Assembly: GCF_001625215.2 (NCBI RefSeq)
Contig: NC_030385.2
Coordinates: 45,967,598 to 46,031,597 of the forward strand
Reading direction: 5' to 3'
DNA from: Daucus carota subsp. sativus
Taxonomy: Eukaryota > Streptophyta > Magnoliopsida > Apiales > Apiaceae
Length of the DNA: 64,000 nucleotides
Positions 1-64,000 of the stretch are shown piece by piece; the first letter of the stretch is position 1; each line of letters starts with the position of its first letter. Made by a program: the position numbers and the translations under genes. The notes under the pieces were generated by a model that was not told the origin of the DNA, made no database searches, and was given only the letters and a program-made list of their open reading frames with translations.

Positions 1-374
1 GTGGGGTAAATTATATCGATATACATGGAAAACTCATAAATATACTATAAAACATACAATATAAGATTATCTGTTTTAAGTTGTAACTTGTAACTTTTTT
101 GGCAAAGCAGGGCCTTCAAATACATTACTCTCAGTATAGAGAAATCTTGAAACATTAATGAGAACTGTCCATGGTAGTTGGCATAATTAGGTTCAATAGT
201 AATTGGGTTGTATCTACTTTATTAATAAATATTGGTATAACAGTGATACTACAGCAGCTTTTCTCATGATGAGAGAGAATTAGTAAATAGGATTACGATC
301 TTTATGGGAATTTTTATCACCCTGTATGAGAAGAGTGAATATTGTGAAAATCCAAATCATGTCTCATTTGACAG

Positions 375-1254
375 GTCCAGCCGGTGGAGATGAGCCAGGT
401 CATGTCTGAAGGAGCATATATATTATTCTATATGAGGTAAGCATGCGTTGCTACAGAATTTCAATAATCGTCATGAGCTTGCTTCATTTTGCAGAAATAG
501 TTCTTCGAAAAACAATGAAAGAAACTACCATGTTGATGTTTTTACCCACTTTTACCTAAAAAATTATTTGTAAAAAAGTATCTACAATTGTTTGTAAACA
601 GAATAAAGAATTTTGACCTGCATCTTATAATTTATTATGATACAACAGCTATTCTTTTCAACTTGATAAATATTAAAATTTTACAGGTCCTCTCCTCGCC
701 CTGGAAGTGGTCAAACTGGTAGCCTTGTTCAGCACCAATCCTCTGGTCTTCCAAAGCAACGATCATCTAAAACACAGAAGTTGGCGAGACTAGGACATAG
801 TAGATCTGGTAGCCACTTTGTCAGCTCTGAGCCATCTGCCGGTCATAGGCCCGAAATGCCTAACCATCCCTATAAATGGATACATAGTAGTTCAAACAGC
901 GACATTAGAGCACCTTATATGGATAATTACCCAAGATCAAGAACCATGGATTTTTCAGATGCTACATCAAGTGATTGGTCCATTTTCACCAGTTCAGATG
1001 ATGCATCCTTTACTACTGACAGTACCAGAGACTCCTTTAGCACAGTGGATCATGCCGATGCAGGCAACATGGATCTCAGTGCGTCTTTATTCAACAGCTT
1101 TTGTGCCCCAGAGTACCCCTCCCATAAAACTGTGTCGTGCAGTAGGTTCAGTGGCAGTAAGTTCCGGGAAAGATTTGTTCATGAAGAGAATGGTAACGTT
1201 TATGATTCTGGCAATGATGACAAATGGAATCAGGTCAGTTTTCCTTCATCGTAG
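375..1254 (+). CDS. C-terminal exons of UBP15/16-type ubiquitin-specific protease (5' part outside window)
   Basis: Two exons are visible, 375-436 and 687-1254, joined in frame across a GT-AG intron (AG at 373-374, GT at 437-438, AG at 685-686). The first encodes VQPVEMSQVMSEGAYILFYM, the end of the catalytic USP fold in plant UBP15/16/17 proteins (the VLSEGAYMLLYAR-like strand after the active-site His box). The second encodes the Ser-rich, disordered tail, including SSDWSIFTSSDDASFTTDSTRDS, split here as SSDWSIFTSS and DDASFTTDSTRDS; this DSTRDS-type tail is known from these deubiquitinases. The Cys and His boxes and the MYND zinc finger lie upstream of the window; positions 1-374 look like intron. 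A CAG|GTCAGT at 1229-1237 could act as another splice donor, so the true C-terminus is uncertain. The family removes ubiquitin from proteins and affects leaf and cell growth. Family confidence is good; the exact paralogue is not determined. Confidence 0.75.
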
Positions 1255-3370
1255 TATGTACATGTAGAAGGAGAGGATAACCCATAGGCCCTCGTCCGAT
1301 ATATAATAGCTGTAATTAATTCTAACTTGTAGCATAATTAGCCAAAGTGGAACAAAGTGTCTTTGGAAGTTTTTTTTTAGATATTTCTGTTGAATTAGAC
1401 ACACAACTTGGGCATGCCTGCTCGAGTTTTTTGTACTACCTGGAGAAATAGGTTTCTAAACGGGGCTTTTTTCTCAATTCTGTCCAGTTTTTTATTTGTT
1501 GCAAATTTGCATATAGTATAATGCACTTGGCACCTTAAGAATAGTCTTTGATGTGATGCCATTTCAAGTTGCAAACGCGACGAATCTATTTTAGTTGACC
1601 ACAGTTACAAACACAACAAATCTATTTTGCTCAACCTAAACTACTAATTACCCCGAGTTTATATATAGGATCCTACTCTACTAGAATTAGAAAACCCCAT
1701 TTATCCCTGGAACTTCAAATCCCAAACAATATTATGGGGCTGTTCGTTTCCAAGAAGCAGAAGCTGCTTTTGGCTTCTGCTTTTCTTGACCCGTTTGTGT
1801 AAATAAGCAGAAACACTTTTAAGAAGTTGAGAATGCTAGCTTGTCTTTCAGAGCTTTTGCTTCTTTTCCAAACACTTAATTAATATTTACTTCTCACTTT
1901 TAATCCACTTCTGCACTTTAAGCAAGAAGTCATTTTTTAAGCTTTCACAAACAGCCCCTATATCCCCGCTCATCCACCCACACGTCCACTTATTTATCTA
2001 TTGATTACATATGATATATATCGTATGTACTTTTCCCGAATTTATGTATAGGCTTTTACTCCACTAGAATTGATATCTCTGTCTACCCCGAAACTCGAAA
2101 TTCCAAATAATATTATAGCCCCGCTCATCCACCTCATGTCTACATATATAAATGTAGATTACGTTCCCTCTAATCTTATTTTTCCTCTCTAAACACCCGC
2201 CTACAGAGTTTTCCAACACTTTGAGTTTATCCATTCTTTTTTCATCTTTTTAACTTCGCAAGCTTGGGTCTGTATATTTTTTATGTTAAAACATTGCTAC
2301 ATTACCATCAGGTTTCCATGTAATTGTTATGTATTGCCTAATTTGCAGTTGTGTTATTATCAGCTTCATAACGATTCTGGTATTAAACCTAAGATAATGT
2401 ATTCTTGATCGAACGCGTTTAGTCGACTTCAGATCTCCAGTCCTTTTTTTTACAAGACAAAGTCAAACCTAAAAAAAAAAGACATTATAACTTGCGAGAC
2501 CACCTAGAAGCACCCATGCTACTCCACTTGATCAAGACGGATAAGTGGCATTGCATTGCAAAGCATAGCCGCAAAAATACTTACAATTTCGCGTCTCTTT
2601 CGAGGGCCGCACATAAATAATTGGTGGTACAATTTCATGTTTTTTTTTCAGGACGTTACATAGATAATTTGTAGGCAATGTTCGGCACCTCTTGTTCGAT
2701 GAAGAGAACTAGAGAAGGAAATATCTACTATTTACATAAATATTTTTGGTATTAAATATTAATTATATATATGTTTAATATTTTTTATTTTAAGAACACC
2801 AAACAAGACACTTATTTTTGACAAATAACATGGGCATGTTCGATCAAACTTTTATCCCCAGTTTCAGGAATTATAAGTTAAAAATAACTTACTTGTGTGC
2901 AAAAAATTTAAAAATCAACTTTCGGTTTATAAGTCAGGAATTTGAAAATCCTAACCATTCATGACTTATTTTTATTTTTGAAATTTGATCTTACAAGCAT
3001 GTATAGGATCATTTCAAAAAATAATTTATAATACTTTATTACTATATTAATTAATTTTATACCGGATAAATTGTAAAAATCAAAAAAAATTATCTAAATA
3101 CATAAATTAAATATTACTGTTTATTTATGATTAAATTCTCTCATGTATAAGTAATCGAAACGGTTTTTATATATTCATGAATGTTTTTCAAAAAATAAGT
3201 AACTTATCTGTGAAAAGCCCCCGAGGGAAAAGAATAACATGCAAGACTGCCGCTATTGCAATGGTACGACTTGCGAGTAATTACCAACCAAGTTTCCTAC
3301 ATGCTTCCTTGAGACAATTGCGTGCTCAAGTTCACGTTTTTATCGATTCACAGAATAAATAGCCGAACAA
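1255..3370. other. Intergenic, no gene seen
   Basis: AT-rich DNA between the UBP gene and the first membrane-protein gene. Short open frames at 3177-3362 have no recognisable domain or codon structure. The stretch holds one miniature element (1736-1958) and sequence around 2810-3200 with repeated TATAAGT/AAGTAACTTA motifs that look like another decayed inverted-repeat element. Confidence 0.5.
1736..1958. mobile_element. Miniature inverted-repeat element (GGGGCTGTT termini)
   Basis: It begins GGGGCTGTTCGTTTCC and ends CACAAACAGCCCC, so the termini are inverted copies. TAT lies on both sides (a possible 3-bp target duplication). A related element lies at 4425-4670 with the same internal AAACACTT / GAATGCTAGCTT sequence. 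It has no coding capacity. The superfamily is uncertain (Harbinger-like if the 3-bp duplication is real). Confidence 0.6.
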
Positions 3371-3958
3371 ATGACAATAATAAATCTAAATTCATTCAGT
3401 TGGGTGTTTATAAAAATCTTGGGCGAACTAATTACGATGATTAAAGTGATAGGTATTGTTGTACTTTCGATATTTGGCATCTTCACGACGTTGCTATTCA
3501 GTTGTCATCTCTATTTTGGAGCGTTTGATTATTTCATAGATTGCTGTTGCTGTTGTTTTCGTCGTAAATCTACCGATCATACTACGGCGGAAACGACTCC
3601 CACGGCTACGGCAGCGGCTCCGTCGCGGCATAGGCCTCCGCAAGCTGTTTATCCTGACCTTGAAAAGGGTCGAAGCAATGTTAATGTTGGCAATACTAGG
3701 GCTAAACCTTATGTGACAAGTGGTGGAGGTGGTAGTAGGTATAGTGGTGGTGGGTATGGTGGCGATGGATATAGTGGTGGGGGGTACCATGGTGGTGGTT
3801 ATGGTGGAGGCGGTGGTGATGGGGGAGGTGCGCATGGAGGTGGTGGCGGAGATGGGGGAGGTGGAGGGGGTGGAGGAGGAGACGGGGGAGGTGGCGGTGG
3901 AGATGGAGGAGGGGGCGGCGGAGGGGGTGGTGGAGGCGGAGGAGGTGGCGGGGACTGA
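3371..3958 (+). CDS. Glycine-rich one-pass membrane protein, array member 1 (YPDLEKG family)
   Basis: A 195-residue protein I cannot match to a named family. An N-terminal hydrophobic segment (about residues 24-50) is followed at once by a run of five Cys (CCCCC, about 58-62) and basic FRRK, a typical palmitoylated juxtamembrane pattern. Next comes a Thr/Ala/Pro linker, the motif VYPDLEKG (about 92-99), and from about residue 117 a tail of Gly with regular Tyr, Ser, His and Asp (SRYSGGGYGGDGYSGG and then GGGD repeats). Met23 (base 3437) may be the real start, because other members begin right before the membrane segment. It heads a same-strand array of seven members. The base bias is driven by GGN codons. 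A cell wall-plasma membrane or structural role is only inference from glycine-rich proteins in general. Expression is not provable here, but the long frame and shared motif support a real gene. Confidence 0.7.
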   Translation: MTIINLNSFSWVFIKILGELITMIKVIGIVVLSIFGIFTTLLFSCHLYFGAFDYFIDCCCCCFRRKSTDHTTAETTPTATAAAPSRHRPPQAVYPDLEKGRSNVNVGNTRAKPYVTSGGGGSRYSGGGYGGDGYSGGGYHGGGYGGGGGDGGGAHGGGGGDGGGGGGGGGDGGGGGGDGGGGGGGGGGGGGGGGD

Positions 3959-4424
3959 CTCTTCTCTTTCAGTTGTGATTTTTATGCATGCATGTGTGAT
4001 TGATTTCTTAAGTTTTTCTTGCATATAATAAAAGTAATCAAATTAGCATTTCTAGTGATGTCCTTCCACTACATCATCTTGACTCTTTTCCACAAAATAT
4101 AGTTGTATTAAATTTAAACATGTTGTGTTGTTGAGCAAGTCGATCGAGGTTGAACAAATTCAGGTATTCGATCAATAAACAAGATCGATCAGTATCACAA
4201 AATTAATGAATACTAAAAATTTTAAACTCAATCTCGTAAATTGATTTTTCATCTCTGTATTTAATATAATATTACTTAATTTATAGCTGTATCATTTTTT
4301 TTCCCCAGGGTTTATAGTTATATATTTCATAATTTCATCATAATACATTAATAATCATACACATCGTGCTGCCAAGTGCTGCCAACATTTAGCGCTGGTG
4401 AGTGCTGGGTTTTTCTCTCTATAG

Positions 4425-4670
4425 AGGGTGTTTGTTTCGGACTTTTAAGTCCAACTTCTGGATTATAAGTTATGAGCACTTATTCGTACCGTTTGTGTAA
4501 TAAGTCAAGAAACACTTATAAAAAGTTAGGAATGCTAGCTTTTGTATCAGGGTTTCTGCTTATTTCCCAAACACTTTAATCACTTATAAGTTGTATCTTG
4601 CTTCTAACTTCTACTCCACTTATTTATTTTAAGCAATAAGCACTTATTTTAAGCTCACCCAAACGGCCCC
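4425..4670. mobile_element. Miniature inverted-repeat element, relative of 1736-1958
   Basis: It starts GAGGGTGTTTGTTTCGG and ends ACCCAAACGGCCCC, which are imperfect inverted termini. The inside shares AAACACTT, AGGAATGCTAGCTT and CACTTATTTTAAGC stretches with the element at 1736-1958. It is non-coding. Target duplication not clear. Confidence 0.55.
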
Positions 4671-4686
4671 ATAATATAAATTGATT

Positions 4687-4877
4687 GGGTCTTTCTAGCG
4701 TGTGTCTATGGGCACACATTATACACTAAATTTGAGGAGTTTGGTGGATTTTAATTGGTAGATTTAGTGTAAATGCAGGATGGGTCATCTTTATTTATGA
4801 TTAGATGACTAATAAAAATGCACCAAATGCATAGGATTTAGTGCTTATGTGACCATGGGCCCACCATAGAAAAACCG
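4687..4877. mobile_element. Mutator-like miniature element, copy A of a three-copy family
   Basis: The left end is GGGTCTTTCTAGCGTGTG and the right end is CACCATAGAAAAACCG. Flanks AAATTGATT and AGATTGATT form a near-perfect 9-bp duplication, typical of Mutator-like elements. Two sister copies are at 20937-21124 and 38353-38545. This copy is more decayed than the others: its CCCATGGG palindrome has become CTATGGGCAC on the left. Confidence 0.75.
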
Positions 4878-4891
4878 AGATTGATTTGTTC

Positions 4892-4954
4892 AACTAGTTT
4901 TCCTATGTATCCGTCAAAAAAAAAAAAAAAAAAAAAAAACTAGTTTTCCTATGT
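4892..4954. repeat. Tiny retroposed insertion: poly(A) flanked by 17-bp direct repeats
   Basis: The 17-bp AACTAGTTTTCCTATGT occurs at 4892-4908 and again at 4938-4954. Between the copies there is only ATCCGTC followed by about 24 A. A long target duplication enclosing a poly(A) tract is the mark of LINE-machinery retroposition, here leaving almost only the tail. Confidence 0.7.
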
Positions 4955-5238
4955 TGATACTCAAACATCTTAATTTAGGCGGCGATATATGATGCCTATA
5001 AGCAAATAATGAATAATTAATTGGGGGTTTAAGGTGCTTAATTAGTTCAGTCAACTTGAGCGAGTTTCTTAATAGCTCTGCAAATTACTAATGACATTGG
5101 AAGGAATTAGGCGTGTATATTTAAATCAATGTCAACCTTAAAATCAATTAACAGAATATCGGCAATATATTAATATATACGCCGCCTGTACGAGGTTAAT
5201 AATAGATCAATAATAGTCCACCAACCTCGTAAAGGTTA

Positions 5239-5479
5239 CTCCTCCCTTCCAAATTAGATGAACTCTTTTGACTTTGGCACATAATTTAAGGTGCATTGAT
5301 CACATAACTACAATATTTATTTTTTAATTTTTATTTTTGCAAATAAAAATTTAAGTATGAAATTTTAGTTTACAAAAGAAAAAATAAAATAATAAATTTC
5401 CGAATTAGATGGTCAATGCATCTTAAGTTACGTGCCCAAAGTCAACTAGCTCATCTAATTTGGTTTGGGATGGAAGGAG
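5239..5479. mobile_element. Stowaway-type miniature element
   Basis: TA-flanked inverted termini CTCCTCCCTTCCAAATTAGA and the complementary right end (…CATCTAATTTGG…GGAAGGAG). The internal arms (TTTGACTTTGGCACATAA / TTACGTGCCCAAAGTCAA) also pair. Non-coding Tc1/mariner-derived element. Confidence 0.7.
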
Positions 5480-5613
5480 TACTTAAAATAAAGAGCAACA
5501 TGTATTATGAAAACTTAATCTTTATTAATAATGAATAAATGATTCCCCGGCTTAATTTTACATGTATAAAAACGTAGTACATACGTAAATCTTAAACACA
5601 AAATTAAAGGACC

Positions 5614-6083
5614 ATGAGTCCAGTTTTGCTTATCGTGCTTATAGTGCTCGGAATCGTGTTTAATTGTTTATGATCATAATAACTTGGGTTATTATCAAAC
5701 GGTGTTTTTCCCGTACGTCTGCGACTAATACGGCGGGACGGACTAGCAGCGTTACGGTGGTGCGTCCGTCGCAGCCTTCCTTTGCACCACCAACTCATAC
5801 GACTAGTGCTGCCACACGACTGAGTCAAGATACGAGAAGACCTTTTGTTTCCACAGGAACTAGAGGCACTGCTAGTACCTCGAAAACAACAAGCAGTGGA
5901 GGTGCTAGCAGGTATGGTGGTGGTGGTGGTGGTGATGGTGGTTATGGTGGTGGTGGTGGTGGTTACGGTGGAGGTGGTGATGGGGGAGGAGTAGGCGGGG
6001 GCGGGAATGGAGGCGGCGGAGGGGGCAATGGCGGAGGTGGAGGGGGCAATGGTGGGGGTGGTGGAAATGGTGGCGGGGGGTGA
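5614..6083 (+). pseudogene. Glycine-rich membrane protein, array member 2, frame broken near the N-terminus
   Basis: ATG 5614 opens MSPVLLIVLIVLGIVFNCL, a good membrane segment, but hits TGA at 5671. The matching continuation, MIIITWVIIKRCFSRTS, is in another frame (ATG 5670) and runs open to the stop at 6081. A missing base (or two extra) between 5655 and 5670 would explain this. KRCFSR aligns with the RRCFS/RCFSR juxtamembrane motif of the short members at 10.6 and 18.9 kb. Then follow a Thr/Ser-rich linker, GGASRYGGGG and a Gly tail with Asp and Asn. Unlike the other six members it has no PD[LV]EKG motif. Either it is a recent pseudogene, or translation starts at 5670 with a shortened anchor. 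I favour a damaged gene, not strongly. Confidence 0.5.
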
Positions 6084-7402
6084 TAATTCCTTGCTCGTTC
6101 GTGCATGTGTCTGTTTTGCGAATCTGATTTGTTCAAAGGCCGAAGCTTAGATATTATTAAACCGCGCGTGTCTCGCAATTTGTTTTTTACCCACGATGCA
6201 AATTCCTTTCCTTTCGATTTCCCTCGATGCAAAAAGCACGTAAATGAGGTCCCTCGCCGCCTTCTAAATATAACATGAAAAATACGACTTTCATTAATAA
6301 TCTAATTTTCAGAATGTAATTTCATATTTTTTTTCTATATTTACTCTATTATTATATATTTTATCATATTTAAATTTATTATGTCAAAAATCCAAATTTA
6401 TATAATGAAAGAAATGTATATTTTATTATTAAAAAAAAGTTAAAAATCACTGCATAACTTCTAAAATAGAGCAGAATGAAGGAAACTCTTAAATTTTTTA
6501 AGAGTCATCCAAAATCTTTTAGAACTTAATTTTCGATCATCATCAAATCAGGAAGTTATTTCTAAAAAAAAAATAAAAAAATCAGGAAGTTATTTAAGAG
6601 TTTGTTAGAAATGCTCCAATGTAATAACGAAAAGTAAAGAATTAGTGCCGAGACTTGGGATATTATGATGAGTTGCGAGAAGCGAACGCGTTTGGTTGAC
6701 CTCAGATTTTGATGTAGCAAGTCAACTATAATTCGACGCTTAATTTATCCCGACGACCAAATTTAACAAAGTCTATATGTTTACTCGTATCTATAACGAA
6801 TATTAATGTCCTTAATTTGAACATAATATATACATCTGAATGTTAATGCGCGCATTGTTCATGTTTTAAATTTGATGTGAATTTATTTATAGAATGTTGA
6901 TGCATTGCCGAGATTTTTTGAGCAATTATTTTTAAAATTCGTATGTCTTATAAATTGTTATATGTTAAAATAAACCTCGAAATAAATGAAAGCCATACTA
7001 TGAAATCATCATGCTCATAATAGAGGTTTGAGACTTTTAGTATAACGAACATTATTAATTCTTACATGCTTATTATTTTAATTTTTAAGAAAATAATGAT
7101 CCTTTCTTTGTACAAGATGCAACCAAATTCAGATATAAGTTTCGAGTTTCGCTAATATGAAACCAAAATGGAGCAAAATATACCAATAATACCAAGATCA
7201 CTATTGTTTCTAAGCTACTGCTGAGGTACGACCAATTGTTTATTCCTCCCAGTTTCCGAAAGACCAAAATTGTGTGCGCACTGGTCAATCACGTTACGCT
7301 CCTGCCCTTTAAAACACATGCTTCTGCGTATATAAATCGATCGCCAAACAAACAAGTAAATTAATTGAGGCCGGAAGAACAAACAAAACCAGAAGGAATA
7401 AA
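6084..7402. other. Intergenic; upstream region of array member 3
   Basis: AT-rich, no gene seen. The last 150 bases hold a plausible promoter: GGTCAATCACGTTACG at 7283-7298 (shared with members 5 and 7) and a TATA box listed separately. Confidence 0.5.
7329..7337 (+). promoter_or_regulatory. TATA box of array member 3
   Basis: TATATAAAT about 66 bases before the ATG at 7403, and 30-46 bases after the conserved GGTCAAT-CACGTTACG block. Spacing fits a plant core promoter with a short leader. Confidence 0.5.
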
Positions 7403-7909
7403 ATGTCGTTTGGTACGGGAAACATTATTATCGTTTCGGTTTTTTGCTTTCCTATAATAGTGGGGGTGCTATGGTATACTATTATGAACTCAGAAATATG
7501 TCTTGCTATGATTTATTATTGCTCTTGTTGTTGCTGTCGTAGCTGTAATAAATCAAGAAATACTACGGCGGCGGCGAGTTCAAGAACGACGGCCCCTCAG
7601 CTGCAAAGTCCACCAACTATATATCCTGACCTTGAAAAGGGCCAGACTGATAGTGCAAGTAGGTATAGTGGCGGTGGTGGGTATGGTGGCGATGGGTATA
7701 GTGGTGGCGGACATTTTGGTGGCGGTGGATTTGGCGGTGGCGGTGGATTTGGTGGTGGTGGAGATGGTGGAGGAGGACATGGAGGTGGAGGAGGACATGG
7801 AGGTGGCGGTGGGCATGGAGGTGGAGGAGGTGGTGGGGGAGGAGATGGAGGAGGTGGAGGAGGAGGTGGCGGTGGAGGTGGTGGCGATGGAGGAGGCGGT
7901 GGGTGCTAA
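7403..7909 (+). CDS. Glycine-rich one-pass membrane protein, array member 3 (YPDLEKG family)
   Basis: A 168-residue protein. After MSFGTGN comes a hydrophobic segment (about 8-28), then MIYYCSCCCCRSCNKSR (about 36-52), a Cys cluster followed by basic residues that suggests lipidation at the inner membrane face. A short Ala/Thr/Pro linker leads to IYPDLEKG (about 73-80), SASRYSGGGG, and a Gly tail with Tyr, Phe, His and Asp spaced regularly (GGGHFGGGGFGGG, GGGHGGGG). The order of parts is identical to member 1, 3.4 kb upstream, although the membrane segments differ. The ATG is preceded by a purine-rich leader and a TATA box at 7329. No known enzyme or transporter motif is present. A function in the cell wall-membrane interface is only a guess from composition. 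Confidence 0.75.
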   Translation: MSFGTGNIIIVSVFCFPIIVGVLWYTIMNSEICLAMIYYCSCCCCRSCNKSRNTTAAASSRTTAPQLQSPPTIYPDLEKGQTDSASRYSGGGGYGGDGYSGGGHFGGGGFGGGGGFGGGGDGGGGHGGGGGHGGGGGHGGGGGGGGGDGGGGGGGGGGGGGDGGGGGC

Positions 7910-8712
7910 GCTGCCAACCTTTAAGCTTGTACATGCATGCATGTGTGGATGTGATCTTTCAGTCTTGCATGCTCAAATACTCTGTACACGATCTTCTTGA
8001 TAATTTATTTTGTCTATTGAACAATTTAGTTGTTTTATATAATATTAGCTCGTATTAAAATAATTATTTGTACATGTATTTTAATATATTAACCAATCGG
8101 ATCGGTTTTCTACTTTCTGACTCTGCAACTGAAAGTAAAAAAAGAAAAAAAAGAAGCGCGTTTGGTCAGAGACTCTCATCACATTTTCAGACATTAGTCA
8201 ACCTTAAAATTAACAGAAAACAGTCTGTTAGCACTTGGGAAATACGGTGGTGTCGGAACTAGGTTGGAGGGTATACATCAATTTTTTGTAGAATGGATGA
8301 ACCTTAAGAAAAATTCTCATTTTATCTTTAATTTTTGTAAAACAATATTAATAATATTAAAAATTATGAGATATAACTAAAATTATATAATTTTATTATT
8401 ATATACCTCAATTCTACTGAATAAATGTATTTATTCTAAATTCTTTGGACACGTGTCCAAGACACAAAGCGTCTGAATTTGAATTGAAATATATATGACA
8501 AAATATTGATATTCAAAAAGTAAGAACCAATTACTACTGCATAAAATACCGATATTGAAACTTATTTGAAATAAGTGGCGGAGCCAGGAACATACACGAG
8601 GGAGAGCTAAAATATGCTGCAAATTTTTTCCCAACTATAAGTACAAAAATGCAAAAAAATGCCTAAATTGATGTTCTAAATTAAAATTTAAGGTATTTGA
8701 AGCAAATGAGTA

Positions 8713-9027
8713 TTCCAACAATGTCCTAGTGGTGTCGTAAAACATTAGAAGATCTAACAAATGCCTTATTTTTGAGGCACAACTAAGCATGCTCTAAACT
8801 ATTTCTATCAATAAAAAATTAACTTTCTCTCATTTCAACACATTTCTCTCCTCCCTCCTTTTCATTTCCCTCCAACAATAATTTAAATATATTATTATTT
8901 TAATAATAAGCCAAAACAATAAGGCATGTTGTTGGAGTTGATATATTAAAATGATGTTCTAAATCACTAATTATACACTATTTGTTTATTATATTTATAA
9001 GGCACTTCCTAGGACATTGTTGGACTT
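8713..9027. mobile_element. Inverted-repeat element (CCAACAATGTCCTAG termini)
   Basis: Left CCAACAATGTCCTAG and right CTAGGACATTGTTGG are perfect inverted copies. The inside is AT-rich and non-coding, and degenerate copies of the end motif recur up to about 9160. Superfamily not determined. Confidence 0.5.
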
Positions 9028-9893
9028 GCTCATAAGGCTTCAAGACGTTGTCCTAATGATATAAGGCATCAATAGGATATTGTTGAATTAACATTTTTTT
9101 ATCAAATGTCCTAAATTATGACTTAAGACATGTTGTAAGGCATATCTTGAACTCGCTCTAAGTACCCTAGATTATATTGACATGAATAAAAAAAAATATA
9201 TACACTATTTTTTCGAGATTAGGAGAGGATTTAGCATCTCCTAACCTCCTCTACTCCTCTAGTTCCGCGACCGCAAAGAACACACACAGATATATATATA
9301 TATATAGGGTCCTACTCTGGTACAAACCATTTTAGCGTACAAACTACAAAACTAAAATTAAAATGTCTCTAAATCAAATCGAAATATTGCACATATGGTA
9401 TGGAAATTGATCGTTGCGAGATGAACAAAAATACAGTGAAGTCGGATTTCAAAAACAATTCACCGATTAACGGGAAAATTCAAATTAAAAACGGAGGGGA
9501 ATATGCAAATAATGTGTGACACAACACATATATTTAGAAAACTGGACTAGGCTTGAGCAAAAACAAAAAGAAACATAGTTCAGGCCCAATTTCCAAGAAC
9601 GGCTCAAACCTAGGCCTACAGGGGCCTCGGCCACTGTTTGAAATTATATGTGGGCTTCTTGTAACGTAAACGAAAAGTTTCCAAATAAAGATACAAAATT
9701 CTCGACATCTGTCAAGTTTAGTAAGAGAATATATATAAACTTTTATTAAATATAATTATATTGACGTATATATACATGCATGTATAGTCGAATTTGTATA
9801 AAAAAACCCATGCATAGCTGTACAACAAAAGATAGGGTGAAGACTTTGTTTGCCCTAGCTTGGTATGAAAGTCAATGAAATTATATACTAATA

Positions 9894-10220
9894 CTCCCTC
9901 CGTCCCTATTTATCTGTCCACTTTGGAAGTAAAAACTTGTCTCTATTTATCTGTCCATTTATATAACCAAAGCAAAATTTTTCATTTAATAACCTGAAGA
10001 GTCTTTGACTTTGTTCTTCTAGCCATAAATATCATGACCATTACTGAAGAGTATTCACTGATTCATCAAATTTGTATTGGATAATGGAGTAATCCCACTA
10101 GTATTTTCCTACAATTAAGGCATTAAATAAGGGTATTGATGGAAGTTTCTTATCAAACTTAAATTTTCTTAATATGCGTGAAAATGCTAAAAGTGGACAG
10201 ATAAATAGGGACGGAGGGAG
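9894..10220. mobile_element. Stowaway miniature element
   Basis: Termini CTCCCTCCGTCCCTATTTAT and ATAAATAGGGACGGAGGGAG are perfect inverted copies flanked by TA on both sides. The internal arms TCTGTCCACTTT / AAAGTGGACAGA extend the hairpin. A classic Tc1/mariner-derived MITE, apparently young judged by the match of its ends. Confidence 0.85.
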
Positions 10221-10568
10221 TATCACTTTATAGAATTTGAGTAATTAATTAAGTACTTGATCTGACCAATTTAAATATACTCATTTAATAAGATCAATAT
10301 AATTGCCACTGTTGTTGATTTGGACGGAAGCTTTAATAGATTTATCATTTATTTGATGGTGGGAAAAGGATAACAACATCCACACTGCCGTTTGTAATTT
10401 GTCAATAATTGCAGAGTTGCGACAAATATATGAGCAAGTTGCCCCCCAGTTGCCTATCCATAAGGAAAAATTTGTGTCCGCAAATATTATATATATAGAT
10501 AAATAACTAGTTACTTAAATCCAGAAGCTACTGAATCTGAAACGAAGTGATCAGCTTAAAATCTATAT

Positions 10569-10766
10569 ATGGATTCGGGTGAACTCGTTATGGTCATATG
10601 GGTTGGTGTTGTTTTCGCTAGTATCATCTGTACTGCTGCTTATTTCGGAGGATTGGGTGGTGCCACCAGAAGGTGTTTTTCTTCGAAACCACCGAATGTT
10701 GATCCTGACGTTGAGAAAGGAGAAATCAAGATTACCAGTGATACTGGTGCAAGTAGGAGATCATAA
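10569..10766 (+). CDS. Short membrane protein, array member 4 (PDVEKG family, no glycine tail)
   Basis: A 65-residue protein: MDSGELVMVIWVGVVFASIICTAAYFGG forms one membrane span (about 5-24), then the juxtamembrane RRCFSS, and DPDVEKG at about 45-51. It ends DTGASRRS, which lines up with the residues (SASRYS / GGASRY) that stand right before the Gly tail in the glycine-rich members; the stop comes exactly where the tail would begin. The start is clear because MD[ST]G is shared with the genes at 13694, 16701 and 18864. Downstream, 10824-10845 still reads GTTGGAGGCGGAAAGATGG-like Gly codons. No known domain. Likely a small plasma-membrane or endomembrane protein with its C-terminus in the cytosol (inference from the Arg/Cys after the span). 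Confidence 0.7.
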   Translation: MDSGELVMVIWVGVVFASIICTAAYFGGLGGATRRCFSSKPPNVDPDVEKGEIKITSDTGASRRS

Positions 10767-13693
10767 GATTTAATTATTGTTGTTACAGAAGATTTTACGA
10801 GTACTATGTAAGCCGTAACCCATAACAAGATGCAGTTGGAGGCGGAAAGATGGTGGATCGAGTTGCAGAAGGACGAGATGAGAGTATAGAGAGAGCCTTC
10901 TTCAATTATTACCTTTTAATCAAACAAATATTTCATGTGTATAAACAGTCTGTCTGATTTTTAAAGAATGTTGTAAACAACAAAAATAATTACACCAGCA
11001 TTATAAGAAGATGCGGTATTTTTTTTATTTTTGTTTTGAAATAGTCGCACTTGCATATATTAAATTTTTTTAGCAATAAGTTTACAAATAAATTCCGGAA
11101 CTGTATGATATCACTCTATAAGATCTGACATAGAATAGGTAGCTTACGCTAACATATGAGCTATATATCCTATTCGCAAATCTACGATGAAAACCACTGA
11201 CACCTCCTCACAATGTTTAAGGACCTCACCACACTCTTCAATAATAGTGTGAAATTTGAATTTCCTCCTTCATGAGGGATTTTTTAGGATTCTTTCTTTG
11301 GTATTTTTTAGGATTAACAGATCGATAGAAAATGAAGAAAGACACGAGGAAAAATCCGTTTGATTATCTGGTATCGTGATGCGTAGTAAAACAACATAAT
11401 GATCTTTTTGCAAGGAGTTAGGGTCCGGAATAAAAATCAAATCATATTAATTTGATTACAGTCTTGGAAATTTCTTTCCGTTCATCCCATCTAAGAATCG
11501 ACGAGTATAGATCACGTCAAACAAAATCGATTCGCCAACCCGATGATTATGGAATCGAAATATAGAGTGATCTATTAACAACTATCTGATTCGATTATAT
11601 AGGTTTAGATCAATCGTCCTAATTAACTATTAAGCATGTCCACAGTTCACTTTTCATTTCATTTTTATGATGAAGTCAAAGAAAAACGTCAACAGAAATA
11701 GGCTACTATTGCACCGCGCGTAATATATAATTTAAAGTCGTCGTATCATTATTTTTTATATTAGAAAAAAGAGACGACTCTGGTAAAGAAGGGGAGAAGA
11801 CTTTGTATGCATTATATTAAAATTTTACGCATATTTAATTCCTTTATAGTTTATATAGTTATTAGTATTAATTTGGGTAATAGTACTCTACTAGTACCGA
11901 TCTGTGCAATTAGCAGAATAATTAAAATTAGTCAGTACTGTATTATATTAGGGTTTGACTCTGAGCGGCAAGCTAATTGTAGGGCCTGTTGCTGTGTATA
12001 ATCTACTGAAGCTCATTTTTCTTCTTCTTTTCTGATCTTAAATCGTGAATTTTCTCAGCAAATTGATTTCTCCGGTCAATACCGAGGCGACCAAACCGAA
12101 GCCACAAATCCAGTCTGTAAATACTGAACAGTTCAAAATGCATGTTGTCATCATACACGTTGGAGATTTTTTTTAAAAAAATATCAGTGTCTGGGGTCAG
12201 CACACTCATATCCCGAGCATGGTAGCTCATTTACTTCCAGAATGTTCAAAAAATCGAACATCCTGTTAGGCTACTAGCACACTCATACCCCCAAACATGG
12301 TAGTCCACTTACTTCTAAAATATCCAAAAAATCAAACTTGTAACATCAAGGGAGCAAGTCTTAAACGTCACTGTCCAATCACCTGGACACCGGTGGGGTT
12401 ATTACGTTGGAGAATTTTTGTAATACTCCAAATGAGGTCAGATTCCGCAAGCATATTCCAATCGTTACAGTTACGCACAAGAAGTCAACATAAATAATCA
12501 ACTAAAGAAAACAAACAACTTCAGGCATGTCATTTTCATATTCCTAGTTATGTCAATGTTAATGTTAATTAGGGATCTGGACTTTCACGTTGCTCACCCT
12601 GCAGCCAGTTCTTAACTTCTGGCTCAGCTAATCTCAAGGACCAAACGCTTTTGCGGGGCCTTACGTCAGATTTTTAAGAAAAATAGTACTACCACTATTC
12701 AAAGAATTTAAACAGGTTAGCGACAACTAGATGGTCGTACGCAAAGTCCAGATGCGACTTCATATAATAAATTATCGCTATAATTTATATGGTTGCAGAC
12801 TTGTAGGGCTATATCAATATTATCCGGCCGGGTGATTTAATATTTTAATGCATAATTTGGTGGAGGTGTGTTTTTAATGCTAGCAGGGAGATACGTAATA
12901 TTAAATATTGAAGAGGATAAAGCTAATGAGATTATATAATACTATAAAAGTTGATATTTTTTATAATGTCATAGGTTATACGTTCTTTTTGAAATATAAA
13001 TCGCTTGATTTTTTGTACGTATTTTTAAGTCTTTTGTCTACATGCTAAAATTGATGGAGGAACAAAACATATTAACATAATTTCGGAGGTGGAAACCTTA
13101 ATGACAAAGGATAAAAATATATAGTAGACTAACAAAGTAGTCACGGAGATTAACATCATAAAAGTTAAAATTTCTTAACATATATTTGTTTAATATTATT
13201 TTCAGAAGAATTTAGCTGTAAACTAGCTTTGCACAAAAAAGGAAAAAAAGCTTCACACATGAAATTGGTTATAAAATTTTTCACAAAATGATATTCGTTA
13301 AAATTTTTGATAAGAATTAATTTCTATTATATCCACACAAACATCAGTATTAAAACATCTTGATTCAATTATCGCGAAATTTTGTATTTAATTTTATGTT
13401 TATTTCTTATTAAATAACTGAATGGCAGATGGAAATAATATAAGGCAACCATTTGTCAACTACTGCAATCAGGAAGACTAATTCAATCACCAAGTTGCAT
13501 GCCTCCTTTCCGTCGTATTACTTTTGTCCGCACCGCAGGTCAATTCGTTACGTTCGTATTCTCTAATATATATATATATATAGTCGACAAACTGGCTACT
13601 AAATAATTATCCTGCAGCTGATTCAATCCGTTCGAAAAGCTGTGAGTTAAAGACCACAGATTTAAAAATCAAGAACTGAAGCCCGAAAGAAGT
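10767..13693. other. Intergenic; decayed repeats, upstream region of array member 5
   Basis: No gene seen. Around 10820-10850 is decayed glycine-codon DNA from the lost tail of member 4. A direct repeat sits at 12198-12336. The minus-strand frame at 12003-12230 shows no family resemblance. Near 13539-13553 is GGTCAATTCGTTACG, shared with two other members, followed by a TA run at 13567-13582 that may act as TATA. Confidence 0.5.
12198..12336. repeat. Imperfect direct repeat, unit about 70 bp
   Basis: GCACACTCATATCCCGAGCATGG…TTACTTCCAGAATGTTC and GCACACTCATACCCCCAAACATGG…TTACTTCTAAAATATCC are diverged tandem copies, each ending CAAAAAATCGAAC or CAAAAAATCAAAC. Origin unknown. Confidence 0.5.
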
Positions 13694-13969
13694 ATGGATA
13701 CAGGTAATCTTATTTTGCTGATATGGATCGGCGTTGTCTTAACAAGTGTGATTTGCACTGCTGTGTATTTCGGAGGAATGATTGGTGCCCTAGTTAGGTG
13801 GCTTTCTCGTACTTGTGCGCGAAGATCTACTGCAATTACTCCGGTTGATATGATGATGCACTCCTCGACGCCACCAGATGTTTATCCTGACGTTGAGAAA
13901 GGCGGATTCGACGTTATTGATACTACTAGTGTGACTTCAGATGATGAGAAGATAAAGAATATTGTTTAA
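13694..13969 (+). CDS. Short membrane protein, array member 5 (YPDVEKG family, no glycine tail)
   Basis: A 91-residue protein: MDTGNLILLIWIGVVLTSVICTAVYFGG is a single membrane span, then RWLSRTCARR (basic with Cys), TPVDMM, and VYPDVEKG at about 67-74. It ends DTTSVTSDDEKIKNIV, an acidic tail replacing the glycine tail. It is a near twin of the gene at 16701, with which it shares leader and 3' flank (see the repeat at 14280-14515). After the stop, another frame still encodes a Gly-rich stretch. The leader GAACTGAAGCCCGAAAGAAGT just before the ATG is conserved in the twin. No known domain; function unknown. Confidence 0.75.
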   Translation: MDTGNLILLIWIGVVLTSVICTAVYFGGMIGALVRWLSRTCARRSTAITPVDMMMHSSTPPDVYPDVEKGGFDVIDTTSVTSDDEKIKNIV

Positions 13970-13977
13970 TAGGGAAT

Positions 13978-14095
13978 AATACAAGTACTAGCAAGAGTAG
14001 TCGTCCGTGGCGAGGAGCAGTTGAAGTGCAAGGCGGGGGCAGTGAAGACGGTGGTGGAGATAGTAGAGCCGGTGGTTGTTCACTGCCGGTCCTTG
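13978..14095 (+). pseudogene. Relic of a glycine-rich tail after the stop codon of member 5
   Basis: In a frame different from the upstream gene the DNA reads STSKSSRPWRG…, then QGGGSEDGGGDSRAGGC around 14029-14082. This matches in order the ASRYSGGG…GGGD… tail of members 1 and 3. It indicates an ancestral longer gene whose tail was cut off by a new stop and frame shift. Confidence 0.55.
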
Positions 14096-14279
14096 TAGTT
14101 TTTTTAAATTTATAAGTTCCTAATTATGTATACATATTTGTTCGAACACTAATTGGAATTAAGTTCCATTGCTGTGTATAGTATCTTGGGTTGATTCTTG
14201 CTCGCCTATATATATATAATACAAAACCAATGTCCTGAAAAATTTAGTGGCATGTTTAGAAAATGGATTTCATTTGAAA

Positions 14280-14515
14280 TTCGCGTTTCCTCTGAAAATC
14301 TTTCTGCTCTTATACTTCATCCACTATAAACCTTATGTACGCCTGCTGCTTTCTGCAGATTTCTATATAATTGATATTTCAGGAAATCGACGATTGGTAC
14401 CTTGCCATGATCCATCTGCAACCCGGATTGATTCGATCCTTCTATATCCCTTCCGGTACTTTTTATGCTACCTTCACTGTCACAAATTCTCCTTTTTACC
14501 TGCCATGGAGTACTG
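14280..14515. repeat. 3' flank duplicated at 17290-17515
   Basis: Both stretches contain TTCCTCTGAAAATCTTTCTG / CCCTCTGAAAATTTTCTGC, CTTGCCAT, ATCTGCAACCCGGATT, CCCTTCC and GTCACAAATTCTCCTT in the same order and spacing. Together with the twin genes they show that a unit of about 0.8 kb (gene plus 3' flank) was duplicated. Small open frames inside are not genes. Confidence 0.7.
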
Positions 14516-14759
14516 AAGGTCCGATATATATGCGCAGCCAGGTCCATTTTACATGGCGACGAGCTTTGCTATATAAACCTAGTTTTTTTTCACATGCACC
14601 AAAGAGATCAGTAGTTATTTTATAAGAAAATCTTTGATATATTGCAAACTGCGAATGCAAAAGTTTTTATGTTAACTTAGGTTCAAAAGTTAAAATTGAT
14701 TGATTACAAAAAATATATATTTGACAGTAGTAGCAATTATATAAGTATCATAGTTAGAT

Positions 14760-14915
14760 CTGAAGGCCAAGGCTGTGGGAAAAAGATTACACCATCATCA
14801 TTCGTCATTATCTCAATAATTGTGTGCAACTGTTGTGTAGAATCTTTATTATATGCCGAGTATATTCGAACAAAGCTAGGTTTTAATCCAACTAATTCAA
14901 TTTGGTATTTAATAA
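14760..14915 (+). promoter_or_regulatory. Orphan copy of an array promoter region, no gene behind it
   Basis: GTGGGAAAAAGATTACACCATCATCATTCGTC and ATATGCCGAGTATATTCGAA (read in pieces) match, in order, upstream DNA of member 7 at about 18630-18770 (GTGGGAAAAGGATTACAACT, ATATGCTGAGTATATTCCAA, CAACTATTTCAAT). No MD[ST]G reading frame follows, so this is the upstream part of a lost or never complete array copy. Confidence 0.5.
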
Positions 14916-16700
14916 ATTAGCTGTTCAAGATTTAGTGGCCTCATGATGGCCTAAAGCAGAAAAACAATTTTCAGGAAAAACCATGTAATTAATAGTATGC
15001 ATAGACGTGTGTTTGCAGAGATGACGGCAGATGAAATTAAAAGGGGTTGGACAAGTTTCTTCGCAATATATATAGTTAAATATATTTATCTTTTCACGGG
15101 ACTTACCAAAATGCTTGAAAATATACCAAACACACGCTTAGGTTAAAAAGAATACAAAAAGTTTAAAGATATTAATTACTCCCTCGTTTCATAATACTGA
15201 CTCCTCTCACAAAAAGAGATTTGGTGGAGACAGGGTTATCAGCGTTGTGAGCTATGAGACAGCCGAGCGCTCTAAATCGTTTTCAACCCTGATGAAAAAC
15301 AATTACAGGCAAGCCTAATAATTAATATTACACTACAAATAATTAATAATTTGGTATTGTATATTATTTCTATTAATATATCATACATTTGATATATATT
15401 ATATACATTCAAATTATATCAATTCAATTAATCCAAGTGAATTATTTTGAATATGCAGTTTGATATTCAATTTATCGACCACCTCATGTGCCTGGTCTCA
15501 AATAATAACGACAATTTGACAAGTGGATAAAAGACTAAAGTCCAGATGATATACATAAGTATTTTTCTAGAATTGCTTCCTTGTAATGGGCATTTTTATG
15601 ACCATTTCTAAGTTTTGTTTGACATATTTTTTTTAAATAACTGATAGGAAGAATAAGAGATATTCAAAAATTAATTTAATAAAACTTATGATAATATTAG
15701 ATATATTGTAAATTAGATATGCTAGTTACTAAAGAAATATTATTAAGAATATATAATTTTGCTTCACGTATATTTCTAGTGCATAATTTATATAAGTTAA
15801 TATATAATTATTAAAAATTAATCAAAATATGTTCAATTTAACTAAAAAAGTTCAATAAATTAATTTATTGGAAGGGAATAGGGCTTCTCTCAACTTTGAT
15901 TATATTTCCATCTAATATGTTAATATTTAAATTATTATAAAAATTAAGATCCCAATCACGTTGAAATATACCAATTTTAAAATTTTATATTAATAATTTA
16001 AAATTTAATAATAATATAAAATGTAATCTCATAAATTATATGTTGCAGTGTTGTACTTCTATATATATAAATCATATGTTATTACACTTCTTCCTCCGTA
16101 CATATATGTTTCGTTATTTTATGTATAGATCCATTTCACACGTTGTGGGCGTACATAAATTATTAACATGCGTACTCCCTCGTGTTCATTTATCCACGCA
16201 CTAAAAAAATATCATATTCAATAAATTTTAACATACACAGTAGCTTTGATTACAGATTATCGAATGTGAACAAAACTGCAGAAAGAAATGAGTTCAAAAC
16301 AATTTAGCTAGTCTTATTATTAGCATTTGTTATTATTCGTTTGGCAGTTTTGACATTATCTATGCTGGTATCGTGCATATATATACTTGTCGGGTTATGT
16401 GATGAATATGCGAGTGTTTTATTTAAATATACCTCGTGGAAATATTATTATATAAGAGTGTTCAACTTTAAAATAACAAAGTTGCTCCAGTGGATGATTA
16501 GAAAATTAATCTCGTGTATGATTAATTAATCACCCTGCAGGTGCTTCCGTCTTTTTCCGTCCAGTTTTTTTTTTTTGGCCCCAAAAGAATTTGCTATTTA
16601 ATCATCAAGCTAATTCCATCTGGTTTCAAAAAGCTGTTCATTGTGGACAGACCATATAAATCAAGCATTGAAGCCGGAAGCATTGAAGCCGGAAAGAAGT
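14916..16700. other. Intergenic, no gene seen
   Basis: Very AT-rich. An isolated Stowaway-like end lies near 15180. The leader of the next gene (16660-16700) has a 15-base tandem duplication (GCATTGAAGCCGGAA repeated). Confidence 0.5.
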
Positions 16701-16976
16701 ATGGATATAGGTAATCTCATTCTACTGATATGGACTGGTGTCGTCTTAACAAGTATAATTTGTACTGCTGTTTATTTCGGAGGAATGGTTGGTGCCTTAA
16801 TTAGCTGGCTTTCTCGTACATGTTCGCGAAGAACTACTGCTGTTACTCCGGTTGATATGATGCAGTGGTCGACAACAACAGATGTTTATACTGACGTTGA
16901 GAAAGGCGAATTCAATGTTATTGATACTACTAGTGTGACTTCAGATGATGAGAAGACAAGGAATATTGTTTTGTAG
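16701..16976 (+). CDS. Short membrane protein, array member 6 (twin of member 5)
   Basis: A 91-residue protein starting MDIGNLILLIWTGVVLTSIICTAVYFGG (membrane span), then SWLSRTCSRR, TPVDMM, VYTDVEKG and the acidic tail DTTSVTSDDEKTRNIVL. It differs from member 5 at about one residue in five. The start at 16701 is set by homology; the frame is open further upstream but contains no ATG there. Replacement of P by T inside the shared motif (YTDVEKG) suggests that Asp-Val-Glu-Lys-Gly is the core. Only weak traces of Gly codons follow the stop. Function unknown; same caveats as for its twin. Confidence 0.75.
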   Translation: MDIGNLILLIWTGVVLTSIICTAVYFGGMVGALISWLSRTCSRRTTAVTPVDMMQWSTTTDVYTDVEKGEFNVIDTTSVTSDDEKTRNIVL

Positions 16977-18025
16977 GAATATTGTTTTTCTGGCAGTTGC
17001 AGTTATAGGTTGCTAAGGAAATAATAACTGTAAGAAGCTGAAAAATGTTATTTCTGGAGCAAAGTTTTTATTTTCAGAGCAATTTGTATAATTAGAGTGA
17101 TGCGAATTAACTGCAGGCTCTAATATTCGAAGGCTAATTGGAAGTTCCATTGCTCCGTATGTATTTGTTTTTCTAGCTGTTGCTTTTACAGATTCCTAAG
17201 AAAATGAACTGAAAGAAATATAATCCTTATATATAATAAGAACAGGTATTCTTTGTTTTCAGAGTTTTTGTTTAGCAAGTCGCTATGATTCAATTAGTTC
17301 CCTCTGAAAATTTTCTGCTTCGCTTCATCTACTATATTTACCTTATATTACTCCTGCTTTGAATTCTTCGGATTTGTATGATTTATGTTTGAGGAACTCG
17401 ACTTTGGAACTTGCCATATGAATCTGCAACCCGGATTCGAGCTAGCTCGTTAATCCCTTCCACTTTTTAAGCTATCCTCACTTGTCACAAATTCTCCTTC
17501 TTAACTGCCATGCATCCAATCTGCGCTCCCAGGCTCTGGGTTAGTTTAGAGAGAGAGAGACAGAGATGTTGCGAGCAACCTTGGAAATATGAAGAGCAAC
17601 TCCGCAGAGGTCTAATGTCGTCTAATATGTGGATTATTACCAAAATGTAACAATCCACGCAAGATGTCTCCACTTCTTTACATGTTCGCAAATCTGATAA
17701 TTGCAACATCTTCAAACACTAAGACTTTATGAATATGATATGAATGTTGGAAAGTTTTATTCCCAACGACTTGAAATTTTGAAAGTAATAAGATTAAAAC
17801 GTATGATTTACAAACGCAAAAACTACAAGCCCAATCAACTATTTTCACACTACTGTAATTATCTGATAGTATTGCTGACTTGATGTATCCAAAACCAGCT
17901 TGATAAGATAAAATAATAAAGTCAAAATGATTTTTCATTATATACTTACGAGAAAAACGGCTATTTCTAATCTAGCAAAGTGGACAAAAATGCTTGATGG
18001 ACCCGTGCCAAGTGGCCACTTGTGA

Positions 18026-18379
18026 GAGCAACTCCAATGCAATGCTATTCTTGGTTCTATTGCTATATTATAGCATCAAAAGTAAAAAAACTCAACTCCA
18101 AAGGGGTGCTATATTTGGATGCATCCATGCATAGATGCATCCTTGGTTCTATATTTGAAACCAAGGATGGATCCATCCATGTTGCCACATCATCAATAAC
18201 TAGAAATTGGAGTGCAAGTTTTATTTTAGCACCAAAAAACACTTTTTGGTGCAAGTTTGAAACTAATTATAGAACTTAGCATTGGAGTGCAAGTTTTATT
18301 TTAGCACCAAAAAACACTTTTTGGTGCTATATTATAGCAATAGCAATAGATATATAGCATTTAGCATTGGACTTGCTCT
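18026..18379. mobile_element. Inverted-repeat element (AGAGCAACTCCAATGC termini)
   Basis: Left AGAGCAACTCCAATGC and right GCATTGGACTTGCTCT are near-perfect inverted copies. Inside, a block TTGGAGTGCAAGTTTTATTT followed by AGCACCAAAAAACAC occurs twice in tandem (about 18205-18260 and 18285-18325). Similar ends are common in Tourist/hAT-type plant MITEs. Non-coding. Confidence 0.6.
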
Positions 18380-18436
18380 GAGGTCTCGTGAAATCCACCA
18401 AATATTTTTTACGAGAAATCAAACTTAGATGCAGTA

Positions 18437-18573
18437 AGAGCATGATTGGATAACCCAAGTGGTTAAGGGCTTATCCTCTATCGTCTCAGGTCATGGGTTC
18501 GACTCTGACTCACCCCGAGAATATCTTAGAACAGATACACTTCTTAAGGTTATAAGCCATATTAGTCAAAAAA
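18437..18573 (+). mobile_element. tRNA-derived SINE with 16-bp target duplication
   Basis: It has an A-box-like GATAACCCAAGTGGTTAAGG and a B-box GGTCATGGGTTCGACTC, about 45 bases apart as in a Pol III promoter, and ends in poly(A). The flanks AAACTTAGATGCAGTA at 18421-18436 and 18574-18589 are identical. Decayed relatives are at about 19870-19970 and 37500-37770. The cloverleaf is not maintained, so it is not a tRNA gene. Confidence 0.85.
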
Positions 18574-18863
18574 AAACTTAGATGCAGTAGCTTCGCAAAT
18601 AATGAGATATAAACGAAGGCAAGATGAATGTGGGAAAAGGATTACAACTCTATCATTTGTCAATTGCTTCAATTGTGTGCTGGTCAATTACGTCTGCCTT
18701 ACGCTTGTAATCTTAAACATATGCTGAGTATATTCCAATAAAACTAGCTACTCATCCCAACTATTTCAATGTGTTTGAAAAACGTTGTTAAAACAAAACC
18801 ATATATAAATCCAGAACTGAATTAAACTAGACAAAGTACTTGATCCCAGGAAAAGAAACAAGA

Positions 18864-19118
18864 ATGGATTCAGGAACGCTTATTTTACTGATATGGGTCG
18901 GTGTTGTCTTTGCGAGTATAGTTTGTACTGCTGCGTATTTTGGAGGATTGGGCGGTGCCATAATAAGGTGTTTTTCTCGTGTATCTACTAGGAATGTGAG
19001 AAGGAGTCCTGCTGTTACTCCGGTGCAGACTTTGCAGAGTTCGACGATAGCAGCAACTACTGTTAGTCCACACGTTGAGAAAGGTGAAACCGACAATGTT
19101 AGTACTACTACTACGTAA
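18864..19118 (+). CDS. Short membrane protein, array member 7 (PHVEKG variant)
   Basis: An 84-residue protein: MDSGTLILLIWVGVVFASIVCTAAYFGG (one membrane span), then IIRCFSR, a basic/Ser/Thr linker with TPV, and SPHVEKG at about 70-76, ending ETDNVSTTTT. The span is closest to member 4 (IWVGVVFASI-CTAAYFGGLGGA), while TPV links it to members 5 and 6. About 35 bases after the stop, 19147-19170 reads ACTTCCGGTGGAGGTGGAAG (TSGGGGS), a relic of the glycine tail seen in member 1 (TSGGGGSRYS). Start chosen at the shared MD[ST]G. Function unknown. Confidence 0.75.
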   Translation: MDSGTLILLIWVGVVFASIVCTAAYFGGLGGAIIRCFSRVSTRNVRRSPAVTPVQTLQSSTIAATTVSPHVEKGETDNVSTTTT

Positions 19119-19851
19119 GATACGAAGATTGTTTTAGCAATGTATAGTACTTCCGGTGGAGGTGGAAGCCTGATTCCATTTAAAATGATCAATGATCTCT
19201 TTTTCCCGCGGCATAATACATGAATATTACCCGCATAGGTAATTGTTAGCTATGTTTGTTTTGAGGGATTATATGATATTCGGTTAATATTTTGTTATTC
19301 AAGCTGTTGTAAGATAAACTTTAGCAAAACAATGATTGTTCATAGCATTCGGTGGTAGTTGTTAACATTTTTAGGATCTAAGCCAGCAAATTAAACCAGT
19401 CTCTATCATGCAACTTCGTAGAATTAAAGAAGTTGCTATGAACAAAACAATTGTTCATAGCTATGCTTTAAGAATTTTCTGAGCAGAACTGTAGTTCAAC
19501 TCTGATACTTGTTTCGAAACTAATGCATGCATGTATTGCAGAGGAATGGGATGGTCGAAAAGGGGTTCGCATTGTCTAAGAGATAGAGAATGAGGGTGTA
19601 GTAGTAACAGATGCATTTTTTTAGGGGCTATTTAGAAACATGGGGAAGGATTTTTAAGAATTTTGACGAGATGATGCCTCAAGGAAGGTTGGTAACCTAA
19701 TCTAGGAACTGATCCAGAGTTCTTGTATGGTTTCTTGTTAGGAAAAAATGTATAGAGGCAAAGCTGTCATGAGAAGAATGTTGCATAAGGGTACAGCCCA
19801 GGGTTCGGAGAGTCATATAATTAAATTGTTACTACACGACATTTGCGAATA

Positions 19852-19931
19852 AAAACTCACCAATGAAGAGCACCAGTGGATAACCCAAATGAAAACTCAC
19901 CAATGAAGAGCACCAGTGGATAACCCAAATG
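19852..19931. repeat. Perfect 40-bp tandem duplication
   Basis: AAAACTCACCAATGAAGAGC…AACCCAAATG occurs at 19852-19891 and is repeated without a mismatch at 19892-19931. GTGGATAACCCAAATG in it resembles the SINE head at 18437. The identity implies a recent event. Confidence 0.9.
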
Positions 19932-20936
19932 ATGGGTTTATCCTCTGTTGTCCCGAGAGACACACTAACTCCGAAAAACCATCCACATACTTAAATCAAT
20001 GAGTCAAGGTCCAAAGTACTGGGAAAAGAAACTTATTTTTTAAAATAAAGATAAAGCAAATACCGTATACGGTGGAATTGCTTTTTGCCAAAACGGAAGA
20101 TGCAGAAACAGCTCGCCAAGCACATTTGGGAATAACCGTTTACCAAACCAAAATAGATAGATAAATAAATAAAAAGCAAGCATTTCAAACAAATTGCACT
20201 CTAAGAATTGAGTGATTTTATGAAATGTGGTACGTTTTGGAGTTGCATCAATTAATCACATCGATAAGGAACCGACTTGTAGGCTGTAGCCTCACAACAC
20301 CGTAATGGTTGTAACATAAAGATGATTAGATGTTTTGGTACGACGTCGCTCATACTAAATACAGATGGTAAACCAAAATACTAGAATGCTTTCATAGTTT
20401 CATTATTCTGTCAAAAAAACATGAATGCTTTCATTATACTCCATTAATTTATGGTTAGTGCTTTGTTTTTTTTTTTTTTTTGATTAAGGTTAGTGCTTTG
20501 TTATTTTTAACATTCTTTTGATTTAATTTCTGAAAATTATTTTGAGAAACACTACACCATCATATATATTAATAAAAATAATTAAACCTTTACCTTTTTT
20601 AAAAAAGAGACTTTTTTCAAAAGTATCTGATTAAAAACTTATTTCAAAAGTTATTTTGGATTTTCTTTTTTCAATATACCGATTTTTAAAATCAATCTTC
20701 GAATATTTTCATCTATCTTTCGCATCTATTAATTAAAAATTTATAAATTACTATTTACTTCTAACAATACATCATCTTTTTTCGAATTATCAATTAAATA
20801 TTTATGAATTTTATTTTCTCTATTTCTCTAAATTATTAAAATACATGAATAGGTATCCCTGCCCATTTTATTCCATCGATATATTATGATACTGCTATTA
20901 TAAAAATAAATAAATAAATATTATATATACATATAA

Positions 20937-21124
20937 CGGTTTGTCTAGTGTGTGCCCATGGGCACATGCTAAGCGCGGAAATTTTTGTATTTGGGATATT
21001 TTGATTGGTGTGGTTGGTGTATTTGCAGGGGGGTCCACCATTATCAAGAGAGAGGAGCCAATCAAAATCTCCCAAGCACAAAATTTTCCGCGCATGTGCC
21101 CATGGGCACACCATAGAAAAACCG
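20937..21124. mobile_element. Mutator-like miniature element, copy B
   Basis: Ends CGGTTTGTCTAGTGTGTGCC and CACACCATAGAAAAACCG; each terminus carries the palindrome GTGCCCATGGGCAC. The 9-bp flanks TACATATAA at 20928-20936 and 21125-21133 are identical. The arms also pair deeper inside (GCGCGGAAA / TTTTCCGCGC, TTGGGATATTTTGATTGG / CCAATCAAAATCTCCCAA). Confidence 0.9.
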
Positions 21125-21434
21125 TACATATAATTCAAAGAAAAACAAACAAATTTAAAACGATGTGCTATCTGTTGAACCCGACCAATTAGCGAGCCCG
21201 TTGGAGATGAGAGTCCAAGAAGATGACGCAATCCTGGTTATTCTATGCAGCACTCTCCGTCTCGTTCACTTTATTATACACACATGCCCATTGTTTCACA
21301 CTTCCCACTGTAAACACTTTTCTATATTATCATCATTCTCATGAATGACGAACTCATCAATGCCCATCGTATCATTATTCCATTGATTTCATCTACTACC
21401 ACTCCTTTTCTTTTTATTTAACCATTACACACAA

Positions 21435-24400
21435 ATGCTTAGATCACTATTTTTCAACCCCGTCTCAAGCTTTTCCTCTGTATCTCAATTGGGTTTCTCA
21501 AGATTCTTGATTTTCAACGAGATTACTGCGAGGAAATCAAGAATGGGGACTTCTTGTTACACGACGTCGTCTGGGCAGACAGCGAGGCTGCTGTTTAGGC
21601 AGCTGTTTGAGAAGGAGTCGTCGACTTATACTTACCTTCTTGCTGATGCTTCTCACCCCCAAAAGCCTGCTGTGGTTAGAATTTTTTTTTTACTCGAGTA
21701 TCTGATTGGTTTGTGTTTGTTTGATGTTTGGGATGACGGTGTCGGGTCTCGGGTCATGTCGGTTAATGTTTAAATTTTTGTGTTGTTTTAGACTTCACTA
21801 AAATTTGATTAAAATGATTGTCTAAAGAAACTTTTAGAAAAGTAAGTGTTGATAAACTAAATTTATGGAAAAATATTTCAGGTCAGATTCGTGTTGAGCG
21901 AATTGTAGTGGCTCATTTGTTGAGTTCTGCAAAATGTACTCGAACGGGTCATATTCGGGTTAAGTGAATAAACTGATGTGGGATGTTTTAGAACACTTGC
22001 CGATTCTAATCTCTATAGCTAGTTATTAGTATGCCCTTCTTGTTAGTGTTTTTATTCAGGTAGTACTTTGGAAAAATGAATTTGCCAAATACTCTTGATT
22101 GAGAAATTAGTGGCTTTTAGAAGATGCTTTCAATGTATCAGCTTCGTAAGTACTTGCTCAATTTTGCACTGTGATAAATCATTATGTTATTTGAAGGGTA
22201 ATTTGTAGTAAAAGTATGTTCCAATGGCGCTACTTGTAACCCGATGACTCAGAAATGTTGGTTCGAATTGTAAGTAACCACAGCCAACTAGCAACCGCCA
22301 CAGTAATGTGCCCATGTCGACCTGGGGGCTGGGGGTCCAGGATTTGTCAAGCAGGAAAGAAAATAAGAATTACACATCAAAAGTGAAATTTGGGGAAAAT
22401 GGATGAATCTTGATGCCAGTTATTTTTTACCAGCTAAGCTCGGACATGACATAAAATTATTTTTATTTATGTATATATCACATTATCAGTTCTACAATTT
22501 GACAATTTCACATTTTAGTAAGCTAATCAATATGTGGGATGCATCATTCATATGTGTCTTAATTTGTTATTTTCTAAATATAGTACAAAATTTCTAAATA
22601 TGGTACATGTTGGTTGGTTTGTGTCTTATTGTATGCAGTTGATTGATCCAGTAGACAAGACAGTTGAAAGAGATCTTGCGCTTATTAAAGATTTAGGTCT
22701 CAATCTTATTTATGCTATGAATACTCATGTACATGCTGATCATGTTACTGGTACTGGCTTAATTAAGGTGATTCTTTACTCTTTCCTTTTCATCACCTGA
22801 TGAATCTTTACCACGTGCACTGATCATTATTATATACTACCTCATGCAGACTAAGGTGCCTGATGTGAAATCTGTTATTTCTAGAGCAAGCAATGGTAAA
22901 GCTGATTGTTTGGTTGAACCCGGTGACAAAATCATTTTTGGGGATTTATTCTTGGAGGTAAGCCAGCATATGTTTTGTACAAGTTATTGTCTTCTAAGTT
23001 GAGTGGTATAATTAGTTAGTCAGGTAGCAGGTTATTTCATTTTAAGTTCAATTGGTTAGTCACTTAGTTGATTATGGATATTGCAAGTGAGCTGGGTATG
23101 GTTTCTCCTTTAAAATGTTAATGTTTTCCGGCATTAGGCAGGTACTAAAAAAGTTGCTTTATGAAATAGAGTAATTGTAATTCTGATGCAGTGCAGTAAG
23201 AACCAGTTATTAGTATTGGAAGAACCATGATCTAAAATCTGAGTATAAAGGTATAGAAACAACCCTAGTACCCTACGAAGTTATAACTATATGATTAGAA
23301 GCAATGCGAATAGTGATTTCAGAGAAGTTAAGGCTACAATTAACAACATGTTGGAAAGTGCTGTAGGGATTTAATGTTTTCATGTCTATTCAACTATGAT
23401 GCTAGTCAATTTTACATCCACATGACTCTATAGAAGCTTTTATTACAGGTTCGTAGTACTCCAGGTCATACATTAGGCTGTGTTACATACGTCACTGGTG
23501 ATGGACCTAATCAGCCTCAACCAAGGATGGCTTTCACAGGTGATGCTCTGTTGATTCGCGGATGTGGAAGAACTGATTTTCAGGTTTATTTTCTCAAGGA
23601 ATATTGCTTACCTGTTAGTTCATGTACATTTAATTAGAAGACATAGTAGGGTGTATCAGAATATTCATAGGACGACATTCCTATTTGGTGCCTATATTAG
23701 TAATTTGGTTATTAAATTTACAGTGGTCTAGTGTGTCTGCCTACTGAAGGATGGTAACTTATCTGATTTGATAAAATTACATTGCAGGGGGGAAGTTCAG
23801 TACAGCTGTATAAGTCGGTGCATTCCCAGGCAGGAATTTAATAATTATTGGCTTCTTTTTAGTTAAATTTCCTTTTAAAAAATATATATAAAAATCTTTT
23901 GTAATTTGTCAGCTATCCTTCATTATCTGATGAGGTTGGATCAATACTGATTTTTCTTGTTTCAATTGGCTGCAGATTTTTACATTGCCCAAAGATACAT
24001 TGGTGTGTCCTGCTCATGACTACAAAGGGTTTACTGTAAGGCTACAATAAATGCAATCAGTTTTAGTATGTCCATTATGAAAGTTGCTTGGCTAACTTGA
24101 TGTATTTTCCAGGTAAGTACTGTGGGAGAGGAGATGCAATATAATGCTCGTTTGACGAAAGATGAGGTGATCCTCCAACTTCTAACTGCTAATTGTGTCA
24201 TTTTCCTCCACTATAGTGCTGATGTCAGTCAGATGTTTCTTTTGGTATTTGGAACTCAGATTTGCAAAGTGTTTCTTTTACAGTGAAACATTTTGTGCTT
24301 CCTTCTAATTAGTGTGATGCAAATCTGGTATCTAGAAAAGAAAATAAGAGCCTTGGGACATTGTCATTGACATCATCTTTTTGATATCTTTATCATCTTT

Positions 24401-24938
24401 TCTTTAACTAACAGACAAGTTATAATTGGGCTCATTTAGCTTGTGCAATGCAGATGATTCTATTTTGTTCATTCTTTCTCCAATATGTTGTGAATCTATA
24501 TATATGATATTAACGTGTCATTAAAGAAATATTTTTAATGGATGAACTTCGTAATACTGCTACAGATGTGATTAATACAGATCCTCCCTAGAAGTGATTA
24601 TCACTGTACGAAAAATGTGCCCATATAATTATTTTTATGTTCTTAACTTACTCTTATTAAACTGTTCTGAATGATTTATGGAAAATTTACTGTTGCAGGA
24701 AACTTTCAAGAAGATCATGGAGAGTAAGTATTCACCGCTCATTTTGTTTTCATAACTAGCACAACTTTAAGAATCCCCCCTTTTCCTGAAGAAAACATTT
24801 AATATACTTAAATAAAAAACTTACAAGTGCATAATCTATGCAGACTTGAACTTACCCTATCCAAAGATGATTGACATAGCTGTGCCCGCAAATATGGTTT
24901 GTGGATTGCAAGATCCGAGTGTTAGTGCTAGCATCTGA
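21435..24938 (+). CDS. ETHE1: Persulfide dioxygenase ETHE1-like, mitochondrial (9 exons)
   Basis: Exons: 21435-21674, 22639-22767, 22850-22957, 23449-23583, 23788-23829, 23976-24035, 24113-24166, 24699-24723, 24844-24938; together 295 residues, the usual plant length. The enzyme is a metallo-beta-lactamase-fold dioxygenase that oxidises glutathione persulfide to sulfite in mitochondria during sulfide and sulfur amino acid breakdown. The N-terminus is Ser/Phe/Arg-rich, a likely mitochondrial presequence. The metal site is visible: THVHADH (109-115), [25 protein letters not shown] and PAHDYKG. The C-terminus [18 protein letters not shown] matches the family. All introns are GT-AG except the fifth (23830-23975), which starts GC. 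No key residue is missing. Confidence 0.93.
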
Positions 24939-26102
24939 GTTTCCACTTTCCAGCCAACTCATTGCACTTGATGAGCTTGATAATTTCATCCGACGTGACT
25001 GGCACTAAGCTAATGTACAAAAGGCCGCGTCATCTCCCTGACAAGTATAAAACTCCACGAATATAGTATTTCTGGTAAAAATGATTAATAAACCGCACAC
25101 AAGCTGTGCATGTGTTCAATAGATTGTGCAACTGGTACTGATACTGATTATGTGAACGGCTTAAATCAATATCTATTCGTGTAATGGTTTTTGTTTGATC
25201 AATAATGGTTGATCTTCGATGTACAAGTGATCAAGGAGTATATGTACATTATTGTTCATGGAGTCGATGGGGGTAAAAACAGAGCTGGAAGAGGTTTCAA
25301 GCTGAATCATCAGCTTCAGTATATTGCTGTAGATTCTCCATCATACCAAACACATTATATCAACCTTGCAGATGAGATTCAAAATCCTGCAATTTTAATA
25401 AGCAAAAGGACCACATTTTAGAGACCCAAGTAAAACCAAATTTACGGGCCTTAAAGTAATACAGTAATATTATTGTTATAAAATTATTAGTAATATTAAT
25501 GAACAATCAAATTTGTAGGTGCAAAATCATAAATATTTCCGCTGCATAATATTGCAAATTTTTGAAGGAATATATACATATCTACCAAAATTCGAAGACT
25601 TCTGGATTTGTGTTTCAACGGTGTGACCTCGAACTTGAAAAATGATTTTTGTTTAACTAATTCACGGGTTCGATTCTTCGTTCAAACGCTGTCGAATTTT
25701 AAACAGAAAGTACAATCCAAAATATATCAAATTAGGAATAATTATAGTACTGTAAACCTCGGGCTGTTTTTGTCTCCCGGCCGTCCCTCTAAATGTCCGC
25801 TTGGATTATAGCAACTATCAAACTTCAGACAACGAGTTCTGCTGGACATTGGCAAAAACATGAGAATCATCCTATTTATGCCTTCAAATAACCGATGTTT
25901 GATTTTTTAACAAACACTAATTGATCAATAAAGCGTCAATTATATAAAACTGAGTTTGTCTCTCAATCTTGCTAAATTGTCTCAAGTGCCCGTGACGGAA
26001 AATTTTATTACATGAGATACTAGTGACAGCGTCATAAAGAGAATGAACTAGTACACTTCAGACCCATCATATGGTGCTAACAATTGTTATTAGCCATTGA
26101 AC
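24939..26102. other. ETHE1 3' flank and intergenic, no gene seen
   Basis: The first 300-400 bases are probably 3' UTR. The open frames at 25209-25421 and 25608-25811 have no recognisable domain. Confidence 0.5.
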
Positions 26103-26282
26103 ATGGATGCAACCCAAGTATTATTAGTAGCAATCACAATTGCTCTAGTAGCAATAGTAAGTCCATTCTACAAAGCATTGAAATGGCTATGGGTCAAACC
26201 CAAGAAGCTAGAGAAGTACCTGAACTGGCTATGGTTCAACAAGTTTCATTTCATTTATAATTTCCATAAGGCCAAGTTTTAA
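26103..26282 (+). pseudogene. Truncated 5' copy of the CYP72A gene
   Basis: ATG 26103 opens MDATQVLLVAITIALVAIV… and PKKLEKYL, matching the membrane anchor and the PRKLEKYL hinge of the intact P450 530 bases downstream, including the 20 bases before the ATG (AATTGTTATTAGCCATTGAA). Homology stops near base 26225, right after the EKYL codons, and unrelated sequence runs to a stop. No heme or oxygen-binding region is present. It is a 5' relic of a local duplication. Confidence 0.8.
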
Positions 26283-26631
26283 AAATAACCAAGAGGACTT
26301 AACCACAACAATAGAAAACAATATAGCAATACATAATTACATATTATGCCCTATAATTACAATAATCACAACAATATAGCAATTAGCATAATATAGATAA
26401 CAATCCACATTGAAAATGCCCACTTAAGTTGTATAGCAATTATCAAACATTAGAAAAAGTTTTCTCCGAGGCCACGGCACAAACGTGAAAAGCATCCATA
26501 TATATTAGTAATAAATAAGGTTTGTCAGTATGTAGTTTGTCTTGAGCACCTAGTGATAAACATCAGCTGGACTTTATAACACAAGAAAACACCCTTTACA
26601 TAGGGCTGGCAATTGTTATTAGCCATTGAAT

Positions 26632-29007
26632 ATGGATGCAACCAAAGCATTCTTGATAGCAATCTCTATTGCTGTGATAACAGTTATCGGTATATTCTAC
26701 AGAGTCTTGAACTGGGTATGGCTCAGACCCAGGAAGCTCGAGAAGTACCTAAAAGAGCAAGGTTTCAAAGGAAACGCCTACAGGCTTGTTCTCGGGGACA
26801 TGGGGGAGTATGCAAGCATGATAAAACAGGAGCAACCTAGACAGATCAAATTCTCCGAAAATGTATCACTGCATGCTTTGCCCTATGCCCACCACATTAT
26901 CAACAAATTCGGTATGCTTATTCATATATATGGGGTGTATTATGAGTTGCAGGATTCAAGTCTAAACACTTGATCTTACGATTTAGAGCTATAGCTAGTT
27001 AAGAAATATTTCTCTGCTACCTAAGTTTTAGGCCAGTATTCTGAAAATGTAAGTCTTACTACTCTTATTGCCTTAAATTTCAGGTAAGAACTCATATATG
27101 TGGTGGGGGATGTACCCAAGACTAAACATCCTAGATCCTGAACTAATCAAAGAGATCATGACAAAGCCTAATGTATTCCAGAAGCCACATCCTAACCCGC
27201 TCGGTAACTTGATTACGGGTGGCCTTTTGGCCACTGAGGGTGAGAAATGGACTAAGCATCGGAAACTAATTAATCCAGCGTTCCACCTAGAAATGTTAAA
27301 GGTAACTTCTATTGAATCAGAAAGGAACAAACACATTACTATACTAGCAATCTTTAATTTAATGAAAAGAAATACAATCATCAGTATACAAGGGTTTGCT
27401 GAAAATAATCTCGTTCATCTTTGGTAGAATATGTTACCCGCTATTCATTTATGTTGTGGCGAGATGATCAACAAATGGGAAATGCTAGTCTTGACAACAG
27501 GAAGTTCACGAGAGGTTGATGTATGGCCCTATCTTCAAGATTTATCTGGGGATGTGATATCTCGAACAGCATTTGGAAGTAGCCATGAAGAAGGTAGAAA
27601 AATATTTCTCCTGCAGAAAGAGCAAGTTGATCTAGCAATTCATCTTATCAAATTTAGTTTCACCCCCGGATATAGGTAACATTCAAGTTCCTGCAAACAC
27701 GATAGACTTTGTAAGGCATAGATTTTAGCAGTGTTAGTGGCATATTATTATACAGTTACTTAACTATGAAAGATATGGTTAGGTACATCCCAACAAAAGC
27801 AAACAAGAGAATGAAGCAAGTATGCATTGAATTACAGGCTCTGCTAAGCGGTATTATCACTAAAAGAGAGAAGGCATTGGAAACAGAAGTCAACAATGAT
27901 GACTTACTTGGTATTTTAATGGAATCAAATTACAGAGAGATCAAAGAACAGGGCATAGGATTGAGCATCCAAGAGGTGATAGATGAGTGCAAACTATTTT
28001 ATTTTGCAGGGTCAGAGACAACATCAAATGTACTCGTATGGACAATGATCTTGTTGAGTTTACATCCAGAATGGCAAACTCGTGCAAGAGAAGAAGTTTT
28101 ACAAGTTTTGGGGAACAAAACTCCCGACTTAGATGGACTAAATCGTCTCAAAATAGTAAGAATCTGAGAACTAAAATTCAACACAGATAATTTACTCTCA
28201 ACAGTTTCTCAGTTGCACACACATAAAAAGGTCAATGGCATTTAGAAAAATATTTTTTTTTATGACCCTGTAAACCTCTGAACGAATAATAAGGGAAAAG
28301 GCTGCTTGCAAAATTGTTGGAATGGATGTTGGACACATGGACACATCTCCTTCCCATATTAAAATCGATTTCCTTCAAGTCAACTAGTTCAGCTCAATCT
28401 CTTTAAAAAATTCAGTGCCTAATTAGTTGGGAAATATACCAATTAACTTATTAAATTCCCAATTATTTCTGTCACCATGTGGACATATATTGTTAATCAT
28501 TCATAAATGTATACAGATCACGAACATATCTCTGTTGATAGCACTAAATCCAGTCTAATATTTCTAACTCCTTGACTGTAGGTAACAATGATATTACAGG
28601 AGGTGCTAAGGTTGTATCCTCCAGCAGCTTTGCTCATTCGTGACACTCCTCAGAACGCTAAACTAGGAGATATTAATATTCCAGCAGGCGTGGGATTAAC
28701 GGTGCCTGTAATCTTACTTCACTATGACCATGAACTATGGGGAACAGATGCACATGAATTCAAACCACAGAGATTTTCTGGAGGAGTTCTGGGTGCAACT
28801 AAGGGCAAATTCTCATATATTCCTTTTGGAGGGGGTCCCCGAATATGCATTGGGCAGAACTTTGCAATGATTGAAGCGAAAATGGCATTATCAATGATCC
28901 TAATGACCTTCATCTTTGAACTTTCACCACACTATAAGCATGCTCCGTTTCCTATTCTAACACTTCAACCTCAACATGGAGCTCCAATGATATTGCACAG
29001 ACTCTAG
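26632..29007 (+). CDS. Cytochrome P450, CYP72A subfamily (5 exons)
   Basis: Exons: 26632-26911, 27084-27301, 27428-27675, 27783-28155, 28582-29007; total 514 residues, the usual length. An N-terminal ER anchor (about 6-24) is followed by WVWLRPRKLEKYL. Then: the helix-C type WTKHRKLINPAFH, oxygen-binding AGSETT (324-329), ExxR in QEVLRLYPP (E380, R383), PERF-equivalent KPQRF, and heme loop PFGGGPRICIGQ with Cys462. All key residues are present. The sequence pattern and the five-exon layout fit CYP72A enzymes, which hydroxylate or oxidise terpenoids (secologanin formation, triterpenoid saponins, gibberellin catabolism in different plants). The substrate cannot be told from sequence. Intron 2 (27302-27427) is short and its 3' end TTTGGTAG is the weakest junction. 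A truncated copy precedes it. Confidence 0.9.
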
Positions 29008-29425
29008 AGTGAATTACAAGTTACATGAAGTATGTAAGCTCTGATATTTTGTTATTTTGTTCTTACAAGAGAAAGAGAGATGGTTCAATAAAATTCTAAT
29101 ATATGGAGGTTCTTTTCCAATATATATTTGGCCAAACAGTGAGCTATGTGCAAAGTGTACTACAATTTTTATTCCGAAATATTTTTTCACTGAGCGCAAC
29201 TGTTGCACAAACCGGTCTTCTAGTAGTAGGCAGCATTAATCTCCATTCAAACAATTCATATAATAATATACACTGTTGGAACATGTCACCAAACACACTC
29301 AATTACCAGGGAAAGATTGGCTCGGCATGTATTTACGACATAAGCAGTACATATAAAATAAGTACCTCTCGATGCTAATCGTTTTCAATATGATATCCTT
29401 ATAGCTGTACAGATACACATGCCTA

Positions 29426-31295
29426 CTACTGGTCCAGCCATCCAAAACCATCTGGCGGCCATAACTGCAAATCAAGCAACATTTGGTTAAAGTAAAATCC
29501 TGGGCTACGAAATAAAATAAAAAATGAGATTCTAAATGTAAAATGTAAATTTAACGCAAACAACCCACCACAATCCCGCAAAAGGAAATTAAAACGATAG
29601 ATAAATGATACTCAGCCCGGAGAAATAAACATGTAGTCCCCTAGAGAGTATCAGCACGTAAAACGAGCGAGAGTGATGGGGTGTTGAGAGAGATCTACAA
29701 ACAATTATAAAAGCAGTAACAGCTCTTAAGCACAGTACATAAATGCTCCTTCTATCACCTCAAAATCCACGGCTTGACCCCAAAATATGTACAACCTTCA
29801 TCATTTGCAACAGAAAGTGCAAAACAAAAGGGGTCCGGGAGGAATTGTTTACAAACACGAAGGCCTTAATTAATTTATGTAATGTTTGAATCACATCAAG
29901 GAAAAGGCATTGACCTCCGCATTTACAAATTCCATTTCCTTGTTATAAATAGATTTATACCAATAGTTAGTATTTGGCAATACACTCAACACTAAAGGCT
30001 AAAATCGTAGAAAATTAATGTACTCAAACTCCAGATATTGGACTAGATATGCAAGAAAGAAGTACTTACTCTACAAAAAACTTTGCCATGGATTAGACCA
30101 TAAGGAACAGGCCCAAAATGCCGAGAATCTTTAGATGCATAAATGTTATCCCCTTGAATCCAAACATGCCCCTTTGGGACCTAGAACTCAAACCAAACAT
30201 TTCCAAATTAATTAAGTTACTATGAATTTATACAAACCAGAGAAATATTCCTTCAGCCTACAGAAAAGGTATAAGTGGCAGAAGGATACATATAACAGAT
30301 TATGAAGTATTAGCTTCTAACTTTAATCATAATAGATATAGCTACTTTAAGATAAGAAACTGCAGCAACTATCACACAAGCACGCAATTGTGTAGGTGAT
30401 CCATATGTCAACATTAGTTCAGCTAAGCATAATTGCTTCATCAATAAGTTGTTTAGAACCGATTCCTATATATGTGGAAACTTAAGTCTGTTACTTATTC
30501 ACCACATCTTAATTGACACCATACTCTGAGCGTACTAATCTACTTTGAATTGCTAAAGCTTACAACTTTACTACTTTCCCATTACTAAATAATTATTTCT
30601 GTCAAGATTTGATTACACCCAAGCAAGAACAACCAAAAAGTCCAATCTTTTCATCACCCAAAGCTGCATTCAAACATCAAAATTACTTCCATACTAGTAA
30701 AATCCAATCTTTGTATCCTTACTTGCATCCCCCTATACTAAAAAACCTAACATATTGAAAAAAAATATATAGTAAACATATAATATCCCAAAAAAGACTA
30801 ATCTTGAAAATTCACATTCCAATTCATCAATGTAGCTACTAAAATCAAAAAAGCATCATACCACAATAGTTCGATAATTGCCCGACCCGAAAGAGGGGTC
30901 AACTAAAAAAGCAACCTTATCACCCTCCAAGCCCAAAATCCTCTTAGTAACAGTTTTTCTAGGGTTTTCAGGTGAGCTAACAAGAACCACATCTCCAACA
31001 CTCAATTTCCCAAATCTTGATGATATATGCTCAGCCAATATTACATCACCAGTTAAATTCATAGTTGGAAGCATACTTGGCCCATGAACCTTAATCACAT
31101 CAAACATAACATAAGATTATCTAGCTAACAGTATTAGTTTCAAGAAACATAAAGACAGGAAAAAGGAACAAGACAACGTACGATGATAGGGGAACAAATG
31201 TACTTGTCTGTGATGTGGAGAAGACAGAGGAATTTCCCGAAGATTAATGTCTGGTTCAGAGCTTCTTTCACCAATGGCTTCATTCTTGCAAACAT
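29426..31295 (-). CDS. IMP1: Mitochondrial inner membrane protease subunit 1 (IMP1-like, 4 exons)
   Basis: On the minus strand: exon 1 31295-31182, exon 2 31089-30862, exon 3 30180-30070, exon 4 29464-29426; all phase 0 and GT-AG; 163 residues. It is an S26 type-I signal peptidase homologue that removes sorting signals on the outer face of the inner membrane. The catalytic Ser43 lies in HGPSMLPT and Lys87 in [11 protein letters not shown]. The family box GHVWIQGDN is in exon 3, followed by [19 protein letters not shown], and the short [11 protein letters not shown] end closes the protein. A hydrophobic stretch near residues 16-28 is the membrane anchor. The first exon ([15 protein letters not shown]…) is less conserved but fits length and phase. 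It is 3'-to-3' with the CYP72A gene, 418 bases apart. Confidence 0.88.
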
Positions 31296-32305
31296 GTCTA
31301 TGTTTTTCCCTCTGTCTACTTACAATTCGGATAACATCATCGCATCATATACTACCATTAATATATTTTTTAAAAAATATACTTTTTTATTTGGATAATT
31401 TATTCCCTGTATCAGTACCATCATATTCGATCAGGATTTTTGGGAATTTTTTCAGATTTAAATTTAATGAGATTTTAAATACTATAACAGAATTTAGAAT
31501 TGTTTAATCAAATTGTTACATTATTTTTAAAATTTTGAAGATAGTTAATCAGATTCTTAAATTTATTTCAAAAAATTTATGATATTTACCTAAAATTATC
31601 TAAAGTCAGATGAAATTTAAAAATTAATATAATATTCAAAATATGTACCCCAAGAATTAATTAGTATTCATATGTTTCTTAAAATCTCTCAAAAGTTGTT
31701 GAAACTTAAGAATATTGTGTTCAGATCTAACCACATGGCATAGATTTTAATTTGTTTTGATCCGGTCAAAAACAAAATTAGTGATTAATAATACTAAAAG
31801 TCATAAACTATTATTATCATATTTTACTGAAATGAATAATACCAACTCAGTTTTTCCTTTTTTTTTACTAAAACTTTTTCCTCCATTGCCACGAAGAGAG
31901 AGTAGTAGTTTGTGTTTAAATGCATGCTAGGGATTTTAACAGGTAGCAGAAACCTTGCATAGGCAGTTGGCCACCACACAAAAAATTAACCATAATGTTT
32001 TTGCCAAGTCAGGCATCTCAAACATCCGTTGTGTGCAATAATAATTGAATATATAATCAAGTATAGTGAATCTATAGTGTGAATGTAAGCTTATACACAA
32101 ATATTGGGGAGTTGCTACAGGCCTAGCTCCTTACATATCAAGATCAATACAAATCCCGGCTTTTACATTGTCATCCTGATATGAGTGACAACTTATTGTG
32201 GCCACTGAGGGTTTAACTTGAGCCCGGCTCTTCTTGCTTAGTTAATCATAGCGGAGAATAGCTAGATTTGTCTAAGCACGCTGTTTTGCTCAAAAAATCT
32301 GTTGT
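31296..32305. other. Intergenic between IMP1 and SPS, no gene seen
   Basis: AT-rich. The left part is the IMP1 upstream region; about 32050-32305 is probably the 3' UTR of the solanesyl diphosphate synthase gene. Confidence 0.5.
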
Positions 32306-34895
32306 CTAGTCAATTCTCTCGAGATTATACTTCACCATTCCCTCAAGTGCTAGTCGAAAGGCACTCTGAGGAAGGCATTGCAGACTTTTGATAGCTAGGT
32401 CAGCTTTCTCTTTTGCAAGATTCTGAGCTCTCTCAATTCCTCCGCAGCTCTTGACTAGCTCTATAGCCTCATCCAGTGAACCAGTCTCACAAAATTCTGA
32501 TTCTATAATATCCCTTAGTCTTGGAACTTTTTCAAGTGCAAAAATCACCGGGGCGGTCAGGTTTCCTTTTGACAAATCACTCCCTGCTGGCTTCCCCAAT
32601 TGCTCTGCTGACTGTGTAAAATCTAATATGTCATCAACAACCTGGAAGGATAAACCGAGGTTCTTGCCATATTGATACATATGCTCACAAACATCACTAT
32701 CAACCCCACTAAAAATGGCAGCTCCTTTTGTGCTAGCAGCAATTAAAGAAGCTGTTTTATAGTAGCTCTTGATCAAATACTCATCAAGTTCAACATCACA
32801 GTCAAACAAGCTGGACGCCTGCTTTATTTCACCACTAGCAAAATCTTTAATAACCTGCAATCATTATCAACGATTATACAAATGTGCATTAGGGTTATAT
32901 TTACTTCATCATTTAATTCAAAGACAAGATCAGGATTAAACAAGGCATGTATACATACTTGGCTGATGAGTTTGATGACTTCAAGGTTTTCAAGATTAGC
33001 CAGGTACCATGATGACTGTGCAAACATGAAATCCCCTGCCAATACAGCAACTCGGGTACCATAAAGTTGATGAACGGTTTCTTGTCCTGCATACAAACAA
33101 CTTGAGATTCTTAGTAAAGATCATTCGTCAGTCGCTAAGGAACCATAATGATTAAAAAGTCGAAACCTTCGTAGGTCGTGGCTTACCTCTCCGCATATCA
33201 CTTTCGTCAAGTACATCGTCATGTATTAAGCTTGCCGTATGGATCATTTCAATGATCTCTGCTAAGCGTCTATGCTCTTTGGTAAGTTCCCTAAATTTCA
33301 AACAATTTGTTATCAATACTGATGCCGAGTTAGTTCTTTATACCAGTGATTATGCAAATAAGATAGTCCACTATAACTTACTTCAAGCCTACAAATTCTG
33401 CCGTGGCTCTTGACACTAGGAACACCAGAGCTGGTCTCATCCTCTTTCCACCAGCACTAAAGATCTGTTCAGCTGCTGACATCAACACTGGATTTTCTGC
33501 ACCAACAATCTAGCAGCTGAACTTCATCAGATACACAGCATGTATGGAGATGTGGAAGAGAGCAAAAACATATTAAAGAATCTTATTGAAGATTAAAAAT
33601 CAGTGTTAAAAGAGGCCCTTTTGCATTGAAGGCAGATGAATGCAATACAACAATTTGTAGAGATCAAGGAGTCCAGGTTTAGGTAAACATAATATATGTA
33701 TAGTAAATAAAGGCAAGCTATACTAGTCGTAATTCAATTGCTACTAAACTGTAACCTAACATATGAAAATAGGACAGTGTTCTGTCAAAAAAGAACAGGA
33801 ATGCATTATCAACTGTTTACAGCCTAAACCACTAGAGTCAATTGCATGAATATAACGGTAAACAATACCTTTGATATACCATCAGGAATTGTAACTACTT
33901 CTAGGACAACACTACTTTTTCTTTTTTTTGCTAAATTAGTACAACACTTGCTCCAAGTTCAACCAAGTATTAAACAAAGTCACCACATGCGTAGAAAACA
34001 AAGAAGTTTTTCATCCATCCAATATCAAAATTAATGGATGGCCAACTAGAAATGCAATAATTTTAACTTGTATTAAGTACTGTCCAGAAAATTATTCAAA
34101 TTAACCAAAGCTGCAATCAGGTTTGTCTATTTTCTCACACAACAATTCAAAATACTGGTTATTTGCCTCACCACTACTCCATCTTACATTTTGCCATACC
34201 AGTCACTCTCACTCACTATTGCAGTTGCCAATGCATAAAATTGCTCAGAATTTACAGTTACATTTCATAAACCTAACAAAATCAAACTGCACGTACAATA
34301 GAGTCTTGAAAAGTATTTATTAGCTTCCACAAAGCACCTGGCTTTGACAGTTATGAGTTATCACATAAAATGTTTAAGTGTAAACTGCAATGGTAATACC
34401 ACAGGACTACAATTCAAGGCATACAAATACAAAAAAACATTTATCGCATACTCACCGACTGTAAATTGTTGTTCAATACCAACAAGTCATCAGCAACAAT
34501 TTCAAACAAATTCTTCACTGAAACTGACTTCGAGTTTCTTGATTCTGTTTTAAGCTCAATTACTGGTGCAGGAACTGATTCAGCAAAAACAAGACCAAAC
34601 TCAATCAAGACCACAACTTTAACAACTAAAAACAATACAAACAAACAAACACAATCCACAAAATAGCAATACCATTCACAAAAGCCTCAGGGGTTTTGGT
34701 AGAAACAACTCTACAGCTACCAAAGTCCCTCCTGAAACACAGCCATTTTCTAGCTCCAAACTCATATTTAACCCTCCTAAGCACACCCTTTGAAGAATTC
34801 CTCACCAAATATGAAGCATTTGAAGAACAGCCACAAGCCACAAAATCTAAACCACTTCTTCCAAACTCCAGATTATGGCTTGTCATTGACAACAT
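32306..34895 (-). CDS. SPS: Solanesyl (long-chain polyprenyl) diphosphate synthase, plastid type (6 exons)
   Basis: Exons on the minus strand: 34895-34673, 34574-34456, 33509-33382, 33290-33187, 33086-32959, 32854-32306; 416 residues. It is a trans-prenyltransferase that elongates with IPP to make the C45 side chain of plastoquinone-9. Both Asp-rich motifs are intact: HDDVLDESD (DDVLD 181-185) and VVDDILDFT (DDILD 308-312). Also present are GAGGKRMRP-like [33 protein letters not shown] and the C-terminus [13 protein letters not shown], as in plant plastid SPS1/SPS2. The first exon is a Ser/Arg-rich transit peptide with ACGC near the start. Start at 34895 (MLSMTS); the second Met at 34886 is equally possible and closer to Arabidopsis. 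The acceptor of exon 2 may instead be 12 bases further in. Confidence 0.92.
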
Positions 34896-37060
34896 CTTGA
34901 GCAAAACCCAGTTTTTAAAAAGCCCAAAAAAGCTCTCTTTGATCAAGAAAATCAGACAACAGATACATACAAACACACCCACCAAGTGTATGCAAGTATA
35001 TAAACAAGATGCAAGTGTTTATGTCCTCAAGTTAAAAGCTTTAAGCTTAAGGAGAGATGTGGCCTAATATAAATATACTAAGAATATGAGTGGATTCAAA
35101 ATGCCCACATAGGGAATTTATAATTTTTGGGTTTTCGACATTTGATCAAGAAATTTGAGGAGGGGAAATACTGATGTTTTTGACTTTCTTCCTCTGTAAA
35201 GGCCTTATCCCTGGGTCAAATTTCTTTTATGTGATCTGTATTTTTTTGGTTTTTGATTTATTTTTGGTGGATGATTAGAAGCCAAGGAAAAGGTATATAC
35301 CGGAGAACAGTGTATATAATTGATATTTTGTACATAAAAAGAATCTTGAATTTAAGAATACTAGTTGAAATAATTATTTACTTGTTTATATCCTTAAAAA
35401 AAATTATTTACTTGTTTATATAATTTTTCTCGGATTGTTTTTATGAAATAAATATTAGCTGTTTAAATTTTAATTGATCTGTTATTTATGTTTTTATGAA
35501 AAAATTATATATTTTTCTAAACACGGGAAATATATGAAATGGGAGATTGTGTGAGGCCTGAAACTGGGCTTCAGAATAATAAACCAGATAAATCTAACTA
35601 CAGTAGAAACTCTTTAAATTAATACTCGATAAATTAATAAACTCTCTAAAATAATAAATTTGTCCGGTCCCGACTTGGGCCAATGTAAAAAATTGAAAAA
35701 CTCGATAAAATAATAAGATAATAATTTTTTGGGAGATCCCTTTATAATTTTCGGTCCCAAGAAAATCATAAATTAATAATTCACAGAAACTGAAAAAAAT
35801 ATATTATACTCTATTGAAATATATTACATTTACTATACAGTACTTCAAAAGTCATTATTGATTTCTTATACATTTGAACACAGTAGTTACTAATTTACGT
35901 TGTCAATATTGATTTCTAATAAATATGAACATAATAGTTACTAATTTACATTGAGTCCCAAGGTTCGTTGTAAGTTAATTCTAAGAGGCATAAACTAATT
36001 TGTCTTTTTGTTTGGTATGTCGGGTGTAATCGGTTAAAAACTCTTTAAATTAATAATTATTAATTTATTGATAAATTAATAACTCTCTAAATTAATAAAT
36101 TTCTCCGGTCCCGACATTATTAATTTATAGAGTTTTTACTGTACACAATATCGGTTGACTGAGTGCAAAGTAGAGATCTTTGATCTTTATTGTAGGAACA
36201 AAATTTACCGGGTTTTTCTAGGTGATCTGCATAATTTTAATAATAATTCTTTGTGCTGATTTTAGACCGTTGATTTTATACCAGAGCAATGTTGGAGCTC
36301 TCAAATTTCTATTCATCGTCCATATATATGATATTTATCTTATTTCTGTTTATCATCCATATATTTCACATTTACTTTTGTCAGGATTTGCTTTTATAAT
36401 TTTAAGATCATCTTCTCAGCAATATCCTCCAAGCTGACAGACCTGCCTTACATGGCTTGGGCCAGAAATCGGATCTTGCATAAAGACTAGTCGGGTCAAA
36501 AATGGACAAATGAATCCATTTAATGATATGAATGTTTTATCGTCCGTCCCAATTCTGTATACATTTTACTATTTGATACGTATTTTAGTAATTTTATAAA
36601 ATATCGTGTAATTTCGTGTTCGTGTACTTTCATGTTTCGTGTATCAAAAATCAAAACTCATATCCATTTTTTTCGTGTCATTTCGTTTCGAGTGTTCCGT
36701 GTCAAAGATGCAGTCGATGGAAAAGTAACAAGTACAAAGATGCAGAGCAGAATCATGAATCAATTTTTTTTCCTGACCAATATCTCTCTGTCTATGTAGA
36801 AAGTTGTATGGGACCGACATTTTACAAGTCTGTCAGTCACTATGAACCATTTCAATTTCTTGTAAACGCAGGAATGAAAAAAGAAAAAGAGCTTTGATCT
36901 CAGCTGCCAATCCCATATATATCAAGTATAAATCCACAAAGTGTGGCTTATGGTAACAAGAAGAAGAAGAAACTTAATCATCTAATCCGGCCAATTGCAT
37001 TAGAAGAATTTGTAATCTAAATAGGCCTTTCTACGCAGCTTCTCTGATCACCAACTCCAT
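34896..37060. other. SPS upstream region and intergenic
   Basis: No gene seen apart from a TIR element at 35601-36141. The part right of about 36750 is probably 3' UTR of the X8 gene. The plus-strand frames at 34696-35067 overlap SPS exon 1 and are shadows. Confidence 0.5.
35601..36141. mobile_element. Non-autonomous TIR transposon with TA flanks
   Basis: Ends CAGTAGAAACTCTTTAAATT and AATTTATAGAGTTTTTACTG are imperfect inverted copies, flanked by TA on each side. The unit CTCTCTAAA(T/A)TAATAAATTT(G/C)TCCGGTCCCGAC occurs near each end in the same orientation. Non-coding. The TA flanks suggest a mariner relative, but this is tentative. Confidence 0.6.
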
Positions 37061-38052
37061 TCACTCATAAACACAGCTACTATAACCTGCAAATCGATTA
37101 GAGAAAAGACGAACATTTCTGTCATCAGCTGCGGTGCTAGGAAGTGAAAAAACAAAGGACTTTCGAAGAAGGGGAATATGGACTTACTTGGATCCGTTAT
37201 GGTAACGAGACCAGATCCCCCGAAATGGCAGTTCCACTGGTTTCTTCCCTTGCACTGATAATACAGATTCATCACCACTGAGGCATGGTTTATGAGACTC
37301 TCTGGGGAGAAACAAGGACAACCCTTCTTTATAAGGCTGCAGTCTACATGTTCACATGCATAGTTGATGTTGGCTTGCAGAGTGGCTTCGTCTGATGATG
37401 GCTTTGCCACACACCATGTTCTCTGCACAACAAAAATTGATAATTAGTACATGTATATGCATGTATGTCGCGAAATTCCTCTACGATGATTGATACATAT
37501 AAATCCCTCTCTTGGAGCGTGACGAGATAACCTAGTGATAAAGGCTTATTCTCTGAGTTCTTCAACGATGATTAGTACATAAAAATCCGTCTGTTGGAGG
37601 ATGGCGAGATAATCTAAGCTTATTTGTGGGTTCCTCTACGATGATTAGTATATAAAAATTTCTTTCGAGTGTGACAGGATAATCTAGTTATAAAAATTTA
37701 TTCTCTATTGTCTCAGGTTCCCAGTTTGATTCTGACCGATCCCGATCCCGAGATTTACCAAAACTACGTATAGTCATATAACCTACTTTTAAGAAAAAAC
37801 TCTTTGTAGTATAGAAATTCTTGAAGTTACCTGTCCATCAGCCGATGTAAAAGTGAACGTACCAACTGCAAAAACAGAGTATTTTAGAAAAACCAAGAAT
37901 TTCAATTATATACACCAGATAAACACAAGAACAAAAAATGGTTACTGCAGAATCAGCTTTTAGATGTGGCCCTGAAATATATGTGATGTGAATGTACCTG
38001 AGATGATGAAGAGGAGGAGAAGACAAAGAGAGAATTGTGGTGCTTTTGCCAT
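37061..38052 (-). CDS. Secreted X8-domain protein (4 exons)
   Basis: Exons on the minus strand: 38052-37998, 37865-37831, 37422-37188, 37128-37061; 130 residues. A signal peptide (MAKAPQFSLCLLLLFIIS…SADGQ) precedes an X8/CBM43 domain: TWCVAKPSSDEATLQANINYACEHVDCS…GCPCFSPESLINHASVVMNLYYQ…WNCHFGGSGLVTITDPT (written in parts), with conserved Cys pairs, the YAC, NHAS and ITDP boxes, and a last Cys in GYSSCVYE. X8 domains bind beta-1,3-glucan (callose); family members include plasmodesmata callose-binding proteins and glucanase tails. No glucosidase domain and no clear GPI signal are present, so it is a small apoplastic X8 protein. The last intron is only 59 bases if the acceptor at 37129-37130 is used; the other AG nearby breaks the frame. 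Confidence 0.85.
37500..37770. repeat. Decayed tandem SINE fragments inside X8 intron 2
   Basis: Three diverged copies of GACGAGATAACCTAGTGATAAAGGCTTATTCTCT-like sequence (about 37519, 37604, 37676, read in short pieces), each preceded by ACGATGATTAGTA(C/T)ATA. The last continues into a B-box-like CAGGTTCCCAGTTTGATTCTG, matching the SINE at 18437. Confidence 0.6.
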
Positions 38053-38352
38053 TTTTTATGCTACTGTTGATCTGGGAAATAGTACTAGTGATATTTTGGC
38101 TTGGGGAGAGGTAAGGTCTTTGAGGTTTTATATATGGAGTGGTAATAACGGCTATAATTACTAATCAGCCGTTACATGGAAATTAATGGCCTTTTGGTGG
38201 AAATAAGGACAACGAAAGGAGCTGAGAAGGTTGCTTCTTGTGAGTTGTGATGTGTTTTGATGTGACTTCTCTCTTTTCTAATTTTTTTGTACTGCTCATT
38301 ATAAGATGTAATCATAATATATTTCAGAATGATAAGATTAATAATATAATAT

Positions 38353-38545
38353 GGGTTTGTCTAGTGTGTGCCCATGGGCACACATTATACACTAAAATTG
38401 ATGGTTTTGGTGGATTTTGATTGGTGGACTTGATGTAAATGCAGGGGGGCCATCTTTACTTATGATTAGGTGACCAATAAAAATGCACCAAACTCATAGG
38501 AGTTGGTGCTTATTGTGTGCCCATGGGCACACCATAGAAAAACCG
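38353..38545. mobile_element. Mutator-like miniature element, copy C
   Basis: GGGTTTGTCTAGTGTGTGCC … CACACCATAGAAAAACCG, with 9-bp flanks ATATAATAT at 38344-38352 and 38546-38554. The internal sequence is close to copy A (ACACTAAA…TTTGGTGGATTTTGATTGGT, read in pieces), while copy B has a different interior. Confidence 0.9.
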
Positions 38546-41528
38546 ATATAATATTATTATTATCGATTATCAAAGTCGGTATGATATACGTCGATTTTAG
38601 TGCTTTGATTGGGGACCTGAAAAATTATAGAATAATTATTTTTATGAGTTGGAATGAATAATTTAATGGGATTAATGCTTGAGCATCAATCCCAACATTT
38701 TCAATTTAATGAATATACGACAAATATTAGCTAAAAACTTTGATTTTAAATATATATTATCGGGATTATAGACAATAATATAGGGTACAATAATATTGAT
38801 TTAAATAATTCTTCTGGTTCATGAATTTAGTGAAGATGACATGAATCCATATTCAATGGCGGTGCCAGCTTTGAAATAACAACTTGATTCTTGTTCGTTG
38901 TTCCTACTTTAAAAATAAAAATATAAAAAAGATACAATTACAAATAGGTGATCCCGAAACAAGAGCAAAGTAGCTTTACAGGATAAAGTTTGGAGGGCCA
39001 TTGAGATTGGCTGCAAGATCTAATATTGTAGTGTTATACACTTCTTCCTCAGCTCCATGTGAGCTTGACACCTCAAAGTTGAGTTGGATGCAATTTTTAT
39101 ATATGTCAAAGTCGATTTTGGGAGACTAAAGAGTGATTATTACTTTAGGTGCATGTGAGTATGTATGGTGACCATGAGAAGGGCAGTTCAGGTTTTAGAC
39201 GAGTTTAATTTTTTGAAATTTTATAGATTCACTTTAGGTTTTGTCTAATCTTCAAGTTTTGGAAAAAAAGGTGATAAAAAATTGGAGTCAGCGTAAAATC
39301 AAATGGAGTGGAGAGAGGAGCTCAAATATCGGAGACCACACAAGCGCGGACCAAATGGGCACAATATTAGGATCCAGTATACAGACCCAAGAGCGTTCGC
39401 TGAATTTACAAAATTCAGACAGATCTGGGCCAAGCCCAAGCCCAAATCCAAACCGACCACCAAATCCATTCATCAATGCGCTCTTCACACAAAAAGAAAA
39501 ACCCCGTATCAAATATGCATAAAAGAAAAACCCAAAACAATCCCATTAGTAAGCCGGTAAGCCCACGCTTGTAGTTCTTAGAGCATCTCCAACCACGTTG
39601 GCTATAATCGTTGGCTAAATTAGACCTTTAAGATATTATGTAAAATTTGCTGAATCTGTAAGATATTTTGCTACAATGGTACCGACTATATTGGTTGGCT
39701 ATAATTTAAAAATAGTATGTTATTAATATTTTAAATTGTTAAAATAGAATATATCAGTTCAATATGGTAATAAATGATGTACAATCTTCCTACAGATTTT
39801 CTTACAGACCTGTAGAGGTTCGACAAATTTAGCCATCCATAGAAGGTTGGCTAAATTTATAGACAACAGCTCATCATGGTTGGAGTTGAGTTTTTGGAGC
39901 TGTTGGCTAAATCTTTTTATTTTAAGTATCTGAACTCACCTTTTAGACAAGGGTTTTAGATGGTTGGAGATGCTCTTACGTCAGCCCATGCAAGTTGCTG
40001 TAATACAGTTGCATTTGCGTGTTCGAAATACCTTTTTTTTACATGTAATTTTGCTTTTTAAATGTTTCAAAAATTCTTGATTAGTTAAAATTTCTGATTA
40101 ATTTTGAAAAATTATTTTACTGATCTTTAAAATTTTTAAAAATTTATATTACTGATCTATGAATTACATCTAATTTACCAAAAATATTAAAAAAATCTTC
40201 GATAAATCCCGATTCATTAATTCAAATGATTATTTATTCCTAATTTTTACGAAGTTTTTACACACGGACACACGGTTCGTATTTTGATCTTTAAGTCAAA
40301 ACTGTTTTTGGGAATAATTTTGTTATTAGTTAAATTTAAATCTCTACCGACTTCCCAGGATGAAACCAGACTCAAAATTCTGAGATTCTTATGATTTAGC
40401 CAGGACAATGCAGTAGCTTTTTCTTTCTAAACCCCCAGTGGAACTTGGAGTCAAATAGTCAGTTTTCTTTGTTAAAACTTAAAAGTAAAGAGCCAATCAA
40501 ACAACCCATCATATCAGCTCCATTGGTGATTTTCCTATAGTTCTTGTATAACAAAAATCTCAAAAACAGAGCTTGAGATTAATCATAGATCATGTTTTAT
40601 TTTCAATTAAAAAAATGTGATAAAATAAATTCTGACCTTTTTCGGGTTTAATTGAAGTACACGAACTGTTTTTGAACTGGATTTAAGAACTGTTTTCGAA
40701 CTGGATTTCGCGGATTTTAGCAGATAATTTAACAGTGCAGGAATATCTTTTTGTTACAAAATTCTTTATCGCCAGTTTTTACTTGGTTTTATGAATTCTT
40801 ATGGGTTATCATGCATGCAAAAGATTAAAGAGGTGTACGGCTTCACCTTTTTCTTTTATTTGCTATTCATCTGATTCGTGTATGTTTTAGTCCTACCGTC
40901 CTAAAGCCAAGGCCACCTTGCTACACTTTTCGTTTGTCTGGAGATAATGGTGGAAAAGATCAGAGCCGCTGTGGGAGCGTTTGGATCGTCACGAGAATAA
41001 TGGTCAATGAGAATGAGAATGATATGAAATTTCAAGAACCCCGATACTCTTTAATCAGACTATTAATCATTAATCAATTGACCACTATCATATATCCAAT
41101 GCCTGGCACCCTTAATTTTGTCATATACATTTTGGAGATATTGTTTTAATCTTTCCTCCGACAAGAGTGTTATGCATGTCATGCCACGTGGTATTTGGCA
41201 ACCTTCGACACCAGCTATATATCGGAGTTGCTATTAATATGCTCTTTAGCTTTTTGTATCGGTGTATCCTCTTTGCAGAGACATTGCTGAATCATTTGAT
41301 GGTACATTTTATGCACAAAAAGAGTGACTACATTAGTCACCAAAAGATGCTCCCCACAGGTGTATGCTACTATGCCATATAAGGCATTCAGAACAGAACT
41401 TTATACGTCGCCACAGACATCTTTATATCTTGTCACCGAAGACAACTCCCATTTTCGTTATTAATTTGTTCAAACATATCACTCTCCTCATCTCTCGGTC
41501 TCACGGGAACTTCAGTTTCTCCGCTGCT
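38546..41528. other. Intergenic, mostly repeats
   Basis: No certain gene. It contains a Tourist-like element (39581-39975). On the minus strand, 39128-38976 is an open stretch ending in a stop (…CIQLNFEVSSSHGAEEEV…LDLAANLNGPPNFIL, in parts) with protein-like composition but no family I recognise; it could be a gene fragment. Frames at 39241-39560 look accidental. 40958-41140 resembles the partial element at the right edge of the window (GAGCGTTTGGAT, GAGAATGAGAATGATATGA). Confidence 0.4.
39581..39975. mobile_element. Tourist-like (PIF/Harbinger) miniature element
   Basis: Ends GAGCATCTCCAACCA and TGGTTGGAGATGCTC are perfect inverted copies, flanked by TTA on both sides, the usual Tourist target. 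Inside, CGTTGGCTA / TTGGCTAAAT motifs repeat in both orientations. Non-coding. Confidence 0.85.
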
Positions 41529-41987
41529 ATGGATAGAACTATCGCTATAATTATTCTTCTACTTTCTCGTGTATTTCTCTATACAAATTTTTCTATGAGA
41601 ATTCTCGGAGGTTGCAACTGTTCTTTATGTTTCTCTGCACTTATAAACCTGTCAACAATTTCTGATGATTTATTGTTTATGCAGAGTTTGACAAATCAGG
41701 AGCTTTCGATATGGAACTGCTAAACAAGGTAATCTTATATACTTTATCGATTTTATTATATAATCAAGAACGAAGATACACAGTAACTGTTAAGTTGGGA
41801 CAGGAAAGAAAAATTATTTTAGCGAGTTTATTATTACTTGATAGAGGTTCAACTGTAGTTTGTTTTCTTCATAATACTTCAGACTTTTATGAAGGATGAC
41901 TATGGCCGAAGAACAAAGTTGCACGAAGTACACTCAGGATCCAATCCTATCAGCAATTCTCTTCCTGTCAAGGGAACTGAGACATGA
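41529..41987 (+). CDS. CLE peptide precursor, TDIF-like (3 exons)
   Basis: Proposed exons 41529-41610, 41685-41728, 41895-41987, with GT-AG introns in phase 1 and phase 0, giving 72 residues. The N-terminus MDRTIAIIILLLSRVFLYTNFS is a signal peptide. A short acidic/polar spacer follows (GEFDKSGAFDMELLNKDDYGRRTKL), then HEVHSGSNPISN at residues 52-63 and a nine-residue tail SLPVKGTET. The dodecapeptide differs from TDIF (the CLE41/CLE44 signal that keeps cambial cells dividing and blocks xylem differentiation) at only two places, positions 4 and 7, which in TDIF are hydroxyprolines. The basic RRTK just before it fits processing. Exon 1 and the donor GGAG|GTTGCA are inferred from signal-peptide content and phase; exon 3 is the secure part. 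A decayed CLE copy remains possible. Confidence 0.6.
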
Positions 41988-43366
41988 TGGACAGGAAGAT
42001 CACCCATCTATCAGCTGTATCTACTATAAACAAATTAAACTTGAATTACTTTATGATCTGTTTGGTAAGTTGAATTTCATTTGAAACTAGATTTGATCAA
42101 TTGATATGTTTGGTTACACAAAAGAAGCTGTATTTGAATTTCATTTGAAATTCATAACATTCAAATACCAGTATAAAGTTGAGAATTTGAAATGACACCT
42201 CAAATCATGTCATTTGAAATGAAATACATGTTCTTATGTGCTTATGTGAATCAAAAAATTCTAAAAGAACATTTTCAATTGATTGCACATCCAACTTCTA
42301 GATTAATTCTGACATGCACAGCCTGTTGAACTGAAATCTTTGGCGTAATTATATTTCTTAACCCTGGATCATGCATCCAAAAGAGAAGCTAGAGAGATTC
42401 CATCAGATTAAGATGTTATTTATGAGTGAGAGTGATTTCAAGCGGCATTTAGGTCATAAGTAGTGTGAAACTTGCAAATGTTCAAACACTTAAGAAGGAT
42501 ATGAACTATAACTCTATGGAAATTTTCTAAAAACTTATAATGCATTAATATTTAATCATAATCCAGCTCCAGCACAATCATAGCCAGACATGTGGAATAT
42601 AGGGCGTGGTTACAAGTTGCAGGTAACGTTAAGAGTCCAGCAAATTCTTGTATTATTGGCTCATCAGATATGCATGTACCAATTGTGAAGGGAAATAGAC
42701 AATAGACCTCATGACAAGTAATCTCTACCCCAGAACAGCCTCAATTCGGCAGAGGATTATTGTCGGTATTCACAGTAGAATAGTAGTCCCCTCATCAAAG
42801 CGTTTCTTGCATTCAAACCAGTTAACTCAGTTAACTCGCTTAGTAATATTAGATCCTTGTTATACTCCCCCGTCTCGTCTCGTCTCGTCTCGGTATACTT
42901 GTTTCTTTTAACGAGTCAAATTGATTATATTTTGACTGAAATTTTTATGTATTATATAATTAGAAAAAATAAAAATGGGATACCATTGCAAAGTACGACT
43001 AGCCTATTTTAATTTTATTTTTTAAAATAACAAAAATATATACATTTGAATATTTAGTTAAAAATTGGTCGATTTGACTTCTAGAAAACTGAAAGTAACA
43101 TGTAATTTGAGACGAATGTAGTATGTTTTATGTTCTGCAGCTGTTTATAATTATGCTCATTAATTTGTTCTCTTAATTGTACTCTAAAAAGATCTCTAAG
43201 ATGCTTTAGGATTAACAATTTTATGTCACTCAGTAAAAAAATTATGACATTTATTCAATAGCTCGAAAAACCGAGATAGAGCTCAAACTAACCAGGAATA
43301 CAAAGCACTCAATACATGTAGGACTTGTTTTTATTAGCTGCTAGCTTAGATAAGTCATAGATGGAG
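41988..43366. other. CLE 3' flank and intergenic
   Basis: No further gene. Around 42865-43118 is a degenerate Stowaway-like stretch starting CTCCCCCGTCTCG and containing four CGTCT repeats, ending near GAGACGAATG. PPO 3' UTR probably covers 43250-43366. Confidence 0.45.
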
Positions 43367-45121
43367 TCACTCAGAAGAGATGATAATCCTAGCTCCGCCA
43401 ATGGTAACTTTACCTTTGCCGGTTCTCGGAACCAAAGCCACCACCAGAGTTTCGTCACCATCAGCATCCAAATCTTCCAGAAGCTCATTAATCCCGAAAG
43501 TAAGAGAAGCTTTTGTTCTTAACTTAGATACGGAAGGTACATTTGAAAACGTTCCAGCAAACTCTGCATTGTTAGGTCCGCTCTCAATCTCATCTTCGTC
43601 ATTGATATAAACATCAAATTTAACATACTCGTTTCCATCATACTCAATTCCATCTATCACCAATATCTCCTCCGCGTCCTCCTTTTCCTCTTTGCTCCTC
43701 GACTTCTTAGGCCTTGGAACGGTCACTTTAATCAAACCGTCCAGCACTTTGGGAAAGACCTCGTCCGCTTTGGGGAAGACTTCCGCAGCATTCGCCACCC
43801 CGGCCTTCTTTCGAGGTGCCTTCCGTGGTGCCCGAGAGTTGAGCCATTCGAGAGGAACTTTCTCGTAATCGTATCCCAGCTTCGAAGAATCAAGACAGTC
43901 TCGAATCTTGACTCTCACCAGCTTCTCGTTCTCATCATAGAACAGAAAAGCCGAGTCCAAATAATCAGTCTGATCGAAATCTTTGCGATTTTTGCCCGGG
44001 AGGCGCTTCCAAATATTCCACAATCTATCCACATTCGCATGATGAGAATAGAAGATTGGGTCTCGACCAGCCGAATAGAATCGTCCCATGTCCTCTCCAT
44101 TAATTTGGTTTCGGTCCCCCATTAGTACGTGCACCGCGGTATGTGGTTGTCTCTCTATCGTCCCAGGTCCATTAATCTGAGCATCTCCCCCACGGTAGAC
44201 TTGTCCAAAGAACAATGTAGGAGTCCTCGCACTCACCATCGATGTATACATCAAACTCTTATTCGATTCGATAAGTTGCTTGCCGACAGGACTTACATAG
44301 TTCGCCGCATCCTTATAATCGTAGTTGAGATCCATCTTTAATTGGCTATCGTCATTCCGTAGTTTATCATAGAGCGGAGAGTCCCGATTGTTGAACATGT
44401 CAGGAACCGAGACCCCGGCCTTCGCATCCCAGTTCCAATACGGTATCGCAAAATCCGGATCCCCGATGAGTTTTCCCAATATTCTCTCGTAAAAGTACAA
44501 GTACCATCTGTGAAACGGGAAGAACAGCCAGCTGAAATGGACGTCGATTTTCGCATTCGGGAAGCCAACCATTTCGTAAGCGGAGTCACAATAAGCGCAA
44601 TGAATCGCAGCTTGTTGTGCGAAGCTATGCGGATGTTCATTCGGCAGAGATCTCATAATTTTCAGCGCCTTATTATACTTCTCAACATACTTCCTGTTCG
44701 CCAAATGAGCCGCTGGCCTAGTCCGCAAGGATCTGTATTCGGGCAGAACATAATCACTTATGTTCGGATTCGGGGGAGGGCAGCATTTTTGATCTTTCAC
44801 GTTCGTGCAGCTCGGCAAAGTGCCTGCCGTGCTACAATTCGTCGCGTCCACAGGTGCGGCGAACGCGTCTTGACGCACCGCAGCTGAACCGTATAAGCCT
44901 CCCAGACCTACAAGCACATCTCTCCGGTCCAATTTAGACTCGCTCCGCGCCTTGTTCTCGTCTTCTTGTTCTTTGGCAGCTCTGCATGACAATGTTTTCC
45001 TAAAATTTATATGTTTACGGTTTGGGCGGTTTAACAAAAACCGGGTGGCTGAGGATTTTTCGGCTGCGGTAGAATTTGCGTAAAAATGTGAAGTGCAGGT
45101 TGGTAACTGAAGAGAGGCCAT
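43367..45121 (-). CDS. PPO: Polyphenol oxidase, plastid/thylakoid lumen type, intronless (copy 1)
   Basis: 584 residues; it oxidises o-diphenols to quinones. A Ser-rich transit peptide (1-46) is followed by a twin-Arg lumen signal (DRRDVLVGLGGLYGS…AFAAP, 65-90). Tyrosinase domain: CuA ligands H174 (IHCAYC), H195 and H204 (FPFHRW), with Cys178 placed for the Cys-His thioether; CuB ligands H327, H331 and H361 (YSHHANVDRLW); gatekeeper Phe348. The KFDV domain follows (VKFDV 500-504), with the C-terminal GKVTIGGARIIIS end. One oddity: after H331 the common VHxW becomes VHVL, so L333 replaces the usual Trp near CuB (copy 2 keeps HIWTGD). Reading frame intact. It is the leftmost member of a four-locus PPO cluster, all on the minus strand. 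PPOs are commonly wound- and jasmonate-induced, but nothing in this promoter proves that here. Confidence 0.95.
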   Translation of the reverse strand: MASLQLPTCTSHFYANSTAAEKSSATRFLLNRPNRKHINFRKTLSCRAAKEQEDENKARSESKLDRRDVLVGLGGLYGSAAVRQDAFAAPVDATNCSTAGTLPSCTNVKDQKCCPPPNPNISDYVLPEYRSLRTRPAAHLANRKYVEKYNKALKIMRSLPNEHPHSFAQQAAIHCAYCDSAYEMVGFPNAKIDVHFSWLFFPFHRWYLYFYERILGKLIGDPDFAIPYWNWDAKAGVSVPDMFNNRDSPLYDKLRNDDSQLKMDLNYDYKDAANYVSPVGKQLIESNKSLMYTSMVSARTPTLFFGQVYRGGDAQINGPGTIERQPHTAVHVLMGDRNQINGEDMGRFYSAGRDPIFYSHHANVDRLWNIWKRLPGKNRKDFDQTDYLDSAFLFYDENEKLVRVKIRDCLDSSKLGYDYEKVPLEWLNSRAPRKAPRKKAGVANAAEVFPKADEVFPKVLDGLIKVTVPRPKKSRSKEEKEDAEEILVIDGIEYDGNEYVKFDVYINDEDEIESGPNNAEFAGTFSNVPSVSKLRTKASLTFGINELLEDLDADGDETLVVALVPRTGKGKVTIGGARIIISSE

Positions 45122-45210
45122 GGCTAAGATGTTATAACATAATACAATGTTTATTTAGAGTCTTCTAGGTATGTGAAGAGTCGTTTGAAGTTTCTTTCGA
45201 GTGCCCTAGG

Positions 45211-45218
45211 GTTATATA
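45211..45218 (-). promoter_or_regulatory. TATA box of PPO copy 1
   Basis: On the minus strand it reads GCTATATAACCCTAGGG, 90-98 bases upstream of the ATG. PPO copy 2 has GCTATATAAACCCTAAGCC in the matching place, so the core promoter is conserved between the copies. Confidence 0.6.
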
Positions 45219-45416
45219 GCAAGCTTTTCCCACGTGCTTGTAAAAACCATTATTGTGTAATGGAAATCTTGTAGTTCTAACATGATTTTTAGTTTGAATG
45301 CGGCATAAAATGATATGATAATTGAGATTGGATGTTATAATTGATATAATTTATATGAATAAAGAGGTCCATTTCAATTAAAGATCAACCCATCACATTT
45401 TATTAAAAAAATTGTA

Positions 45417-45678
45417 CTCCCTTCATCTCATCTCATTTTAAGTGTCTTGTTTGACTTTTGAATAGTTAAATTGATTAAATTTTGATTAAGATTTATACAT
45501 ATAGTATAATTTTTAAAAGTAAAAAAAATTATGTCATTATAAAGTACATATGATATACTATAAAATGTAATTATAGTTTTTTAAAAGAATAACGAATTTG
45601 TTTTTTATGTTTCGTCATAAATTGATCAATTTGACCGTTGAAAGTCGAAACATGACGTTTAAAATGAGATAGAAGGAG
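45417..45678. mobile_element. Stowaway-type miniature element
   Basis: TA-flanked ends CTCCCTTCATCTCATCTCATTTTAAG (in part) and TTTAAAATGAGATAGAAGGAG, inverted copies. Internal TTGACTTTTGAATAG / TTGACCGTTGAAAGTC. Non-coding. Confidence 0.7.
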
Positions 45679-46117
45679 TACTAATTTTATATATTTCTCA
45701 GTTTTCTTTTTAGTTTTTACTTAAAATGAGCATGTATCACATTGTTGGCCGTGTATCACATTGGTACGTCGTAATGTCTTTTCTGGGAGGATACGGTTGT
45801 CAAATTGAAATGGTTCTTGTTCACTCACGGGAAATTTCTGTTTCTTGCGGTCCTACTCTTGTTTGATGCTTCTTTATTTCTTCTGAAACTTTGTTTGATT
45901 CTGTTTACTGATATTTCTCATATTTTTTTCTTATATGACATGGATGAATTGCACTGTAATTTAGCGTAAACTAAGCGAACTAGTTTATGTCATAATTTTA
46001 AAGTGAGAATATTAGCTTTAGGTGATGGATTCTCTTAAAATATTAGTGAAGTTTTTTTAGCTTAACTATGATACACATAAATTTGATTTTCATTTTTGTA
46101 ACAAGAAAAATTTTTTA

Positions 46118-46379
46118 CTCCCTCCGTCCCTATTTAGTTGTCATATTTCTATTTTTATCGGTCAAATTGACTACTTTTTGACCAAAAATTATAATTCACT
46201 TTTTCATTATTTTAAAAAACTGAAAATTACATCCTAAAATAAATAAAAAGTTGTTTACGATGACATATTTTTATATTTTTTTTAATTGATAAAATATTAA
46301 TAAATTTCAGTTAAACTTTGATCAATTTGACGAGTACAAACTCAAATGTCAAAACTAAAAAAGGATGAGGAGGAGAGAG
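46118..46379. mobile_element. Stowaway-type miniature element
   Basis: TA-flanked ends CTCCCTCCGTCCCTATTTAG and the decayed partner CTAAAAAAGGATGAGGAGGAGAGAG. Internal GGTCAAATTGACTA / TTGATCAATTTGACGAG. Non-coding. Confidence 0.65.
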
Positions 46380-46559
46380 TAATTACTCTCGCATCGGCTT
46401 TAATGTATGTTATCACTATTCTATGTCATAAACTAAGCGAACTAATCTATGTCATAATTTTATACAGTGGACTCCGAAGTGAACGCTTCCACAGTTCACG
46501 TTCACCCAAAGGTGGGAATATTAATCTATGTAGCAAAGCCAGCAAACATATGTAAGGGG

Positions 46560-47184
46560 GGCCAAAAAAAATTTCTTCCATACATTAAATTTTTTCATCA
46601 GCACTGTAAAATATTCATTATAAAATAAATACAAAAATACTAGTAAAAAAATTATAGTAGAGCTTGCGTTCTTTTAAATCAGGAAATCAAATTTATAATT
46701 GTGTCAGGAAATCAAATTTATAATTGTGTCAACAAAAATTATAACTGTGGTACGATAAATGTGGGTTATTGTAGTAAAGTAAATTTATATTATATTAAAA
46801 ATTATATTTTACATGTAATATTATTTTCTATTGCACAATTAAAATCCATATAAAAAATAATTTTTTATATCTATTATTCAAATAAATTTATTTAATATTT
46901 GGAGTTAGCAAATTTATTATATCGAGTTTGAAAAAAATATTTTTATTATATCTTGTATGGTTTCTTCTTGTTTTAAAATAATAGGAGAAGTCTTTGTGTT
47001 TGAATAGAATTAGGGGGCAAATGTTAATCAATCATTATAGATTAATATTTTATTGATAACCTTAAATTTTCAAATATATAGTTGCAAAACGATATTTTTA
47101 AATTATATTTTACATGTATTAAAATATATATTGTATTAAATATGAAATTATGTATATGTGTATGTATGTATGTATGTATGTATG

Positions 47185-47215
<31 letters not shown>

Positions 47216-47490
47216 GTATATATGTAAATATTAATGATTTTTTTTCATATGATACCTCTTTTTTTTCAAAAAAAATCCCTTATGATGGAAGAAAAAAAAA
47301 CCTCTTTTTTAAATAAATGATTCTTTTGATAACGATACCTCTATTTCTTCGGAAGAGCTCTTTTTATTTACATAATTGATAAATTATTCAAATTAATCTT
47401 ACTGGTCTAGAAAAAAATTCTTAATAAAGAAACCTCAATAAAATCTTAATTAGAAGATATTAAAGTATATATTTTATTAAACATAAAAAA

Positions 47491-47525
<35 letters not shown>

Positions 47526-48400
47526 GCATCTAAAATAAATTATAAATAATTTAGTAACTTAAATTATAAGTAAGAAATTATCCGCCTCTTATAAAATTTT
47601 TCTTGGCGACTTCTAAAAATTTAAAATAGATTTAATGTAAGTATTTTTCACTATAATAATATCAATCTTAATAATCAACTAAAAATTGTAGTAATATAAA
47701 GGTGAATCGATCAGAGTAGTAATATTTTATTGAATAAACATATTTTCAAATATATAGTTAAAAATAATATTCATAAATTATATTTTACATGTAATATTTT
47801 ATTGAATAATTAAAATAAAATCATATATTTTATATTTACTATTCAAATAAATTTATATAATATCCTGAGTTAATAATTTTATTAAACTAATTTCAAATAA
47901 AATAATGCTATATATCTTGTAAAATATATTTTAATTTCGAAATAGTAGTAGCAGAGTTTGTGATTGAATAGTAAAAATTAATATTTTATCGAAAAACATG
48001 TATTTTCAAATATATATGTTGGGAATAATATTTATAAATTATAATTTACATGTATTATTATTTTCTATCGAACAATTAATATCTACATAATAAAATAAAA
48101 TACATTGATATATTTGCGATTATCTGATATAGTAAATTAATATTTTATTATATAAATAAAATTTTCAAATATATAATTGAAAAAATATTTGTAAGTTATA
48201 TATAATATTATTTTTATCGAACAATTACAATCTATTATGTAAAAACTAAAATATATTTGATATATATATTATTTAAAGAAATTTATTTATACATAAAGTT
48301 AACAATTTTATTATGTCAAGTTTAAAAAAACAATTTTATTATATATTATATATTTTCTTTTTGTTTAGAGTTGTAGAATTATTTTCATTTCAAATCAGTA
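46560..48400. repeat. AT-rich array of degenerate repeats, unit about 250-350 bp
   Basis: At least four times, and in the same order, occur: TTATTTTCTAT(T/C)G(A/C)ACAATTA, (T/C)AAATAAATTTAT, GTTA(G/A)CAA/AATTTTATTA(T/A), TTGTGTTTGAATAG / TTGTGATTGAATAG, TAATATTTTAT(T/C)GA and TTTTCAAATATATA. Imbedded are a TATG/TG/TA compound microsatellite (47161-47226) and an AT run (47493-47522). No coding capacity. It may be the core of a hAT-like element, since GCCAGCAAACAT…AAGGGGGGCCAAAAAA occurs both before (46537) and after (48537) it. Confidence 0.55.
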
Positions 48401-48526
48401 AAATTAGGAAATAGCCTAAATAGTAACCGCTATGCTCTAGTAACTGGTCCACACATAAAGCACGTCTTCCTTCTCCATCACTTGCACACTCCAGGAATTG
48501 TGAAAAGGACCTTGCAAAGTTAGTAT

Positions 48527-49456
48527 CAGGGACGAAGCCAGCAAACATCCACAAGGGGGGCCAAAAAAATTTCTTCGGCACACTAAAATTTTTCGTTAAC
48601 GCAATAAAATATTCAATATAAAATAAATACAAAAGTACTAGTAAAAAAAAATTATAGTAAAACTTTGCGTTCTTTTAAATCAAGATATCAAATATATAAT
48701 TGTGTCAACTAAAATATTTAGCTATTTATCTTCAAATATATATAAGTATAAAATGATCGGGAAACTCATCATAATAACTCTAAGTTATACTGTAATCTTT
48801 AATTAGCAATTAATACACATTAAATGAAATTATATTATGAATAGAAGCAAGTAAAATTTTAACAATACCTCAAAAACTACATATTATGCCTATTAACCTT
48901 ACAAAAACAACATATGATTATTTAGAAGATGACAAGTTATAGTTTAAACAAGTAAAAATGTTACTTGGATGATGAAATTTGAATTGACGATGAGTAAAAT
49001 CAATATTAATATTAATATTAATTAAAAAACTGATAATACATGAGGACTAAATCTATTTTACGATAATGAGAAGTGAGGTATAAGTTTCTGAGACCTCCAC
49101 CAAAGATTCTTGTTTTTTTAAAAGAACCATATTGATGTTTAACTTTATCACATATTACATTCTACCTTTTTTTAAAAATAGTATAATTGTATGTATATCC
49201 ATATTTTTGTTTGTTTTTATTTTTAAATTCGGTCTAATACATGAATTAGAGAAATCTAAGAATTAAAATGTTATTTTACAATGTTAAATATTTTTTAGGA
49301 GCGAACAGATATTTTTTTTAGGGGGGCCAAATTTTTATATTTATATAAATATGTAGATAAAATACAATTTTTTCAAAATTATATAACACAAATTATAACA
49401 TTATGGAAACCCTAGGGGGGGCCATGGCCCCTTGTGGCCCCTATGTAGCGATGTCC
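48527..49456. mobile_element. hAT-like element ('gggacgaagccag' ends)
   Basis: Left AGGGACGAAGCCAGC and right TAGCGATGTCCCT are short inverted ends. Subterminal G-rich GGGGGGCCAAA / GGGGGGGCCATGGCCCC blocks are common in plant hAT elements. I could not find a clean 8-bp target duplication, so the borders are approximate. Confidence 0.4.
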
Positions 49457-49841
49457 CTCCTATGTAGTTTTTATTGTTGCCTGTATCCTTGCGCAAGGAC
49501 CCGAGATCCATTTGAATTTCAAATTTCACAAGAAATAGTACGGTATTTATCTTAAATGCCATAAAATCACATGTGAATGTCTATCATGTCGGTAATAATT
49601 TACTTCGCTTGTATACTGGGTGTGGAGTCTGTGGACGCATAAATTAATGATCTGTTTCAAAGTGCAGTTAAAAATTATTGTGGTATCAGTAAAAATGTTG
49701 ATAAAAGATATTATAAAAGTAATTTCTGAATATATATATATGTGTGTGTAAAATAAAGATATTGTACGTAAGTATTAAATTATGGATATTCTATTCATGT
49801 TTTATTGAATATAAAACTTTGCAGAAAAATAGAGCTGTCAG

Positions 49842-50312
49842 CAGTGTTCTAAAAGTCGGCGATTAATCGGGATTAATCGCCGATTAATCGTTGTTCGGTC
49901 GGTCACCGTCTCGATTAAGCGTTAATCGGTGAAAAAATCGTTTTTTCTGAAAATCGGGATTAATCGGTCAAAAGTCGGGATTAATCGGAAAAAATCGGTC
50001 AAAAATCGGTGAATTTAAAAAAATTTAAAAAAAAGTGAAAAAATTTTAAAATTTTAAATTTAATTTTAAATAAAATAAAAGGCACCGAAAGACAAAACAC
50101 ATAAATTAAATTTGTTTTTATTACGTTTCACTCTTTTAATATTAACTTCCAAACTCTAATTACTTAAATTTGCAATATATATTCCTTAGCAGATTGAATC
50201 AAATATATGAGATGACTAGGCTTGTATATGTATATAAAGGCATGTTTTGGGTTATAAAAAATCATTACTCTTTTGATTTTATATGATTATAAATTTATAC
50301 TATATATAATTT

Positions 50313-50356
<44 letters not shown>

Positions 50357-50483
50357 AAAAATAATATTAAATTGATTACGATTAATGATCCGATTAATCA
50401 CTCCGATTAATCTCCGATTATCCGATTAATCGCTGGACGGTGCCCTCACCGACTAAGTCCGATTCCCGCTTTTTACAACACTG
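49842..50483. mobile_element. Non-autonomous hAT element with ATTAATC subterminal repeats
   Basis: Ends CAGTGTTCTAAAAGTCGG and CCGCTTTTTACAACACTG; identical 8-bp flanks GCTGTCAG at 49834-49841 and 50484-50491. Both subterminal regions are packed with CGATTAATCG / GGGATTAATCGG motifs in both orientations, as expected of transposase binding sites. The centre has an AT run (50319-50352). No transposase frame. Confidence 0.9.
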
Positions 50484-50536
50484 GCTGTCAGTATGATTGC
50501 AATTTTCTGCTTGAAGAGTATGAATTTTCTTTCTTA

Positions 50537-50840
50537 CTCCCTCTGTCCCTCTCATTTTTTTACGGTTACTATTTTGGGATGTCACTCTCATTTCTTTACG
50601 TTACTATAAATAGTAAGTTTTTTCATCATTACACCCACTATTTTCCTCCCACTATCTCATATTTAACAATAAAAACTACTATTACACCCACTACTTTCCT
50701 CCACTATCTCAAATCTATTATTAAATATTGATGGGTCCCACCACTTTACTCATTTTTCATCTAACTTTACTCATTTTTCATACATTGTCTTGGTCTCCGT
50801 GTCCCCCTCCAATGTAAACAATTGAGGGGGACGGAGGGAG
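50537..50840. mobile_element. Stowaway-type miniature element
   Basis: TA-flanked CTCCCTCTGTCCCTCTCATT and GAGGGGGACGGAGGGAG; internally CTTTCCTCCCACTATCTCA-like direct repeats (two copies). Non-coding. Confidence 0.65.
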
Positions 50841-52577
50841 TATTGTTCTTCTATCTCGTCCACGTTTTATATGATATTATCCCTGCAATGCCCACTTAAA
50901 TTCATGTCCATCTCTGTAATGTGAAATGCATCTCGATCCAGCTGCAGGAGCCCAATTGGTCTCCAATTATTATGTTTTCAAATATTATAAGCCTGTTATA
51001 TCTGGTCCGGTTTCTATCTAGTCCAGTTACGATTTGGAGTCCACGTTCGTTTCATTATCCAAGGTTTCTTATTTTTTGATAATACTCTCTAATTTTTACA
51101 AACACTATCCATATATTTGTATATATATGGTAGTGTTTTTCATACAATTAGAATATTAGTCCCTTCATTTCAAAATAATAATTATTGATTATTATATATT
51201 TTTACACATAATATGAGATGACAAAAATATTTCTATATATCATTTTCAAAATTTCTCTTTTTGATAAAATTATAAATATTAATTTTAGGAAAATATTTAT
51301 ATTAACATATGTTTTCCATAAGTAAATAATTTATTTTTAAAAATAAATATACTGTAAAGAAATGGGAGGGACAGAGGGAATAGTGATTAAAATGATATGA
51401 TGAATAGTAGCTACATGTAATTAGCTCAATATTTTACTATAGTTGAGTCCAACTGCATTAAATTAATTCTGGAATATGTTGTCTCTACTGTTTGGAACGT
51501 AGCATATATAGATCATGCCGCAAAGAATTACAAGAATAGTTGTGTAAAGATAGGCAGCTCTGAGGATTAAGAGCTGAAGAAGAGTCATAGCTATAGCTAT
51601 ATGTAATTAAGAGGTTAATTAGTGAAAGAAATTTTTTTGAACGAAAGAAACTCCTCGGAGTATTGGCGTTTTATCGATACGAGCAAGTGAATTTTTTGTA
51701 AAAAAAAAAAAGTTAATTAGTGAAGATTCATCTAAATGTCATGTGCTATATACAGCAAGTCTGAAAATATTCTAACCCTGGCTCCCATGTACATGCATGC
51801 CATCACCTTAATTCCTTCCTAATTATATCCAAGTTCTTTTAAAATACCGCAGAGAATTTGTACGAAAATTAAAAACAAAGTACATATATAAGCAAATCAC
51901 TAACTAGATTAGAATTGTACTCCTACAGTCTTAAACTGTCCAAAAGCTCACCAGCCCAAATTAATCACGTCGGCTGGGCACCCTTAACTACACTTTGGTC
52001 GAACGATTTAACGACTAATTAATTATTGTAGCAGGTCATATTTCATTTGACCACACAGCTCACCTCTTAATAAACTACAAAATACAATTACATTATAATA
52101 AAACGATAACCAACATGTGCAAACCCGTAAACCACTCCACCTTACATGTGTCAACCCTCTGCAGGTAAAAAAAAATGTTTCTAAATTTCTAGTTGTAAAC
52201 TTTAGTTGTTATTATGTACTTCCCCTTGAGAGGGACAACTTTTTCACGAATTTTATTTAGTTAAATATAATTTATAAAAAAATGCAATTTAAATTGCAGA
52301 TATATAGTCAAATCTCTTGAACATGCATGCATGAAAAAATATGTAAAAAAAGTTCAAATAACTTTATCCTAGAAAAAGTATAAACTAATCGGAAATGGTA
52401 AGATTACAATAATCAATATATAAATAAACATGTAAAGAACAGAAAATGATACTTTTATTGATACCACATGCAATTCAAACTGAACACAGGAAAGACACTG
52501 AAGTAGTACTTGTTCACACACAAAACAGTGCTTATTCAAAACACAAAGCTCAAACAGGATAAAAACAACTCATCAAC

Positions 52578-54383
52578 TCAAGAAGAGATGATAATCTTGG
52601 CGCCGCCAATGGTGACTTTGCCTTTCCCGGTTCTCGGAACCAAGGCCACCACCACATTGTCGTCGTCATCGGCACCAACGTCCTCCAGAAGCTCGGTTAT
52701 CCCCAAACTCATGGACACTTTCACTCTATTGTTTGATATGGATGGTACATTTGAATATGATCCCGCAAACTCTGCATTGTTAGGTCCGCTCTCAACCTCA
52801 TCTTCGTCGTTGAGAAACACATCAAATTTGACGTACTCGTTTCCATCGTATTCAATTCCATCGATCACGAGGATCTCCTCTGCGTCCTCTTTCTCCTCCT
52901 GGCTCCTCGACTTCTTCGGCCTGGGAATTGAGACTTTGATTAGGCCGTTCAATACTTGGGGAAGGACTTCACTAGCATTCGGAAAGACCTGAGGAGCTTC
53001 GGCTGCATTCGCGACCCCTGCCTTGTTTCCGCGGCCCTTGCCTTTACCCTTAGCTTTCGGGGGAGGCCGAGAGCCGAGCCACGGAAGAGGAACGTCCTGG
53101 TAAACATACCCCATCTTCTTCGTATCGACACAGTCCCGGACCTTGACTCTCACGAGCTTCTCATTCTCGTCGTAGAACAGAAAAGCCGAATCCAACCAGT
53201 CCGGATCGTCGATGTCTTTGCGGTTTTTACCAGGGAGCGTCTTCCAAATATTCCACATTCGGTCCACATTCGCATGATGCGAATAGAAAAGCGGATCTCG
53301 ACCCGCCGAAAAGAATCTCCCCATGTCCTCACCATATTTCTGCTCGGGATCACCGGTCCATATGTGCAGCTGAGTATGCGGCTGGTTCTCAATTGCCCCG
53401 GCCGCTTTCACCTGCGCTTCTCCCCCGCGGTAGGCTCCCCCGAAGAACAGCTCAGGAGTCTTGCTGCTCGAAACCATCTGATTATACATCACTTTGTAAT
53501 TCGCCTGGATCAATTCGTCACCTACAGGACTCGGAGTCGACTTGCTATAGTTTAGATCAATTTTAAGCGGCGGCTGATGATTATCATCTCGCAACTTATC
53601 AAATAGTGGAGAGTTGTGATCTGCAAACATAGCCGGGATCGGCATCCCATCAGGCGAATCCCAGTTCCAGTAGGGAATCGCGAAAGTAGGATCACCGATC
53701 AATTTCCCCAAAATCTTCTCGTAAAAATGCAAGTACCATCTATGAAACGGGAAGAACAACCACGAGAAATGCACGTCCATTTTCACATTCGGAAAGCCCA
53801 CCATCTCATAAGCCGAGTCGCAATAAGCGCAATGAATCGCCGCTTGCTGCGCGAAGCTATGAGGATGGTCTTTCGGCAGAGATCGCATGATCTTCATCGC
53901 TTTGTTATACTTCTCTATATATTTGTTATCCGCCAGCTGAGCTGCTGGCCTAACCCGCAAGGGCTGATTAACCGGAAGTACGTAATCAGTTATATTCGGA
54001 TTCGGGGGAGGGCAGCAATTCGCATCTTTTATGTTCGTGCATGTCGGCAAAGTGTCTGCATTGCCGCACTTGGTAGCGTCCACCGGAGCCGCGAACGCCG
54101 CCTGACTCACGGCGGTTGTTCCATACAGACCTCCGAGACCAAGCAGAATGTCCCTCCTGTCGAACTTTCCTCCCTCCACATTCTGGAAGCTTCTAGATTT
54201 GCTCCTAGCATCTTCTTGGCTACCATCACTCTCCTTTGCGGCTCTGCATGACAGGTTTTTCGAGAAGAAACGGTTGCGTTTTTGGTGGTTCAAGAACAAT
54301 TGGGAGGTGGAGGATTTGTCAGTAGTGTTGGCGTTGGTGTGAAGATTGGCAGCTCTGAGTGGTAGGTACTGCAAAGAAGCCAT
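52578..54383 (-). CDS. PPO: Polyphenol oxidase, plastid/thylakoid lumen type, intronless (copy 2)
   Basis: 601 residues, the full family length. Transit peptide (1-46, ending NLSCRAAKE), twin-Arg lumen signal (DRRDILLGLGGLYGT…AFAAP, 75-100), paired Cys region CTNIKDANCCPPP. CuA: H184 (IHCAYC, thioether Cys188), H205, H214 (FPFHRW). CuB: H336, H340 (HTQLHIWTGD), H370 (YSHHANVDRMW), gatekeeper Phe357. The linker PPPKAKGKGKGRGNK is longer and more basic than in copy 1. The KFDV motif is at 519-522 and the C-terminus ends GKVTIGGAKIIIS. All catalytic residues are present, so it is probably an active catechol oxidase. The large plus-strand open frames across this gene come from its GC-rich coding bias. 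Monophenolase activity cannot be judged from sequence. Confidence 0.96.
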   Translation of the reverse strand: MASLQYLPLRAANLHTNANTTDKSSTSQLFLNHQKRNRFFSKNLSCRAAKESDGSQEDARSKSRSFQNVEGGKFDRRDILLGLGGLYGTTAVSQAAFAAPVDATKCGNADTLPTCTNIKDANCCPPPNPNITDYVLPVNQPLRVRPAAQLADNKYIEKYNKAMKIMRSLPKDHPHSFAQQAAIHCAYCDSAYEMVGFPNVKMDVHFSWLFFPFHRWYLHFYEKILGKLIGDPTFAIPYWNWDSPDGMPIPAMFADHNSPLFDKLRDDNHQPPLKIDLNYSKSTPSPVGDELIQANYKVMYNQMVSSSKTPELFFGGAYRGGEAQVKAAGAIENQPHTQLHIWTGDPEQKYGEDMGRFFSAGRDPLFYSHHANVDRMWNIWKTLPGKNRKDIDDPDWLDSAFLFYDENEKLVRVKVRDCVDTKKMGYVYQDVPLPWLGSRPPPKAKGKGKGRGNKAGVANAAEAPQVFPNASEVLPQVLNGLIKVSIPRPKKSRSQEEKEDAEEILVIDGIEYDGNEYVKFDVFLNDEDEVESGPNNAEFAGSYSNVPSISNNRVKVSMSLGITELLEDVGADDDDNVVVALVPRTGKGKVTIGGAKIIISS

Positions 54384-54420
54384 GACTAGTTGGTGTGAAG
54401 TTTTCTGTCGATGGCTTAGG

Positions 54421-54429
54421 GTTTATATA
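54421..54429 (-). promoter_or_regulatory. TATA box of PPO copy 2
   Basis: On the minus strand CTATATAAACCC, about 40 bases before the ATG; the region further up (ATCTAAATCATGCA, GAGACAG in minus sense) is shared with the PPO relic near 57 kb. Confidence 0.55.
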
Positions 54430-54709
54430 GCAGCGAAGTCGTGGATCTCGATAAGTTTTCATACTTGATTGATCACTGTAATTGTTTATGACAACATGTG
54501 TTAATTGCTCAAACTATAACTGTCTCGATCTAAATCATGCAGCGCAATTAACAGGATATGGGTACCAGAAATATCAAATTGAATACAAAATTTGATGTGA
54601 CAGTTTATAATGATTTAATTAAAAATTAATACATATCCAGATATTGATATATTATATATATGATTTATTATTGCTATTTAAATTATTAGTAAGATTATAA
54701 TTATTTTTA

Positions 54710-55133
54710 GAGTAAACTTTAAAGTTGTGGCAAAAGTTTACACCGATTTTTAAAAAATTAGTCAGAGTTTCAAATTCTCAAAAAGATGACCAAACTTTGG
54801 CTCCGCTTTTTAAAAGTGTGGCTCCCGTTAAATGTCACTAACGGGAGCCTAACAGCAGCCACATTTTTGAAAAGCAGACCAAAATTTGGCCACTATTCTG
54901 AGAATTTGGAAAGAATATAAAGATAAAAATGAGTTTCAAATTCTCAAAAAAGTGACCAAACTTTGGTCCGTTTTTTAAAATGTGGCTCTCGTTAGGCTCC
55001 CGTTAGTGACATTTAACGGGAGCCACACCACACTTTTAAAAAGTGAAGCCAAAATTTGGCCATCTTTTTGAGAATTTGGAATTCTGACCAACGTTTTTAA
55101 AATCGATGTAAACTTTGGCCACAAAATTTGCTC
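54710..55133. mobile_element. Mutator-like miniature element with nested inverted repeats
   Basis: Starts GAGTAAACTTTAAAGTTGTG and ends GGCCACAAAATTTGCTC, with identical 9-bp flanks TTATTTTTA at 54701-54709 and 55134-55142. Inside, GTGGCTCCCGTTAAATGTCA and its complement, plus AAACTTTGG / CCAAATTTT arms, recur in both orientations, giving several alternative hairpins. Confidence 0.8.
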
Positions 55134-56884
55134 TTATTTTTAATTACATAATTTATATACATACATGATTTTTTATTATTAGAGTAATAGAGTTAGTGAA
55201 ATCACGTGCCGTTTAATATTATTTCATATCCAATTTGTTACCTCTAACATTTTGCTTTAAAATAATCCACCTCTGCATGCGTTCATAAATAAAATAAAAT
55301 AATCTTACTCTGCATGCCAATAGAAGCCATCGCACGTGAATCTCACTTAAAAAGCATAAGAAAATCAGAACTCATCGGTTCGATTTAGAAAGGTACTTCA
55401 ATTTTAAGTATTTATATTACATTTTTTATTATCTGATTGAGTACTGTATCGTGTTAAGCGCAATGCATGATAAATCTTAAACGTGGTTTAAATTCTTTAC
55501 CAAGTCTTTAAATGATTGAATAAAAATAATTAATATTAAATTCTTTACCCAGACTTTAAGTGATTGAATAGAAAACAATATCGCTACATTAAACATGCTA
55601 CGTTTTGACATTACAAAAAGATATGATAAGATATCATTGGTGGCTTTCAATTTTTCCGTTGCAGAAGATTTTGTTTATTTAAAGTCTCACCTAATACATA
55701 TCAGTTGTCGGATCTATGAATAATGAACTTAATAATTAATTAAGCTGAGTAACAAAAATTTTAAAAAAAATCAAAAATAATATAAAGTGATCAGCGCAAA
55801 TCTTTTTATCACATTCTACTTAGATTAAATATTTAACTAATATCATAAATAAAAATAATAATCTTCTATATCACAACATTTAATAACAAATTTTTATAAT
55901 TGTCACATAATACAGCAATCATTCATTCAGTAAACATCTTTATACACATAGTTTTCTCCATGGTGCAGGGCCGAATTTTATTTTTTTATTTTTAGAAAAT
56001 ACTTTGTTTTAGTATAATATGGGGTAGTTGGCTGGATTTTTAAACTAGATCTTTATTTTATAAACGAGAAACGAAGTATTTGGATTATTTATGTAATAAA
56101 CTGATTAGTTAGCTTCTATTAATTTGAGAATGAAATTTTCAACTTGTTTTACTTATTTTAGTTTTTTAAATTTGACTGTTAAAAAATATATATAATTTAA
56201 ATAATAATTATTTTATTTTCTTCCATTTAATCAAAATATTTATATTTAGATTGGATTGGGAGATGGAGAAAGTGAGTAAAAGAAAAAGATAAGTGTGCAG
56301 AGTCGAACCGATGATAACGTATAAACAAATTATAACAATATAGACAAAGAAACTAGGAGATTAGTCAACCTGCTATATTACCAAACTAATTGTTTTTTAT
56401 ATTACAAATGCATGTACAAATTGTTACTTTAATATCCTTGCCGAAAAATATTATTTTGAGCTCAATATTTTGTAAAAGTAATAAAGAGGGCTTTTCATCC
56501 AATTACTTTTTTTATATTGTGGAAGAGTACTTAAAAGTTGATTAAATTAGTTAAATAAATTTTAATATCTCAAATTAGATTAATAAGTTAACTCTGCTCA
56601 TGTAATTTGTACAATATTAATCATTAAATTCTATATTTACTTTCCTAAATATAAATTATATAATTGTTTGTTTTATTTGTACAAGATATATAAATTCATC
56701 TGATTTAGAATGAAAGAAACATGGAGACAAAGAAAATTTTGAATGCATGGATCATTTAGACGGGGAGTCGTCTATAATTCTCATATATCTTCGAACCTTT
56801 CTCCATTTAGCAGAAACTTTTAAATAGGCATAAATTTTAAACTAAATAATTAACTTTTTCGAAAAGTTTGTACCGTCTTACCTT

Positions 56885-56999
56885 ACTCGTAACTAAATTT
56901 TCCGAAAAGACATGGTTACGCTTTTGGTGTTTCAAAAACTGCGGTGGTGTCGGTGTAAAGATGGGAAGCTCTGAGTGGTAGGTGTTGCAGAGAAGCCAT
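56885..56999 (-). pseudogene. 5' relic of a polyphenol oxidase gene
   Basis: On the minus strand ATG 56999 opens MASLQHLPLRASHLYTDTTA, clearly the transit peptide start of PPO copy 2 (MASLQYLPLRAANLHTN…), but a stop follows after 27 codons and homology ends near 56885. The upstream side (to about 57130) also matches the copy 2 promoter, including TAGGGTTTAT and TGTCTCGATCTAAACCATGCA in plus sense. No copper-binding sequence remains. Confidence 0.85.
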
Positions 57000-58689
57000 G
57001 ACTAGTTGGTGTGAAGTTTCCTCACAATGTGTTAGGGTTTATCGAACACTCTAATTATTTACGATAACGTATGTTAAATTGTTAATTGCTCGTAAACTAT
57101 AACGTGTCTCGATCTAAACCATGCAATTTAATTAATAATAATCCTATGCAGCGTACGTACCAGTGTCATTATCCGAATCATGGAATCCGATCTTCTAATA
57201 AAATTAAGAACACCGTTCCATCTATTTTTTATTTTGTATATGAGATTAAGCTCGGTAAATCTTAAAGATTTGTGTAGATCCTGTACCTAATAACCGATTC
57301 TTTAAATAATTGAACAGAAAATAATGTCGATCGATTAAAATACTATATTTCGACACCGTGGATAGATCTGAAACGTCGCTTGATTAATTTCTCCGTGCCG
57401 AGGATTTTAGTGTGTGAAGTCTCCCCTAATTATAGCACACGTGTCTCATCTATAATCTATAATATTTTAATAAGTGACAAATTACTCGTTAATTAAGCTT
57501 AGTAAAAGAAAAGGTCAGCAATCAATAATTAAATTCAGGAGCCTCATCAGTTTGCCTGTCTTTCAGCAGCTACAGAAGGTTATATATAATAATATTTGTC
57601 ACTTCCGATTTTTCTTCATTTATAATTTATATAATTTTGTGATTTATTTTAATAAATAAATCATAATTTAGAACATAGATGAGAAATCGAGTGCATAAAT
57701 CAAACTGAATAAATCTAGAGTATACAGTTCTTGACAAGTTTAGATGTACTTATATTAAAAGTTTTTTTGGAAACCCGATTTAGCACATGACAGATATTAT
57801 AGTATAAACTCTATTATAAAAGTTGACAATATTTTTTATTTTTGAAAAAAAAGTTGACAATATTTTATATTTAAATAATTGACAACTTGAAATTCCTTAA
57901 AGAAAAAACAATATTTCTGAGGGTGTACATAAATGTGCCAAAGATAAAACTATCAGTACGTTATCCGGTGATTGCGAGATCCAATACAGTCTCCATCTAG
58001 AAGTCTATTTTATAGATAAATATTAAATAGATTCACGAGCATGGATATTAAATTTACAAAACATTAAGTTATCAGGGTCAGCACTCTATCTAAGTCAGAA
58101 TTTCAACATGGAGTCCTGGGCGTCAGAAAAAACACTTTAAATTGTTGACAGGACGGTATTTATTCACTTATTTTACATCATATTTAATATTTAATGTTTA
58201 TACTTATCTAAATTTTTGGTAATTATAATGCTTCATATGGATGAGGGTATATTTGATCCGGACATTTTTTTTTCGAAAATTGTCTCGTATATCTGTCAGT
58301 CAACGTCAAAATGATTATTATTTCCAAAAATAATTTGCTGAAAACTCCGGCATGGAAAATCTCTACTCAAAATTTGTTAGTACTAAACAATTTAACGGTT
58401 GCTTTTGGCCCTATTTTTTATTTATCAATCCAGCTCTAAGAAATGAGGGTCGTTAAACAAACAGGCCTCAAGTCGGAAGCCCAGCTGCCAACCCAAAGAC
58501 CCGCATATGAAATCGCTGGACTAGAAGTACATAAGGTCCAACCAAACCTTCCCAATATTGATAGGCACGAGAATGAGTAACGTTTTATATTTATTTCGTA
58601 TTATTATATTTTAATATTCAACTTATTTATATTTAAATCACTTATAGAGATGAATTTAGGTCAGAGTTTTTAGGCTTCAAGTTTATTAA

Positions 58690-59806
58690 AAAGTTTAGAG
58701 CTATTAACCAAAAAACCTAACTAACTTGTCATTTTTTTTGCTAAAAAACCTATAGACCTTTTTTTCACCAATAACCCCAATAAACTTTATTAAATTTTTG
58801 AAAAACATTTAACTAGAGTTACTTATAGCTGATGTGGACTAATCATGCTCATAACATATCCTATGTGGTAAATTGATTACAGTTAATCAAAAAAAATAAT
58901 TGAAAAATATATCAGCACCGCTAAAATCAGCTTTAAGATGGTTGATCAGCAGCTCATTAAGACAGGGAAGTAATAGGCTCTCATTCAAACAATGAACAGA
59001 CTGAGACTTGCTCTGCCGCAATAGTTATAGCGACTGAAGGCGCGGTGGCATTCCATCCCCCTCATTTCTACGTGGTTGATTTTCTATGTAGAAAAAATGT
59101 ATCTTATGGTGTATATTAATGTGTGAACCTTACTTAGCTACTCGAGCATAAACAATTAACCAAGTTTTCAGGTGCAGCTGTGCAGCACATCAAGCAGCAG
59201 AATGGAAACTCTGAATTGAGTAAGACATATTTTAACCACTTAGCACAAACAATCCACCAAAATACAAACAAATTACTCAACCAAAAAATTCTAAAAAAAT
59301 TAGTCGCCTGAGACACCCCAAGTCCCAACCAAACCTCCGGTGAACTCAGGAAAACATAAAGTTCTATCTCCTTAATTTTGTATTGAATGGAATCAGAAAT
59401 AACACCCCATCTGCTAATCTTTTCACATACCATCTGATTACGTCAAAATGATAACCCCATTAATTTATTTCGAACATCAACTCAGCTTTTACAATAATCT
59501 GCTAATATCACACATCTCCACTTGTTTTCATTTTAATTTTTAAATCTAAACTAACAAATATCATATTATAAATCATTCCTATTAATGACTATAAGCGCTA
59601 TGTGGCACATACATGTATAAAAAGATGCAAATCAGGGAAAGATACACGACAAGTCACATTGGTAGATTTAACCATGGTTTATTTTATATTTATTTTTATA
59701 CTTTTAGTAAAGTTTATTGAGGTTGTTAAAGAAAACAGAAGTTTAAAGGTTTTTTGACAAATAATTGACAAGTTGATTGGGTTTTTTGGTTAATAACTCA
59801 AAAGTT
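58690..59806. mobile_element. Mutator-like element with about 105-bp inverted ends
   Basis: The left arm (AAGTTTAGAGCTATTAACCA…AACTTGTCATT…CAATAAACTTTATTAAA) is complementary to the right arm (TTTAGTAAAGTTTATTGAGG…GACAAGTTGATTGG…GGTTAATAACTCAAAAGTTT, parts shown). The 0.9 kb interior has no recognisable transposase; the minus-strand frame at 59134-59433 looks accidental. Target duplication not identified. Confidence 0.65.
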
Positions 59807-59993
59807 TATGTATATGTTAAAATTTATATGCTTTATGAATTGTCGACAACAATTTTATAATGATTTTTTTAACCGAAAAATAATAGATTCTTTACAACCC
59901 AAAACAAGTGCGAAGAATGTCATTATCATTTTGAAACGAAGGAAAGCTACATCATTCATTATTTATATTTATTATTTATATCTGTCCAAAAAT

Positions 59994-60689
59994 CTAAGAA
60001 GAAATCACGATACTAACGCTGCCAATATTGACTCTACCCTGGCCAGTTCTCGACACCAAAGCCACCACAAGATTGTCATCATCCTCGGCTCCCAAGTCCT
60101 CCAAAAGCTCACTTATTCCCAAACTCAACCGAGTTCTCACCTTCTTGCTCCTCGTCGCCGAAGGCACATTCGAAAACGCCCCCGCAAACTCCGCATTGCT
60201 AGGTCCGCTCTCGGCCTCATCTTCGTCGTTCACAAAAACATCAAACTTGACGTACTCGTTTGCATTGTATTCAATCCCTTCGATCACGAGTATCTCCTCC
60301 TCGTCTTCCTTCTCTTGTTTACTTCTCGACTTCTTGGGCCGTGGCACCGTGAATTTGACGAACTTGTCGAGCACGCTAGGGAAGATTTGGTCAGCGTTCG
60401 GAAAGACTTTAGGGTTCGAGGGTGCAGCATTTGTTAGCTTGGTATTATTTGTGGCAATGTATGAGGCTCCTGCTAGACCAAGAAGCACGTTTCTTCGATC
60501 GAATTTCAAGATACTTTGAGTGTTGACATTTTTAGACGTGAGATCAGTGGTGGTTTTGTGATCTTGGTTGGCCTTTAGGGTTGATAATGATTTTCTGATG
60601 TGGGAATTATGGTTTGTGTTTTTGTGGAGATGTGGGAATTGGAGAGGAAGAATTGTATTCATTTTGTTGGGTTTTTTTTGTTGAAACAT
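59994..60689 (-). CDS. Stand-alone PPO C-terminal (KFDV) domain protein with plastid/lumen targeting
   Basis: An intact 231-residue frame. Residues 1-60 are Asn/His/Lys/Thr-rich, plastid transit-like; KFDRRNVLLGLAGASYIA (63-80) is the twin-Arg lumen signal of PPOs, followed by NAAPSNPKVFPNADQIFPSVLD, which in full-length PPOs lies after the tyrosinase domain. Then come VPRPKKSRSKQEKEDEEE, the motif YVKFDV (146-151), and the complete KFDV-domain end (SGPSNAEFAGAFSNVP…LGISELLEDLG…LVVALVSRTGQG…VSIVIS). All of the roughly 330 residues with CuA and CuB are missing, so it cannot be an oxidase. The junction is clean and the frame open throughout, as if selected. Met10 is an alternative start. It may bind or regulate PPO in trans, or be a recent internal-deletion copy; the sequence cannot decide. 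Confidence 0.8.
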   Translation of the reverse strand: MFQQKKPNKMNTILPLQFPHLHKNTNHNSHIRKSLSTLKANQDHKTTTDLTSKNVNTQSILKFDRRNVLLGLAGASYIATNNTKLTNAAPSNPKVFPNADQIFPSVLDKFVKFTVPRPKKSRSKQEKEDEEEILVIEGIEYNANEYVKFDVFVNDEDEAESGPSNAEFAGAFSNVPSATRSKKVRTRLSLGISELLEDLGAEDDDNLVVALVSRTGQGRVNIGSVSIVISS

Positions 60690-62238
60690 TGGCTACATTT
60701 TATAGCAAATAATATTTAAAGTTTCTTTTTTCGGTTTGAAATTAAATTTTGAAGCATAAAGTCAATGCGTATCTATCCATCTAATTAACAGGAAATGTGT
60801 TGTGTGGATGTGAAATGGACACATCCACGATTTGTTACCACATATTAGATGCATTGTTCTTTCTACGCAAGTTAAAATGAGTTTTTTGCATAGTCCCACT
60901 TCTGTTTTCAAACTCGGGGATAGATGTATATATATGACGTTGTTTTAACTTATAAGTTATACGTATACAGGGTGGGTGTTTGGCGAGGAGTGTCACACTG
61001 ATAATTGGGATATGGATCACTCCGAATTTGAAAATCTTAATTCGTATTCAGAGCCGCATCGCCCATTAAGAATTGAACTTATTTATCACTTTAAATTCCG
61101 GAATCCTATATAATCATAATTTTGGGTTTTGGCTTCTAGTTTCCATGCTTTCATTCTGATTAGCAGAAGAATGACTAAGGAGTGGGGAGATGAATTCGGA
61201 CTTAAGAAAATATATACAATATCGAACTCAATATTGTGATAAAACTACCCAAAGAAGAAAGTTTTTGTTGTTCAATCGACGGCTTCATCAGCATATTACG
61301 GCAAGCTTGAGCAAAGTTTACGGAAATGGAGGAGGATACTACTACCTCCGTCCCATTTTAACTGTTTTTGACTTTTTTACACGTATTTTAAGATGTTAAA
61401 AAAATCACATCTAAACATAATTATTTCTTATAAAATTTATATCAAATAAAAGTTTAGAATCTAAACTTTTATTTAATATAAGAATTGAATTTTTTTATTA
61501 AGTGTAGATATTGTTTTTTTACACCTCAATATACGTGTCAGAAAATCAAACATCAGTTAAAATGGGACAGAGGGAGTAGGCAATAATCGGATTTAGCAAT
61601 TATAAATTCAGTTTATACTTATGATCTAAGAATTAATTTTTTCGTTCCCTATATTCCCTTATAGTCCCAACACGACTGTATATATATAACTTTAAGATTT
61701 TTATCAAATTAAACGAAAAATATGATTAACCATTATAAAGCATTTTAGTTGCCATGCGGCCCATGCATACAATCCAGAGTCTTCAGACCTCGGGTGAATT
61801 AAAGTGTTTCTGGTGGATCACGGTGTGCAAATCATCGTCTGCGATTATTCGAAATGCGCCCAAGCTGGTCTGGACATTGTGCAAGTCATTTTCCGGGATT
61901 ATTCCACGTGCACGTAAGCTGACCCGTACACCCGATATAACGTATGAAAGGGAAAATAAAATACTGTAAAGGACTCCAGTAGCTGCAGAGATCGCAAATA
62001 CAAAAATAATGATGCTTGCAAGACAAAATGACTACAGACATGGGCAGATCTCGGAAGAGGCACGGGGGACACATACCCCCCTAAAATTTTTTTTACATTT
62101 TTTCATCATTTTAAATTTTACAAAATTATAGAAATATCTTCCCAAAATTTGAAAATATATAAGTGTTTTCCGAAAATTTGCTTGGTGCCCCCTAAGATTT
62201 TGCGTCTAGATCCGCCCTCACTGCATACATCAATCAAT
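60690..62238. other. Intergenic, no gene seen
   Basis: Contains a Stowaway element (61345-61576) and, at about 62041-62218, a decayed element with ends GGGCAGATCTCGG and CTAGATCCGCCC. Small open frames here have no family features. Confidence 0.5.
61345..61576. mobile_element. Stowaway-type miniature element
   Basis: Ends CCTCCGTCCCATTTTAACTG and CAGTTAAAATGGGACAGAGG followed by GAG, flanked by TA. Interior pairs as TTTAGAATCTAAA near the centre. Non-coding. Confidence 0.8.
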
Positions 62239-62621
62239 CAGAGCCGGCTCCAGCCCTATGCAGCCCATGCAATGGCATGGGGCCTGCTTAACAAGGGGGC
62301 CCATTTTCAAATTAATAATTATGTATATGTAATAACATGCAACCTCTGTTGGTACTCTGCTGCAAATTAAAAAGCCAAACACAACCCAGTGTCCTTCTTT
62401 GCTCAATTGCTTTGGTTTAAATAACTCTTATCTGATCTTTAATCTCTTAACAACAAAATCACTAAGCAGGATCAACGCGAACTACAATTACAAGGCTATT
62501 AGTAGAACTGCAAGAGAAGATTAAGGAGCTACTTTTAAGAAATAAATTCAGTTTTTTTAATATACAGGGGCCTAATTTTTTATGCTTGCATAGGGCCTTT
62601 TATTTGTTGGAGCCGGCCCTG
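62239..62621. mobile_element. hAT-type miniature element inserted at the VQ gene stop codon
   Basis: Ends CAGAGCCGGCTCC and GGAGCCGGCCCTG (12 of 13 bases inverted-identical), flanked by identical 8-bp CAATCAAT at 62231-62238 and 62622-62629. Subterminal CCCTATGCA / TGCATAGGG also pair. Non-coding, 383 bp. The right-hand duplication overlaps the last codon and stop of the VQ gene. Confidence 0.93.
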
Positions 62622-62624
62622 CAA

Positions 62625-62912
62625 TCAATCTATCATGAGCTGAAAGTTGTTATCGAAAGATGAAGGCATCCCCATCAAGAACCTATTAAGATCTCTCCGC
62701 AACTCGGCTTCCAACAAAACCGAATTGCTTTGAGCCGCTTCGCAACCACCACCACCACCTTTTACGACTGGCGGCTCTTCCCCTTCCACGACGGCATCTT
62801 TACCGGTCAGTCTCTGAACAACTGACTTGAAACTTAATGAATCAGTCTCAATGTACTGTGTGTTGATCATCACCACCCTCACTTCTCGCTTCCTGCAACT
62901 CTCACCTGACAT
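62625..62912 (-). CDS. VQ-motif protein (VQ1/VQ10-like)
   Basis: A 95-residue intronless gene, usual for short VQ proteins. The N-terminus has MSGESCRKREVRVVMINTQY; the VQ motif is FKSVVQRLTG (28-37, FxxxVQxLTG). The rest is Gly-rich (KGGGGGC) and polar, ending NNFQLMID. The INTQYIETDSLSFKSVVQ arrangement fits the VQ1/VQ10 subgroup. VQ proteins bind WRKY transcription factors through the motif and adjust defence and stress responses in the nucleus. The stop codon (62625-62627) sits inside the 8-bp target duplication of the adjacent hAT element, so its 3' UTR starts with two bases of host sequence and then the transposon (in minus sense). The coding frame was preserved by the duplication. Confidence 0.9.
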   Translation of the reverse strand: MSGESCRKREVRVVMINTQYIETDSLSFKSVVQRLTGKDAVVEGEEPPVVKGGGGGCEAAQSNSVLLEAELRRDLNRFLMGMPSSFDNNFQLMID

Positions 62913-64000
62913 TTTACGTGTCTATCAGAATCTGAGTAACAAAGCTATTACACAACAGTCTACTTCTAGATTCCTAAATGTAATTTTAGTTATAAGTGAA
63001 GCTAAGTAAGCTGAGTAGCGGGTTTGTATATATAGAAATGGGAAATGTGGAACTGGAAGACTAAATTTTTTGACTCATTCGTATGTGAAGCCAGAATATT
63101 CAATGCAGGTGTCCTACTTATGAGTACTGTCCCGAATATAAGTGTCATTTTGAATTTTTAAGCATTATTTGAGTTTAAAAAAATATTCTTTTATGTTTTA
63201 TCTTTACAAATTCTTTTCTAAAATAAAATTTTAATATATTGTTATTTATTTTTAGAAAAAAATATATAAAATAATATTTTCTTTTACATCTCAAATTATG
63301 TGTAAAAAATTAAAATGATACTATCTTTTTTTATTACAAACATGCAATTAAGGGAACATTTACTAAAAAGTTGCAAGAGATTAAGAGTAACAATATGTAA
63401 TTAATAGAAATATGAATAAGAGATTCTAGTTTACCCCAAATTTATATGAAGATGAACTTATTTTATTTTTATAAGATGTAAAAATTTAATTATTCACAAG
63501 GAATTCATACAAGGTTCGTGCAAAGTATACGTACAGATAAAAAGATTAAAATGATACTTATTGTCATGAAGAAAGTAACGAACACTGTAAAAGACATTTT
63601 TTTTATAAAAAATAATGTGATATTCATTTTCCGAAAGAGAATGGTGTTTTCAAGCTTGAGGTGTATCGAACTGAAAGTTCAGTATCATATTTGAAAATTT
63701 TAATATATCTTTTTTTTATGGTACTCAATCACCATATATACAACTACTGTTTAGATATCTACGTATTCCTAAATAAAAAGGACGTTTGGATTAAGATTGG
63801 GAATGAGAATCGAAAATGGGAATGAGAATGGACGGTATGGGAATGGAGGTTAACGGGAATCGGAATGATATGATAATCCAAAAGGTGAGAAGTATATGAT
63901 TTAACCACATAAAAAGATCGGATTCCCATTCTATATCATCAAATAACTAATCCAAACACTTGAGATTAAGGTTTCGATTCCCGTTAACCATACTCATTAA
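62913..64000. other. VQ upstream region and right edge, no further gene
   Basis: AT-rich. From about 63778 to the window end lies part of an inverted-repeat element (GGACGTTTGGATTAAGATTG…GGGAATGAGAATGG, and near the end GTTAACCATACTCATT), related to DNA at 40958-41140. Its far end is cut by the window. Confidence 0.5.

Follow-up and report, generated by a model that had tools for sequence, protein, structure and literature searches.

A 231-codon frame on the minus strand at positions 59994–60689 of the window (the whole 64,000-nucleotide stretch of Daucus carota DNA analysed here) encodes the C-terminal KFDV domain of polyphenol oxidases (PPOs) without their copper domain and looks maintained by selection. 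Our preferred reading, to which we give somewhat less than an even chance, is that this KFDV-only gene (KO) is a maintained PPO derivative and that its product is a free cap that would dock in trans on PPOs of the thylakoid lumen. The frame has no internal stop in the list of open reading frames; the sequence-only reading had placed an intact KFDV-only frame at exactly these positions, leaving its strand unstated. The sole Pfam match of KO is PPO1_KFDV (PF12143; E 1.9e-47, 161 bits against a cut-off of 26), which extends over residues 103–227 of 231 (60009–60383, minus strand) and profile positions 1–128 of 130, i.e. a complete domain. In the same search, Tyrosinase (PF00264), which carries the six copper histidines, gave no match up to E = 1 and DWL (PF12142) was not found. 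KO thus has the KFDV part of a plant polyphenol oxidase and lacks the Tyrosinase and DWL parts that define the enzyme. The absence of the copper domain had been recognized earlier, with a loss put at about 330 residues; comparison with the neighbouring enzyme PPO-B instead gives about 362 residues (99 to 461 of PPO-B), DWL included. A search of NCBIfam returned one match far under its cut-off (ribosomal L21, 14 bits against 43.7), and a single search for relatives among viral contigs yielded 33 pattern stretches, none of which was confirmed. The AlphaFold model of KO, for which three sequences were used, has low confidence (mean pLDDT of 48.8, with ten-residue means of 58–75 from residue 101 and below 50 over residues 1–99) and no claim is based on it.

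Translation of KO probably starts at codon 10 (60662), giving a protein of 222 aa and a coding sequence of 669 bp including the stop (59994–60662, minus strand). A TATA box (TATAAAA; 60698–60704, minus strand) lies 15 nt before the first ATG, too near for that ATG to be served by it; its distance to the ATG of codon 10 is 42 nt. The corresponding distance is 46 nt in PPO-B, and the nearest TATA box of the other neighbouring enzyme, PPO-A, is at 97 nt. Codons 1–9 (60663–60689, minus strand) would be an in-frame upstream extension that probably lies 5' of the transcription start.

The two full-length PPOs, PPO-B (601 aa; 52578–54383) and PPO-A (584 aa; 43367–45121), are the candidate partners of the KO product. 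PPO-A and PPO-B each match Tyrosinase (E values of 3.2e-37 and 3.2e-36 for the two), DWL and KFDV; they are encoded on the minus strand, as is KO, which is the most upstream of the three. A similarity search also detected a PPO-B-like copy of which a broken 5' fragment is left (56894–56999, minus strand); it keeps the start codon and the first codons and is then lost, contrasting with the intact KO of the same cluster. Its promoter pieces are 78% (88 nt) and 86% (43 nt) identical to those of PPO-B, and the first 55 nt of coding sequence are 85% identical, so that the promoter of PPO-B is clearly common to this fragment. The region upstream of KO has a weak 41-nt match to the upstream region of PPO-A (E 0.026) and no other upstream match to its neighbours, and the region downstream of KO has weak matches to PPO-A (E 0.007). 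A copper domain encoded by a separate nearby exon of KO was considered and not adopted: a translated search of the remaining window with all three proteins recovered the fragment at 56.9 kb as two pieces, and its three further matches had E values of 0.34–0.51.

Several other features of the window may be mentioned. The stretch 46001–50000, between PPO-A and PPO-B, is rich in A+T: its two 2-kb steps have a G+C of 0.21 and 0.26, and the other 30 steps range from 0.28 to 0.44. Upstream of KO, a MITE-like element (61339–61579) has 38-nt terminal inverted repeats that are 82% complementary and an inner 22-nt palindrome; its CTCCGTCCC-type ends resemble those of Stowaway elements. Two similar glycine-rich frames on the plus strand (3371–3958 and 7403–7909), apparently a tandem pair, share a YPDLEKG motif and long GGGGDGGG tails.

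By local alignment, the N-terminal part of KO is homologous to the transit region of the PPOs (score of 89 against PPO-B, the best of 2000 shuffles reaching 55, and of 52 against PPO-A, the best of 2000 shuffles reaching 48). Together with the Pfam result, these scores support the earlier claim that the targeting region and the KFDV domain have stayed in frame. The putative stromal transit-peptide part comprises 54 residues (60501–60662, minus strand; 24% S+T, 12 K/R/H and 2 acidic residues). A predicted twin-arginine lumen signal (60426–60506, minus strand), recognized by homology, consists of KFDRRN, the hydrophobic core VLLGLAGASYIA and the end TNA/AP. The twin arginines and the hydrophobic core are kept, with a hydropathy of 1.88 compared with 1.49 in PPO-A and 1.28 in PPO-B. 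The homology and the twin-arginine core suggest that the product may be imported into plastids and targeted to the lumen. However, the lumen cleavage motif has changed from AFA/AP in the enzymes to TNA/AP (AxA to TNA), which counts against the free-cap model.

The fusion junction (codons AAT GCT GCA CCC; 60420–60431, minus strand), compared by eye with both PPOs, reads KFDRRNVLLGLAGASYIATNNTKLTNAAPSNPKVFPNADQ. In the enzymes, the lumen cleavage site has FAAPVD and the linker has GVANAAEAPQVFP, which in PPO-B follows about 362 residues further on. The AAT GCT GCA of KO corresponds to Asn-Ala-Ala of the linker and its Ala-Ala-Pro to the lumen site, the overlapping Ala-Ala being common to both ends. 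This arrangement is consistent with an in-frame deletion at a short homology, in sequences that are too diverged for proof. According to the available part of PMC6563526, the apple enzyme MdPPO1 cleaves itself between Ser366 and Val370. The phmmer alignment sets residues 90–95 of KO (231-aa numbering) against the Ala-Ser-Ser-Ser-Lys-Val cleavage stretch of MdPPO1, with a numbering offset of 2 that was fixed by matching the residues named in that part of the paper. As the junction joins a lumen cleavage site to a cut site of the MdPPO1 type, the mature KO product is expected to be practically the C-terminal domain that is set free naturally; without its lumen signal, it is predicted to have 143 aa, 15.6 kDa and a computed pI of 4.6. 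Both PPO-A and PPO-B carry a long, basic, lysine-rich linker with KAGVANAAE that resembles the self-cleavage region of MdPPO1; the linker of PPO-B aligns with it (NKAGVANAA against KKLGVAHAA) and that of PPO-A is similar. From this likeness, PPO-A and PPO-B may be self-cleaving, i.e. self-activating, types.

A comparison of KO with the KFDV domains of its neighbours, which the sequence-only reading had named as a check, reveals constraint. Over 136 aligned KFDV codons, KO has a pairwise dN/dS of 0.147 and 0.157 with the two PPOs, and the value for PPO-A against PPO-B is 0.134; these values are rough because dS is high (0.89–1.35). Differences at first, second and third codon positions amount to 23, 22 and 67 between KO and PPO-A and to 31, 20 and 61 between KO and PPO-B. 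In a three-branch codon model, omega is estimated at 0.143 for KO and 0.141 for the enzyme branches. A KO branch fixed at omega = 1 is worse by 12.5 log units and is rejected (twice this difference is about 25 for one degree of freedom, for which a hand calculation gives p about 6e-7). KO breaks 4 of the 56 positions common to PPO-A, PPO-B and MdPPO1, while leave-one-out counts are 3/55 for PPO-A and 5/57 for PPO-B. Among positions common to all five other domains, it breaks 2/27 (D to N and P to S), compared with 0/25 for PPO-A and 1/26 for PPO-B; the breaks of KO include LVP to LVS and IGG to IGS.

The KO branch also spans the time before the deletion, and the estimate of omega covers both periods. 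KO might then be a young functionless deletion derivative, in which the constraint predates the deletion and the frame is still open for lack of time, a reading that we consider unlikely but to be taken seriously. When the branch is split, the cost is 1.84 log units for a neutral share of 0.15 and 2.67 for one of 0.20, so that about 15% of it may be neutral by likelihood. In simulations of a neutral frame (2000 runs per level, point changes only), the probability that the start is kept and no stop appears is 0.34, 0.11 and 0.02 at 0.05, 0.1 and 0.2 substitutions per site, respectively. The open frame of 231 codons, which had been advanced as an argument against a dead gene, is thus weak by itself, as a young neutral copy could have kept it. 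Combining likelihood and simulation by hand, a neutral phase much longer than 0.06 per site is unlikely. The altered cleavage motif and the broken fragment at 56.9 kb favour a young derivative, as does the production of truncated copies by PPO clusters. Such copies are numerous in Oryza, where some are short C-terminal-domain frames left over from a transposon-split gene. However, KO breaks the positions common to PPO-A, PPO-B and MdPPO1 as rarely as the enzymes do, its omega equals theirs, and it has a TATA box, a start codon, a twin-arginine signal and an in-frame join. The same codon data bear on the proposal that the RNA of KO acts rather than its protein, as a source of small RNA or a decoy for a PPO-targeting microRNA. 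In Salvia, 15 of 19 PPOs are targeted by a microRNA in their KFDV-coding region, and some 21-nt windows of KO are one base off PPO-B, but the longest exact match of KO is 14 nt with PPO-A and 16 nt with PPO-B and codon evolution keeps the protein, making such a role very improbable.

KO is not a new kind of gene, since KFDV-only genes have already been published in apple and poplar. In apple, MdKFDV01 (222 aa, 669 bp, one exon) and MdKFDV02 (230 aa, two exons) encode the KFDV domain alone with predicted plastid targeting and are located within PPO clusters, each preceding the first complete PPO of its cluster on the same strand (PMC9270298). Intact KFDV-only genes are thus found on both duplicated apple chromosomes, and the authors report homologues in numerous dicots (PMC9270298). 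From a cDNA pool of infected apple leaves, MdKFDV01, MdKFDV02 and MdPPO16 were amplified substantially and six full-length PPOs very weakly; treatment did not noticeably modulate the KFDV genes, except that MdKFDV01 changed slightly in one replicate, and reporter tests showed a variable MdKFDV02 promoter (PMC9270298). In poplar, according to the available part of PMC8501708, PtrPPO10 (247 aa) and PtrPPO12 (243 aa) have only the KFDV domain, are segmental duplicates of each other that are linked by synteny to willow and apple, and are transcribed, with high levels in flowers and seeds. The same source places PtrPPO12 in tandem with the full-length PtrPPO13 and PtrPPO10 outside any reported tandem PPO group.

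Like the members of this group, KO has KFDV as its sole Pfam domain and falls in the range of about 220–250 aa. Like MdKFDV01 and MdKFDV02, it lies upstream in a PPO cluster and precedes the first full-length PPO on the same strand. Counted from codon 10, it has the 222 aa and 669 bp of MdKFDV01; MdKFDV02 differs by its 230 aa in two exons, and the poplar proteins by their greater length and, for PtrPPO10, by the lack of a tandem PPO group. The intact genes on both duplicated apple chromosomes and the poplar duplicate pair argue against KFDV-only genes such as KO being merely young and functionless. On the other side, two of the six apple PPO pseudogenes bear KFDV without a tyrosinase domain: MdPPO01, which has a stop codon and precedes MdKFDV01, and MdPPO09 (242 aa, plastid), which has an internal deletion and a frameshift (PMC9270298). 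As MdPPO09 is a pseudogene, much the same architecture as that of KO can also belong to a dead gene. Among the titles and abstracts listed from the open-licence PMC literature for these genes and for an action in trans, none dealt with the function of the apple or poplar KFDV-only genes.

The likeness of KO to the apple and poplar KFDV-only genes is descriptive, and no orthology is claimed. A tree of six C-terminal domains places KO with PPO-A and PPO-B (67–68% identity) rather than with MdPPO1 (53%). Support for this split is an ultrafast bootstrap of 90 and a standard bootstrap of 78, and the two alternatives tried have an AU p of about 0.01. If the root lies among the other plants, KO would have left the lineage of its neighbours after that lineage parted from MdPPO1. 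The tree is compatible with a parallel origin specific to this lineage, with homogenization within the cluster or, provided that MdPPO1 is a distant paralogue, with an old gene shared between the plants. A parallel origin would mean repeated invention of the same short protein, which would itself argue for its use; a lineage-specific origin may also be a young one, in which case the neutral reading would gain.

An action of KO in trans is supported by analogy with the experiments on apple MdPPO1. The best-scoring solved relatives of KO are the crystals of stand-alone C-terminal domains 6elv and 6elt (MdPPO1 Csole/Ccleaved), the released domain of a latent plant PPO. They represent the same domain as KO, with 53% identity to the 6els domain and a nearly equal N-terminal end; they differ in being a product of enzyme cleavage or artificial, whereas the KO domain has its own gene. 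According to the available text of PMC6563526, the C-terminal domain of MdPPO1 folds when produced alone, and the enzyme is inactive even once fully cleaved, presumably because the domain stays docked through 33 hydrogen bonds and 13 salt bridges. As the MdPPO1 domain stays docked, folds alone and affects the pro-enzyme, the KO domain should dock on PPO if present in the same compartment. A residue of the C-terminal domain occupies an alternative gatekeeper position over the copper site, namely Val449 in apple mdTyr, Leu447 in tomato slTyr and Ile456 in Coreopsis cgAUS; its role in plant PPOs has had no mutagenesis test according to the part of PMC10526336 that is available. By alignment, this plug residue maps to the aliphatic residue before a proline (VP/LP/IP), which is the Val of SNVP in KO, PPO-A and PPO-B. 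The caddie proteins of Streptomyces tyrosinases are likewise separate polypeptides that place a residue at the gatekeeper position (PMC10526336, available part), as proposed for the KO product; unlike it, they are required for folding and copper loading, and the likeness drawn here is one of description.

The same apple work also points to the opposite sign of action. Addition of the sole C-terminal domain to pro-MdPPO1 significantly increased the rate of self-cleavage, and the domain supplies a motif needed for the folding of the active domain (PMC6563526, available part). By analogy, the faster cleavage would count against KO being a plain inhibitor. The KO domain could thus act in trans as an activator or folding helper that displaces the tethered cap, speeds PPO self-cleavage or aids folding of the copper domain, which we regard as improbable, though not markedly so. 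The long basic linkers of PPO-A and PPO-B, similar to that of MdPPO1, are in line with this proposal, but fully cleaved MdPPO1 is still inactive, so that an extra free domain alone should not yield active enzyme. KO could also be a lumen protein independent of PPO, its beta-jelly-roll domain having been freed for another ligand such as calcium or a carbohydrate. Indeed, the available text of PMC6563526 describes a separated MdPPO1 domain that binds calcium at a site missing from the pro-enzyme, and that of PMC10526336 gives carbohydrate-binding or -processing proteins as the next closest folds of the modelled vsTyr C-terminal extension. Moreover, the location of PtrPPO10 outside a tandem PPO group and the flower and seed expression of the poplar pair do not obviously follow from a regulation of PPO, which would count against a free cap. 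However, the copper-facing residue and most family-conserved positions are kept in KO, although many of them may serve folding only, and we find independence from PPO quite unlikely. Both of these alternatives are retained because, in the plant, the effect may on balance go either way.

For the preferred free-cap reading, the following scenario can be proposed. A tandem PPO copy would have lost its copper and DWL regions in frame, giving rise to KO. The KO product would be imported into the plastid and directed to the thylakoid lumen by its twin-arginine signal, where trimming would leave a free 15.6-kDa KFDV domain, essentially the molecule that is released on PPO activation. This domain would dock on the resident PPOs at the face that bears the copper site, with the Val of SNVP over the site, and would compete with the tethered cap, so that already cleaved PPO would stay latent. 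By exchange, it may also ease the cutting of uncleaved PPO. The outcome would be a stock of cut but capped PPO, released upon tissue damage. In this scenario, capping by KO would follow the MdPPO1 precedent, and we infer the import of KO into the lumen, its expression, its binding to PPO-A and PPO-B and the net sign of its effect.

The in vivo activation of plant PPOs is unsettled (PMC10004730; PMC6563526, available part), and a separate gene for the shielding domain would offer a simple way to switch browning and defence. KO makes the question of PPO activation testable with one small protein, and adds to the published KFDV-only genes both measured constraint and a concrete mechanism that can be falsified. 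More generally, and as a conjecture that we hold with appreciable doubt, dicots may keep a dedicated gene for a trans-acting pro-domain. Such a gene may have originated repeatedly, each time with the lumen cleavage site joined in frame to the natural self-cleavage site. Its product, a free cap in the lumen, would set the latency and self-cleavage of all PPOs of the compartment, and PPO activation would depend on the cap-to-enzyme ratio and not on proteolysis alone.
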